Source: Oscillospiraceae bacterium (GTDB taxonomy: Bacteria > Bacillota > Clostridia > Oscillospirales > SIG519). Taken from it: DNA of 47,407 nucleotides. Below, one piece after another: positions 1 through 47,407 of the stretch (position 1 is its first letter; each line of letters begins with the position of its first letter). The stretch spans positions 1 to 47,407 of the forward strand of contig SVMS01000012.1 in NCBI GenBank assembly GCA_015067255.1, written 5' to 3'. The notes beneath the pieces are model-generated. The model made no database searches. It was not told the origin of the DNA and was given only the letters and a program-made list of their open reading frames with translations. A program made the position numbers and the translations under genes.

Positions 1-267
1 CTTTCTTTACTTGAAATTGAGCTTATTACAGGCAGAACCCATCAGATAAGAGCTCAGCTTGCCAATATAGGACATCCCCTTGCGGGAGACGGTAAATACG
101 GACTTAATCAAACAAACAAAAGTCTTGGTCTTAAATCGCAGGCGCTTTGCTCTTACAGTCTTGAGTTCAGTTTTTCTTCTGATGCAGGGCAGCTTAATTA
201 TCTTAAGGGTAAAAAATTTACCGTTAAAGATATTGATTTTGTCAATAAATTCGATTTAAAATGCTAA
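1..267 (+). CDS. RluA-family pseudouridine synthase, C-terminal fragment
   Basis: The window opens inside a gene, and only the last 88 codons are present, ending in TAA. The fragment carries the RluA-family signature GRTHQIRAQL followed by GHPLAGDGKYG. In this family that region lies after the catalytic aspartate domain and helps build the active-site cleft. RluA enzymes isomerise specific uridines of 23S rRNA or tRNA to pseudouridine. The catalytic HRLD segment lies outside the window, so the exact subfamily (RluA, RluC or RluD) cannot be told. An AT-rich gap containing the pot promoter follows. Confidence 0.85.
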   Translation, partial: LSLLEIELITGRTHQIRAQLANIGHPLAGDGKYGLNQTNKSLGLKSQALCSYSLEFSFSSDAGQLNYLKGKKFTVKDIDFVNKFDLKC

Positions 268-321
268 AAATTATCATAAATTATAAATTTTTTTTAAAAT
301 AATATTTTTTTAGCTAAAATA

Positions 322-351
322 TTGACAAAATAACACAAAAAATTATATACT
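322..351 (+). promoter_or_regulatory. sigma-A-type promoter for the pot operon
   Basis: TTGACA at 322-327 and TATACT at 346-351 are separated by 18 bases in very AT-rich DNA, 56 bases before the potA start. A small perfect hairpin (TGTATCTT pairing with AAGATACA, 369-386) lies in the short leader before the ribosome binding site. Both hexamers are close to consensus. Confidence 0.7.
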
Positions 352-406
352 CTTATTTAGTTAATAGGTGTATCTTTTAAGATACATTTCAGAAAGGGGT
401 AGAGAG

Positions 407-1828
407 ATGGAGCACGGCTTCATAATATCCTTAAAGGATATCTATGTTGAATTTGACAACGAAATTATACTTAACAAAATTAATCTCAATATCAAGGATA
501 AAGAATTTGTCACCTTTTTAGGTCCCAGCGGTTGCGGAAAGACTACTACGCTGAGAATAATAGGTGGTTTTTTGACGCCTGATAGTGGGGATATTTTTTT
601 TGAAGGGGAAAAAATCAACGGTATGCCTCCTCACAAAAGAAACGTTAATACCGTTTTCCAGAAATATGCTTTATTCCCCCATCTTAACGTTTATGAAAAC
701 GTTGCTTTCGGTTTGCGTCTTAAGAAAATGCCCGAAGCTCAGATAAAGCAAAAGGTAACTCAGATGCTTAATATTGTTGACCTTAAGGGTTATGAAAAGC
801 GTTCAGTTTCCAAGCTTTCCGGCGGTCAGCAGCAGAGAGTTGCTATTGCAAGAGCTCTCGTTTGCGACCCTAAGGTGCTTCTACTTGATGAGCCTTTAGG
901 CGCTCTTGACCTTAAGTTGCGTAAGGATATGCAAATTGAGCTTAAGAGAATACAAAAGCAGACCCAAACAACTTTTATATATGTAACTCACGACCAGGAA
1001 GAAGCTCTTACTATGTCTGACACTGTTGTTGTTATGAATAACGGCGTTATAGAGCAAATAGGCACTCCTACCGATATTTATAACGAGCCTGCCAACGCTT
1101 TCGTTGCAGACTTTATAGGTGAAGCCAATATACTTAACGGCACTATGCTGAACGATTTTTCCGTATCTGTATGCGGAGCGCAGTTTACCTGTATAGACAA
1201 GGGCTTTGAAATCAATCAGCCTGTAGACGTAGTTATACGTCCCGAGGATATCGACATAATTGATGCTGAAAAAGCAAAGCTAAAGGGTCCTGTTGTAAAC
1301 GCTGTTTTCAAGGGCGTTCACTATGAAATGACAGTTGATATTGACGGCTGTATGTGGCTTATTCATTCCACCTCCTGTCAGCCTGTGGGAAAAACTGTAG
1401 GTATTGACTTTATTCCCGACAATATTCACATTATGAACAAGATGTTCTCCACCTCAGACAATATTTTCAAAGCTGATGTAACCTATTGCAACGCTCAGGA
1501 AAACTACTTTGAAATTGAAGTAGAGGGCAAAGCTCTTACAGTACACGGAAAAACCTTTGAAGAAGGAACCAAGCTTTCCATTAAGCTTGCTCCCGAGGAT
1601 ATCTATATTGCAGGCGACGGAAACGGAGATTTTACTGCATATATAGTTTCCGTTATCTACAAGGGCTCTCACAATGAGATAATTCTTGAAACCGACGAGC
1701 GCAAATGGATTATGAACTGCGAGCAGGACGAACAGGTTGCCACCTATGTACCCATTTGCTTTAATTTAGACAATGCTGAATTTACCGTTATTGACACTTC
1801 CTCGGAGGTGACAGGCGGTGAAATCTAA
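407..1828 (+). CDS. potA: Spermidine/putrescine ABC transporter ATP-binding protein PotA with an extra C-terminal TOBE-like repeat
   Basis: ATPase that powers polyamine import at the inner face of the membrane. The start chosen is ATG 407, after AGAAAGGGG. An in-frame GTG at 368 would add 13 residues but lies next to the promoter. The nucleotide-binding domain shows Walker [10 protein letters not shown] (about residues 39-47), the signature [15 protein letters not shown], Walker B LLLDEP and the H-loop THD. At 473 residues it is roughly 95 longer than typical PotA. The extension looks like a second TOBE-like module: a [10 protein letters not shown] motif near residue 280 is echoed by [10 protein letters not shown] near 400, each followed by a KG(V/S)H-type strand. 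It overlaps potB by 11 bases. The operon order A-B-C-D is that of polyamine uptake systems. Confidence 0.9.
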
Positions 1829-2609
1829 GCGTATTGCTATTCCATATATTATATGGATGATAATTTTTACTGTTGTTCCTCTTGCTATGGTTGCTTACTA
1901 CGCTGTTACAAACAAGCAGGGTGAGCTATCCTTTGAGCCTATGATGAAAATTCTTATTTATAAGGACGCCTTCATTCGCTCCTTGATAATTGCTTTTATT
2001 TCCACAGCAATTTGCCTTATTATCGCCTATCCCTTAGCCTATATAATGTCCCGTTGCCGTGCAAATGCAAGGCGCACAATGGTTATGCTTATAATGCTTC
2101 CTATGTGGATGAATTTTCTTTTGAGAATTTATTCGTGGATGATGCTTTTGCAGGACGGCGGTATTATCAGCAATATTATTTCCTTTTTCGGAATTAAGGC
2201 TACACTGTTGGGAAACAGCGGTGCTGTAGTTTTGGGAATGGTATATAACTTTTTGCCCTTTATGGTGCTTCCTTTATATACCGTTATGCTTAAAATAGAC
2301 AACAGCATAATAGAGGCGGCAAACGATTTAGGTGCAAACACTTTAAGAACCTTTTCTAAAGTAATTATACCTTTGAGTGTTCCCGGTATAATTTCTGGAA
2401 TAACTATGGTTTTTGTTCCCGCTGCCAGCACCTTTCTTGTATCCACCTATTTAGGCGGTCCTAACGATATGCTTATAGGTGATATAATTCAAAAGGAATT
2501 TCCTATTTCAAGAAACGTAGGCTCGGCTATGTCCCTTGTGCTGATGGTTATAATGCTTATTTTTATAGGTGTTATGAATAAATTCGGCGACGAGGAAGCC
2601 ATCTTCTGA
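1818..2609 (+). CDS. potB: Spermidine/putrescine ABC transporter permease PotB
   Basis: Inner-membrane permease subunit of 263 residues with about six hydrophobic helices. The binding-protein-dependent transport signature (the EAA loop that contacts PotA) is visible as [25 protein letters not shown]. The start is GTG 1818, positioned 8 bases after CGGAGGTG, so translation is coupled to the end of potA. Length and position between potA and potC match the usual PotB. It forms a heterodimeric channel with PotC. Confidence 0.9.
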
Positions 2610-2638
2610 TTATAAATACCTTTTTTGGAGGTGATGCT

Positions 2639-3442
2639 TTGAAAAAGCTTTCTTCTAAAATATACGTAGGGCTTGTTATGCTCTTTTTATACGCTCCTAT
2701 TCTTGTTCTTATTCTTTATTCCTTTAATGACGGAAAAACTACTGTATGGAAAGGCTTTACTTTTAAATGGTACAAAGAGCTTTTCCGTGATTCTTCCCTT
2801 ATGGAAAGCGTATATAATACCTTGCTTATTGCTTTTCTTGCGGCAATCTTTGCTACTATTTTAGGTACCTTGGCCGCTTTAGGCATATATAATTTTAAAG
2901 GCTTTTCAAAAAAGCTTCTCCTTAACGTTTCAAACATACCCATTATCAATCCCGAAATAGTAACGGGCGTTTCCTTTATGCTTTTGTTTGTTTTCTTGGG
3001 TGAGCTTCTTAATTTTGAAATGGGCTTTACAACTGTTCTTCTTGCTCATATAGGCTTTTGTGTTCCATATGTAATTTTAAATGTTATGCCAAAGCTGAGG
3101 CAAATGGACATAAGTCTTTTCGAAGCGGCGCAGGATTTAGGCTGTAATCCCAGAAAAGCCTTTGTAAAGGTTGTTATTCCCGAAATTATGCCGGGTGTAA
3201 TATCTGGCTTTCTTATGGCATTTACCTATTCTTTAGATGACTATATAATAACTTATTTTACAAGAGGCTCTAAATTCCAGACGCTTCCAATTGAAATTGC
3301 AACAATGCTTAAAAAGCGTATTTCTCCCACTATCAATGCTCTTTCGGCTCTTTTATTTATTATAACCTTAAGTGTATTGATTATAATAAACATACGGGGA
3401 AGTAAAAAAGAAAAAGAAGCCGTATCCGGCAAAAAAATTTAA
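2639..3442 (+). CDS. potC: Spermidine/putrescine ABC transporter permease PotC
   Basis: Second permease subunit, 267 residues, with several hydrophobic helices and an EAA loop reading EAAQDLGCNPRKAFVKVVIPEIMPG. The start is TTG 2639, set by GGAGGTGA a few bases upstream. An ATG inside that site is immediately closed by a stop and cannot be used. The final residues are lysine-rich, as expected for a cytoplasmic tail. It pairs with PotB in the membrane. Confidence 0.9.
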   Translation: MKKLSSKIYVGLVMLFLYAPILVLILYSFNDGKTTVWKGFTFKWYKELFRDSSLMESVYNTLLIAFLAAIFATILGTLAALGIYNFKGFSKKLLLNVSNIPIINPEIVTGVSFMLLFVFLGELLNFEMGFTTVLLAHIGFCVPYVILNVMPKLRQMDISLFEAAQDLGCNPRKAFVKVVIPEIMPGVISGFLMAFTYSLDDYIITYFTRGSKFQTLPIEIATMLKKRISPTINALSALLFIITLSVLIIINIRGSKKEKEAVSGKKI

Positions 3443-3462
3443 TTTGAAAAGGGTTGATTTTC

Positions 3463-4521
3463 TTGAAAAAAACTATATCTTTTATTATTCTTATTGCTGT
3501 TTTACTCGGCGTTTTATCTATGTCCGGCTGTAAAAGCTACGAAGGCGAAATCAACGTTTACAACTGGGGCGAATTTATTTCTGACGGTTCTGAAGGTACT
3601 CTCGATGTAATTGCAGAATTTGAAGACAGATACAACATCAAAGTAAATTATACAACCTATGAAACAAACGAAGAGATGTATGACATTCTAAAAAGCACAA
3701 ACTCTTCATATGACATAGTTATTCCCTCCGACTATATGATAGGCAAGCTTATAGAAAAAGGACTTGTTCAGAAAATCAATTTTGACAATGTACCAAACTA
3801 TAAGAACATAATGGACAGCTACAAAAATCTGCCCTTTGACCCCAATAATGAATACTGTGTACCCTACTCTGCGGGTATTGTTGCTATTGTTTACAACAAA
3901 AATATGATACAGGACAATATTGACAGCTACAGCGCTATGTGGAATGAAGCATACAAGGGTAAAATTCTTATGATTGACAACTCCCGTGATGCTATGGCTA
4001 TTGCTATGCTTCTAAAAGGAATTACCCCCGATGTAGTTACAAAAGAAGATATTGATATTGCTACAAGCTATCTTAAAGAACAAAAGCCTTTTCTTAAGAA
4101 ATATGCTATGGACCAGACCTTTCCCGAAATGGAAAACAATCAGGCTGCTATTGCTGCTTACTATGCAGGCGATATTGTAAGTATGATGGGCAATAACGAA
4201 AATCTGACATATGCTCTTCCTAAGGAAGGTACAAACAAATTTGTTGACTGTATGTGTATTCCCACCTCTTCCAAAAACAAAGAGCTTGCAGAAAAATTTA
4301 TAAACTATATGCTTGAAGCTGAAATTGCAAAAGCAAATGCAGAGTATATAGGATATTCCACTCCAAACAAGGCGGCATTTGAGCTTCTTGATGATGAAAT
4401 CAAAAGCAACGAGCTTTCATACCCTTCTGAAGAATATATGAACAAATGCTTCTATTTCTCAAATCTTCCTGATGATGTTTACGAATATATGCAGGAAATG
4501 TACTTGCAAGCAAAAAATTAA
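3463..4521 (+). CDS. potD: Spermidine/putrescine-binding lipoprotein PotD
   Basis: Extracellular substrate-binding component that delivers polyamines to PotB/PotC. The most likely start is TTG 3463, about 9 bases after AAAGGG. TTG 3454 is too close to that site. The 352-residue product begins MKKT, has a hydrophobic signal and a lipobox ending LSMSGC, so it should be lipid-anchored. The mature protein opens with INVYNWGEFI, the typical PotD/PotF beginning, and continues with the family pattern IVIPSDYM and VPYSAG. It is the last gene of potABCD and is followed by an AT-rich gap without a clear hairpin. Confidence 0.9.
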   Translation: MKKTISFIILIAVLLGVLSMSGCKSYEGEINVYNWGEFISDGSEGTLDVIAEFEDRYNIKVNYTTYETNEEMYDILKSTNSSYDIVIPSDYMIGKLIEKGLVQKINFDNVPNYKNIMDSYKNLPFDPNNEYCVPYSAGIVAIVYNKNMIQDNIDSYSAMWNEAYKGKILMIDNSRDAMAIAMLLKGITPDVVTKEDIDIATSYLKEQKPFLKKYAMDQTFPEMENNQAAIAAYYAGDIVSMMGNNENLTYALPKEGTNKFVDCMCIPTSSKNKELAEKFINYMLEAEIAKANAEYIGYSTPNKAAFELLDDEIKSNELSYPSEEYMNKCFYFSNLPDDVYEYMQEMYLQAKN

Positions 4522-4595
4522 TAATTTTAATATAGACATTATTTTATTTTTATGATATTATATATGTTAATTGACATATAAAGTGGAGGATACTT

Positions 4596-5708
4596 ATGAA
4601 AAAATTTATTAAACCTTTAGGCTTTCTAATGGCAGTAGCCGTACTTCTTTGCTTCTTCTCCGGCTGCTCATCTATCCCTGCAAGCTTTGGTACTGCAGAA
4701 AAAAGCGGTACAACACATGACCTTGATACAAAGCTTTATATCTATACTGCATATATGATGCATATGAACCTTGAATATTATGCAAGTTATTACGGTGCTT
4801 CAATTTCAGATTTACTGAAAACACCGGAAGGCTCAAGCATAGACTATGTTGCTCAGTACAATGACGACATAAGAGACCAGGCTCTTGCAATGTTTGTTGC
4901 ATCTCAGAAGTTTACCGATATGGGACTTTCTATTTCAAACGACGATATTTCAGCTGTTAACCAGAACTATGATTCTATGGTTACAAATATGGGTGAAGCT
5001 ACAATCAGAAAGCTACGTGCTAAATTAAAGCTTTCCGAAACCGCTTTCAAAGATTTCCTTACTGAAATTTACAAGCAGGAGCTCGTTTTTGACAAGCTTT
5101 TCTCAAAGGGCGGAGAAAAAGAGATTACTGATGAAGCTCTTAAGAAATATCTTGCTGATGAGTATTTCCACGTAAGACATATTCTTATTAAATATCCTAC
5201 AGATGATAAGAAGAACACAATTTCTTCTACTAAAGACCAGAGCGATGCAAACATCAAGCTTTTCAACGATGCAAAGGCTAAGGCTGAAGGAATTTTAGCA
5301 AAAGCTAAGGCAGGCGAAGACTTCCTTACTCTTGCAAAAGACAATACTGAGGACAGCGTTTCCGAAAGTAAAGAATTTACTTACAGCAACGGTTTCCTTG
5401 TTGAGCCTTACGGATATGTTTTCACTAAGAATCAAATGGATACAAAGTTCTATGACAAGGCTAAGGAAATGGCTGTAGGCTCTATTGAGATGGTTGAAAC
5501 CTCTTACGGCTGGCATATTATGCAGAAATTTGACGTTTCAGCGCAAGCAAAAGTTTTTGAACTTCTTAAAAATGATATTTTCTCAACAATCTCCAACGAG
5601 AAAAGAACTGAACTGTTAAAAGAGTGGAACGCTGAGTACAAGGTAAGCTACAACGATTCCGTTCTTAAGAAGTACAGCATTGATAAGCTTAGCAATATTC
5701 TTTCCTAA
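4596..5708 (+). CDS. PrsA-like parvulin-domain lipoprotein foldase
   Basis: Predicted cell-surface lipoprotein of 370 residues with signal peptide and lipobox FFSGC (residues about 20-24). A SurA/PrsA-type N-terminal helical region (about 40-185) precedes a PPIC-type peptidyl-prolyl isomerase domain (about 190-320). That domain contains VRHILIK, AGEDFLTLAKD and YGWHIMQ, the core strands of parvulins. Such proteins help exported proteins fold outside the membrane. The start is ATG 4596 after GTGGAGGA. A strong terminator follows, so the gene is probably transcribed alone or at the end of pot read-through. Whether isomerase activity is retained cannot be judged from sequence alone. Confidence 0.82.
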   Translation: MKKFIKPLGFLMAVAVLLCFFSGCSSIPASFGTAEKSGTTHDLDTKLYIYTAYMMHMNLEYYASYYGASISDLLKTPEGSSIDYVAQYNDDIRDQALAMFVASQKFTDMGLSISNDDISAVNQNYDSMVTNMGEATIRKLRAKLKLSETAFKDFLTEIYKQELVFDKLFSKGGEKEITDEALKKYLADEYFHVRHILIKYPTDDKKNTISSTKDQSDANIKLFNDAKAKAEGILAKAKAGEDFLTLAKDNTEDSVSESKEFTYSNGFLVEPYGYVFTKNQMDTKFYDKAKEMAVGSIEMVETSYGWHIMQKFDVSAQAKVFELLKNDIFSTISNEKRTELLKEWNAEYKVSYNDSVLKKYSIDKLSNILS

Positions 5709-5723
5709 TATGTTTTAACAATA

Positions 5724-5760
5724 CCGCCGGAAAGCAGTGCTTTTCCGGCGGATATTTTTT
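5724..5760 (+). terminator. Rho-independent terminator after the PrsA-like gene
   Basis: CCGCCGGAAA at 5724 pairs with TTTCCGGCGG ending at 5751, with a GC-rich base and short loop, followed by ATATTTTTT. It is a strong intrinsic terminator on the plus strand. Confidence 0.9.
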
Positions 5761-5812
5761 AAAAGCCTATCCAAAATAAATGTATATAAATTTAAAGAAA
5801 GGTTTTTATTTT

Positions 5813-7066
5813 ATGTTTACTTATGAAACCTTAGAAAACGGAATTACTCTTGCAACAGATAAAATAGATTATGTTAAATCTGCCACCTTGGGAATTTGGG
5901 TTAAAGCAGGCAGTATTTACGAAAGCAATATGCAAAACGGCATATCGCATTTTATAGAGCATATGAGCTTTAAAGGCACAGAAAAACGAAGCGCATTAAA
6001 GCTTGCCAATGACCTTGACGATATAGGAGGACAAGCCAATGCCTTTACAGCAAAGGAAATGACCTGCTATTATATAAAGGTACTTGATTCTCACTGTCTT
6101 AAAGCTTTAGAAATTCTTTCGGATATGGTTTTAAATCCTCGATTTTCCAAAGAGGATATAGAAAACGAAAAAAATGTAGTGCTTGAAGAAATTGCTATGA
6201 CAAACGATTCTCCCGACGAAACTGCTGTGGAAAATCTCATTAACAGTGTATGGAGCCCAAGCCCTTTTTGTTTTCCTATTTTAGGAAACGAGCAGACTGT
6301 CAAAGGCTTTGAACGTCAAAAGCTTTTTGAATATAAAAACAGCCGCTACACCTGCGACAATATCGTTATTTCAATTTCCGGAAGCTTTGACAAAAAACAG
6401 ATTAAGGCTTTTATTGAAGCTACCTTTAAAAAATCACAAAGCTCTCCCCTTTCTATCCCCGAGCCAATTTATCGAAAATCCATACAGCTTTTGAAGCGTG
6501 ATTTTGAGCAAACTCATATCGCTATAGGCTTTAAGTCAATAGGAACAGACGACAGCGAGAAAAACGCCTCTTTATCTGTTCTTAACTGTATTTTAGGTGC
6601 AGGAATGTCCTCGAGGCTTTTTCAAAGCATACGTGAAAAAAGAGGACTTGTATATACTGTTTCATCTTTTCCCGAAAAACACAGAAAAAACGGACTTTTC
6701 TTTATTTATGCAGCTTTAAAGGCAAGCTCTCAATTAGAGGCAATAAAGCTGATAAAGCAGGAGGCTATCAATTTAATTGATAACGGCTTAATAGACGGAG
6801 AGCTTCAAAGAGCAAAAGAACAGCTCAAATCGGGAGTTGTTTTAGGTGTTGAAAGTACATCTTCCCGTTCAGGATATATGGGCAGAAGCCTTTGCATAAA
6901 CGGGAAAATCAAACCCATTGAACAGCTTCTAAACGAAATTGATGCAGTAAATGAAAAACAGGTTCTGGAATTAGGCAAAGAAATACTCGACTTTAAAAAT
7001 TCAAGCTTATGTATTGTAGGCTCCCCTACTGATGAGGATAAGCTTTCACAGACATTATATAACTAA
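5813..7066 (+). CDS. M16-family zinc metallopeptidase (processing-peptidase-like)
   Basis: Predicted insulinase/processing-peptidase family protein of 417 residues. The inverted zinc motif HxxEH is present as HFIEH (about residues 49-53). The downstream helix ENEKNVVLEEIAM (about residue 120) supplies the third zinc-ligand glutamate. A second M16 half follows, including RLFQSIREKRGLVYTVSS, the conserved Arg/Tyr segment that binds substrate. No signal peptide is seen, so it is probably cytoplasmic. ATG 5813 is preferred because AAAGAAAGG lies 10 bases upstream. ATG 5780 has no such site. The family includes YmxG/PepR peptidases found widely in Firmicutes, but the natural substrate is not evident here. 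Confidence 0.85.
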   Translation: MFTYETLENGITLATDKIDYVKSATLGIWVKAGSIYESNMQNGISHFIEHMSFKGTEKRSALKLANDLDDIGGQANAFTAKEMTCYYIKVLDSHCLKALEILSDMVLNPRFSKEDIENEKNVVLEEIAMTNDSPDETAVENLINSVWSPSPFCFPILGNEQTVKGFERQKLFEYKNSRYTCDNIVISISGSFDKKQIKAFIEATFKKSQSSPLSIPEPIYRKSIQLLKRDFEQTHIAIGFKSIGTDDSEKNASLSVLNCILGAGMSSRLFQSIREKRGLVYTVSSFPEKHRKNGLFFIYAALKASSQLEAIKLIKQEAINLIDNGLIDGELQRAKEQLKSGVVLGVESTSSRSGYMGRSLCINGKIKPIEQLLNEIDAVNEKQVLELGKEILDFKNSSLCIVGSPTDEDKLSQTLYN

Positions 7067-7087
7067 TATACAGATAGGATGAATAAT

Positions 7088-7840
7088 ATGAAAAAAGCAC
7101 TTATTACAGGCGCAAGCTCAGGTATCGGCAAGGATATGGCTATTATTTTAAGTGATATGGGATATGAGCTTTTTCTTGCTGCCCGGAGAGAAGATAAGCT
7201 TATTGAGCTTAGAAACAGCTTAAAAACAAAAGCTAAGGTAATTCCTGTTGACCTTTCCAAAGACGGTGCCGCAGAGTTTCTTTTTGAGAGAGTAAGGAAT
7301 GAGCAAATTGACCTTGTTATAAACAATGCAGGCTTTGGCACTTTTGGAGATTTTGTTGAAATTCCTTTAGAAAAAGAGCTTGAGATGATAGACTTAAACA
7401 TAAAGGCCTTGCACATACTTACAAAGCTCTTTTCAAAAAAAGAAAATGTCAGAATACTTAATGTAGCCTCCTCTGCCGCTTTTATGCCCGGTCCTTTACT
7501 TGCCACATACTATGCCACCAAGGCATACGTTTTAAGGCTTTCTCTTGCAGTTAATCAGGAGCTTAAAAGAAACAACAGCTCTACCAGTATTTGTGTTCTT
7601 TGTCCCGGACCTGTTAAAACCGAATTTGATGCTGTTGCAGGTGTAAGCTTTAGCTTAAAAGGACTTTCAAGCCGATATGTTGCTAAATATGCTCTCAAAA
7701 AGACTCTCAAAGGAAAAAGAGGCAAGAAGGTTATTGTACCCGGTATAACAATGAAGCTTGGCCGTTTTGCAATCCGCTTTTTACCCGACTGTATATTACT
7801 TAAGGTTGCTTACTTTATTCAAAAAAGAAAGGCTAAATAG
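7088..7840 (+). CDS. Short-chain dehydrogenase/reductase
   Basis: NAD(P)-dependent oxidoreductase of the classical SDR family, 250 residues. The cofactor motif TGASSGIG lies at residues 7-14, NNAG near residue 84, and the catalytic Tyr-Lys as YYATK with an upstream serine in VASSAAF. ATG 7088 is chosen because the AGGAT ribosome site overlaps the alternative ATG 7079. The general layout resembles DltE/YqjQ-type SDRs, so a lipid or polyol substrate is possible but not shown. It follows the M16 gene by about 20 bases and may be co-transcribed. No terminator hairpin is clear before nrdD. Confidence 0.85.
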   Translation: MKKALITGASSGIGKDMAIILSDMGYELFLAARREDKLIELRNSLKTKAKVIPVDLSKDGAAEFLFERVRNEQIDLVINNAGFGTFGDFVEIPLEKELEMIDLNIKALHILTKLFSKKENVRILNVASSAAFMPGPLLATYYATKAYVLRLSLAVNQELKRNNSSTSICVLCPGPVKTEFDAVAGVSFSLKGLSSRYVAKYALKKTLKGKRGKKVIVPGITMKLGRFAIRFLPDCILLKVAYFIQKRKAK

Positions 7841-7886
7841 ACATAATTCCCTAAAAAATCATATCTTTATAGTTAAAAACTAACAA

Positions 7887-7902
7887 ACACAATATATTGT
7901 GT
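7887..7902. promoter_or_regulatory. NrdR box 1 (perfect 16-bp palindrome)
   Basis: ACACAATATATTGTGT is a perfect palindrome and fits the known NrdR consensus acaCwAtATaTwGtgt at every position. NrdR is the ATP/dATP-sensing repressor of ribonucleotide reductase genes. The box sits just upstream of the nrdD promoter. Its centre is 41 bp from box 2. Confidence 0.85.
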
Positions 7903-7922
7903 GTATTTTTTAATTTAACCAC

Positions 7923-7951
7923 TTGACTTTGTATATATTGTATGCTATTAT
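7923..7951 (+). promoter_or_regulatory. nrdDG promoter
   Basis: TTGACT (7923-7928) and TATTAT (7946-7951) are separated by exactly 17 bases. The leader that follows can form two small hairpins, CACC-GATA-GGTG (7959-7970) and AGCTG/CAGCT (7975-7991), before the AAGGAGG ribosome site of nrdD. Confidence 0.8.
7928..7943. promoter_or_regulatory. NrdR box 2 (imperfect), inside the promoter spacer
   Basis: The core GTATATATTG (7931-7940) matches the NrdR core CwAtATaTwG except for the first base. It lies wholly between the -35 and -10 hexamers, so a bound repressor would block RNA polymerase. The 41-bp centre-to-centre distance from box 1 is close to four helical turns, placing both boxes on one face of the DNA. 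Confidence 0.65.
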
Positions 7952-8043
7952 GATAGAGCACCGATAGGTGTACCAGCTGTTAAATTCAGCTTTTACTTAA
8001 TATTTTAAAAAAATAATACATACAAATTCAAGGAGGAAACACA

Positions 8044-10362
8044 ATGTTTACAGGTATTTTAAAAAGAGACGGCAGAATTGTTGAATATGATATTCGCAAA
8101 ATTTCTACTGCCATTTCAAAGGCTATGGCATCCTGCAACAGAAAAGACGAGGGACAAAGCGAAAAGCTTGCTAAAATAGTTGAGCAGCGTCTTTTTGAAA
8201 TGTACGGAGATGCAAATCCCGAAATTGAAAAAATTCAAGATATTGTTGAAAACGTTCTTATGGAAAACGGCTATGCTATGGTAGCAAAAAAATATATCAT
8301 TTACCGTAACGAGCGTAGCAAGGCAAGAGAAATGAACACCCGTCTTATGCGTATTTATGACGAGATTACTTTCTCCGATTCCAAAAACAGCGATATGAAG
8401 CGTGACAATGCAAATATCGACGGCGATACCGCTATGGGTACAATGCTTAAATACGGCTCTGAGGGTGCAAAGGATTATTATGAAAAATATCTTTTAACTC
8501 CTTCTCAGGCTGAAGCTCATAAAAACGGCGATATTCATATTCACGATTTCGATTTTTATTCTCTTACAACAACCTGCTGTCAGATTGACTTATTAAGCCT
8601 TTTCAAAGGCGGATTTTCCACAGGACACGGTTATCTCCGTGAGCCCAACGATATTCAGAGCTATGCGGCTTTAGGCTGTATTGCTATACAGTCAAACCAA
8701 AACGATCAGCACGGCGGTCAGAGTGTTCCTAACTTTGACTACTCTTTTGCACCCGGTGTTGCAAAGACTTATAAAAAGCTTTATATTTCAAACTTTTATA
8801 AGGCTCTTTCAATCATCAAGGGCGACATTCTCTCCCACGATGATGTAAAGAAAATTTTTGCAGATATTGAGAAGGATACTTCTCTTGTTCCTGCACTTAC
8901 CCCCAATGCTACCTTTGATAAGGCTGAGAAAAAGGCATTCAGCTCATATTTTGAAAACGACGAAGAGTACAAAAAAGCTCACAAGTTTGCAGTTGAGAAT
9001 GCCAATAAGGAAACAGACCGAGCTACCTATCAGGCTATGGAAGCATTTATTCACAATCTTAACACAATGCATTCCCGTGCAGGCGCTCAGACTCCTTTCT
9101 CCTCTATCAACTACGGTACAGATACATCTCCCGAAGGCAGAATGGTTGTTAAAAACATTCTTCTGGCTACAGAAGCAGGCTTAGGTTTTGGCGAAACTCC
9201 CATATTCCCCATTCAAATTCTCAAGGTTATGGAAGGCATCAACTACAACAAAACCGACCCCAACTACGACTTGTTCCGTCTTGCTTGCCGTGTAAGTGCT
9301 AAGCGTCTTTTCCCCAACTTCTCATTTATTGACGCTCCCTTCAACAAGCAATACTACAAGCCCGGACGTCCCGAAACAGAAATTGCATACATGGGCTGCC
9401 GTACAAGAGTTATAGGTAATACCTATGACCCTGAAAACGAAATTGTTTTCGGAAGAGGAAATCTTTCCTTTACATCTATTAACCTTCCCAGAATTGCTAT
9501 TAAGAGTAATCACAACCTTGAGTGGTTCTTTGAAGAGTTAGAGAGAAAAATGGAGCTTGTTGCAAAACAACTTCTTGACCGTTTTGAAATTCAGCGCAAA
9601 AAGAGAGTTAAAAACTATCCCTTCCTTATGGGTCAGGGTGTATGGATAAACTCCAAAGACCTTAAGGTTGATGACGAGGTTGGCGAGGTATTAAAGAACG
9701 GTACTTTGTCAATAGGCTTTATCGGACTTGCTGAGGCACTTGTTGCTCTTATCGGCAAGCATCACGGCGAATCTGAGGAAGCAAGAAATCTCGGACTTGA
9801 TATTGTAACCTTTATGAGAGATTTCTGTGACAGAATGGCAAATGAAAAGAAGCTTAACTTCTCACTGCTAGCTACTCCCGCTGAAGGACTTTCCGGACGT
9901 TTTGTAAGAATAGATGCTAAAAAATACGGAAAAATCCCCGGCGTTACCGATAAAGAGTATTACACAAACAGCTTCCATGTTCCTGTTTATCACAAGATTT
10001 CTGCTCTTGAAAAAATCAAGATAGAAGCTCCCTATCACGCTCTTACAAACGCAGGACATATCACCTACGTTGAGCTTGACGGTGATACCACAAACAACAT
10101 CGAAGCTTTCGAAAAGATTGTTCACGCTATGAAAGAGTACGGCGTAGGCTACGGCTCTATCAACCATCCTGTTGACAGCGACCCTGTATGCGGATATACA
10201 GGAATTATCAATGACGAATGTCCCAAATGCGGCAGACGTGAAGAGGACGGCGCTCATTTTGACCGTATCAGAAGAATTACAGGCTACCTTGTAGGTACTC
10301 TTGACCGCTTCAACGATGCAAAGAGAGCTGAGGAGAGAGACAGGGTTAAGCATAATGTCTGA
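8044..10362 (+). CDS. nrdD: Anaerobic (class III) ribonucleoside-triphosphate reductase
   Basis: Makes dNTPs from NTPs without oxygen, using a glycyl radical and formate as reductant. The 772-residue product begins with an ATP-cone allosteric domain (about 3-95, starting ILKRDGRIVEYD). A large radical-enzyme barrel follows, and the C-terminus carries a zinc site (CGYTG, then CPKCG near residues 726-729) and the glycyl-radical loop RITGYLVGTLDRFN with the radical glycine near residue 747. The start is ATG 8044 with AAGGAGG upstream. It overlaps nrdG by 8 bases. The NrdR boxes at its promoter predict repression when dATP is plentiful. Confidence 0.96.
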   Translation: MFTGILKRDGRIVEYDIRKISTAISKAMASCNRKDEGQSEKLAKIVEQRLFEMYGDANPEIEKIQDIVENVLMENGYAMVAKKYIIYRNERSKAREMNTRLMRIYDEITFSDSKNSDMKRDNANIDGDTAMGTMLKYGSEGAKDYYEKYLLTPSQAEAHKNGDIHIHDFDFYSLTTTCCQIDLLSLFKGGFSTGHGYLREPNDIQSYAALGCIAIQSNQNDQHGGQSVPNFDYSFAPGVAKTYKKLYISNFYKALSIIKGDILSHDDVKKIFADIEKDTSLVPALTPNATFDKAEKKAFSSYFENDEEYKKAHKFAVENANKETDRATYQAMEAFIHNLNTMHSRAGAQTPFSSINYGTDTSPEGRMVVKNILLATEAGLGFGETPIFPIQILKVMEGINYNKTDPNYDLFRLACRVSAKRLFPNFSFIDAPFNKQYYKPGRPETEIAYMGCRTRVIGNTYDPENEIVFGRGNLSFTSINLPRIAIKSNHNLEWFFEELERKMELVAKQLLDRFEIQRKKRVKNYPFLMGQGVWINSKDLKVDDEVGEVLKNGTLSIGFIGLAEALVALIGKHHGESEEARNLGLDIVTFMRDFCDRMANEKKLNFSLLATPAEGLSGRFVRIDAKKYGKIPGVTDKEYYTNSFHVPVYHKISALEKIKIEAPYHALTNAGHITYVELDGDTTNNIEAFEKIVHAMKEYGVGYGSINHPVDSDPVCGYTGIINDECPKCGRREEDGAHFDRIRRITGYLVGTLDRFNDAKRAEERDRVKHNV

Positions 10363-10864
10363 TAAAATCCGCGTTGCAAATTTTATAAACGATTCTATTA
10401 CAGACGGACCCGGTCTTCGCTTTACACTTTTTGTACAAGGCTGTACCCATTGTTGCAAGGGTTGTCACAACCCTTCAACATGGGCTTTGGACGGCGGAAG
10501 TCTTATGAGTCCCGAAGAAATATTCAATGAATTTAAGGATAATATATTATTATCGGGTGTAACCTTTTCGGGCGGTGAACCCTTTTTGCAGGCAAAAGAG
10601 CTTCTGCCTCTTGCAAAAATGATAAAGGACAGCGGATTAGAGCTTGCAATTTATTCTGGCTTTACTTACCAAGAGATTATAGATGACCCTGTAAAAAAAG
10701 AGCTTCTTTCTTTTGCAGATACTCTTATTGACGGTCGTTTTGAGCTTGAAAACAGAAGCTTATGCCTTAAATTCAAAGGCTCAACAAATCAAAGAATTAT
10801 AGATGTTAAATCCTCTCTTTCAAAGGGAGAGGTCGTTTTAGAAACCGGTGAACGTTGGTCTTGA
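10355..10864 (+). CDS. nrdG: Anaerobic ribonucleotide reductase activating protein
   Basis: Radical-SAM activase that installs the glycyl radical on NrdD. The product from ATG 10355 is 169 residues. The iron-sulfur motif CxxxCxxC is visible as C30, C34 and C37 (QGCTHCCKGCHNP), followed by the SAM-binding GGEP motif (TFSGGEPF). The start overlaps the nrdD stop by 8 bases, so the two are translationally coupled. An upstream in-frame extension to 10301 lies inside nrdD and is not needed. Confidence 0.95.
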   Translation: MSDKIRVANFINDSITDGPGLRFTLFVQGCTHCCKGCHNPSTWALDGGSLMSPEEIFNEFKDNILLSGVTFSGGEPFLQAKELLPLAKMIKDSGLELAIYSGFTYQEIIDDPVKKELLSFADTLIDGRFELENRSLCLKFKGSTNQRIIDVKSSLSKGEVVLETGERWS

Positions 10865-10881
10865 AAGGATGACATTTTTAT

Positions 10882-12774
10882 ATGAAAGACGGTTTTGTAA
10901 AGGTTGCGTGCGCTACCCCTGAAATCAGAGTTGCTGATTGTAAATACAATACCAAAAAAATAATTGATATTATGCAGGGGCAAGCTCAGAACGGAGTTAA
11001 CCTTTTAGTGTTTCCAGAGCTTTGCATTACCGGCTCTACCTGCGGTGATTTATTTTTACAAAAAGCATTGCTCCAAAGTGCAGTTGACGGGCTTAAAGAA
11101 ATAAAAAAAGCTTCTGATAAGCTTGAAACAGTTATTATTGTAGGTTTACCTTTGAGTGTAAACTCCAAGCTTTTTGACTGTGCCGCCGTTATTTACAAGG
11201 GAAATATTTTAGGTGTTGTTCCCAAGACTAACATTTTTAAATCCAATCATTTTTCAAAAGCAGATAACGAAATTACTGAAATTAAAATCAACGATAAAAA
11301 ATATCCCTTTGGGACTAAGCTTCTATTCTCTTGTATAGAGCTTCCCGAATTTAAAATAGGCGTGGAAATCTGCGAAGATATCTGGGCACCTGTTTCCCCC
11401 TCTGTTTTCCACGCTAAAGCAGGTGCTACCGTTATTGCCAATCCTTCTGCAGATTACGAAGCTGTCGGCAGAGAAGCTTTAAGAAGAAATCTTGTAATTT
11501 CTTCAAGTGCAAAGCTTGCTTGCGGATATGTTTTTTCAAACGCAGGACAAGGTGAAAGCACTACTGACGTTGTTTTTTCGGGACATAGCGTTATTGCTGA
11601 AAACGGCAATATAATTGCAGAAGCTCTTCCCTTCTCAAGTGATATTGCGTCTACAGAATTAGATGTATTTAAGCTTGACAGTGAGAGATGCCGTAATGCA
11701 AGCTTTGAAAATAATTTAACAGGATATAAAATAATAGAATTTTCAATGCCTTTAAAAAAAACTGAACTTTCAAGAACTGTAAAGGCTAACCCCTTTATAC
11801 CTCTTGATAACGATGAAATACAAAGACGTTGCGAAGCTATTTTATCAATTCAAAGCAAAGGTCTTGAAAAAAGAATTCTTCACTGCAATTGCAAGTCATT
11901 GGTTATAGGTATTTCGGGAGGACTTGACTCCTGTCTTGCTATGCTTGTTGCATCAAGAGCAGTTAAAAATCTTAATATGGACAAAAAAAGCATTGTTGCA
12001 GTTACAATGCCTTGCTTTGGCACCTCTTCAAGAACATTTGAAAATGCAAAGCTGCTTTGTTCTGAATTGGGTGTAGTTTTAAAGCATATAGATATTGCAA
12101 AATCAGTAACACAGCATTTTGAAGATATCGGACACGATATTTCAAATCACAATGTGGTTTTTGAAAACGCTCAGGCAAGAGAAAGAACCCAAATTCTTAT
12201 GGATATTGCAAACAAGACAAACGGTATTGTAATAGGCACAGGAGATTTATCTGAGCTTGCATTGGGCTTTGCCACCTACAACGGCGACCATATGTCAATG
12301 TACGGTGTCAATGCCTGCGTTCCGAAAACTCTGATGCGTTACATTATCAGATATTATGCTGATAGCTGTAACAACGAGAAGCTTAAAGCTGTTCTCTACG
12401 ATATTGTAGATACTCCTGTAAGCCCTGAGCTTTTACCTGCTGATAAAGAAGGCAAAATAGCTCAGAAAACAGAAGAAATTGTAGGTCCTTACGAGCTACA
12501 CGATTTTTTTCTTTATTATATTGTCCGTTGGGGCTTTTCTCCTGAAAAAATATTACGTTTGTGTATGCACGCATACAAGGATATTTATTCAGAAGAAATT
12601 ATCAAACATTGGCTCAAGCTGTTTTATAGGCGTTTCTTTTCTCAGCAATTCAAACGTTCCTGTCTTCCTGACGGTCCGAGAATAGCTTCTGTTTGTCTTT
12701 CTCCAAGAGGAGCTTTTTCTATGCCCAGTGATGCTTGTGCAGACATCTGGCTTAATGATATTGAAAAATTTTAA
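10882..12774 (+). CDS. nadE: Glutamine-dependent NAD+ synthetase
   Basis: Amidates nicotinic acid adenine dinucleotide to NAD+ with ammonia taken from glutamine. The 630-residue two-domain protein has an N-terminal nitrilase-type glutaminase with catalytic triad E46 (FPELCITG), K115 (VPKTN) and C164 (VEICEDIW). The C-terminal ATP-pyrophosphatase synthetase has the PP-loop SGGLDS at 345-350. The length fits the glutamine-using form rather than the short ammonia-dependent NadE. ATG 10882 follows GAAAGGATGA, 17 bases after nrdG, so it may be read from the nrdDG transcript. Confidence 0.95.
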   Translation: MKDGFVKVACATPEIRVADCKYNTKKIIDIMQGQAQNGVNLLVFPELCITGSTCGDLFLQKALLQSAVDGLKEIKKASDKLETVIIVGLPLSVNSKLFDCAAVIYKGNILGVVPKTNIFKSNHFSKADNEITEIKINDKKYPFGTKLLFSCIELPEFKIGVEICEDIWAPVSPSVFHAKAGATVIANPSADYEAVGREALRRNLVISSSAKLACGYVFSNAGQGESTTDVVFSGHSVIAENGNIIAEALPFSSDIASTELDVFKLDSERCRNASFENNLTGYKIIEFSMPLKKTELSRTVKANPFIPLDNDEIQRRCEAILSIQSKGLEKRILHCNCKSLVIGISGGLDSCLAMLVASRAVKNLNMDKKSIVAVTMPCFGTSSRTFENAKLLCSELGVVLKHIDIAKSVTQHFEDIGHDISNHNVVFENAQARERTQILMDIANKTNGIVIGTGDLSELALGFATYNGDHMSMYGVNACVPKTLMRYIIRYYADSCNNEKLKAVLYDIVDTPVSPELLPADKEGKIAQKTEEIVGPYELHDFFLYYIVRWGFSPEKILRLCMHAYKDIYSEEIIKHWLKLFYRRFFSQQFKRSCLPDGPRIASVCLSPRGAFSMPSDACADIWLNDIEKF

Positions 12775-12821
12775 GAAAGGAAATGCGTCGATTGATTTTT
12801 AAATTTACGGCGTAATAATAT

Positions 12822-15059
12822 ATGAATTTAGAACACAAAGAATGGCACGGCTTTATAGGCGGCGATTGGAAAAATCAAATAGATGTACGTGATTTCATTC
12901 TTAAAAATTATAAACCGTACACCTCTGATGCCTCATTTTTACAGCCTGCTACACAGCGAACAAAAGAGCTTAACAAAAAATTTCAAGCTCTTTTAAAAAA
13001 AGAACACGAAAACGGCGGTGTGCTTGAAATAGCTACTGACGATGTAGCTTCAGTGCTTCATCACAACCCCGGATATATTGACAAAGAAAATGAAATCATT
13101 TTAGGTCTTCAAACCGATAAACCTCTTAAAAGAGCTATAAATCCCTTCGGCGGAATCCGTATGGCTATTTCTGCTTGTAAAGCTTATAACGTAGAATTTC
13201 CCGAAAAAATAAGAGACAGCTTTATATACCGCACCACTCACAATGACGGTGTTTACAGAATATATACCGACGAGATGCGCCGCTTGCGTAAATCGGGAGT
13301 TATAACAGGTCTTCCCGATGCTTACGGCAGAGGAAGAATAATCGGAGATTACAGGCGTGTTGCTCTTTACGGTATTGATACAATTATTTCCGAAAAAATC
13401 AAAGACAAAGAGCTTCTTGGCTCAAAGCCTATGAGTGAATCTTCCATAAGACTTTGCGAAGAGCTATATAAGCAAATAAGCTTTATGGAAATGACTAAGG
13501 AAATGGCGAAAAGCTACGGATATGACATTTCCCGTCCTGCTGCAGATACAAAGGAAGCTATTCAATGGCTTTATTTTGCATATTTAGCGGCTATAAAAGA
13601 GCAAAACGGTGCCGCTATGTCCTTGGGCAGAGTTTCTACTTTTATTGATATCTATGCTCAACGTGATTTAGAAAGCGGAAAATACACAGAATCCGAAATT
13701 CAGGAATTTTTTGACGATTTTGTTCTTAAGCTTCGTATGGCACGCCATTTACGTACTCCCGAATATAACGAGCTTTTCGGCGGAGACCCGATGTGGATTA
13801 CCGAAGCTGTCGGCGGTATGGGATTGGACGGAAGAACTCTCGTTACAAAATCCTCCTTCAGAATTTTAAATACTCTTTATAATTTAGGCAGTGCTCCGGA
13901 GCCTAATCTGACTGTACTTTGGTCTAACGATTTACCTCAGGCCTTTAAAGATTTTTGTGCAAAGGTTTCCATTGATACTGACTCTATTCAATACGAGAAT
14001 GACGATGTTATGCGTCCCGAATACGGCGACGATTACGCTATTGCCTGCTGTGTTTCAGCTATGCGTATAGGTAAGCAAATGCAATATTTCGGTGCCCGTT
14101 GTAACCTTGCAAAGCTTCTTTTATTGGCTCTTAACGGCGGTAAAGATGAAAATACAGGTATGCAAACCGGTCCCGAAGGCGAAATTTATCCCGACGAGAT
14201 TTTAGACTATGACAAGGTTATGACAGTTTTTCGTCATTATATGAAATGGCTTTGCAAAACCTACGTAGGCATAATGAATATCATTCACTTTATGCACGAT
14301 AAATATGCCTACGAAAAGGTTCAGATGGCTTTACACGATACAAACGTAGAGCGTCTTATGGCTTTCGGTGTTGCAGGTCTTTCCGTTGTTGCGGATTCAC
14401 TTTCAGCTATAAAATATGCAAAAGTAACTCCTATAAAGAACGAAGACGGAATAATCGTAGACTTTAAAACCGAAGGTGAATTTCCTAAATTCGGAAACGA
14501 TGATGACCGTGTTGACGATATTGCCGTTATGCTTGTAAATGAATTTATAAATGAACTCAAGCAAACTCCGGCATACAGAAACGCAAGACATACCTTATCC
14601 GTTCTTACTATTACATCAAACGTCGTTTACGGCAAGAAAACAGGCGCTACTCCCGACGGCAGAAAAAAAGGAGAGCCTTTTGCCCCCGGTGCCAATCCTA
14701 TGCACAACAGAGAGCAAAACGGTGCTCTTGCTTCTCTTAACTCGGTTGCAAAAATCCCCTATTCTTGCTGCCGTGACGGAATTTCAAATACTTTTTCTAT
14801 CACCCCCGATGCTTTGGGTAAAGATGAAAAAAGCAAAACCGAAAATCTGACAGCTATTCTTGACGGATATTTCGCAAAGAAAGCGCATCATCTCAACGTC
14901 AATGTTTTAAACCGTGAAACTCTCATTGACGCCTATGAAAATCCCGAAAAATATCCCAATCTTACAATACGTGTTTCGGGATATGCAGTAAACTTCTATA
15001 AGCTTTCAAGAGAACAGCAAAAGGAAGTTATTATGCGTACCTTCCATACATCTATGTAA
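12822..15059 (+). CDS. pflB: Pyruvate formate-lyase (formate C-acetyltransferase)
   Basis: Glycyl-radical enzyme that cleaves pyruvate with CoA into acetyl-CoA and formate during anaerobic growth. The 745-residue protein has the diagnostic adjacent cysteines C409-C410 (AIACCVSAM), which mark true PFL rather than other glycyl-radical enzymes. The C-terminal radical loop RVSGYAV has its glycine near residue 720. The N-terminus ([19 protein letters not shown]) aligns with the usual PFL start, supporting ATG 12822, although its own ribosome site is poor. A good AAGAAAGG lies 40 bases upstream, before a short in-frame reading frame that ends in two stops. The activase gene follows after one intervening gene. 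Confidence 0.95.
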
Positions 15060-15063
15060 AAGC

Positions 15064-15097
15064 TTTTGCCTTTACTGCATTTGCAGTAAAGGCAAAA
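15064..15097. terminator. 15-bp perfect hairpin after pflB
   Basis: TTTTGCCTTTACTGC (15064-15078) pairs perfectly with GCAGTAAAGGCAAAA (15083-15097) around a 4-base loop. No run of T follows on the plus strand, so it may lower read-through or protect the pflB mRNA end rather than terminate fully. That could make the downstream activase less abundant than PflB. Confidence 0.6.
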
Positions 15098-15122
15098 ATA
15101 TTACTATCGAAAGGTGATTAAA

Positions 15123-15626
15123 ATGTCATTTAAAGAAATTACTCCTGCAGAGCTTGAAAAAAACGCCTTTACTCTTATAGGTAACGATTGGCTCCTGATT
15201 ACTGCCGCAAAGGGTGATAAAGTCAACACTATGACTGCTTCCTGGGGCGGTTTAGGTTTTTTATGGAATAAAAACGTAGCTTATATTTTTATTCGTCCAC
15301 AGCGTTACACAAAGGAATTTGTTGACTCCTCTGATACTCTTTCTCTATGTGTACTTGATGGGAGCCGAAGAGACGACCTTAACTATTTAGGCAAAGTAAG
15401 CGGCAGAGATGAGGATAAAATCAAAAAGTGCGCTCTTACTCCCCTCTTTGACAATCAAACTCCGTATTTTGAAGAGTCAAAGCTTGTTTTAATCTGCAAA
15501 AAGCTGTTTGCGCAGGAATTAAAAGAGGATAGCTTTATCCAAAAGGATATAATTGAAAGATATTATCCTTCAAAGGATTATCATACTATGTATGTAGTTG
15601 AAATTGAGAAGATTTTAACGAAATAA
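15123..15626 (+). CDS. Flavin reductase-like FMN-binding split-barrel protein
   Basis: Small cytoplasmic protein of 167 residues with the flavin-reductase/split-barrel pattern: VNTMTASWGGLGFLW and a later strand with RYTKEFVDSSDTLSLCVL, typical of FMN-binding proteins that reduce or carry flavin. ATG 15123 is chosen because AAAGGTGAT lies just upstream and overlaps the alternative GTG 15114. It lies between pflB and pflA on the same strand, so it may support the activase by supplying electrons. That role is inferred from position only. Confidence 0.75.
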   Translation: MSFKEITPAELEKNAFTLIGNDWLLITAAKGDKVNTMTASWGGLGFLWNKNVAYIFIRPQRYTKEFVDSSDTLSLCVLDGSRRDDLNYLGKVSGRDEDKIKKCALTPLFDNQTPYFEESKLVLICKKLFAQELKEDSFIQKDIIERYYPSKDYHTMYVVEIEKILTK

Positions 15627-15647
15627 TTATTTAAAGGAATTTTTAAA

Positions 15648-16301
15648 ATGCGTATTTTTTCGCTTCAAAGCTTAGGCACTGTAGACGGGCCCGGTGTCCG
15701 ATATGTTGTTTTTATGCAGGGCTGTCCTTTAAGATGTCCCTACTGTCACAATCCTGAAAGCTGGGATGCAGACGGCGGATACGAAACAGACCTTGCTTCC
15801 CTTACAGATAAAATTTTACGCTGTAAGGAATATATAAAAAACGGCGGAGTAACCTTTTCGGGCGGAGAGCCTCTTCTGCAGGCAAAAGAATTAAAAAAAG
15901 CTATTGAGCTTCTCAAAAAAAATAATATTCATACGGCAATTGACACCTCGGGCTGTATTATAAGCAAAGACTCTTTTGAAGCTCTTAAGGCTTGTGATTT
16001 GGTTTTACTCGATATAAAAATGCCCGATGATGAGATGTACCGAAAATATATAAATATACCTCTTTCAGTACCTCTTGAAACTCTTGATTATCTTGAAAAA
16101 ATAAATAAGCCTGTATGGATACGTTATGTTAATGTTCCGAGTATTAATGACTCTGAGGAATGTATTAACAAGCTTGAAAATCTATTAAAGCCTTACACCT
16201 GTATTGAAAAGCTTGAGATTTTACCCTTTAAAAAGCTTTGTATTGAAAAATACAAAAAGCTCAATATTCCCTTTCCCTTTGAAAATATTGAAGCTCTTTA
16301 A
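15648..16301 (+). CDS. pflA: Pyruvate formate-lyase activating enzyme
   Basis: Radical-SAM enzyme that creates the glycyl radical on PflB. The 217-residue product has the CxxxCxxC cluster motif C26, C30, C33 (QGCPLRCPYCHNP) and the GGEP motif (TFSGGEPL). The segment LLDIKMPDDEMYRKY is typical of PflA. It is somewhat shorter than the 246-residue enterobacterial enzyme and lacks the extra ferredoxin domain of other glycyl-radical activases. The ribosome site AAAGGA lies about 10 bases before ATG 15648. Confidence 0.92.
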   Translation: MRIFSLQSLGTVDGPGVRYVVFMQGCPLRCPYCHNPESWDADGGYETDLASLTDKILRCKEYIKNGGVTFSGGEPLLQAKELKKAIELLKKNNIHTAIDTSGCIISKDSFEALKACDLVLLDIKMPDDEMYRKYINIPLSVPLETLDYLEKINKPVWIRYVNVPSINDSEECINKLENLLKPYTCIEKLEILPFKKLCIEKYKKLNIPFPFENIEAL

Positions 16302-16351
16302 TGTCATTTATTTATCCCCTTTCGAATATATTTATTCGGGAGGGGATTTTT

Positions 16352-17353
16352 TTGAACGGAATAAGAAATATAAATTCAGTAAAAAACAGCTTTTCATCAA
16401 AGGAAGAAGTGCCTGAGCTACGAACAGAGGAAGATTTTTCACAACAAAATAAGGACACGCCTTCTCAAAAGCAAACAAAAGCAAGCAATATTTTTAAACA
16501 TATGCAGCTTCAGCTTTCTGTTTGTTTAGTTATTTTTTTAAGCATACTTCTTTTAAAAACCATAAACAATAATTTTTATGCTTCTGTAAGGGCAGGTACT
16601 TTTGAAAAAAGCTACCGCTATACAAATTTATACGATATAAATACACGTCTTGATGCTTTGGCATCTCAAAATAAATTTTTAGCCTTTATTTTAGGAAGAA
16701 GCTCCGAGAGTGTTCCTGTTTTCAATCAAAATGAGCAAGTCTCATTTGAAGAAAAAACAGATATACAGGAAGAGGAAGAAAGCTCTCAGATAACTCAAAC
16801 TCTTGTATCACCAAACAGCTATTCGCCTTTTTCGGAAATTGCTTTTATTGATGAACCCGGACTTTTATCCTCTACCGAAGAAGACGATACCAAGGCTCAG
16901 GTACAAAGCTCTCAGACTACCAAAAAATTTCCCGAATACGATACGGTTGTTCATGACATTCCTTGTACATACTACAACCCTGTAAAATCATATATAACCT
17001 CGTATTTCGGCATAAGAAAAGACCCTATAACCAAAAATCCCAGCTTTCACACGGGAGTAGATATAGGTATTAAAACGGGAACAGACATTATTTCTCCTAT
17101 GGACGGGACAATAGAAAAAACAGGCTATTCATCGGTTTGGGGAAACTATATTCTTGTAAATCACCAAAACGGCTTTGAAACCTTTTATGCGCATCTTTCC
17201 AAAATAAAGGTTAAAAAGGGACAAAAAGTCTTTGCAAAAACTCTTTTGGGATTATCGGGAAACACAGGACGCTCTACGGGACCTCATCTTCATTTTGAAG
17301 TGCACTACAACGGAGTATATCAAGACCCGTTACTGTATTTTGATTTCAAATGA
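16352..17353 (+). CDS. Membrane-anchored M23 (LytM) protein, SpoIVFA-like
   Basis: A 333-residue protein with one transmembrane helix (about residues 53-71), a long low-complexity Glu/Ser region (about 130-195) and a C-terminal M23 domain (about 210-333). The zinc-site residues are intact: H233 and D237 (HTGVDI), H281, and H312/H314 (PHLHFE). TTG 16352 is favoured over the upstream ATG 16301 because GGGAGGGG lies six bases before it. The stop overlaps the start of an M50 protease gene. An M23 membrane protein directly coupled to an M50 protease is the arrangement of spoIVFA-spoIVFB, which controls activation of pro-sigma-K. Identity is inferred from domain order; another M23 endopeptidase is possible. 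Confidence 0.65.
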   Translation: MNGIRNINSVKNSFSSKEEVPELRTEEDFSQQNKDTPSQKQTKASNIFKHMQLQLSVCLVIFLSILLLKTINNNFYASVRAGTFEKSYRYTNLYDINTRLDALASQNKFLAFILGRSSESVPVFNQNEQVSFEEKTDIQEEEESSQITQTLVSPNSYSPFSEIAFIDEPGLLSSTEEDDTKAQVQSSQTTKKFPEYDTVVHDIPCTYYNPVKSYITSYFGIRKDPITKNPSFHTGVDIGIKTGTDIISPMDGTIEKTGYSSVWGNYILVNHQNGFETFYAHLSKIKVKKGQKVFAKTLLGLSGNTGRSTGPHLHFEVHYNGVYQDPLLYFDFK

Positions 17354-17964
17354 TAAATCAAAACAATTCTTCCACATCCTTTAAAATAAATGTCTTCACT
17401 CCCATTGTTTATCTGATAATAATTATTACAAACTCCTTCGAAATTTTTTTGGTTTTATTTTTCTGCGCCTTTCTTCACGAAGCTGCACATATTATAGCTA
17501 TGAAAATTGTTGGTGCTGATATTCAGGCTATAACTCTTTTGCCCTTTGGAGCATCTGTAAAATTAGGACAAATGCCTATAATATCCTATAAAAATGAGAT
17601 GTTTATTTCTTTATGCGCTCCTCTTTTAAACGGCACGATTGCAATTATTTTTATAATTATAGCTAAAATGCTAAATATATATTTAGGGTTTTTAATTGCT
17701 TGCAATCTTATTATGTGTTTTATGAATTTAATGCCTGTTTCTGAGCTTGACGGTGGGCGGGCATTAAGCTCTTTTTTAAAGATTTTGCTCCCACTTCAAA
17801 AAGCAGAGCTTATCTCTGATATTATTTCGGTGCTTTTTCTTGTTCCGATTATAGCTTTGGGCATATATTTTCTCATTTCAACAGGATATAATTTTTCGCT
17901 TTTGTTAATAGGAATATACCTATCTGTAAACTTTATGTTTAAAAATTTTAAAAACAGATGCTAA
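17350..17964 (+). CDS. M50 site-2 protease family protein, SpoIVFB-like
   Basis: Predicted intramembrane zinc metalloprotease of 204 residues and about six hydrophobic segments. The zinc motif HExxH is HEAAH (residues 43-47) and the second ligand lies in NLMPVSELDGGR (Asp near 134), both standard for M50 proteases. ATG 17350 overlaps the previous stop as ATGA. SpoIVFB of Bacillus cleaves pro-sigma-K in the mother cell and carries an extra C-terminal CBS domain, which is absent here. The size and partner gene fit a minimal SpoIVFB. Sporulation genes elsewhere in the window support that reading. Confidence 0.7.
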   Translation: MINQNNSSTSFKINVFTPIVYLIIIITNSFEIFLVLFFCAFLHEAAHIIAMKIVGADIQAITLLPFGASVKLGQMPIISYKNEMFISLCAPLLNGTIAIIFIIIAKMLNIYLGFLIACNLIMCFMNLMPVSELDGGRALSSFLKILLPLQKAELISDIISVLFLVPIIALGIYFLISTGYNFSLLLIGIYLSVNFMFKNFKNRC

Positions 17965-17968
17965 TCTA

Positions 17969-17997
17969 TTGATTTTTCAATTAAAATGATATAAAAT
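17969..17997 (+). promoter_or_regulatory. Probable pgi promoter
   Basis: TTGATT (17969-17974) and TAAAAT (17992-17997) are 17 bases apart in the intergenic gap, 34 bases before ATG 18032, which has TTTTGGAGGA upstream. Confidence 0.5.
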
Positions 17998-18031
17998 ATA
18001 TAGAAATTAATAAAATTTTTGGAGGATAAAA

Positions 18032-19369
18032 ATGGCAATAAAACTTTGTGAAAAATATCTTAACGGATTTGTAAACTCCCACGAAATAGAGGCTATTTCT
18101 CCTGCAGTTTCTGCAGCTCATAAAACATTGCACGAAAAAAGCGGCTTAGGAAGCGATTTTTTAGGTTGGACAGACCTGCCTTTTTCTTATGACAAAGAAG
18201 AATTTTCAAGAATTAAGGCTGCTGCCGAAAAAATCAAAAAAAGCTGTGATATCTTTATAGTTATAGGTATAGGCGGCTCATATTTAGGTGCACGCAGTGC
18301 TATCGAGTTTTTAAAATCTCCTTTTTATAACAATATGAAAAAGGACACTCCCGATATTTATTTTGCCGGCAATAACATAAGCTCTACCTATCTTTCAGAG
18401 CTTCTTTCTCTTTGCGAAGGCAAGGATATTTGTCTTAATGTAATTTCAAAATCAGGAACTACAACAGAGCCTGCTGTTGCTTTCAGAATTTTCAAAGATC
18501 TTATTGAAAAGAAATACGGTAAAGAGGAAGCTAAAAACAGAATTTTCTGCACTACCGACAAAGCAAGAGGAACTCTTAAAGCTCTTGCCGACAAAGAGGG
18601 CTACGAAAGCTTTGTCATAGCTGACGATATAGGCGGCAGATATTCTGTTCTCACTGCAGTAGGCCTTCTTCCTATTGCCGTTTGCGGCGCTGATATAGAC
18701 GCTATAATGAAGGGCGCGCAGGATGCTTGCAAGGCGTTTGAAAATGACGATATAGAAAACAATGATTGCTACCGTTATGCCGCGCTTAGAAACATTTTAT
18801 ACAGAAAAGGCAAAACAACAGAGCTTCTTGTAAACTACGAGCCTTCTCTCGTTCAGTTTTCCGAATGGTTTAAACAGCTTTACGGAGAAAGCGAAGGCAA
18901 GGATAACAAGGGTATTTTCCCCGCTTCCGTTTCTTTCTCTACTGACCTTCACTCTTTGGGACAGTATATTCAAGAAGGTATGAGAAATCTTTTTGAAACT
19001 GTTATATGGGTTAAAAAATCCCGCTATGAAATTGATATAATTGATGATGAGGCAAATGCAGACGGTCTTAATTTCTTAACAGGCAAAAAGCTTTCCTTTG
19101 TAAATCAAAAGGCATATCAAGGCACAATTTTAGCTCATAACGACGGCGGTGTGCCCAATATAGTTTTAGAGCTTGATGCTCAGGATGAATACAACTACGG
19201 CTATATGGTTTATTTCTTTGAAAAAGCTTGCGGTATTTCCGGATATATTTTAGGAGTAAATCCTTTCAATCAGCCCGGAGTTGAAGCATATAAGAAAAAT
19301 ATGTTTGCTCTTTTAGGCAAGCCCGGATATGAATCCGAAAAAGAAGCTCTCGAAAAACGTTTAGACTAA
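18032..19369 (+). CDS. pgi: Glucose-6-phosphate isomerase
   Basis: Interconverts glucose-6-phosphate and fructose-6-phosphate in glycolysis and gluconeogenesis. The 445-residue length is typical of the short Firmicute form. Visible family motifs are the sugar-phosphate site [14 protein letters not shown] (about 78-91), the SIS-type [10 protein letters not shown], the catalytic region [14 protein letters not shown], and [12 protein letters not shown]. It has its own promoter-like sequence and a strong ribosome site, so it is probably a single-gene unit. Confidence 0.96.
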
Positions 19370-19398
19370 TTGCACAAAAATTTTATTACTTTTTTTAG

Positions 19399-19427
19399 TT
19401 GCAAAATTTACGGATTTATAGTACAAT
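19399..19427 (+). promoter_or_regulatory. Promoter of the small P-loop gene
   Basis: TTGCAA (19399-19404) and TACAAT (19422-19427) lie 17 bases apart. AAAGGAGG and ATG 19450 follow at the expected distance. This supports starting the gene at 19450 and not further upstream. Confidence 0.65.
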
Positions 19428-19449
19428 TAAACAAAAGGAGGAATTTCTA

Positions 19450-19851
19450 ATGGTAAAAGTAATTATGGGATTAAAAGGCATGGGCAAAACAAAGTCACTT
19501 ATTGATATGGTGAACACAGCAGTCAAAGAGGATCACGGCGATGTTATTTGTATTGAAAAAGGTACTAAGCTTACCTATGATATTAAATATACAGCAAGAC
19601 TAATTGATATTTCTCAATTTGATATTAAAAGCTATAACTCTTTCTTAGCATTCTTAAGTGGACTTATGGCAGGAAATCATGATATTACTTCAATTTACAT
19701 TGACAGTATTTTCAAATTCTGCCCCGATAACTTAGAAGAGTTTGCACAGTTCCTTAATGATGTTGAAGCTTTAGCTGAAGGAAAAACTGTTGTTATCACA
19801 GTTTCTTATGACAGCAATCTTGCAACTGACGCAATCAAAAAATATTTCTAA
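19450..19851 (+). CDS. Small P-loop protein of unknown function
   Basis: A 133-residue protein beginning MVKVIMGLKGMGKTKSL, with a Walker A motif G-L-K-G-M-G-K-T in the first 15 residues. A hydrophobic strand ending in Asp (ITSIYIDSI) could be Walker B. There is no signal peptide or membrane segment. The fold suggests a compact nucleotide-binding protein, but no family with a known role is recognised. It has a private promoter and a strong terminator on each side of an 80- to 90-base gap, so it is a single-gene unit. Confidence 0.75.
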   Translation: MVKVIMGLKGMGKTKSLIDMVNTAVKEDHGDVICIEKGTKLTYDIKYTARLIDISQFDIKSYNSFLAFLSGLMAGNHDITSIYIDSIFKFCPDNLEEFAQFLNDVEALAEGKTVVITVSYDSNLATDAIKKYF

Positions 19852-19858
19852 ATTATAT

Positions 19859-19890
19859 GCTGCACCTTTTTGAAAAGGTGCAGCTCTTTT
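19859..19890 (+). terminator. Terminator after the P-loop gene
   Basis: GCTGCACCTTTT (19859-19870) pairs with AAAAGGTGCAGC (19873-19884), followed by TCTTTT. It isolates the P-loop gene from the downstream MATE unit. Confidence 0.85.
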
Positions 19891-19912
19891 ATGCTATGTA
19901 ATCAATCACAAA

Positions 19913-19941
19913 TTGACTTTATTGACAATATATGTTACAAT
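19913..19941 (+). promoter_or_regulatory. Promoter of the MATE exporter unit
   Basis: TTGACT (19913-19918) and TACAAT (19936-19941) are 17 bases apart. The predicted transcript start falls around 19948, right at the base of the structured leader. Confidence 0.7.
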
Positions 19942-19948
19942 AATTACT

Positions 19949-20031
19949 ACTATTGTCGTAAGGCAAACACAGTATAATAGTGATGCCGGATAAAACAACT
20001 GCATTTATGCGGGTTCTTATCCGGCGTTTTT
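19949..20031 (+). ncRNA. Riboswitch-like leader with terminator; candidate guanidine-IV (mepA) riboswitch
   Basis: A first stem ACTATT/AATAGT (19949-19954 with 19976-19981) encloses a loop containing GGCA (19962-19965). GGCA can pair with TGCC (19984-19987), which overlaps the 5' arm of the terminator. The terminator itself is GCCGGATAA (19985-19993) with TTATCCGGC (20017-20025) and a run of T to 20031, directly before the MATE gene. Pairing of the loop with the terminator arm would prevent termination, giving an ON switch. The gene context (MATE exporter in a clostridial genome) and this loop-to-terminator design fit the guanidine-IV class. The class name is from memory of its architecture and was not checked against a covariance model. 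Confidence 0.55.
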
Positions 20032-20052
20032 ATGCAAATTAGGGAGATAGTT

Positions 20053-21423
20053 ATGAGTAAAGCACAAAATTTTACAGAAGGAAAAATTTTTTCACCGCTT
20101 ATGCGTTTTTCGTTGCCTGTTTTGCTAGCACTGTTTTTACAAGCGATGTATAGCGGGATTGACCTTTTAATCGTTGGACAGTTTGGTGGCGATAATGCAG
20201 ATATATTTGTATCAGCAGTATCTACAGGCAGCCAGATTATGATGACAGTAACTTTTGTAGTATCCTCTCTTGCTATGGGACTTACCGTATATGTCGCCGA
20301 GAAAATCGGAGCCGGAAAACGAGAAGAAGCAGGTCAAATTATCGGTAGCGGCATAAGCCTTTTTAGTATTATTTCTATCATTTTAACAGTTGTTATGGTT
20401 CTTGCTTCTTCGGCTCTTGCACAGATTATGCACGCTCCTAAAGAGGCTTTTGATAATACGGTATTTTATATTGCCATTTGTTCAGCAGGAATGTTATTTA
20501 TAGTGGCATACAACTTGGTAGGTAGTATTTTCAGAGGCATCGGCGATTCAAAAATACCACTCCTTACGGTAGCTATTGCTTGTGTATTAAATATTTTAGG
20601 CGATTTATTACTTGTGGCAGTTTTTGATTTGGGTGCTGTTGGGGCTGCACTTGCAACTATTTTTGCTCAAGCAATGAGTGTGGTTATTTCATTGTTTATT
20701 GTAAGAAAACGCAAAATGCCATTTGATTTTTCACGAAAATATATTCGTCCTAATTCTATACATATCAAAGCAATTCTACGCTTAGGAACACCTATAGCTC
20801 TGCAAGACCTGCTTGTCAGCATTTCTTTTCTTGTAATCCTTGCCATTGTTAACGAGTTAGGGCTTAATGAATCGGCAGGCATCGGTGTTGCGGAAAAGGT
20901 ATGCGCATTCATTATGCTGATTCCGTCATCCTTTATGCAATCAATGTCTGCTTTTGTTGCTCAAAATATAGGCGCATTAAAATATGACCGTGCAAAAAAA
21001 GCCTTGTGGTACGGTATAGCTTCTTCTTTGGCAGTTGGTATTGTTGTTGGGTATTTCTCTTTCTTCCACGGCGATATCCTTGCAAGAATATTTGCAAAGG
21101 ATGCCGCTATTATCGTGCCTGCGGCTGATTACTTAAAAGCATATGCCATCGACTGTGTTCTTACCTCATTTCTGTTTTGCTTTATGGGATACTTTAACGG
21201 TTGCGGTAATACAACCTTCGTTATGATTCAAGGTATTATCGGCGGTATATGTGTTCGACTTCCGGTGTCATGGGCAATGAGTAAGCTTATGCCTGTATCA
21301 CTGTTCCGCATCGGTCTTGCAACTCCCATATCTTCGGCTATTCAAATAATTTTATGTGTTAGCTTTTTTATTATTATGCAACGGATGCAAAATAAAAAGG
21401 TTATTCAGCAAACTTTGCAGTAA
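20053..21423 (+). CDS. MATE-family multidrug/cation efflux transporter
   Basis: Predicted 12-helix membrane antiporter of 456 residues, of the NorM/MepA superfamily. The start is chosen at ATG 20053, six bases after AGGGAG. ATG 20032 lies inside the terminator tail of the leader. The first helix region shows FSLPVLLALFLQAMYSGIDL followed by GGDNADIFVSAVS, typical for MATE proteins, and the second half repeats the pattern (RLGTPIALQDLLVSISF). Export of cationic compounds is the usual role. If the leader is a guanidine-IV riboswitch, guanidinium or a related compound is the likely trigger. The unit is bounded upstream by a terminator. Codon choice looks slightly different from neighbours, which could mean acquisition, but this is an impression. 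Confidence 0.88.
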   Translation: MSKAQNFTEGKIFSPLMRFSLPVLLALFLQAMYSGIDLLIVGQFGGDNADIFVSAVSTGSQIMMTVTFVVSSLAMGLTVYVAEKIGAGKREEAGQIIGSGISLFSIISIILTVVMVLASSALAQIMHAPKEAFDNTVFYIAICSAGMLFIVAYNLVGSIFRGIGDSKIPLLTVAIACVLNILGDLLLVAVFDLGAVGAALATIFAQAMSVVISLFIVRKRKMPFDFSRKYIRPNSIHIKAILRLGTPIALQDLLVSISFLVILAIVNELGLNESAGIGVAEKVCAFIMLIPSSFMQSMSAFVAQNIGALKYDRAKKALWYGIASSLAVGIVVGYFSFFHGDILARIFAKDAAIIVPAADYLKAYAIDCVLTSFLFCFMGYFNGCGNTTFVMIQGIIGGICVRLPVSWAMSKLMPVSLFRIGLATPISSAIQIILCVSFFIIMQRMQNKKVIQQTLQ

Positions 21424-21467
21424 AAATCCGTTGAGGCTGTTTGCTGTTGCTTTTTTATATTAAATTC

Positions 21468-21496
21468 TTGCATTGAATGACTATTTATGGTATTAT
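21468..21496 (+). promoter_or_regulatory. Promoter-like sequence before the structured leader of nusB
   Basis: TTGCAT (21468-21473) and TATTAT (21491-21496) lie 17 bases apart. A transcript would start near 21503, two bases before the first base of the inverted repeat that closes the structured element. Confidence 0.55.
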
Positions 21497-21504
21497 ATAG
21501 GTTA

Positions 21505-21777
21505 GGGTAGAACAAACAATCCGAACACGCCTCAAAGCGTAATCTTTCGGTGCTTTTCACCCAATTTATTCTTGCAAGGCGCGAGCCTTGCTTCGCCTAA
21601 ATTTGTCAAAAATCCCTCGAAATCTTTTTACTTTGAGGTCAAAGATTTTAAAAAGAGAGGATTTTTGGTAAGACAAGGCAAAAACGGAGTTAATCCTCAA
21701 TGGATTAACGAGTATTTTAACGCAGGATAAGCGAAAATCCGCCTTTTTAAAACGAGTTTGGATTATTTGCTCTACCC
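21505..21777. repeat. 273-bp multi-hairpin element closed by 25-bp imperfect inverted repeats
   Basis: The gap between the MATE gene and nusB (about 420 bases) has no gene. Its ends, 21505-21529 and 21753-21777, are inverted repeats with 21 of 25 positions matching (GGGTAGA, CAAA, AATCC and AAC blocks conserved). Inside are GCAAGGC-GCGA-GCCTTGC (21574-21591, a GNRA tetraloop), CAAAAATCC/GGATTTTTG (21607-21615 with 21659-21667) enclosing AAATCTTT/AAAGATTT (21620-21627 with 21641-21648), and GTTAATCC/GGATTAAC (21689-21696 with 21702-21709). It could be a structured leader RNA of the nusB operon or a MITE-like repeat. The promoter placement favours the first, the terminal repeats fit either. Confidence 0.7.
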
Positions 21778-21839
21778 TATATTAGAATGTCAAAAGAAAG
21801 GATATATATTTCGCATTTTGCAAATATACGGATAATAGT

Positions 21840-22232
21840 ATGACAAGACACGAAGAAAGAGAAAGCGTTTTTTGCCTGTGCTTTGAATATTCCCTCAACA
21901 TCACTCCCACTCAGGAGCTTATTGAGCTTGCTCAGCTTTGCAGGGAGCTTGTTGTTACAGAATATGTCGAAAAAACCTTTTTGGGAATAATCGAGCACCG
22001 AAAAGAAATAGACGAAAAAATAAATGAAAATATTAAAGGCTGGAAGCTTGAACGTCTTTCAAAGGTTTCTTTGGCTGTTTTGCGACTTGCGGTTTATGAA
22101 ATTCTTTTTGCTGAAGGTGTCCCCGAAAGCGTAGCAATAAACGAAGCTGTTGAGCTTGCAAAGGCTTATGATACCGACGAAGCTCCCTCTTTCATAAACG
22201 GAGTTTTAGGCTCAATTTCAAGAACAAAATGA
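21840..22232 (+). CDS. nusB: Transcription antitermination factor NusB
   Basis: RNA-binding all-helical protein that joins NusE (S10) at boxA to drive rRNA antitermination. The 130 residues show the family features: the opening RHEERESVFCLCFEYS, W..ERLSKVSLAVLRLAVYEIL in the second half, and the closing VPESVAINEAVELAKAYDTDEAPSFINGVLG. ATG 21840 has only a weak GGATAATAG ribosome site, so the structured region upstream may affect translation. It is the first gene of a tight run (nusB, TsaD-like, xseA, xseB, ispA). Confidence 0.93.
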   Translation: MTRHEERESVFCLCFEYSLNITPTQELIELAQLCRELVVTEYVEKTFLGIIEHRKEIDEKINENIKGWKLERLSKVSLAVLRLAVYEILFAEGVPESVAINEAVELAKAYDTDEAPSFINGVLGSISRTK

Positions 22233-23155
22233 GTAACAGTTATTTTTTAGCAATAGATACAAGTAACTATACTACATCTGCCGCTCTTTACTGTCCCGAA
22301 AGCCGACAAATGCTTTCCGAAACTTTGCTTTTACCCGTAAAGCAAGGAGAAAAAGGGTTACGGCAGTCAGATGCGGTATTTTTGCATACAAAACAGCTTT
22401 CCGAAATTCTCTGTCCTCTTATAAGAGGTAAAAAAATATCAGCAGTTGGCGCTTCCATAAAGCCGAGAAATCAAGAGGGCTCATATATGCCCTGCTTTCT
22501 TGTGGGAGAAAACACTGCAAAATCCATAGCCGCTGCCTTAGATGTTCCCTTTTATGCCTTTTCTCATCAAGAGGGACATATAGCCGCTGCTCTTTTCGGA
22601 GCAGGAAGGCTTGATTTATGGGATGAAAAAATTCTTGCCTTTCACGTATCGGGAGGAACAACGGAATCTGTAATCAAAACAGAGGACGGAAGAATTGAAA
22701 TTTTAGGCGGCACTGCCGACATCAGTGCAGGTCAGCTTATTGACCGTGCAGGTGTTATGATGGGGCTTGATTTTCCCTGCGGAAAGCAAATAGAAAAATT
22801 AGCTTTAAACAGCACCTACACTCAAAAAATTAAAATTTCAAATAAAAACGGATTTATCAATCTTTCCGGCTTTGAAAATAAAGCAAAGGAGCTTTATTTT
22901 CAAAGTGCAGATAAGGAAAAGGTTGCTTCTTTTGTAATAGAATGTATAGTTCAAGGCTTGGAGCATCTTACCTTGGCGGCAATTCAAAAGCACGGTCAGC
23001 TACCTATTATATACTCCGGCGGTGTTATGTCCTGTAAGCATATACAACAATATTTTAAAGAAAAATACGGCGGTATTTTTTCACCGCCTCAGTATTCCTG
23101 CGATAATGCTGCAGGTATAGCCGTACTTACTCAAAACCAATTTAAAAGGCGGTAA
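22229..23155 (+). CDS. TsaD/Kae1-like (peptidase M22 family) paralogue
   Basis: An ASKHA-fold protein of 308 residues related to TsaD, the enzyme that makes threonylcarbamoyl adenosine on tRNA. The N-terminal AIDTSNYTTSAAL is the nucleotide-site strand. The metal-binding pair is kept as H113 and H117 (SHQEGH, versus HMEGH in TsaD), and the phosphate loop is HVSGGTTE instead of VSGGHT. CDNAAGIA ends the family pattern. It is about 30 residues shorter than standard TsaD and the changed loops suggest a divergent paralogue rather than the main enzyme. Its ATG overlaps the nusB stop by 4 bases. Confidence 0.8.
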   Translation: MSNSYFLAIDTSNYTTSAALYCPESRQMLSETLLLPVKQGEKGLRQSDAVFLHTKQLSEILCPLIRGKKISAVGASIKPRNQEGSYMPCFLVGENTAKSIAAALDVPFYAFSHQEGHIAAALFGAGRLDLWDEKILAFHVSGGTTESVIKTEDGRIEILGGTADISAGQLIDRAGVMMGLDFPCGKQIEKLALNSTYTQKIKISNKNGFINLSGFENKAKELYFQSADKEKVASFVIECIVQGLEHLTLAAIQKHGQLPIIYSGGVMSCKHIQQYFKEKYGGIFSPPQYSCDNAAGIAVLTQNQFKRR

Positions 23156-23162
23156 CAAAAAT

Positions 23163-24377
23163 ATGCCCGAAAAAAAGCTTGTACTGTCGGTTAAAGAACT
23201 TAATAATTACGTAAAACTGCTTTTAGAAGGAGATGTAAATTTATCCTCCTGCTATGTCAAGGGCGAGATTTCCAATTTTACAAATCACTATAAAAGCGGT
23301 CACTTTTATATGAGCTTAAAGGACGAAGAGTCTGCCATTCGTGCTGTTATGTTCAAGGGTAATACCCAAAAGCTCAAATTTATGCCTAAGGACGGTATGA
23401 AGGTAATAGCTTTGGGACGTGTTTCTGTCTTTGCCCGTGACGGTCAGTATCAATTTTATATAGAAAATATGATACCCGATGGAATAGGCGACTTAAATTT
23501 AGCTTATGAACAGCTTAAAGAAAAGCTTGCTTCAGAAGGTCTTTTCAGCCTCGAAAGAAAGAAAAAAATCCCTAAAATTCCGTCAACTGTCGGAGTTATT
23601 ACTGCTCCTACAGGTGCGGCTATAAGAGATATTATAAATGTTTTAGGACGCCGCTTCCCTATGGCAAGGGTTATTTTATACCCTGTGCTTGTTCAGGGTG
23701 ACGGCGCTCCCGAGCAAATAGCTACAGCCTTAAAATATTTTAATCAAAATCCCGTAGATGTTATTATCTGCGGACGTGGCGGCGGCTCTCTTGAAGATTT
23801 ATGGGCATTTAACGATGAAAACGTTGCAAGAACAATTGCTTCTTCAAATGTACCTGTAATTTCTGCAGTAGGACACGAAACCGATTTTACAATTGCCGAT
23901 TTTGTCGCTGACCTCAGAGCGCCCACTCCCTCTGCCGCTGCTGAGCTTGCCGTTCCCGACACAGCAGAGCTTATAACTAAATTTGACAATGTTTCAAAAA
24001 GATTAGAGCTTATTGTAGCAAGAGATATAAGCAATTACAGAGAAAAGCTTAAGCGTCTTTCCGAAAGCCAATTTTTAAAAAATCCGCAACGGTATATAGA
24101 CGAAAAAAAACTTGCGGCGGATTTTATTATAAACAAGCTTGAAAACAGCTCAAAGCTTTTATTTAACAAAAAAAGCGACTCTCTTGGAGTTCTTGCCGCA
24201 AAGCTTGACGCTTTAAGTCCCCTATCTGTTTTAAGCAGAGGCTTTTCCTTTGCCAGCAAGGAAGGAAAGGTCATAAACAGCGTTAAAGCTTTAAAAGAGG
24301 GCGACTCTCTTAATATTAATCTTAAAGACGGAAATGCTCAATGTATTGTTGAAAGGATTGAATGTACCAATGAATGA
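23163..24377 (+). CDS. xseA: Exodeoxyribonuclease VII large subunit
   Basis: Catalytic subunit of exonuclease VII, which degrades single-stranded DNA from both ends. The 404 residues comprise an N-terminal OB fold (about 1-105, with YVKGEISNFTNHYKSGHFYM), a catalytic domain with GRGGGSLEDLWAFNDE and SAVGHETDFTIADFVADLRA, then a coiled-coil region and a short C-terminal segment. It starts 7 bases after the previous gene and overlaps xseB by 8 bases. Confidence 0.95.
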   Translation: MPEKKLVLSVKELNNYVKLLLEGDVNLSSCYVKGEISNFTNHYKSGHFYMSLKDEESAIRAVMFKGNTQKLKFMPKDGMKVIALGRVSVFARDGQYQFYIENMIPDGIGDLNLAYEQLKEKLASEGLFSLERKKKIPKIPSTVGVITAPTGAAIRDIINVLGRRFPMARVILYPVLVQGDGAPEQIATALKYFNQNPVDVIICGRGGGSLEDLWAFNDENVARTIASSNVPVISAVGHETDFTIADFVADLRAPTPSAAAELAVPDTAELITKFDNVSKRLELIVARDISNYREKLKRLSESQFLKNPQRYIDEKKLAADFIINKLENSSKLLFNKKSDSLGVLAAKLDALSPLSVLSRGFSFASKEGKVINSVKALKEGDSLNINLKDGNAQCIVERIECTNE

Positions 24378-24609
24378 AAATAATATAAGCTTTGAAACAG
24401 CCCTGAAACGCTTAGAAGAAATCGTAAAAGCTCTTGAAAGCGGTAATGCGCCCTTAGACGATGCTATAAAGCTTTTTGAAGAAGGCGTTGCTCTTACAGG
24501 GCATTGTAACACCCTTTTGAAAAAAGCAGAGCAAAAAGTGACAATGCTTGTTTCCGACAAGGAAACCTCTCAGATGACAGAACAAAATTTTGATACAAGT
24601 AATCTTTAG
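24370..24609 (+). CDS. xseB: Exodeoxyribonuclease VII small subunit
   Basis: A 79-residue helical protein that binds the coiled coil of XseA. The family pattern SFETALKRLEEIVKALESGNAPLDDAIKLFEEG is present. ATG 24370 overlaps the end of xseA and follows GAAAGGAT; the longer reading frame to 24334 lies within xseA. The last 20 residues are polar and probably disordered. Confidence 0.93.
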   Translation: MNENNISFETALKRLEEIVKALESGNAPLDDAIKLFEEGVALTGHCNTLLKKAEQKVTMLVSDKETSQMTEQNFDTSNL

Positions 24610-24617
24610 GTGAAGCT

Positions 24618-25502
24618 ATGAATTATAAAGATAAATTTTTGCAGTTTTCAGAAATGGCAAATGAATATATTTCAACCTCTGTTCCAAAGGAAAACAGTCT
24701 TCAAAAAACTATTTTTGAAGCTATGAATTACAGCCTTTGTGCAGGCGGAAAGCGTCTTCGTCCCGTTCTTGTGTTAAGCTTCTGCGAAGCTTGCGGTCAA
24801 GATGCTGTAAAGGCACTCCCCTTTGCAGCTGCAATTGAGATGATACACACGTATTCTTTGATACACGATGACTTACCCTGTATGGATAATGACGATTTGC
24901 GAAGAGGCAGACCTACAAGCCACAAGGTATTCGGAGAAGGTATTGCTGTACTTGCAGGAGATGCACTGCTTAACTTTGCCGCCGAAACTATTATAAACAA
25001 AGGAAAAGAGGCAGGCTTTAGTGATACTTGTCTTTTAAAGGCATTAAACGAGCTTTACACTGCTTCCGGAGCTTACGGAATGATAGGCGGTCAGGTTATA
25101 GATTTAGAGCACGAAAATAAAGAAATTTCTTTTGACAATTTGCGAAAGCTTCATTCTCTTAAGACAGGCGCTCTTATTAAAGCCGCTTGTGCTTTAGGCT
25201 GTATTGCCGCTGAGAGATACGATATGCTTGAAAAAGCGTACGCTTACGGTGATGCTTTAGGAAGAGCCTTTCAGGTTACCGATGATATTCTCGATGTTAT
25301 AAGCACAAACGAGGATATGGGAAAAACAGTAGGCAAGGATGCAAACGAGGGAAAAGCCACCTATGTAACTCTTTGTTCCTTGGAAAAAGCGAAAGAATAT
25401 GCACTTCAATATACCAAAGAAGGAATAGAAGCTGCTCAGCACTTTGAAAATTCAGAGTATTTAGAATGGATTTGCAACTATGTGCTTAGCAGAAAGTCTT
25501 AA
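24618..25502 (+). CDS. ispA: Polyprenyl (farnesyl/geranylgeranyl) diphosphate synthase
   Basis: Chain-elongating prenyltransferase that condenses isopentenyl diphosphate with allylic diphosphates, feeding quinone-independent lipid carriers and other isoprenoids. The 294-residue protein has the first aspartate-rich motif HDDLPCMDNDDLRRG (84-95), GGKRLRP near the N-terminus, and the second motif DDILD near residue 226. Position after xseB is the usual Firmicute order, although dxs does not follow here. Product chain length cannot be set from sequence alone. Confidence 0.92.
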   Translation: MNYKDKFLQFSEMANEYISTSVPKENSLQKTIFEAMNYSLCAGGKRLRPVLVLSFCEACGQDAVKALPFAAAIEMIHTYSLIHDDLPCMDNDDLRRGRPTSHKVFGEGIAVLAGDALLNFAAETIINKGKEAGFSDTCLLKALNELYTASGAYGMIGGQVIDLEHENKEISFDNLRKLHSLKTGALIKAACALGCIAAERYDMLEKAYAYGDALGRAFQVTDDILDVISTNEDMGKTVGKDANEGKATYVTLCSLEKAKEYALQYTKEGIEAAQHFENSEYLEWICNYVLSRKS

Positions 25503-25509
25503 TTTATTA

Positions 25510-25538
25510 TTGATTTTAAAGCATATTTTTGATATAAT
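25510..25538 (+). promoter_or_regulatory. valS promoter
   Basis: TTGATT (25510-25515) and TATAAT (25533-25538) are 17 bases apart. About 66 bases separate the -10 hexamer from ATG 25605, too short for a T-box leader. Confidence 0.65.
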
Positions 25539-25604
25539 AAGGGTTAAATTGCGTTAATTTTAAAATTAAAATATAAATTGCACGAAAAAGGAATGTGAAT
25601 TACG

Positions 25605-28220
25605 ATGGCAAAAGAGCTCAATAAGATTTATGAGCCAAACGAGGTTGAGGACAGAATATATAAGTTTTGGGAGGATAACGGATATTTTCACGCTGAGGTA
25701 AATCCCGATAAAAAGCCTTTTACAATAGTTATTCCCCCACCCAATGTAACAGGTCAGCTTCATATGGGCCACGCTCTTGATGAAACCTTACAGGATATTC
25801 TTATCCGTCACAAGAGAATGCAAGGCTATGAAGCTTTATGGCTTCCCGGTACAGACCACGCTGGTATTGCAACTCAGATAAAGGTTGAAGAAAATTTGCG
25901 TAAAGAGGGCAAAACCCGTTACGATTTAGGTCGTGAAGCTTTTATTGAGCGTGTATGGGAATGGAAAAACCTTTACGGTAACCGTATTATTCAACAGCTT
26001 AAAAAATTGGGGTCCTCTTGCGACTGGGAAAGAGAACGCTTTACTATGGATGAGGGCTGTTCAAAGGCTGTTCGTGAGGTTTTTGTTAACCTTTATGAAA
26101 AGGGACTTATTTACAAGGGCAATAAAATTATAAACTGGTGCCCCAGCTGTACCACTGCTTTATCAGATGCTGAGGTTGAATATGCTGAGGAACAGGGCAA
26201 TTTCTGGCACATAAAGTATCCTGTTAAGGATTCTGACGAGTTTGTAATAATAGCTACTACACGTCCCGAAACCTTGTTGGGAGATACTGCTGTTGCTGTT
26301 CACCCTGAGGATGAAAGATATGCTCATTTAGTTGGCAAAACTCTTATTCTTCCTCTTGTAAACAAAGAAATCCCCGTAATTGCAGACGAATATGTAGAAA
26401 AGGATTTCGGTACAGGCTGTGTTAAAATTACCCCCTGTCACGACCCTAACGACTATGAGGTAGGAAAGCGCCACAACCTTGAAGAAGTTCTTATTTTTGA
26501 TGAAAATGCAGTTGTAAACAAAAACGGCGGCAAGTACGAAGGTCTTTCCCGTTTTGATGCAAGAAAAGCTGTTGTTGAGGATTTAGAGGCTTTAGGACTG
26601 CTTGTTAAAATTGAGCCTATAACTCACAACGTAGGCAAGTGTTACCGTTGTGGAAACAGCGTTGAGCCTATCACCTCTTCTCAATGGTTTGTTAAAATGA
26701 AGCCTTTAGCTCAAGAAGCTATTAACGTAGTTGAGGACAGACGTGTTGAATTTGTCCCCGACCGTTTTTCAAAAACATATCTTCACTGGATGGAAAATGT
26801 TCACGATTGGTGTATTTCCCGTCAGCTTTGGTGGGGACATCAAATTCCTGCGTTCTATTGTCAGGATTGCGGAGAAATGGTTGTATCTAAGGAAGATGTT
26901 TGGGTTTGTCCCAAGTGCGGCGGCAAAATGAAGCAGGAAGAGGATGTGCTTGACACCTGGTTCTCTTCTGCTCTTTGGCCCTTCTCTACTTTGGGTTGGC
27001 CCGACAAAACAAAGGAGCTTGAATATTTCTATCCCACAAGCGTTCTTGTTACAGGCTATGACATCATTTTCTTCTGGGTTGCAAGAATGATTTTCTCCGG
27101 TATGGAGCATATGAAGAAGGAGCCCTTTAAGCACGTATTTATTCACGGAATTGTCAGAGATTCACAGGGCAGAAAAATGTCCAAATCTCTTGGAAACGGC
27201 ATTGACCCTCTTGAAGTTATTGAAAAATACGGCGCTGATGCTCTCAGATTTACTCTTGTTACAGGAAACGCACCCGGAAACGATATGCGTTTTTACGATG
27301 AAAAGGTGCAGGCGTCCCGAAACTTTGCAAATAAGATATGGAATGCTGCCCGTTTTGCATTGATGAATCTTGACATTGATACTCTTGAATTGCCCGAAAA
27401 TCCTGCACCCGAGGATAAGTGGATTTTATCAAAATTCAATACAGTTGCAGGAGAGGTTAATGAAAATCTAAATAAGTTTGAAATAGGTATTGCTCTTTCA
27501 AAGCTTTATGATTTTATATGGGATGTTCTTTGCGACTGGTATATTGAGCTTTCAAAAACAAGACTTTTTGACAAAGAAAACCCCACAAACAAGGATGCTC
27601 AGAAAACTCTCTGCTATGTTTTATCTTCAACATTAAAGCTTCTTCACCCCATTATGCCCTTTATAACAGAGGAAATATGGCAACAGCTTCCCCACAACGG
27701 CGATACAATTATGACTGCTGAATACCCTGATTTTGATGAAAAGCTTTGCTTTAAAGATGCTGAAGAGCAAATGGAAAAGATAATTGCAGCTATCAAGGGT
27801 GTTCGCGCAATACGTACAGAAATGAATGTTGTTCCTTCCAAAAAAGCAAACCTTTATATCGAAGCTGAAAACGGTGAAATTTTTGAAAACGGAAAAGCAT
27901 TTTTCGTTCGTCTTTGCTCTGCTGCTGACATTTATGTAAACAGCGATGTTGACACCAACGGAATGGTAACTGTTGTTTGCGACGGTGCAAAAATATTTAT
28001 TCCTTTCGGTGAGCTTGTAGATATTGAAAAAGAGCTTGAGCGTTTGAATAAAGAAATTGTTCGTCTTGAAGGCGAAATTGCCCGTGTTGATAATAAGCTT
28101 TCAAACGAAAAATTTGTTTCAAAGGCTCCTGCAAAGGTAATTGACGAAGAAAAAGCAAAGAAGGAAAAATATACCCGTATGCTTGAACAAGTCAAGCAAA
28201 CTATTAAAAATTTAAAATAA
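25605..28220 (+). CDS. valS: Valyl-tRNA synthetase
   Basis: Class I aminoacyl-tRNA synthetase that charges tRNA-Val. The 871-residue length is normal. The ATP site motifs are HMGH (53-56, in [17 protein letters not shown]) and KMSKS (near 524). The editing domain shows [13 protein letters not shown]. Two zinc-type motifs, CYRCGN and CQDCG/CPKCGG, lie in the connective region. The C-terminus ends in the lysine- and glutamate-rich coiled coil seen in ValRS. A promoter lies just upstream and no T-box was found. Confidence 0.97.
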
Positions 28221-28360
28221 TAAAAGGGAATGTAAAAAAAGCGCAGAGCGCATAAAACAAGTAAATAAAGAAACATAATACCATAATATTATGAAAAAAA
28301 CAAAAATAATAGAAAAACATCTTTTAGATAATTCTTTCAATAAATATACGTTTTATGCTA

Positions 28361-28441
28361 TCTGCCAATTTCGCCCTCGGAGTACCTCTGTACGCCGTCG
28401 GGTAACCGCCGACAAGGCTTTGTCGGCGCGAAATTGACAGA
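28361..28441. repeat. 81-bp GC-rich element with closing inverted repeat and two inner hairpins
   Basis: TCTGCCAATTTCGC (28361-28374) and GCGAAATTGACAGA (28428-28441) are inverted repeats with 13 of 14 matches. Between them lie CGG-A-GTAC/GTAC-G-CCG (28378-28397) and a perfect CGCCGACAA/TTGTCGGCG hairpin (28407-28415 with 28420-28428). The GC content is clearly above the surrounding DNA. It sits in the gap between valS and spoVAE; the layout suggests a small mobile or REP-like repeat unit. No copy elsewhere in the window. Confidence 0.65.
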
Positions 28442-28466
28442 TTCTGCACATTTTTTCCTATTCCCT

Positions 28467-28506
28467 AAAAAATGAGGCTGTAGATTTTTTTACAGCCTCA
28501 TTTTTT
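28467..28506. terminator. Bidirectional terminator between valS and spoVAE
   Basis: AATGAGGCTGTA pairs with TACAGCCTCATT, flanked by A on the left and T on the right, so it can act for both converging transcripts. It overlaps the spoVAE stop codon. Confidence 0.85.
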
Positions 28507-28854
28507 TGACTTTGATTTAAAAATTATTGCCGCAAGAAGACTGAAAAATACAGCTGCCGAAATGCCTGCCGCTGTTCCTGTGATGCCGCCTGTTAAAATT
28601 CCTATTGGACCGTGCTCCTCTATTGCCTTTTGTACACCTTTAGCTAAAGAATATCCAAAGCCCAACAGCGGTACAGTAGCGCCTGCTCCTCCGAAATCAA
28701 CCACATATTCATAAATTCCTAATCCTGTAAGAATAACGCCTGCAACAACATATCCTGTTAAAATTTTTGCGGGCGTCAGCTTAGTTTTATCTATTAAAAT
28801 CTGACCTATTACACATATAATTGCACCGGTAATAAATGTCTGCAAATATTGCAT
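28498..28854 (-). CDS. spoVAE: Stage V sporulation protein AE (SpoVAEb type)
   Basis: Small inner-spore-membrane protein of 118 residues with several hydrophobic helices, part of the channel that moves dipicolinic acid into and out of the spore core. The family pattern is clear: ICVIGQILIDKTKLTPA near the start, GAGATVPLLGFGYSLAKG in the middle, and EEHGPIGILTGGITGTAAGISAAV near the end. The usual partners spoVAC and spoVAD are not next to it; the gene stands alone between valS and a glycosidase gene. Confidence 0.9.
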   Translation of the reverse strand: MQYLQTFITGAIICVIGQILIDKTKLTPAKILTGYVVAGVILTGLGIYEYVVDFGGAGATVPLLGFGYSLAKGVQKAIEEHGPIGILTGGITGTAAGISAAVFFSLLAAIIFKSKSKK

Positions 28855-28940
28855 TGTGCTATTCCTCTCAATTATTAGTTATTTTACTATATTATTTGAA
28901 TTTAAAAAGATAATATACAATAAAATATAGGAGATACTTT

Positions 28941-29151
28941 ATAATGGTTATAGTTAGTCGAAACAGTAATAAAAATTACTGTTTAAATACTAAATCTTTG
29001 ATTTAGAAACAAATTTTCAAAGAAAATTTGACCATAACCATTGAAATAAGTGTCGTGTACAATTAAATTTCTTAAAAATTTAATTGTACAAAGCCGATAA
29101 AATCGGCTTATTGAAACGCTTTTTGGCGTTTCAATAAACTACAATCATTAT
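28941..29151. repeat. 211-bp element of six consecutive perfect hairpins closed by inverted repeats
   Basis: The 400-base gap before the glycosidase gene holds six perfect stems in a row: 10 bp at 28961-28984, 7 bp at 28990-29006, 9 bp at 29010-29030, 15 bp at 29056-29090, 8 bp at 29091-29109 and 10 bp at 29110-29135. Loops are 3-6 bases. The outer ends ATAATGGTTATAGTT (28941-28955) and AACTACAATCATTAT (29137-29151) are inverted repeats with 13 of 15 matches. The left arm can instead pair with 29031-29042 (11 of 12), closing the first three hairpins into a cloverleaf. No reading frame fits the element. It may be a structured RNA or a hairpin-type mobile repeat. Confidence 0.8.
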
Positions 29152-29164
29152 TATGCGTAAACTC

Positions 29165-29193
29165 TTGACGAAAAGCTAAATATATAGTAAAAT
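29165..29193 (+). promoter_or_regulatory. Promoter of the phosphodiester glycosidase gene
   Basis: TTGACG (29165-29170) and TAAAAT (29188-29193) are 17 bases apart. It lies just after the multi-hairpin element, so the element is not part of this gene's leader. Confidence 0.6.
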
Positions 29194-29253
29194 ATAATTT
29201 GGTAATTTAACATCCTATAAATAAAGCCTTATTTTAAAGAAGGATTTAATTTT

Positions 29254-30249
29254 ATGAATATAGATTTTATTAAAAAATATTTTTTCACAATTGTAATAAC
29301 TGTTGCTGTTGGTCTTTCAAGCGGACTTTTTCTTTTATACGGTCCTTATAAAGGCTTCCGTACAACGCTTGTAACAACTGCTATGGCAACAATGCGCCAT
29401 CAATGGCTTGCTACCACATTTTATGATGATGATGCAATTCAAAAGGTGCTTAATGAAAATAAAATTGATGACTCAGGTAAAATTTCTGATAATTCTCTTA
29501 TTGAAATTGATACCAACAAAATTGACGATGAGAGACTTTTACCCGAAGATAAAAATCAGCCCTATAAAATTATGGACATAAGCGGCAATAATTACAGAGG
29601 TCATGTTCTTGTAATTTACAACCCCAATAAAATAGATATGGGTGTTACTGACCGTTACGGTGTCTGGGGCGAATGGGTTTCTTCAGGCTCAAAGGAGGAC
29701 GGCGGTTTAGTTGCCGTAAATGCTGCAGGCTTCCCCGATGCAGGCGGTGTCGGCAAGGGAGAGCGTGCTACCGGTATGCTTATTGTTGACGGAGAAATTT
29801 TTGATATTCAAAATCCCGAGGCTACTATTCATCAGATGATCGGTTTTGACAAAGACGGTATTTTAACACTTTTCAGAGGCACTGTAGACGAAATTATGGA
29901 TAAAAACTACAGAGATGCCATTGAATTTGAGCCTTATCTTATTGTTAACGGTGAGCCTACAAAGATGTACGGTGACGGCGGTAAAGGTATAGGACCTGTT
30001 ACTTTAATCGGTCAACGTCAGGAAGGCACTGTTCTTTTTGTAGTTATTGACGGACGTCAGCCCGGTCACAGTATAGGTATTACTATGAAAAAAGCGCAGG
30101 AAATTATGCTTGACTATGGCTGTTTCAATGCTGCCCGTCTTGACGGCGGCTCTTCCTCTATTCTTGTAGAAAACGGAATTACCTTGAACAAGCCTTCAAG
30201 CACAGGCGGTGAACGTTGGGTTCCTACTTGGTTCCAGCTTATGCCTTAA
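29254..30249 (+). CDS. Phosphodiester glycosidase (NAGPA-domain) family protein
   Basis: A 331-residue protein with one N-terminal membrane helix (about 8-30), so the bulk lies outside the cell. The NAGPA-like domain (about 110-331) shows VAVNAAGFPDAGGVG, the VIDGRQPGHSIGITMKKAQE segment and the catalytic-region ARLDGGSSSILV. Family members remove GlcNAc-phosphodiester caps or act in exopolysaccharide metabolism; the substrate here is unknown. ATG 29254 follows AGAAGGA. It is followed by smpB 24 bases downstream. Confidence 0.85.
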   Translation: MNIDFIKKYFFTIVITVAVGLSSGLFLLYGPYKGFRTTLVTTAMATMRHQWLATTFYDDDAIQKVLNENKIDDSGKISDNSLIEIDTNKIDDERLLPEDKNQPYKIMDISGNNYRGHVLVIYNPNKIDMGVTDRYGVWGEWVSSGSKEDGGLVAVNAAGFPDAGGVGKGERATGMLIVDGEIFDIQNPEATIHQMIGFDKDGILTLFRGTVDEIMDKNYRDAIEFEPYLIVNGEPTKMYGDGGKGIGPVTLIGQRQEGTVLFVVIDGRQPGHSIGITMKKAQEIMLDYGCFNAARLDGGSSSILVENGITLNKPSSTGGERWVPTWFQLMP

Positions 30250-30273
30250 ATTTAAAACAGGAGAGATTATGCT

Positions 30274-30738
30274 ATGGAACAAACTAAAACCGTAGCTCAA
30301 AATAAAAAAGCATATCACGATTATTTTATAGAAGAAAGCTTCGAAACAGGTATTGAGCTTTGCGGAACAGAGGTTAAATCCATAAGGCAGGGTAAAATAA
30401 ATTTAAAGGATTCTTTTTGCTCAATATCAGACAAAGGTGAAATTTTTGTAAGAGGAATGCACATTTCTCCCTATGAAAAAGGAAACATCTTTAATAAAGA
30501 CCCTTTAAGGCAAAGAAAGCTACTTATGCACAAAAAAGAAATTATGCGTCTTTTGGGCTATGTAAAGCAAGACGGACTTACTCTTATTCCTCTATCGGTA
30601 TATTTTAAGGGCAGTCTTGTAAAAGTACAGTTAGGCGTTTGCAAAGGTAAAAAAATCTATGACAAGCGTGAAACTCAAGCTAAAAAAGATGCTTCAAGAG
30701 CTATGGACAGAGCCATAAAAGAACAAAACAGAGCTTAA
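30274..30738 (+). CDS. smpB: SsrA-binding protein SmpB
   Basis: Partner of tmRNA in rescuing stalled ribosomes. The 154 residues show the family pattern [24 protein letters not shown], then [10 protein letters not shown], and the basic C-terminal tail ([18 protein letters not shown]) that enters the decoding site. It ends in a strong terminator. The tmRNA gene itself was not found in the window. Confidence 0.95.
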
Positions 30739-30773
30739 AAAAGACAGATTTCAATTTGAAATCTGTCTTTTTT
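30737..30773. terminator. Bidirectional terminator between smpB and comFC
   Basis: A perfect 16-bp stem, AAAAAAGACAGATTTC with GAAATCTGTCTTTTTT, around a 5-base loop. The A-run on one side and T-run on the other let it serve both converging genes. Confidence 0.88.
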
Positions 30774-30775
30774 AT

Positions 30776-31453
30776 TCATCTGCAGGATTGCGCCGCTGCG
30801 ACAGCCACTACTTTAGCAGCCCCTGCTTCAACCAGCACTTTTGCACATTCGTTCAAGGTAGCTCCTGTTGTTACTACATCATCAACAAGAAGAATGTTTT
30901 TATCCTTTATCAATTCGCTGTTTTTCACTTTATAAACATTCTTTATATTTTTCATTCTTTTGGATTTTTTCTTTATAGTGGATTGAGCCTTGGTATTTTT
31001 AATTTTAAAAAGTATTTCCGCATTGACAGGGACACCTATAAGCTTCGAAAGCTCTGTTGCGAGCATCTCAGATTGATTATATGTACGCTTATTTTTTCTA
31101 AATCTTGAAAGAGGTACCGGAATAATCATATCTACGTCTGAATAATGATAATTACCAAGCACCGCATCAGACATCATAACAGCTAAAGGCTCTGCCGCAG
31201 CATATCTTTTATAAAACTTAAGTGCAAGTATTGCAGAACGGACAATATCACCGTAATAAAGCGGTGAAACAATACACTTAAGATATAATTTATTTCCTTT
31301 CTTTGCAACCATAGGAAGAATGGGATGACAGTATGTACGTGGCATCTTTTTAAGACATTCGTCGCATATGGTATGCTCGTCATAAACATCTCCGCAAAAA
31401 ACACATCTTTTAGGATATATAATATCAGTCAAAATATCTATAATCTTATTCAT
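30776..31453 (-). CDS. comFC: ComF-family phosphoribosyltransferase-like protein
   Basis: A 225-residue protein of the ComFC/GntX type. The N-terminus carries a four-cysteine zinc motif (CVFCG, then CDECL) and the C-terminus a PRPP-binding loop VDDVVTTGATLNEC. In competent bacteria ComFC acts in DNA uptake and transformation, and it is kept by many species that are not known to be competent. The start is placed at the methionine before NKIIDIL because AAGGAAGGGG precedes it; a longer reading frame adds 14 residues without a ribosome site. Confidence 0.83.
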   Translation of the reverse strand: MNKIIDILTDIIYPKRCVFCGDVYDEHTICDECLKKMPRTYCHPILPMVAKKGNKLYLKCIVSPLYYGDIVRSAILALKFYKRYAAAEPLAVMMSDAVLGNYHYSDVDMIIPVPLSRFRKNKRTYNQSEMLATELSKLIGVPVNAEILFKIKNTKAQSTIKKKSKRMKNIKNVYKVKNSELIKDKNILLVDDVVTTGATLNECAKVLVEAGAAKVVAVAAAQSCR

Positions 31454-31590
31454 ATACCCCTTCCTTTCGTGTTTTATGATTTTTAAGTTTAACAAAATTT
31501 TTTATACAAGTCAATGACAAAATTTCATATTTTTTCATATACTGTAACAGCGATGAATTTTATCGCAAAAAACACAAGGGAGAAATCAAC

Positions 31591-31752
31591 TTGGAAACTA
31601 ATATAGGCAATTGCGTTGATATGTTGCCATTGGCTATGGCATATGTACCAATGCAAAAATGGCAAAAAATTTATGAGCCTGAAATGTCGCTTATGAGAGG
31701 CACCATGTTTGCAGAGCTTGACAAACCTTTTCTTGGGGAGGCTCTTGACTGA
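31591..31752 (+). CDS. cotJA: Spore coat protein CotJA
   Basis: A 53-residue protein found by reading the sequence directly; it starts with TTG 31591 seven bases after AAGGGAGA. It reads LPLAMAYVPMQKW and later RGTMFAELDKPFLGE, the compact CotJA pattern that repeats across Firmicutes. Its stop overlaps the cotJB start. CotJA is incorporated in the spore coat together with CotJC. Confidence 0.88.
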   Translation: METNIGNCVDMLPLAMAYVPMQKWQKIYEPEMSLMRGTMFAELDKPFLGEALD

Positions 31753-32012
31753 TGGAACACCAAAGCAACGATAAGCTTTTAAAAAGAGTTCAGATTTGCG
31801 ATTTCTTATTGCTTGAAACCGCCCTCTTTTTAGATACTCATCCTGACAACAGAGAGGCTAAAGAATATTTCAAAAAAGTATTGGAAATGAAAAAGAAAGC
31901 TACCGCACAATATACAGAAGCTTGCGGTCCGTTAACATTTGAAGATGCCGCTGACGATGATGGTTGGTCTTGGATAAACAAGCCTTGGCCTTGGCAAAGA
32001 AAGGGAGAATGA
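31752..32012 (+). CDS. cotJB: Spore coat protein CotJB
   Basis: An 86-residue protein with the CotJB pattern: QICDFLLLETALFLDTHP at the start, a helical middle, and WSWINKPWPWQ at the tryptophan-rich end. ATG 31752 overlaps the cotJA stop (TGATG). It belongs to the cotJ operon made in the mother cell during sporulation. Confidence 0.92.
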   Translation: MEHQSNDKLLKRVQICDFLLLETALFLDTHPDNREAKEYFKKVLEMKKKATAQYTEACGPLTFEDAADDDGWSWINKPWPWQRKGE

Positions 32013-32016
32013 CATT

Positions 32017-32613
32017 ATGTGGACTTATGATAAAAAGCTTCAATATCCCGTAAATATTAAAAGACCTGACCCCGCAGCAGCAAAAATCATCATATCACAG
32101 CTCGGCGGTCCGGACGGTGAGACAGGTGCAGCGTTAAGATATCTTAGCCAACGCTACGCTGCTCCTTATAAAGAGGTTATAGGTATACTGACTGATGTAG
32201 GTACAGAAGAGCTTGCTCATATGGAAATAGTAAGCGCTGTTCTTTATCAGCTTACAAGAAATCTTTCTACAGAGCAAATCAAGTGTTCAGGTTTTGATAC
32301 CTACTTTGTAGACCATACAACCGGAATATACCCTGTAGCCGCTTCCGGAGACCCCTTTACTGCCGCTACCTTCCAATCAACCGGCGACGTAATAGCAGAC
32401 CTTAACGAAGACCTTGCCGCAGAGCAAAAAGCAAGACTGACCTATGACAATATTTTACGTCTTGTAGATGATCCTGACGTAAGAGATGTTATTAAGTATT
32501 TGCGTGAGCGTGAAATCGTGCACTACCAACGCTTCGGTGAAGGCTTGAGAATTACCTTAGACAATCTTAACAGCAAAAACTTTTTTGCCTTTAACCCCGG
32601 TTTTGATAAGTAA
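32017..32613 (+). CDS. cotJC: CotJC, manganese-catalase family spore coat protein
   Basis: A 198-residue ferritin-like four-helix protein of the manganese catalase family. The metal-ligand pattern is visible in ELAHMEIVSAVLYQL and later EREIVHYQRFGE. It may remove peroxide at the spore surface. ATG 32017 follows AAAGGGAGAATG. The last 44 bases, coding for the ending SKNFFAFNPGFDK, occur a second time 1.4 kb downstream with only silent changes. Confidence 0.93.
   Translation: MWTYDKKLQYPVNIKRPDPAAAKIIISQLGGPDGETGAALRYLSQRYAAPYKEVIGILTDVGTEELAHMEIVSAVLYQLTRNLSTEQIKCSGFDTYFVDHTTGIYPVAASGDPFTAATFQSTGDVIADLNEDLAAEQKARLTYDNILRLVDDPDVRDVIKYLREREIVHYQRFGEGLRITLDNLNSKNFFAFNPGFDK
32570..32613 (+). repeat. 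cotJC tail repeat, copy 1 (in the gene)
   Basis: This 44-base segment ends at the cotJC stop codon. It matches 33947-33990 at 42 of 44 bases. The two differences fall in the codons for Pro and Gly (CCC/CCG and GGT/GGC) and do not change the encoded residues. Confidence 0.95.
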
Positions 32614-32629
32614 TAAACACACAAATAAA

Positions 32630-32655
32630 GAGCAGGCGAGAAAACTCGTCTGCTC
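32630..32655 (+). terminator. Hairpin after cotJC
   Basis: GAGCAGGCGAG (32630-32640) pairs with CTCGTCTGCTC (32645-32655), with one G-T pair, around AAAA. The T-run is weak (AATTT), so termination may be partial. This hairpin lies in the segment between the two cotJC tail copies. Confidence 0.6.
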
Positions 32656-32690
32656 AATTTATAAAAATTTGGTTTTGACAAAATGGTAAA

Positions 32691-33101
32691 CTAATAATAT
32701 TTTTTATACAACTCTATTTTATATAAACAGTTGTCTTCCATGTTTGCAAGAAAAGATAAAATGTCAATATCGTCTATATGTACCGTTTCTTGCTTATTAT
32801 TGGTTTCTTTCCACCAATTTTTACTTATCAATATATGTTTTATTCCGCGCACTTTCTTAATATATAGCAACAGTTCTTCTAAATTTTTTAATTGATTTTT
32901 GTTTGTATTCTTTTGACCTATGGCGGTATCACAATCACAATGATTCAATGTTATTCTGTAACCTGTGCCGCAGTTTTCAACACAATTGTTTACTGAGTTA
33001 ATATCACCGCAATTAAAATGATATTCGGCATCTTTTGTCGCTTTTTTATAATCGTCGTCGTTTATGCCGTTATTAACTGCACCATAAAGAAAATAACACA
33101 T
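32691..33101 (-). CDS. Cysteine-containing protein of unknown function
   Basis: A 136-residue protein beginning MCYFLYGAVNNG. It has several cysteines in the first 60 residues (C2, C31, C40, C44, C55, C57) in a pattern that could bind metal, then a helix-rich acidic second half. No signal peptide or membrane helix. The start at 33101 is supported by AAAGGGG upstream. No family is recognised. It is part of a two-gene minus-strand segment flanked by the cotJC tail repeats and is unusually AT-rich, consistent with transfer. Confidence 0.6.
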   Translation of the reverse strand: MCYFLYGAVNNGINDDDYKKATKDAEYHFNCGDINSVNNCVENCGTGYRITLNHCDCDTAIGQKNTNKNQLKNLEELLLYIKKVRGIKHILISKNWWKETNNKQETVHIDDIDILSFLANMEDNCLYKIELYKKYY

Positions 33102-33137
33102 ATAATACCCCTTTTTTTATTAACAGATAATTACACT

Positions 33138-33827
33138 TTATTCGTTTGTCAATTTATCTATCCATTCTTTTGATAGAGCATACTCGATATCATCAATCTT
33201 GATTGAGTATGCTTTGTCATCAAATGACATTACCTCCAAAGGAATAACTAAGTTGACATCATCCTGCAAAACTCCACAAACATACCCGTAAACATAGCAG
33301 TTTTTCAACATTCCATCAGGTTGCTTTACTAAATCATACAATCCCGCATCTTTTGCCTTTTGTCCGTTTTTGATTTCATTAAGAAATTGTTCGCATTCAG
33401 TTATCCTCTTTTTTGAAATTGTTGTTTTCTCATTATTAAAAAGCGGACCTTTTACAAACTCAAATCTAATACAAGTATCAAGGGCAACTTCCGTTTTCAG
33501 TAATTCGGATTTTACATATATAGCGGAAAACTCATTATCAGGAAAATATCTTACCAAAACATCTTGACTGCCATTCACAGAATACATTCCTGTCTTCGTT
33601 TTACTGAGAAGATGAACAAATGACTTTTTTTCTCCCTTTATATGACCAATAAAATTTCTTTCTCCAAAGCACCAAACTCTACCCTCGTTACCGACAAAAG
33701 TATATTCGGTGCCGTCGGTTGACACAATGGTTTTATTTTCGGTTTCCGTAAACTCAACATTATTAGTACAAGCAACAAATGAAAAGATAATTGTCAAACA
33801 AATAAAAAATAATAGATATTTTTTCAT
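33138..33827 (-). CDS. Predicted lipoprotein of unknown function
   Basis: A 229-residue protein with a signal peptide and lipobox (FSFVAC, cysteine near residue 20), so it should be anchored on the outer face of the membrane. The start at 33827 follows GAGGTGA. The mature part shows mixed beta-type stretches (YTFVGNEGRVWCFGERNF) without a recognised domain. It lies 36 bases upstream of the unknown cysteine-containing gene on the same strand and the two are probably co-transcribed. Confidence 0.7.
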   Translation of the reverse strand: MKKYLLFFICLTIIFSFVACTNNVEFTETENKTIVSTDGTEYTFVGNEGRVWCFGERNFIGHIKGEKKSFVHLLSKTKTGMYSVNGSQDVLVRYFPDNEFSAIYVKSELLKTEVALDTCIRFEFVKGPLFNNEKTTISKKRITECEQFLNEIKNGQKAKDAGLYDLVKQPDGMLKNCYVYGYVCGVLQDDVNLVIPLEVMSFDDKAYSIKIDDIEYALSKEWIDKLTNE

Positions 33828-33946
33828 CGTTTCACCTCATTGTTATAATGATGTCACAACTATTAAGAAACCCATATTACCATTTATATTTTAGCATATT
33901 TCTCATATAAAGTAAATATTTTTGAAAAATGCCTAAAGCTTATTTT

Positions 33947-33990
33947 ACAGCAAAAACTTTTTTGCCTTTAACCCGGGCTTTGATAAGTAA
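33947..33990 (+). repeat. cotJC tail repeat, copy 2 (detached)
   Basis: Repeats the last 44 bases of cotJC, including the stop codon, but is not attached to a complete gene. It still encodes the same 13 residues SKNFFAFNPGFDK. It is followed within about 20 bases by a bidirectional terminator shared with the converging alanine symporter gene, which looks like the original end of the cotJ operon. The intervening 1.33 kb would then be an insertion. Confidence 0.92.
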
Positions 33991-34000
33991 ACCAATATAC

Positions 34001-34033
34001 AAAAAACGCCTCAAAAAATTTGAGGCGTTTTTA
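34001..34033. terminator. Bidirectional terminator beside cotJC copy 2 and the symporter gene
   Basis: CGCCTCAAA (34007-34015) pairs with TTTGAGGCG (34019-34027), flanked by A5 and T5. It serves the symporter gene read on the minus strand and any plus-strand transcript arriving from the cotJ side. Confidence 0.85.
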
Positions 34034-34035
34034 AA

Positions 34036-35394
34036 TTACTTCTTCTTGTTTCTCGCTGCTGAAGCGACTATTCCCGAAAGGGCAAGCAAAGCAATAACGT
34101 TTGGTATTACCATTAGCTGATTAAACATATCCGAAAGCTCCCAAGCCAACTTATTGGAAACGCAAGAGCCTAAGAAAATGAATATTACTGCAAGAACTAA
34201 ATATACGTAAGTAGCTTTTTTACCAAACAGATATTCAACATTTATTTTTCCAAATAAGTTCCAGCCTAATATAGTGGAAAAAGCAAAGAACAAGAGACAT
34301 ATTGCAACAAATGAATTTCCAAAGGTATTTCCGAAAACGCTTGAAAATGCCAATTGAGCCATATTTGTTTTTTCTACTCCCGCTGCTGCTCCGCCGGATA
34401 AAATACCGTTGCCTGCATAAAGAGTTGAAACAATTACAATTCCCGTTGCTGTCAAAACAACAAAGGTGTCAATGAATACGCCTATCATAGCCATTGTTCC
34501 TTGATTGTGAGGCGTTTCAACATTTGCCAAAGCGTGTGCGTGAGGAGTTGAGCCCATACCCGCTTCATTGGAGAAGAGACCTCTTTTTACACCCTGACTT
34601 ATTGCTTCCTTAAGGGCAAGACCAATACTGCCGCCCAAAATAGCGTTAGGCACAAAGGCATATTTGAATATAATACCTATTGTTTCGGGAATATATTTTA
34701 CACGTACTGCAAGAACTACGATACTTCCCAAAATATAAAGAATTGCCATAACAGGTACAAGCTTTTCCGTTACCTTTGCTATTCTGCTTACACCGCCTAT
34801 GAAAATAAAGCCTGAAATAGCCGCAATTATTATTCCAACAATCCAAGAGGGTACTCCAAAAGCTGTTTCACAGGTTGAACCGATAGAGTTAGACTGTACC
34901 ATACAGCCTATAAATCCTAAAGCAATAATACAAGCTACCGCAAAAAATCCTGCGAGGAATTTTCCGAATTTATTATTAAATGCACGCATTATGTAATAAA
35001 CGGGTCCGCCTTTTATTGAGCCGTCTTCCCCTTTTATTCTTGTTTCCTGTGCTAAAACCGCTTCGGCATATATTGTAGCCATTCCGAAGAAAGAAATTAT
35101 CCACATCCAAAAAATCGCACCGGGACCACCGATAAGAATAGCTCCGCAGGCACCTACTATATTTCCTGTACCTACCTGTGCCGCTATAGCCGTTGTCAAT
35201 GCCTGAAACGAGCTCATAGAATGTTTACTTTTTTCAGACTTGTTTCTTTTGAAGATATTTCTTATTCCCTCTCCAAAGCAACGCACCTGAACAAATCTTG
35301 TTTTAATTGTAAAAAACAAGCCTGTTCCGATTAAGAGTACAACAAGAATAATATCGGAAAGATACTTGTTGATTTCCTGTACAATTGCTAACAT
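34036..35394 (-). CDS. Sodium:alanine/glycine symporter (AGCS family)
   Basis: A multi-helix membrane protein of 452 residues, with the family motif GTGNIVGACGAILIGGPGA near residue 77 and NEAGMGSTPHAHA in the second half. AGCS proteins take up alanine or glycine with sodium. The start at 35394 follows AAGGAGA. The glycine riboswitch directly upstream suggests glycine handling by this transporter. Confidence 0.93.
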   Translation of the reverse strand: MLAIVQEINKYLSDIILVVLLIGTGLFFTIKTRFVQVRCFGEGIRNIFKRNKSEKSKHSMSSFQALTTAIAAQVGTGNIVGACGAILIGGPGAIFWMWIISFFGMATIYAEAVLAQETRIKGEDGSIKGGPVYYIMRAFNNKFGKFLAGFFAVACIIALGFIGCMVQSNSIGSTCETAFGVPSWIVGIIIAAISGFIFIGGVSRIAKVTEKLVPVMAILYILGSIVVLAVRVKYIPETIGIIFKYAFVPNAILGGSIGLALKEAISQGVKRGLFSNEAGMGSTPHAHALANVETPHNQGTMAMIGVFIDTFVVLTATGIVIVSTLYAGNGILSGGAAAGVEKTNMAQLAFSSVFGNTFGNSFVAICLLFFAFSTILGWNLFGKINVEYLFGKKATYVYLVLAVIFIFLGSCVSNKLAWELSDMFNQLMVIPNVIALLALSGIVASAARNKKK

Positions 35395-35434
35395 TTTTGT
35401 CTCCTTTTCTTAAATAAAATAATATATCAACTCA

Positions 35435-35474
35435 GAAAAAAAGACAGTTATATATTTTACATCTCTGTCTTTTT
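35435..35474 (-). terminator. Intrinsic terminator controlled by the glycine aptamer
   Basis: Read on the minus strand, AAAAAGACAG pairs with CTGTCTTTTTTTC after a loop of about 17 bases. Its 5' arm uses part of the aptamer's closing strand, so aptamer closure and terminator formation exclude each other. Confidence 0.8.
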
Positions 35475-35540
35475 GCCTGAGAGATTCAGCTTTTAAGCCT
35501 TGCACCTTCGGCATTCGAAAAATCGAAATTCTCCAGAGTT
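35463..35540 (-). ncRNA. Glycine riboswitch aptamer (single)
   Basis: On the minus strand the conserved glycine-aptamer segments are present in order: CTCTGGAGA, CCGAAGGTGCAA (35500-35511) and TCTCTCAGGCAAAA (35473-35486), followed by GACAGAG. P1 pairs CTCTG (35534-35538) with CAGAG (35463-35467). Only one aptamer is complete; upstream lies a perfect AGCTTTCAG/CTGAAAGCT hairpin (35547-35570) in place of a second. Overlap of P1 with the terminator arm predicts an ON switch: glycine binding allows read-through into the symporter gene. Confidence 0.88.
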
Positions 35541-35584
35541 TTCTCAGCTTTCAGTTTTACCTGAAAGCTTCATCGAAAGTAATA

Positions 35585-37066
35585 TTATATTTTTGCAGAT
35601 GAATGTCTGAACGAGGGTTCGCAGGTTAAATTTACACCTAAACGTTTGAAAACGTTTTCATCTACCGAGGAAAGAATAACCGACGAATGAACTTCACAGC
35701 CTCGAAGCTTTGAAAGCTGCTCCATAGCAAGCTCTGCTTTAGGGTCTGTTGCCGCACAAATTGAAAGTGCAACCAACGCCTCGTCTGTATGCAATCTTGG
35801 GTTTCTGTTGCCCAAATGGTCAACCTTTAAATGCTGTATAGGCTCAATAATAACAGGAGAAATAAGATGAAGCTCATCATCAAGACCCGCAAGAGCTTTA
35901 AGTGCATTTAAAAGTAACGCTGAGGAAGCGCCTAACAAGGAAGAGGTTTTTCCTGTTACAATAGTACCGTCCTTTAACTGCATTGCCGCTGCGGGTGCTC
36001 CCGTCAAAGCTGATTTTTGCAAAGCAGGTGCGATAACCTTTCTGTCATAAACAGTAATTGAAGCTTTTTTCATAAGAAGCTCTAATTTATATACAACCTC
36101 TTGGTCAATCAAGCCTTTTTTCTGATCACAAAGAGCCACATAATAACGGCGCAAAATCTCCTGTTTAGATGCCTGCATAACAAGATTATCATCTATTATA
36201 CAGTTACCCGCCATATTTACTCCCATATCGGTAGGCGATTTATAAGGACAGGTTCCTGTAATTTTTTCAAACATAGCTTTTACAACAGGGAAAATTTCTA
36301 CGTCTCTATTGTAATTTACTGTTGTTTGTCCATAAGCCTCCAAGTGAAACGGGTCTATCATATTGACATCGTTAAGGTCCGCTGTTGCCGCTTCATATGC
36401 AAGATTTACAGGATGCTGTAAAGGCAAATTCCAAATAGGAAAGGTTTCGAATTTTGCATAGCCCGCTTTAATATTACGCTTATGCTCGTGATAAAGCTGA
36501 GAAAGACATGTAGCCATTTTTCCGCTTCCGGGACCTGGGGCTGTAACAACCACAAGGTCTCTCGTTGTCTCTATATACTCATTTTTTCCGTAGCCGTCAT
36601 CACTTACTATTTTAGCAATATCAGAAGGGTATCCGTCTATCGGATAGTGGCGGTATACTTTTACACCTAAGCTTTCCAAACGTTTTTGAAAAGCTTCTGC
36701 AACTGTCTGGCCTTTAAATTGGGTTATAACAACACTGCCTACATAAATTCCTACATTTCTGAAGCTGTCAATAAGTCTTATAACATCCAGGTCATAGGTA
36801 ATTCCCAAGTCGCCTCTGAGCTTGTTTTTTTCTATATCAGAAGAGTTAATTACAATAACAACCTCAACCTGTTCCTTAAGCTGTAAAAGCATTTTAAGCT
36901 TACTGTCAGGCTGAAAACCGGGCAAAACACGGGAAGCGTGATAATCGTCAAACAGCTTGCCGCCAAACTCAAGATAAAGCTTGCCGCCAAACTGAGAAAT
37001 ACGCTCTCTGATATGCTGCGATTGCATTGTAAGATATTTTTCGTTATCAAAACCAACCTTGCTCAT
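35585..37066 (-). CDS. DUF1846 family protein
   Basis: A 493-residue cytoplasmic protein whose start MSKVGFDNEKYLTMQSQHI and internal TAPGPGSGKMATCLSQLYH are characteristic of DUF1846 proteins. The latter is a glycine-rich loop that may bind a phosphorylated ligand. Biochemical function is not established for the family. The start at 37066 follows GAGGAG. It lies upstream of the glycine riboswitch and could share its transcript. Confidence 0.88.
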   Translation of the reverse strand: MSKVGFDNEKYLTMQSQHIRERISQFGGKLYLEFGGKLFDDYHASRVLPGFQPDSKLKMLLQLKEQVEVVIVINSSDIEKNKLRGDLGITYDLDVIRLIDSFRNVGIYVGSVVITQFKGQTVAEAFQKRLESLGVKVYRHYPIDGYPSDIAKIVSDDGYGKNEYIETTRDLVVVTAPGPGSGKMATCLSQLYHEHKRNIKAGYAKFETFPIWNLPLQHPVNLAYEAATADLNDVNMIDPFHLEAYGQTTVNYNRDVEIFPVVKAMFEKITGTCPYKSPTDMGVNMAGNCIIDDNLVMQASKQEILRRYYVALCDQKKGLIDQEVVYKLELLMKKASITVYDRKVIAPALQKSALTGAPAAAMQLKDGTIVTGKTSSLLGASSALLLNALKALAGLDDELHLISPVIIEPIQHLKVDHLGNRNPRLHTDEALVALSICAATDPKAELAMEQLSKLRGCEVHSSVILSSVDENVFKRLGVNLTCEPSFRHSSAKI

Positions 37067-37211
37067 TTTTAACTCCTCTTTATTTTTTCTCTCAACTTAG
37101 TATTATATATTAAAATCAGCTTAATTTCAAGTATGTTTGACAAATAAATATATTATTTTTTCATTATTTGATTTTAATATAAAATATTGTAGATAAATAT
37201 AATTTACAGTA

Positions 37212-37239
37212 TTTAACTTTTTTGTTTTTTTGATATAAT
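37212..37239 (+). promoter_or_regulatory. Promoter of the first esterase gene
   Basis: TATAAT (37234-37239) is a consensus -10 hexamer. TTTAAC at 37212-37217 lies 16 bases upstream as a moderate -35. ATG 37265 follows after AAAGGTGG. Confidence 0.55.
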
Positions 37240-37264
37240 TAAAAATAGAAAGGTGGTTTTAAAT

Positions 37265-38734
37265 ATGAAAAATAAGCTTTTTTACGCTACTATTCTTGCT
37301 ACCGGTATTTTTGCGGCAGGTGCTCTTTGCGGCTGTTCAGCAGGCAAAGACTCTAAAAAAAAGCCTATAACAAAAGCTAATTTTACAGTAAACACCTCTG
37401 TTCCCGAAAGTGAAGATTTAAAAATTCCCGATCTTATTGGCGAAAAAGCCGTTTTACAACAAAATTCTGTTATTAAATTCTGGGGTAGTTATACCGAAGA
37501 TTGCCCTGTTGCCGTTTGTGTAAATGATACTTTTTATTACGGAGAATGTGTAAACGGCACTTTTGAACTGTTAATTCGCACCGAAGAAGCTTCAAAGGGT
37601 AACACTATTACTGTTTATACTCAAAAAGAGAAAAAGACAATCAATGACGTTTGGTTTGGCGAGGTTTTCCTTTGCGCAGGTCAATCAAATATGCAATTTA
37701 CCTTGTCCGAGTTTTCCACACCGCCTCAGCAGGCTTCAAGGGATGTTCGTGTCGCCACCGTTCCTGTTTTACAGCTTAAAGCTCCCGTAACTACTCCTAT
37801 GACAGATACTGATATGGTATGGCTTAATATGCAGGATTCTCTTCCCAATGTTTCAGCCGTAGGATATTACTTTGCCGAAAAAATGGCTGAAGAGCTTAAA
37901 TGTCCTATCGGAATAGTTGTTTGTGCTGCGGGTGATACCATTGTCGCATCTTGGCTTCCGGAGGAAAAAGCCTCTCAGCTTCCGCCCATATATCAGGAAA
38001 CTCGTAATGACTATTACTGGGTACGTACCGCTTCTCATATGTATAATACGATGCTCTCCCCTATTTTAAAGGGTACTTTTAAATCTGTAATCTGGTATCA
38101 GGGTGAAAATCAGTCCTATCAATACGACATTTTCCTTACCGAAATGATAAATTGCTGGCGAGAAAAATTCGAACAGCCTAAGCTTCCCTTTACAATAATT
38201 GAGCTTGTTGGTTGCGGAGACTCCTGGATACAAAACTGGCCCGAAATCAGAGTTATGCAAAGAAAGGTATCAGAGGAGCTTGACAACTGCACTATATCTG
38301 TAAACATAGATTTAGGTGAAAAAAATAACATTCATCCTTTTGACAAAGAGCCTGTAGCATTACGTGCGGCATACGCTACCTTAAATGCTCTTTATAACGG
38401 AAAATATCCCGACTCCCCTGTTTTGCAAAAAACAGAGTTTAAAGATAACACTCTAAGACTGACATTTTCAAACGACGAGGGAATGATTATCAAGGGCAAC
38501 GCTGAGCTTGCTTTTGAAATTAGTCCCGACGGCCGTGCCTGGTATGGTGCTTCTGCTCATTTGGACGGCAACACTGTAGTTTTAACCTACGATGAAAATA
38601 TAAAGCCTGTTTCTGTGCGCTATGCTTGGGCAAACTACTGTGCCGATATGGCTGTTTTATATAACAAAGACTCTATGCCGGCAGATACTTTTCTTGTTGA
38701 ATTAGATAAGTCAGGAAAAATAAAGGAGGAGTAA
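37265..38734 (+). CDS. Lipoprotein of the sialate O-acetylesterase family (esterase 1)
   Basis: A 489-residue surface lipoprotein (lipobox ALCGC, cysteine near 24) with an N-terminal beta-sandwich followed by an SGNH-type hydrolase domain. The nucleophile block is AGQSNM (Ser near 141), WYQGEN marks the middle block, and NIHPFDKEPVALRAA the final His block. Such enzymes remove acetyl groups from sialic acids or plant sugars. ATG 37265 is preferred because GTG 37253 lies in the AAAGGTGG ribosome site. It starts an array of three such genes. Confidence 0.83.
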   Translation: MKNKLFYATILATGIFAAGALCGCSAGKDSKKKPITKANFTVNTSVPESEDLKIPDLIGEKAVLQQNSVIKFWGSYTEDCPVAVCVNDTFYYGECVNGTFELLIRTEEASKGNTITVYTQKEKKTINDVWFGEVFLCAGQSNMQFTLSEFSTPPQQASRDVRVATVPVLQLKAPVTTPMTDTDMVWLNMQDSLPNVSAVGYYFAEKMAEELKCPIGIVVCAAGDTIVASWLPEEKASQLPPIYQETRNDYYWVRTASHMYNTMLSPILKGTFKSVIWYQGENQSYQYDIFLTEMINCWREKFEQPKLPFTIIELVGCGDSWIQNWPEIRVMQRKVSEELDNCTISVNIDLGEKNNIHPFDKEPVALRAAYATLNALYNGKYPDSPVLQKTEFKDNTLRLTFSNDEGMIIKGNAELAFEISPDGRAWYGASAHLDGNTVVLTYDENIKPVSVRYAWANYCADMAVLYNKDSMPADTFLVELDKSGKIKEE

Positions 38735-38737
38735 CAA

Positions 38738-40303
38738 ATGAAAAAAAGCTTAATTTTAATTTCATTTCTTATTTTAGCAATTCTTGCAGGCTGTACAGGA
38801 AATCAAACAGGCTCCTCTTTAGAAAGAATTCCTGTTTCTCAAGACATATCTGACACTTCAAATACCAACCAAAGCAGTTCTTCCGCAGCTTCAAATGACC
38901 GTATTCCCGTCAGCTCAGATGTTTCAAATTCATCTTCAAGCACATCTTCAATTCCATCAGCAAACGGCGCTTTTACTCTTCCCCGTTTAGTTGCTGACAA
39001 TATGGTGCTTCAAAGAAATGCATCTGTACGTGTTTGGGGCGAGTTTTCCTCTGACGGCACTGTAACAGTATCCCTTAACGGCAAGAGCTTTACCGGTACT
39101 TGCAAAAACGGTTTCTTTGAAGTAACTGTAAAAACAGGAGATGCAGGCGGCCCCTACGATATGACTCTTTCCTGCAACGGAGTTACAAAACAGCTTAAAA
39201 ACATTTTAATCGGCGATGTATACATTTGCTCAGGACAATCCAACGTTCTTATGCAAGTAGGAGCACTTAAGGATAAAACTCTTTTAAACACTCCTGTTCC
39301 CGATGAAATCCGTCTTTTCCACGTTTGGACAAAGCCTTCGGAAAAGCCTCTTGAGGATTGCACAAGCAGATATGATATGTGGGTACAGACAAGCACTATG
39401 GGTGTAGGACATTATGACAGCTTTTCAGCTCTCGGATATCTTTATGCAAGAGAGCTTCATGAAAAAACAGGCGTCCCCATAGGAATTATCCAGGCTGCAG
39501 AGGGCGCAACCTTAGCGGCTTCGTGGTTGCCTCAAGCTGATGTAAGCAAGGTCAACTCTATCAATCAGGCGCAAGATGCCGCTCAACGTTTAATACCCTC
39601 CCGAATGTATAACGGAATGGTGCATCCTTTAAGAAAATATACAGTCAAAGGTGTTCTTTGGTATCAAGGTGAAAGCGATTTGGGCAACACTACCTATGAC
39701 AAAACTCTTGAGGTCTTTGTAAGCTCCTGGCGCCGTGTTTTCAACAACGATAAGATGACCTTTACAATAGTTCAGCTTCCCCGATACGGACAACAAAACT
39801 GGTTTGAGCTTCGTGAGCTTCAGAAAAAGGCAGCAACTGCCATTCAAAACTGCACCTATTGTGTCACTATAGATTGCGGTGAGGTTAATGATATTCATCC
39901 TCAGGATAAGGAAATTGTCGCTGTACGTGCGGCACAGGCAACCCTACGTGATTTCTACGGAAAGACTGAATACAAGAAAAATCCTGTTTATAAATCACAT
40001 CAGATAAGCGGAAGCACTGTAAAAGTAACATTTTCCAATATCGACAAGGGTCTTTTCTTCCAGACAGAAAAAACACCTGGTGGAAAAGACTGGACAACAG
40101 TAACCAACGGAACAGGCTTTGAAATCAAAGACGCTTCGGGAAAATACTTTCCCGCTACTGCAACTCTTGATGGAAACACTCTTGTTCTTACAAGCTCTGT
40201 TGCTCAACCTAAGGGTATCAGATATGCTTACGGAAATTTCCCCGAGGTTTCACTCTTTGATAAAAACGGCTTACCCGCAGAACAGTTTGCAATAAACTTC
40301 TAA
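38738..40303 (+). CDS. Lipoprotein of the sialate O-acetylesterase family (esterase 2)
   Basis: A 521-residue paralogue with lipobox ILAGC and a serine-rich linker (about residues 37-76) that probably spans the cell wall. The active-site blocks are complete: SGQSN (Ser168), WYQGESD, and NDIHPQDKE. It starts 4 bases after esterase 1 behind AAAGGAGGAG. Its C-terminal 108 residues are nearly identical to those of esterase 3, while the middle is about two-thirds identical by eye. Confidence 0.85.
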   Translation: MKKSLILISFLILAILAGCTGNQTGSSLERIPVSQDISDTSNTNQSSSSAASNDRIPVSSDVSNSSSSTSSIPSANGAFTLPRLVADNMVLQRNASVRVWGEFSSDGTVTVSLNGKSFTGTCKNGFFEVTVKTGDAGGPYDMTLSCNGVTKQLKNILIGDVYICSGQSNVLMQVGALKDKTLLNTPVPDEIRLFHVWTKPSEKPLEDCTSRYDMWVQTSTMGVGHYDSFSALGYLYARELHEKTGVPIGIIQAAEGATLAASWLPQADVSKVNSINQAQDAAQRLIPSRMYNGMVHPLRKYTVKGVLWYQGESDLGNTTYDKTLEVFVSSWRRVFNNDKMTFTIVQLPRYGQQNWFELRELQKKAATAIQNCTYCVTIDCGEVNDIHPQDKEIVAVRAAQATLRDFYGKTEYKKNPVYKSHQISGSTVKVTFSNIDKGLFFQTEKTPGGKDWTTVTNGTGFEIKDASGKYFPATATLDGNTLVLTSSVAQPKGIRYAYGNFPEVSLFDKNGLPAEQFAINF

Positions 40304-40312
40304 AAAATGGCT

Positions 40313-40345
40313 AAACGAGGCTGTAAAAAATTACAGCCTCGTTTT
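40313..40345 (+). terminator. Terminator between esterases 2 and 3
   Basis: A 14-bp perfect stem, AAACGAGGCTGTAA with TTACAGCCTCGTTT, around AAAA, followed by T. The GAGGCTGTA core is also used in the valS/spoVAE terminator. Confidence 0.88.
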
Positions 40346-40383
40346 AATGTTTCGAAAATAAAAAAATGTTGCAAAAAAAATTC

Positions 40384-40412
40384 TTTACAAAGAAAAAATA
40401 TAAAGGTATTAT
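40384..40412 (+). promoter_or_regulatory. Promoter of esterase 3
   Basis: TTTACA (40384-40389) and TATTAT (40407-40412) lie 17 bases apart. With the terminator before it, esterase 3 appears to be its own transcription unit. Confidence 0.65.
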
Positions 40413-40476
40413 ATAATTATAGATATATAATTATCATATCTATTTTTATAATTAGAAGCAAAAAGGTGGTTTTAAA

Positions 40477-42057
40477 ATGAAAGAAAGTTTAATTTTAATC
40501 GCACTTCTCCTTGTTTCAACAATTCTTTTCGGCTGTGCAGGAAAGCAGGCAAATCCTTCCTTAGCCTCTTCGGATATATCAGACATTTCAAATACTGAGC
40601 AAAGCAGTTCTTCTACCACAGACTCAAATGAAAGTACTCCTGTCGGCTCAGAAGTTTCAAACTCATCTTCTTCAGTTTCTGACAATTCTTCAAGCACATC
40701 TTCAACGCCTTCAGCAAACGGCACCTTTACTTTTCCTAAATTGGTTTCTGACAATATGGTGCTTCAAAGAAATGAAAAAGTACGTGTTTGGGGTGAGTTT
40801 ACCTCCGACGGTACTGTAACGGTAACTTTCAGAGGCAAGAAATTTACAGGCAATTGTAAAAAAGGTAAATTTGAAGTAATGGTAGACACAGGAAATGCAG
40901 GCGGTCCCTATGATATGACTCTTTCCTGTAACGGTGTTACAAAAGAGCTTAAAAACATTTTAGTTGGCGACGTATATATCTGTTCCGGGCAGTCGAATAT
41001 TATTTTCTGGATAGGAATGCTTAAGGATAAAACTCTTTTAAATACCCCTGTTCCCGACAATATCCGTCTTTTCCACGTTTGGACAAACCCATCTAAAGAA
41101 GCCCTTGATGACTGTGCAGGTCAAAACGACAAATGGGTACAGGTAAGCACTATGGGCACAGAGCAATACTACCACTTCTCTGTTGTCGGCTATCTCTTTG
41201 CAAGAGAAATTTACAATCAGACAGGTGTACCTGTAGGAATTATACAATCCGCTGAGAGTGGAACCTTAGCGGCTTCGTGGTTACCTGCGTCCGATGCAAT
41301 TTTAGTTAACCCAATCAATCAAAAAAATGACCCTGAGCAGCGTTTGATAGCCTCAAGAATGTACAACGGAATGATTTATCCTTTGAGAAAATATACCGTT
41401 AGAGGAGTGCTTTGGTATCAGGGCGGTGGAGATATGGGTAACACTACTTATGATGAGACACTCAGCACTCTTGTAAGCTCTTGGCGCCGTGTTTTCAAAA
41501 ACAACGATATGACCTTTACAATAATTCAGGAGATCCGTTACGGACACGATAACCGTTTTGACCTTCGTGAACTTCAGAAAAAAGCGGCAATCACAAACGA
41601 AAACTGCACATATTCCGTAAATATAGACTGCGGTGAGTTTGATGACCGTCACCCACAGGATAAAGAACCTGTAGCTGTACGTGCCGCACACGCAACACTT
41701 CGTGATTTCTACGGAATGACACAGTTTAAGAAAAATCCTGTTTATAAATCACATCAGGTAAGCGGAAGCACTGTAAAAGTAACACTTTCCAATGTTGACA
41801 AAGGTCTTTTCTTCCAGACTGAAAAAACACCGGGCGGAAAAGACTGGACAACAGTAACTAACGGAACAGGGTTTGAAATCAAAGATGCTTCGGGAAAATA
41901 CTATCCCGCTACTGCAACCCTTGAAGGAAACACTCTTGTTCTTACAAGCTCTGTTGCTCAGCCTAAGGGTATTAGATATGCTTACGGAAATTTCCCCGAG
42001 GTTTCCCTCTTTGACAAAAACGGATTACCCGCAGAACAGTTTGCAATAAACTTCTAA
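40477..42057 (+). CDS. Lipoprotein of the sialate O-acetylesterase family (esterase 3), altered active-site block
   Basis: A 526-residue paralogue of esterase 2 with lipobox TILFGC and a serine-rich linker (about 43-78). The nucleophile block SGQSN (Ser173) and the final HPQDKE are kept. The middle block reads WYQGGGD in place of WYQGESD, and the residues before the final His differ (DDRHP versus NDIHP). The change removes a normally conserved acidic residue, so catalysis may be changed or lost. The ribosome site AAAGGTGG matches that of esterase 1. Confidence 0.83.
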   Translation: MKESLILIALLLVSTILFGCAGKQANPSLASSDISDISNTEQSSSSTTDSNESTPVGSEVSNSSSSVSDNSSSTSSTPSANGTFTFPKLVSDNMVLQRNEKVRVWGEFTSDGTVTVTFRGKKFTGNCKKGKFEVMVDTGNAGGPYDMTLSCNGVTKELKNILVGDVYICSGQSNIIFWIGMLKDKTLLNTPVPDNIRLFHVWTNPSKEALDDCAGQNDKWVQVSTMGTEQYYHFSVVGYLFAREIYNQTGVPVGIIQSAESGTLAASWLPASDAILVNPINQKNDPEQRLIASRMYNGMIYPLRKYTVRGVLWYQGGGDMGNTTYDETLSTLVSSWRRVFKNNDMTFTIIQEIRYGHDNRFDLRELQKKAAITNENCTYSVNIDCGEFDDRHPQDKEPVAVRAAHATLRDFYGMTQFKKNPVYKSHQVSGSTVKVTLSNVDKGLFFQTEKTPGGKDWTTVTNGTGFEIKDASGKYYPATATLEGNTLVLTSSVAQPKGIRYAYGNFPEVSLFDKNGLPAEQFAINF

Positions 42058-42088
42058 AAAAACTGCCCTGAAAATCAGGGCAGTTTTT
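42058..42088. terminator. Bidirectional terminator between esterase 3 and the flavin reductase-rubredoxin gene
   Basis: CTGCCCTGA (42063-42071) pairs with TCAGGGCAG (42075-42083), extended by A5 and T5. It lies exactly between the two converging stop codons. Confidence 0.9.
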
Positions 42089-42721
42089 CTACTTTCTTCT
42101 GAAATTTTCTTTAGGTACTTTACATATAGGGCATATAAAGTCGTCGGGAAGCTCTCCCTTATGAACATATCCACAGACACTGCAAACATATTCAACGCTG
42201 TCTTCATTTTCCACAACAGCATTTTCTTGATATGTGGGTGCGCTCTTCGGTGCGCTTCCTTTTATAACCTTATGATAATAAGAATATGTCATAGGATTTT
42301 TGCTGTCCCCTGTTACAGTATTTACAAGTCTTGCTGTAATCAGACAATGAGTTTCTACATCGATTATCTGTTCAACCTTTAAAATAAGATTTGCGCAAAC
42401 GTTTTCAGTAAGTATAGGCGTTCCGTCCTGCTGTTGTCTTTTTACCTGTGCAAATTTATCTGTATCTCTTCCGCTTTTAAATCCGAAAGTTCCTATAACG
42501 GAAGGTTCTGTTTGCTCAGAAAGTATAGAAAGGCTGAAAACACCTGCTTGCTTAATAGCCTGATAAGTATAATTATCCTTATTAAGACAAATTGCAAAGA
42601 GAGGGTTTTGACTTGTAAGCTGCATACAGGTATTGATTACACAGCCTGTTTCTTTTCCCTCATAATTTACACCTACGATATAAAGACCGTAAGAAACATT
42701 ACGTAATGCAGATAAATCCAT
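42089..42721 (-). CDS. Flavin reductase-rubredoxin fusion (high-molecular-weight rubredoxin type)
   Basis: A 210-residue cytoplasmic redox protein. The first 160 residues form an FMN-binding split barrel (YIVGVNYEGKETGCVINTCMQ). The last 35 hold a rubredoxin domain with two iron-binding pairs, CSVCGY and CPICKVP. In Moorella a protein of this build passes electrons from NADH to the flavodiiron protein that removes nitric oxide or oxygen; the same role is likely here. The start follows AAAGGAG on the minus strand. The flavodiiron partner is not in the window. Confidence 0.88.
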   Translation of the reverse strand: MDLSALRNVSYGLYIVGVNYEGKETGCVINTCMQLTSQNPLFAICLNKDNYTYQAIKQAGVFSLSILSEQTEPSVIGTFGFKSGRDTDKFAQVKRQQQDGTPILTENVCANLILKVEQIIDVETHCLITARLVNTVTGDSKNPMTYSYYHKVIKGSAPKSAPTYQENAVVENEDSVEYVCSVCGYVHKGELPDDFICPICKVPKENFRRK

Positions 42722-42733
42722 ATTTTTTCTCCT

Positions 42734-43153
42734 TTATAGATTTTTATTTTTAAAATCAATATATGACTGCAAAATCAAAACAGCTGAAAGGCTGTCAACC
42801 GTCTGCTTTCTTTTTTTACCTCTTGTATCGGTAAAATTCATAATATTATGAGCCATTACAGTTGTACACCGTTCATCCCACAAAATCACTTTACAATTAT
42901 ACTCTTCTTCGAGTATTTTTGCAAGCTCTTTTGTTTTTAAAGCTCTTTCCCCTTCTGTTCCGTTCATATTAAGAGGAAGTCCCATTACTATTGCTTCTGC
43001 GTTGAGCTCTTTCATTTTATCAGATAGCTTTTGGGCAAGCTTTTGCTTGTTATATTCAGTTATGCTTCCCTTTGTTACGGCAAGAGTTCCGCCTGCATCT
43101 GTTGAGGCAATGCCTGTTCTGGCATCGCCATAGTCCACTCCCATATATATCAA
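42734..43153 (-). CDS. ruvX: YqgF/RuvX-family Holliday junction resolvase-like protein
   Basis: A 139-residue RNase H-like nuclease, a putative resolvase also linked to pre-16S rRNA maturation. The catalytic strands are visible as GVDYGDARTG, VMGLPLNMNGTEGERA, DERCTT, and the last Asp in QTVDSLSAVLIL. TTG 43153 is chosen since AGGGGG lies 8 bases before it; ATG 43144 and TTG 43174 are also in frame. The ribosome site overlaps the stop of the upstream gene. Confidence 0.88.
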   Translation of the reverse strand: MIYMGVDYGDARTGIASTDAGGTLAVTKGSITEYNKQKLAQKLSDKMKELNAEAIVMGLPLNMNGTEGERALKTKELAKILEEEYNCKVILWDERCTTVMAHNIMNFTDTRGKKRKQTVDSLSAVLILQSYIDFKNKNL

Positions 43154-43166
43154 GACCCATGTCCCC

Positions 43167-43532
43167 CTATTCAACAGGATATGCTATAGTTGTCATAAGT
43201 GCCATACTGCTTGATGTATCTAATCTGCTGTACTGAACAACAATTTCCGTATTGCTTTCAACAAGTGCTGCATAAGGAACATCTCTTGGCACAGGCTCTC
43301 CGCTTTTACTGAGTATTTTATCCATTCTTATATGATGTGTTCTGTCAGCCTTGCAAAAAGCCTCATAATCTCTTATTGGAGCTTTATCTTCAAAATAAAG
43401 AGTAAGCTTTATTACTGCATCAATTTTTCCTGTATTAAGCACACATATAGCATCGTGGCTTAACTGAGATGTCGACTTTGAAGGAATAAAGCAATCGGGA
43501 ATTAACCAAACTTTTTTTCCTAATCCGTTCAT
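43167..43532 (-). CDS. Sensory-rhodopsin-transducer-like (ASRT/DUF1362) protein
   Basis: A 121-residue all-beta protein starting MNGLGKKVWLIPDCFIPSKS, with SHDAICVLNTGKIDAVIKLTLYFEDK in the middle and the VPYAALVESNTEIVVQYSRLD segment. This is the pattern of the small soluble protein first described as a transducer of Anabaena sensory rhodopsin. No rhodopsin is present here, and homologues in heterotrophs are thought to bind sugars or other small ligands. Translation of the downstream ruvX may depend on it, since their ends overlap. Confidence 0.8.
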   Translation of the reverse strand: MNGLGKKVWLIPDCFIPSKSTSQLSHDAICVLNTGKIDAVIKLTLYFEDKAPIRDYEAFCKADRTHHIRMDKILSKSGEPVPRDVPYAALVESNTEIVVQYSRLDTSSSMALMTTIAYPVE

Positions 43533-43610
43533 TTTATTTTTCCTTTCAAAAGTAAATTTTTAATTTGATTATATTTTAGCACATAATATTCTAAAAATCC
43601 ACTAAAATTA

Positions 43611-43639
43611 TTGACTTTATTTTATTTTAAAGCTATACT
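43611..43639 (+). promoter_or_regulatory. Promoter of the PdaA-like gene
   Basis: TTGACT (43611-43616) and TATACT (43634-43639) are 17 bases apart. It resembles a vegetative promoter, unlike the forespore control expected for Bacillus pdaA. Confidence 0.7.
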
Positions 43640-43674
43640 GAAAAAAGATGTTTTTAATGAAAGGTTTTGATTTT

Positions 43675-44592
43675 TTGAAAAGAATTGCAATTACAGCTAT
43701 TATTTTAATTTTATTTCTATGTGGCTGTAACAGAACTGAGGATTCGTTATCTTCTTCTGATTTTTCTTCAAGCCAAATTCAGCAAGAAATCATTTCTTCG
43801 CAACAAAGTTTAATTTCTTCCGAAGTTATGTCTTCTGAAGCATCCTCAAGCTCACAAACATCTTCAACTCCTCAAAGCTCTCAATTTTCACAATATGATA
43901 ACACAAAAAGAGATTGGGGACAGGGCACCAATGTAAACGCTCAAAATCAGCCCTTGAACTGTTTGAATTTTGCAAAACAATACGGACAGTATGATGCGTA
44001 CTTTATAGCTCCATCAGCTCCTAAAAAAGTATATTTAACCTTTGATTTAGGCTATGAAAACGGATATACCGAAAAAATAGTTAACACCTTAAACGAGAAA
44101 AATGCAATAGGCGTTTTCTTTGTTACCTATGACTATTACAGAGCATCTCCGCACATCGTTAAAAAAATAGTCGAAGACGGTCATATTTTAGGAAACCACA
44201 CTAAAAAGCACCCATCATTACCAACTGTATCCGAACAGCGTGTTATTGATGAAATAATGTTTGTCCACGATTTGATAAAGCAGGAATACGATTACGATAT
44301 GGTATTTTTCAGACCTCCTATGGGACAGTTTTCTCATCGCAGCTTGAAGATAACTCAATCATTAGGCTATAAAAGTATTTTCTGGAGCTTTGCTTATAAG
44401 GATTGGGAAACCGATAATCAGCCTGACCCTGTATATGCAAAAAACAAAATAATCAATGCTGCTCACGACGGCTGTATTTATCTTTTGCACGCAGTTTCAA
44501 AAACAAATGCCGATATTTTGGGCGACGTTATTGACGGTCTGAGAAATAAAGGCTTTGAAATAGCTGATTTAAGAGAATTAAACGGACAATGA
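43675..44592 (+). CDS. Polysaccharide deacetylase, PdaA-like lipoprotein
   Basis: A 305-residue secreted enzyme with a lipobox (LFLCGC, cysteine near residue 18), a serine-rich spacer and a NodB-type deacetylase domain (about 105-300). The metal site shows TFDLGYENGYTEK and GNHTKKHPSL, and later motifs are FFRPPMGQFS and YLLHAVSK. The YENG extension of the first motif is typical of PdaA, which makes the muramic delta-lactam of spore cortex. Bacillus PdaA is not a lipoprotein, so the anchor is unusual. TTG 43675 is preferred because AAAGG lies 10 bases before it. Confidence 0.83.
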   Translation: MKRIAITAIILILFLCGCNRTEDSLSSSDFSSSQIQQEIISSQQSLISSEVMSSEASSSSQTSSTPQSSQFSQYDNTKRDWGQGTNVNAQNQPLNCLNFAKQYGQYDAYFIAPSAPKKVYLTFDLGYENGYTEKIVNTLNEKNAIGVFFVTYDYYRASPHIVKKIVEDGHILGNHTKKHPSLPTVSEQRVIDEIMFVHDLIKQEYDYDMVFFRPPMGQFSHRSLKITQSLGYKSIFWSFAYKDWETDNQPDPVYAKNKIINAAHDGCIYLLHAVSKTNADILGDVIDGLRNKGFEIADLRELNGQ

Positions 44593-44595
44593 AAG

Positions 44596-44632
44596 AATGA
44601 CGACAGACTTTTTAGTCTGCCGTCATTTTTTT
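44596..44632. terminator. Bidirectional terminator between the PdaA-like gene and pyrK
   Basis: AATGACGACAGACT pairs with AGTCTGCCGTCATT with one mismatch, followed by T7. It overlaps the end of pyrK. Confidence 0.85.
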
Positions 44633-45377
44633 AGAAAACTAAATTTTTCGAATTGAAAACAGGTCCGTCTTTACATACGTGCTTAAAGCCGTATTTTGTT
44701 TCACAGGCGCAAACAAGACAAGCGCCTATACCGCAGCCCATTCTTTCTTCCGTAGATATTTCGCAAAATACGTCTTCACTCTGAGTTAGCTGAGCAACGC
44801 CCTTAAGCATTACATGAGGGCCGCAGGCAAAAACTGTTTTACAGCCGTTTTCAAGCTCTTTTTTCAAAAGCTCTGTAACGTATCCGTGATGCCCGAAAGA
44901 ACCGTCATCCGTTGCAACTATAACCTTACAGCCGTATTTTTCATAATCCTGTGTCAAGAAGATATTTTCTTTATCTCTGAAGCCTGCAAGAATCAAAGCG
45001 TTTTTACCGTATTTTTTGGCATGCATCAAAAGAGGAACACAGCCTAAGCCGCCGCCTACAAAAACAACCTTTTGGCTAAAGTCTATATCAGAAAATCCGT
45101 TGCCCACAGGTCCGATAACCTCAAGGCTTTTTCCCTTTTGAATTTTTGATAAAACCTTTGTGCCTTCACCTTTAATTTCGATTATAAGGCGCAAAGTATC
45201 TTCATTTGTATCACAAATACTTATGGGACGTCTTAAAAGAGTTTCTCCCCCGCATTTGATATGAACAAACTGACCTGCTTTTGCTTCCTTTGCAAGCTCA
45301 GGGCAAAGCAAGGTTAAATCAAAAAGTCTGTCTGATATTTTTTTATTATCAATTATTTGAACAACGTAATTTTTCAA
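44631..45377 (-). CDS. pyrK: Dihydroorotate dehydrogenase electron-transfer subunit PyrK
   Basis: FAD and iron-sulfur subunit that passes electrons from dihydroorotate dehydrogenase B to NAD+. The 248 residues include the FAD-binding LLRRPISICD (about 48-57), the nucleotide-site GGGLGCVPLL and the 2Fe-2S cluster cysteines C215, C220, C223 and C235. The start is TTG 45377 after AGAGGTG. The catalytic partner pyrD is not adjacent, whereas these two usually sit side by side. Confidence 0.9.
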   Translation of the reverse strand: MKNYVVQIIDNKKISDRLFDLTLLCPELAKEAKAGQFVHIKCGGETLLRRPISICDTNEDTLRLIIEIKGEGTKVLSKIQKGKSLEVIGPVGNGFSDIDFSQKVVFVGGGLGCVPLLMHAKKYGKNALILAGFRDKENIFLTQDYEKYGCKVIVATDDGSFGHHGYVTELLKKELENGCKTVFACGPHVMLKGVAQLTQSEDVFCEISTEERMGCGIGACLVCACETKYGFKHVCKDGPVFNSKNLVF

Positions 45378-45511
45378 GCCTTGACACCTCTTAAATTAAT
45401 TGCTTTTTTCTTTGAACATTTTAGCATACCAATAAATATATGTCAATATTTTATCCTTCATTTGCTTTTAAGCTACAATGATTATTTCAATACTTTTTTA
45501 GTAAAAATCTA

Positions 45512-45540
45512 TTGACAATAAATGGCTTTTGGTATATTCT
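45512..45540 (+). promoter_or_regulatory. Promoter of the trmN6-like gene
   Basis: TTGACA (45512-45517) is followed by TATTCT (45535-45540) at 17 bases, or TATATT (45533-45538) at 15. It lies inside the longer reading frame that begins at 45522, which supports the downstream TTG 45576 as the true start. Confidence 0.6.
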
Positions 45541-45575
45541 TAAATAATAATATTTTTGTTGGGGAGGCGATTGGT

Positions 45576-46262
45576 TTGGAGATTTTTCTCAAGGACGGAG
45601 AAAGTGTTGAAGAGCTTAATATTAAAGGCTTAAAGCTTATTCAGCATAAAGACGGATTTAAATTCGGAACAGACTCTGTTTTGCTTGCTCAATTTGCAAA
45701 TCCCAAACCTAATGACAAAATTGCAGATTTTTGCACAGGAAGCGCAATTATTCCCATATTGCTTACTGCCCGTTGTGATAATCTTGATATAACCGGTATT
45801 GAAATCAATCCTCAGGCTGTAGATTTAGCGCAACGGAATGTCCTTATCAATTCTCTTAAAGAAAATATTAGAATTTTTCACGGCGATGTCAGCAACATTG
45901 ATTTCAAAGCTATGCCCAAAGCAAGCTATGATTTAGTTGTCTGCAACCCTCCCTATACTCAAAAAGGCGCAGGGATAGAATGTGCAGATGAAGCAAAAAA
46001 TATTGCCCGTTTTGAAATTCGCTGTACTCTTAAGGACATAATTAAAAATGCTTCTGAGTTACTTCGCTTTGGCGGAAGATTTTGCATAGTTCATAAGCCC
46101 GAAAGAGCCGCTGAAATTATTTACCTTTGCAAAGCCTTTAACATTGAAGCAAAGCAGATGACTCTTGTTACTGCCAACGGCAAAACCGAGCCTTCCATAG
46201 TTTTGCTTGAAGGCAGAAAAAACGGAAATACGGGCTTGCGTATTTCAATAAAGAATATTTAA
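45576..46262 (+). CDS. TrmN6-like tRNA1(Val) adenine-N6 methyltransferase
   Basis: A 228-residue SAM-dependent methyltransferase. The SAM loop is [12 protein letters not shown] (about 55-66), the acidic second strand [15 protein letters not shown], and the substrate-amino motif NPPY (VCNPPY, about 127-132). It resembles YfiC/TrmN6, which methylates A37 of tRNA-Val. TTG 45576 is chosen because GGGGAGG lies about 8 bases upstream; the longer frame would include promoter sequence. Confidence 0.82.
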
Positions 46263-46308
46263 TTATATACAGTTTAAAATAAATTTAAAATATACGGAGG
46301 AAATTATT

Positions 46309-47289
46309 ATGGAATGTATCAAACGTCCGGAAAATATGGAGCGTGTTATCACCCCTGCTTTAGCTAAAGCTTTTATTGATGAGCAGGTTGCTGAAATTCA
46401 AAAGCAGGTCGGAGACAAAAAGGTATTACTGGCTCTTTCAGGCGGTGTTGACTCGTCTGTTGTTGCGGCTTTACTTATAAAAGCAATAGGCAAACAGCTT
46501 ATATGCGTTCACGTAAATCACGGTCTTTTGAGAAAAGGCGAGCCTGAGCAGGTTGTTGAAATTTTCAAAAACCAAATGAATGCCAACCTTATTTATGTTG
46601 ATGCTGTTGACCGCTTTTTAGATAAATTAAAGGGTGTCAGTGATCCCGAAGAAAAGCGTGTTATTATAGGTACCGAGTTTATAAGAGTATTTGAGGAAGA
46701 GGCACGCAAGCAAACAGATGTTGACTTTTTGGCGCAAGGTACTATTTACCCCGATATTATTGAAAGCGACGGCGTAAAGAAGCATCATAACGTAGGCGGC
46801 TTACCCGAAGACCTTAATTTTGAATTGGTTGAGCCTTTAAAGCTTCTGTTCAAAGATGAGGTTCGCGCTGTAGGAGATGCTCTCGGTCTTCCCGCAAATA
46901 TGGTTTACCGTCAGCCCTTCCCCGGCCCCGGCTTAGGTGTTCGTTGCTTAGGCGCAATCACCCGCGACCGTTTGGAAGCTGTCCGCGAATCCGATGCTAT
47001 TTTGCGTGAAGAATTTGCTAAAAACGGATTAGAAGGTAAAGTATGGCAGTATTTCACCGCTATTCCCGACATCAAGAGTGTCGGCGTTCGTAACGATAAG
47101 CGCTGTGAAGAATGGTGCGTAATTATCCGTGCTGTCAATACAGTAGATGCTATGACAGCAACTGTAGAAAACGTACCTTTTGAGTTATTGAACCATATCA
47201 CATCACGTATTATAAACGAAGTAAAAGGCGTAAACCGTGTCCTCTTTGACTTAACTCCAAAACCCACAGGCACAATAGAATGGGAATAG
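46309..47289 (+). CDS. guaA: GMP synthase, synthetase subunit only (no glutaminase domain)
   Basis: Converts XMP to GMP with ATP and ammonia. The 326 residues match only the C-terminal two thirds of bacterial GuaA: ATP-pyrophosphatase domain with PP-loop SGGVDSS (44-50) and the dimerisation domain with [12 protein letters not shown] and the closing KPTGTIEWE. The N-terminal class I glutamine amidotransferase (about 190-200 residues) is missing. ATG 46309 follows CGGAGGAA and the 46 bases before it have no room for that domain. Ammonia must come from a separate glutaminase or be used free, as in archaeal two-subunit GMP synthases. Confidence 0.92.
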
Positions 47290-47299
47290 TAGTCACTAC

Positions 47300-47343
47300 C
47301 CCGAAAACCCTTATTTTACAAGGGTTTTCGGGTTTCTTTTTTT
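47300..47343 (+). terminator. guaA terminator
   Basis: CCCGAAAACCCTT (47300-47312) pairs perfectly with AAGGGTTTTCGGG (47320-47332), followed by TTTC and T8. Confidence 0.93.
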
Positions 47344-47348
47344 GCCGA

Positions 47349-47381
47349 AGTACACGAAAAGTACACGGCAGGTACATAAGA
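47349..47381. repeat. Three 11-bp tandem repeats after guaA
   Basis: The units AGTACACGAAA, AGTACACGGCA and GGTACATAAGA follow one another exactly, sharing GTACA. Tandem sites at one-turn spacing resemble arm-type binding sites of tyrosine integrases. The 3' end of guaA is a known integration hotspot in Firmicutes. The window ends 26 bases later, so no integrase can be seen. Confidence 0.6.
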
Positions 47382-47407
47382 AACCTTATGCGAAAGCCTC
47401 CAAACGA

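Follow-up and report, generated by a model that had tools for sequence, protein, structure and literature searches.

A repeat at positions 28941-29151 of the window, i.e. the whole stretch of 47,407 nucleotides analysed here, is very probably a mobile element with a selected fold. It is built from two related cloverleaves of three hairpins each, placed in inverted orientation, and no copy seen carries a gene. It joins the few bacterial mobile repeats in which DNA shape appears to be what is selected. Regarding its spread, the best explanation is a small non-autonomous element moved in trans as folded single-stranded DNA; both the mechanism and the enzyme are inferred, and the chances of this reading being correct in full are judged to fall slightly short of even.

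Position and architecture of the element

Comparison of copies defines the element as an inserted block at 28942-29150 (TAATGG...CATTA) together with a nearly invariant flanking A and T. A preliminary description, made from the letters of the window alone, had placed it at 28941-29151, and these ends prove almost exact. The six perfect stems it listed are all present (10, 7, 9, 15, 7-8 and 12 bp, between 28961 and 29137), its outer 15-nt arms do pair at 13/15 positions, and the second partner it assigned to the left arm at 29031-29042 was recovered with 11/12 matches. The element is intergenic; its neighbours are a spoVA-type gene on the minus strand (28498-28854) and, on the plus strand, a gene with a phosphodiester-glycosidase domain (29254-30249). 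Its features, with the evidence for each in brackets, are the following.

28941-29151, plus strand: whole element (copy alignment, flanks of 84 copies, empty sites, match of 161 bits to covariance model R1)
28939-28941, plus strand: left target flank TTA (family consensus WTTA^TAAW)
28942-29044, plus strand: left half (half B), the first cloverleaf, a closing stem around three hairpins (covariation in 59 copies, DNA fold of the window copy)
28942-28953, plus strand: 5' strand of the left closing stem, doubling as left terminal inverted repeat and pairing with 29032-29043 (compensatory changes in 8/11 pairs)
28961-28984, plus strand: hairpin 1, 10-bp stem; the family stem is GTCGAAAC/GTTTCGAC, and its outer CGA pairing is lost in the window copy (stem search, fold, copy alignment)
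28990-29006, plus strand: hairpin 2, 7-bp stem and triloop, core AAATC-loop-GATTT (copy alignment, folds of diverged members)
29010-29030, plus strand: hairpin 3, 9-bp stem (stem search, covariation)
29032-29043, plus strand: 3' strand of the left closing stem (stem search, covariation)
29045-29150, plus strand: right half (half A), the second cloverleaf, in inverted orientation (half-versus-half alignment; R1 matching here on the opposite strand too)
29045-29055, plus strand: 5' strand of the right closing stem, pairing with 29139-29149 with one conserved mismatch (covariation, R1 match)
29056-29090, plus strand: hairpin 4, 15-bp stem (stem search; 11/12 modelled pairs covary)
29091-29109, plus strand: hairpin 5, 7-8-bp stem (stem search, covariation)
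29108-29137, plus strand: hairpin 6, 12-bp stem, overlapping hairpin 5 by its two outermost bases (stem search, covariation)
29136-29150, plus strand: right terminal inverted repeat, doubling as 3' strand of the right closing stem (stem search, copy alignment, covariation)
29151-29153, plus strand: right target flank TTA, where the family consensus has TAA (flank comparison of copies)

Within the repeat family, no internal piece is better conserved than the core of hairpin 2. When reverse-complemented, the left half is 51-60% identical to the right half in the four copies aligned. The covariance model R1 derives from an alignment of 59 full-length copies, most of them belonging to Clostridia of the rumen and hindgut. 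It matches both strands at one place, and the two related palindromic units are inverted with respect to each other, as in the layout of REPINs.

Two further features of the window were recorded. A GC-rich palindromic stretch, CGCCGACAAGGCTTTGTCGGCG, lies in AT-rich surroundings at 28360-28450, just 3' of the valyl-tRNA synthetase gene, and is possibly another repeat. A glycine riboswitch aptamer (Rfam RF00504, 64.6 bits) is located at 35455-35546 on the minus strand, upstream of the minus-strand ORF 34036-35394.

Fold and covariation

Folded as RNA, the 221-nt stretch reaches -72 kcal/mol, compared with -28.9 +/- 3.7 in dinucleotide-matched shuffles (z -11.8); folded as DNA, the element scores z -13.5 against shuffles, and 0 of 200 shuffles were as stable. 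In the alignment of 59 copies, 95.2% of the cells are paired; shuffles give 88.9%, and sliding lowers the value to 35-47%. Compensatory double changes affect 45 of the 77 base pairs and amount to 244 cells, where shuffles give 58.7. The preliminary description had offered selection for structure as one of two readings, and conceded that stems not maintained by compensatory changes would refute it; the strong covariation sustains this reading.

It had also proposed two alternative folds, a cloverleaf of three hairpins and a closed six-hairpin form held by the outer arms, and covariation favours the former. The left closing stem, whose arms are ~80 nt apart, accumulates 63 double-change cells against 16.3 in shuffles, whereas the outer-arm pairing has 5 against 2.3, so the conserved fold is that of two separate cloverleaves; the pairing of the outer arms reflects the relatedness of the two halves. 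Diverged members (from genomes G163, G314 and G502) give the same layout on RNA folding, with low identity outside the ends. The repeat family conserves the fold, not the letters.

Perfect stems can also arise by mutation, with template switching copying one arm onto the other, in which case structure would not be selected and the repeat would have spread for unrelated reasons. Quasi-palindrome correction is an established process, and template switching would yield double changes without strand bias. Against this, the stems agree in number, order and approximate size across different families and in another order, the closing stem covaries in spite of the distance between its arms, and mobility is left unexplained. 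This origin of the stems is therefore given only a slight chance.

A different question is which molecule folds. Wobble mismatches at paired positions comprise 74 G.U and 78 A.C cells, without bias in either half. If a single RNA strand were selected, G.U should exceed A.C at pairs, and the nearly equal counts favour folded DNA rather than one RNA strand. The count omits the constant U-G at columns 1-104, and the strand-symmetry test treats related sequences as independent and is limited by shared ancestry. A structured RNA kept for its RNA fold, be it a mobile cis-regulatory or a non-coding one (terminator, mRNA stabiliser, small RNA), would agree with the very stable fold, the strong covariation and the intergenic position, and the TATAATG box rebuilt at each junction could serve as its -10. 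The absence of a G.U surplus in both halves is nonetheless what is expected if DNA, or either strand, folds. Moreover, copies occur in both orientations, with 4/48 in convergent gaps when 14% of the intergenic length is convergent; a terminator role is unsupported for want of an excess there. No match to Rfam, tRNA or tmRNA was obtained, in agreement with the earlier failure to recognise any RNA family, and we consider a structured RNA quite unlikely. The case is also a caution for screens of non-coding RNA in metagenomes: strongly covarying structures can be mobile DNA.

Copies, target site and recent movement

The source genome of the window (1.84 Mb in 54 contigs, 97.6% complete, hereafter own genome) yielded, in a similarity search, ten more matches (148-213 bp, 74-89% identity) along with several shorter ones, while R1 identified 13 full-length copies, the window copy included, as well as shorter derivatives. 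On a broader scale, the exact pattern of the terminal 22 nt occurs in 112 stretches from genomes of GTDB species, which with few exceptions are metagenome-assembled genomes (MAGs) of rumen or hindgut Clostridia; viral contigs gave no exact match to the end pattern. R1 was positive in 10/295 genomes sampled from the order of the own genome, belonging to eight families with its own counted, and outside the order in one genome of a class-wide sample of 341. Single carriers have 3-43 matches, counting both strands. Absence of copies and lack of conservation in relatives, either of which had been named beforehand as grounds for giving up the initial interpretation, can both be dismissed. Matches in Anaerolineales (L148) and Minthosoma (L125) are single ends within apparent coding sequence and were taken as chance.

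Measured from TAATG to CATTA, the full-length copies of most carriers are tightly grouped at 198-199 bp, with length variants of 206-209 bp in the own genome, 186-188 bp in G163 and G502 and 236-250 bp in G218. Deletion derivatives retain both ends, either as forms of 51-63 bp with one hairpin or as forms of 104-133 bp with partial loss of the interior; one-hairpin and half forms number in the tens in total. Head-to-tail dimers and one-and-a-half copies with the exact joint CATTA|TAATG were found at L016, L153, L309 (12395-12682), L306 and L246, and such dimers are expected if the ends of the element rebuild its target site.

A distinct subfamily, with ends TAATGACTATGTGGATGTCGAAAT / TAATGATTATCGAATGTCGAGAA and longer hairpins, is co-resident with the main one (L016 1292-1503, L131 2-215, L011). 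A second, unrelated dispersed hairpin repeat of the GGAAAACC...GGTTTTCC type has many matches in G218 and was noticed in the flanks of L291 and L293.

The element ends in TAATG...CATTA and its insertion target is WTTA^TAAW. Six copies in G218 are 98.4-98.8% identical and have unrelated flanks. Identity of about 98% at different sites of one genome indicates recent movement and, together with the 13 full-length copies of the own genome, endorses the earlier proposal of a hairpin-type mobile repeat that spread recently. The sister genome G286 has two alignable empty sites reading TTATAA where G218 has the filled TTA[TAATG...CATTA]TAA; in one of them the alignment runs through the junction free of gaps, and in the other it is less secure, being gapped close by. 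Another empty site, from comparing L174 with L195, is compatible, and at L156 an insertion lies within the loop of an older copy. Two sites had hinted at a preference for hairpin loops as insertion points, which a survey of 84 copies did not support (p = 0.39).

In the flanks of those 84 copies, A is found at -1 in 83 and T at +1 in 83, followed by T at -2 (72) and -3 (68) and A at +2 (60) and +3 (58). TA is present at both junctions in 54/84 copies and is variable even among recent ones. The flanking duplications that the preliminary description had suggested looking for did not materialise: any duplication of the target is limited to 2 bp, and the data allow a 2-bp AT duplication, which is indistinguishable from none. 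What speaks against duplication of TA is that recent copies differ at -2 and +2 but not at -1 and +1.

These junctions bear on whether the repeat could be a MITE. A DDE transposase, Tc1/mariner-IS630-like or other, would then have moved it with duplication of 2 bp (TA or AT), the parent insertion sequence would have been lost or lie in strains not sampled, and the internal hairpins would be a by-product or help to prevent transcription into the element. Terminal inverted repeats, short length, deletion derivatives with both ends, an AT-rich target with conserved A^T and a possible 2-bp duplication all accord with such an origin. The pattern of variable -2/+2 and constant -1/+1 is, however, unlike a decaying TA duplication, and conserved ends would suffice for a MITE, yet the internal helices covary strongly. 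Furthermore, the IS630 DDE_3 domain (PF13358) was detected in 0/38 genomes, most of them carriers, and no larger element with TAATG...CATTA ends, able to bracket a transposase gene, was present among the end matches listed for 12 genomes. We regard a MITE of this kind as improbable without ruling it out. One pair of ends 1.49 kb apart around an ATPase-like gene in the own genome (L013) appears to consist of two adjacent remnants rather than a single element.

In most copies, insertion at TTA^TAA recreates TATAATG at either end, forming -10-like boxes that point inward. In the window such boxes are at 28940-28946 and, on the opposite strand, at 29146-29152, the right one being AATAATG here, with one base changed.

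Inferred mechanism, candidate enzymes and known systems

Movement in trans through a folded single strand is the most likely and most economical reading, inferred as it is with no enzyme tied to the element; the symmetry of both the halves and the target site was counted for it. When one strand is exposed, e.g. on the lagging-strand template, each half would fold into a cloverleaf, and an enzyme acting in trans would read the terminal stem and the first hairpin. It would then cut 3' of ATTA at both ends, the cut ends would be joined as CATTA-TAATG, and the excised piece would be inserted 3' of ATTA elsewhere. The enzyme may belong to the Y1 HUH type or be one that acts alike but is not yet recognised, with movement resembling that of IS200/IS605 and REPINs. 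The abundance of the family, with its recent copies, empty sites, minimal forms with one hairpin and strong covariation, makes the question of an enzyme that reads folded DNA directly testable.

Y1 domains were found in 24/38 genomes, and no Y1 gene had the element within 1.5 kb in the loci checked. The ends of the three IS200-type transposases of the own genome are unlike those of the element where examined, and none of the loci and genomes examined has a tnpA-bearing copy sharing the element's ends. A 52-bp copy (L154) had seemed connected with a copy of IS200, but the stretch they have in common is a separate IS200 fragment. IS110 transposases are rare, scoring above cut-off in 2/22 genomes, which tells against an IS110 bridge-RNA element. 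No transposase gene recurrently adjoins the copies; the largest cluster is read-through of the element itself. Since most of the genomes are MAGs, absent enzymes may be assembly gaps.

Among known systems, IS200/IS605 and its palindrome-associated derivatives share with the element terminal hairpins, the lack of a clear target duplication and insertion after an AT-rich tetranucleotide, here ATTA, the WTTA^TAAW target and the empty sites being in agreement without excluding a 2-bp duplication; they differ in that no copy of the element has tnpA, the resident IS200-type ends are unrelated, and there are six hairpins instead of one per end. IS630/Tc1-mariner-type MITEs, of which RUP is an example, are likewise short, with terminal inverted repeats (13/15 in the window copy), an AT-rich target and TA at the junctions, whereas for the element no parent transposase was found, TA duplication is not clear and the internal structure is conserved. 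The double-hairpin elements of mitochondria are also mobile repeats defined by perfect hairpins, in which the sequence changes and the shape stays. They are organellar and have two hairpins, and to our knowledge no terminal repeats like those of the element have been described for them. Nothing relevant to twin-cloverleaf MITEs was found in the open-access literature. It is possible, though on the unlikely side, that the element represents a new class: a twin DNA cloverleaf, conserved in shape across orders of Clostridia and moved as folded single-stranded DNA by an enzyme not recognised as a transposase.

REPINs, in which two REP hairpins stand in inverted orientation and are moved by a REP-associated tyrosine transposase (RAYT), have been proposed to move in trans via a folded single strand (PMC3116915), and TnpA-REP recognises REPs as folded single strands (PMC8266576). 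The element resembles them as a short, non-autonomous intergenic repeat of two related inverted units with compensatory changes, and folding as single-stranded DNA and movement in trans are presumed for it as well. Its unit is instead a three-hairpin cloverleaf and not one hairpin, its length is ~200 bp compared with ~70-100 for a REPIN, and it has neither a consistent GTAG tag nor a linked RAYT. Could the copies be REPINs proper, moved by RAYTs? The inverted doublet with compensatory changes is as in REPINs (PMC3116915), and RAYT-type proteins exist in about half of the genomes searched. They are, however, equally frequent in relatives without the element and never adjoin it in the loci checked, the GTAG tag is limited to 2/59 left and 39/59 right halves, and no RAYT was found in the own genome, for all its completeness, or in G163, despite many copies. 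REP-type transposases (NF047646) were not found in these two genomes, nor in G102-G104 and G106. Such an identity is very unlikely, and co-occurrence of RAYTs with the element was rejected as inconsistent, being missing in several carriers and present in non-carriers.

The element was accordingly filed as a 'non-autonomous structured mobile repeat', a member of neither the REPIN nor the MITE family, because a consistent GTAG tag and a linked RAYT are missing on one side, and a parent transposase and a clear duplication on the other. Some of the Y1 proteins are RAYT-like, with sub-threshold scores against the NCBIfam REP transposase model. Diverse proteins of this sort, just under the NCBIfam cut-off, were noted at L219-L229 and L236, and some carriers have several per genome.
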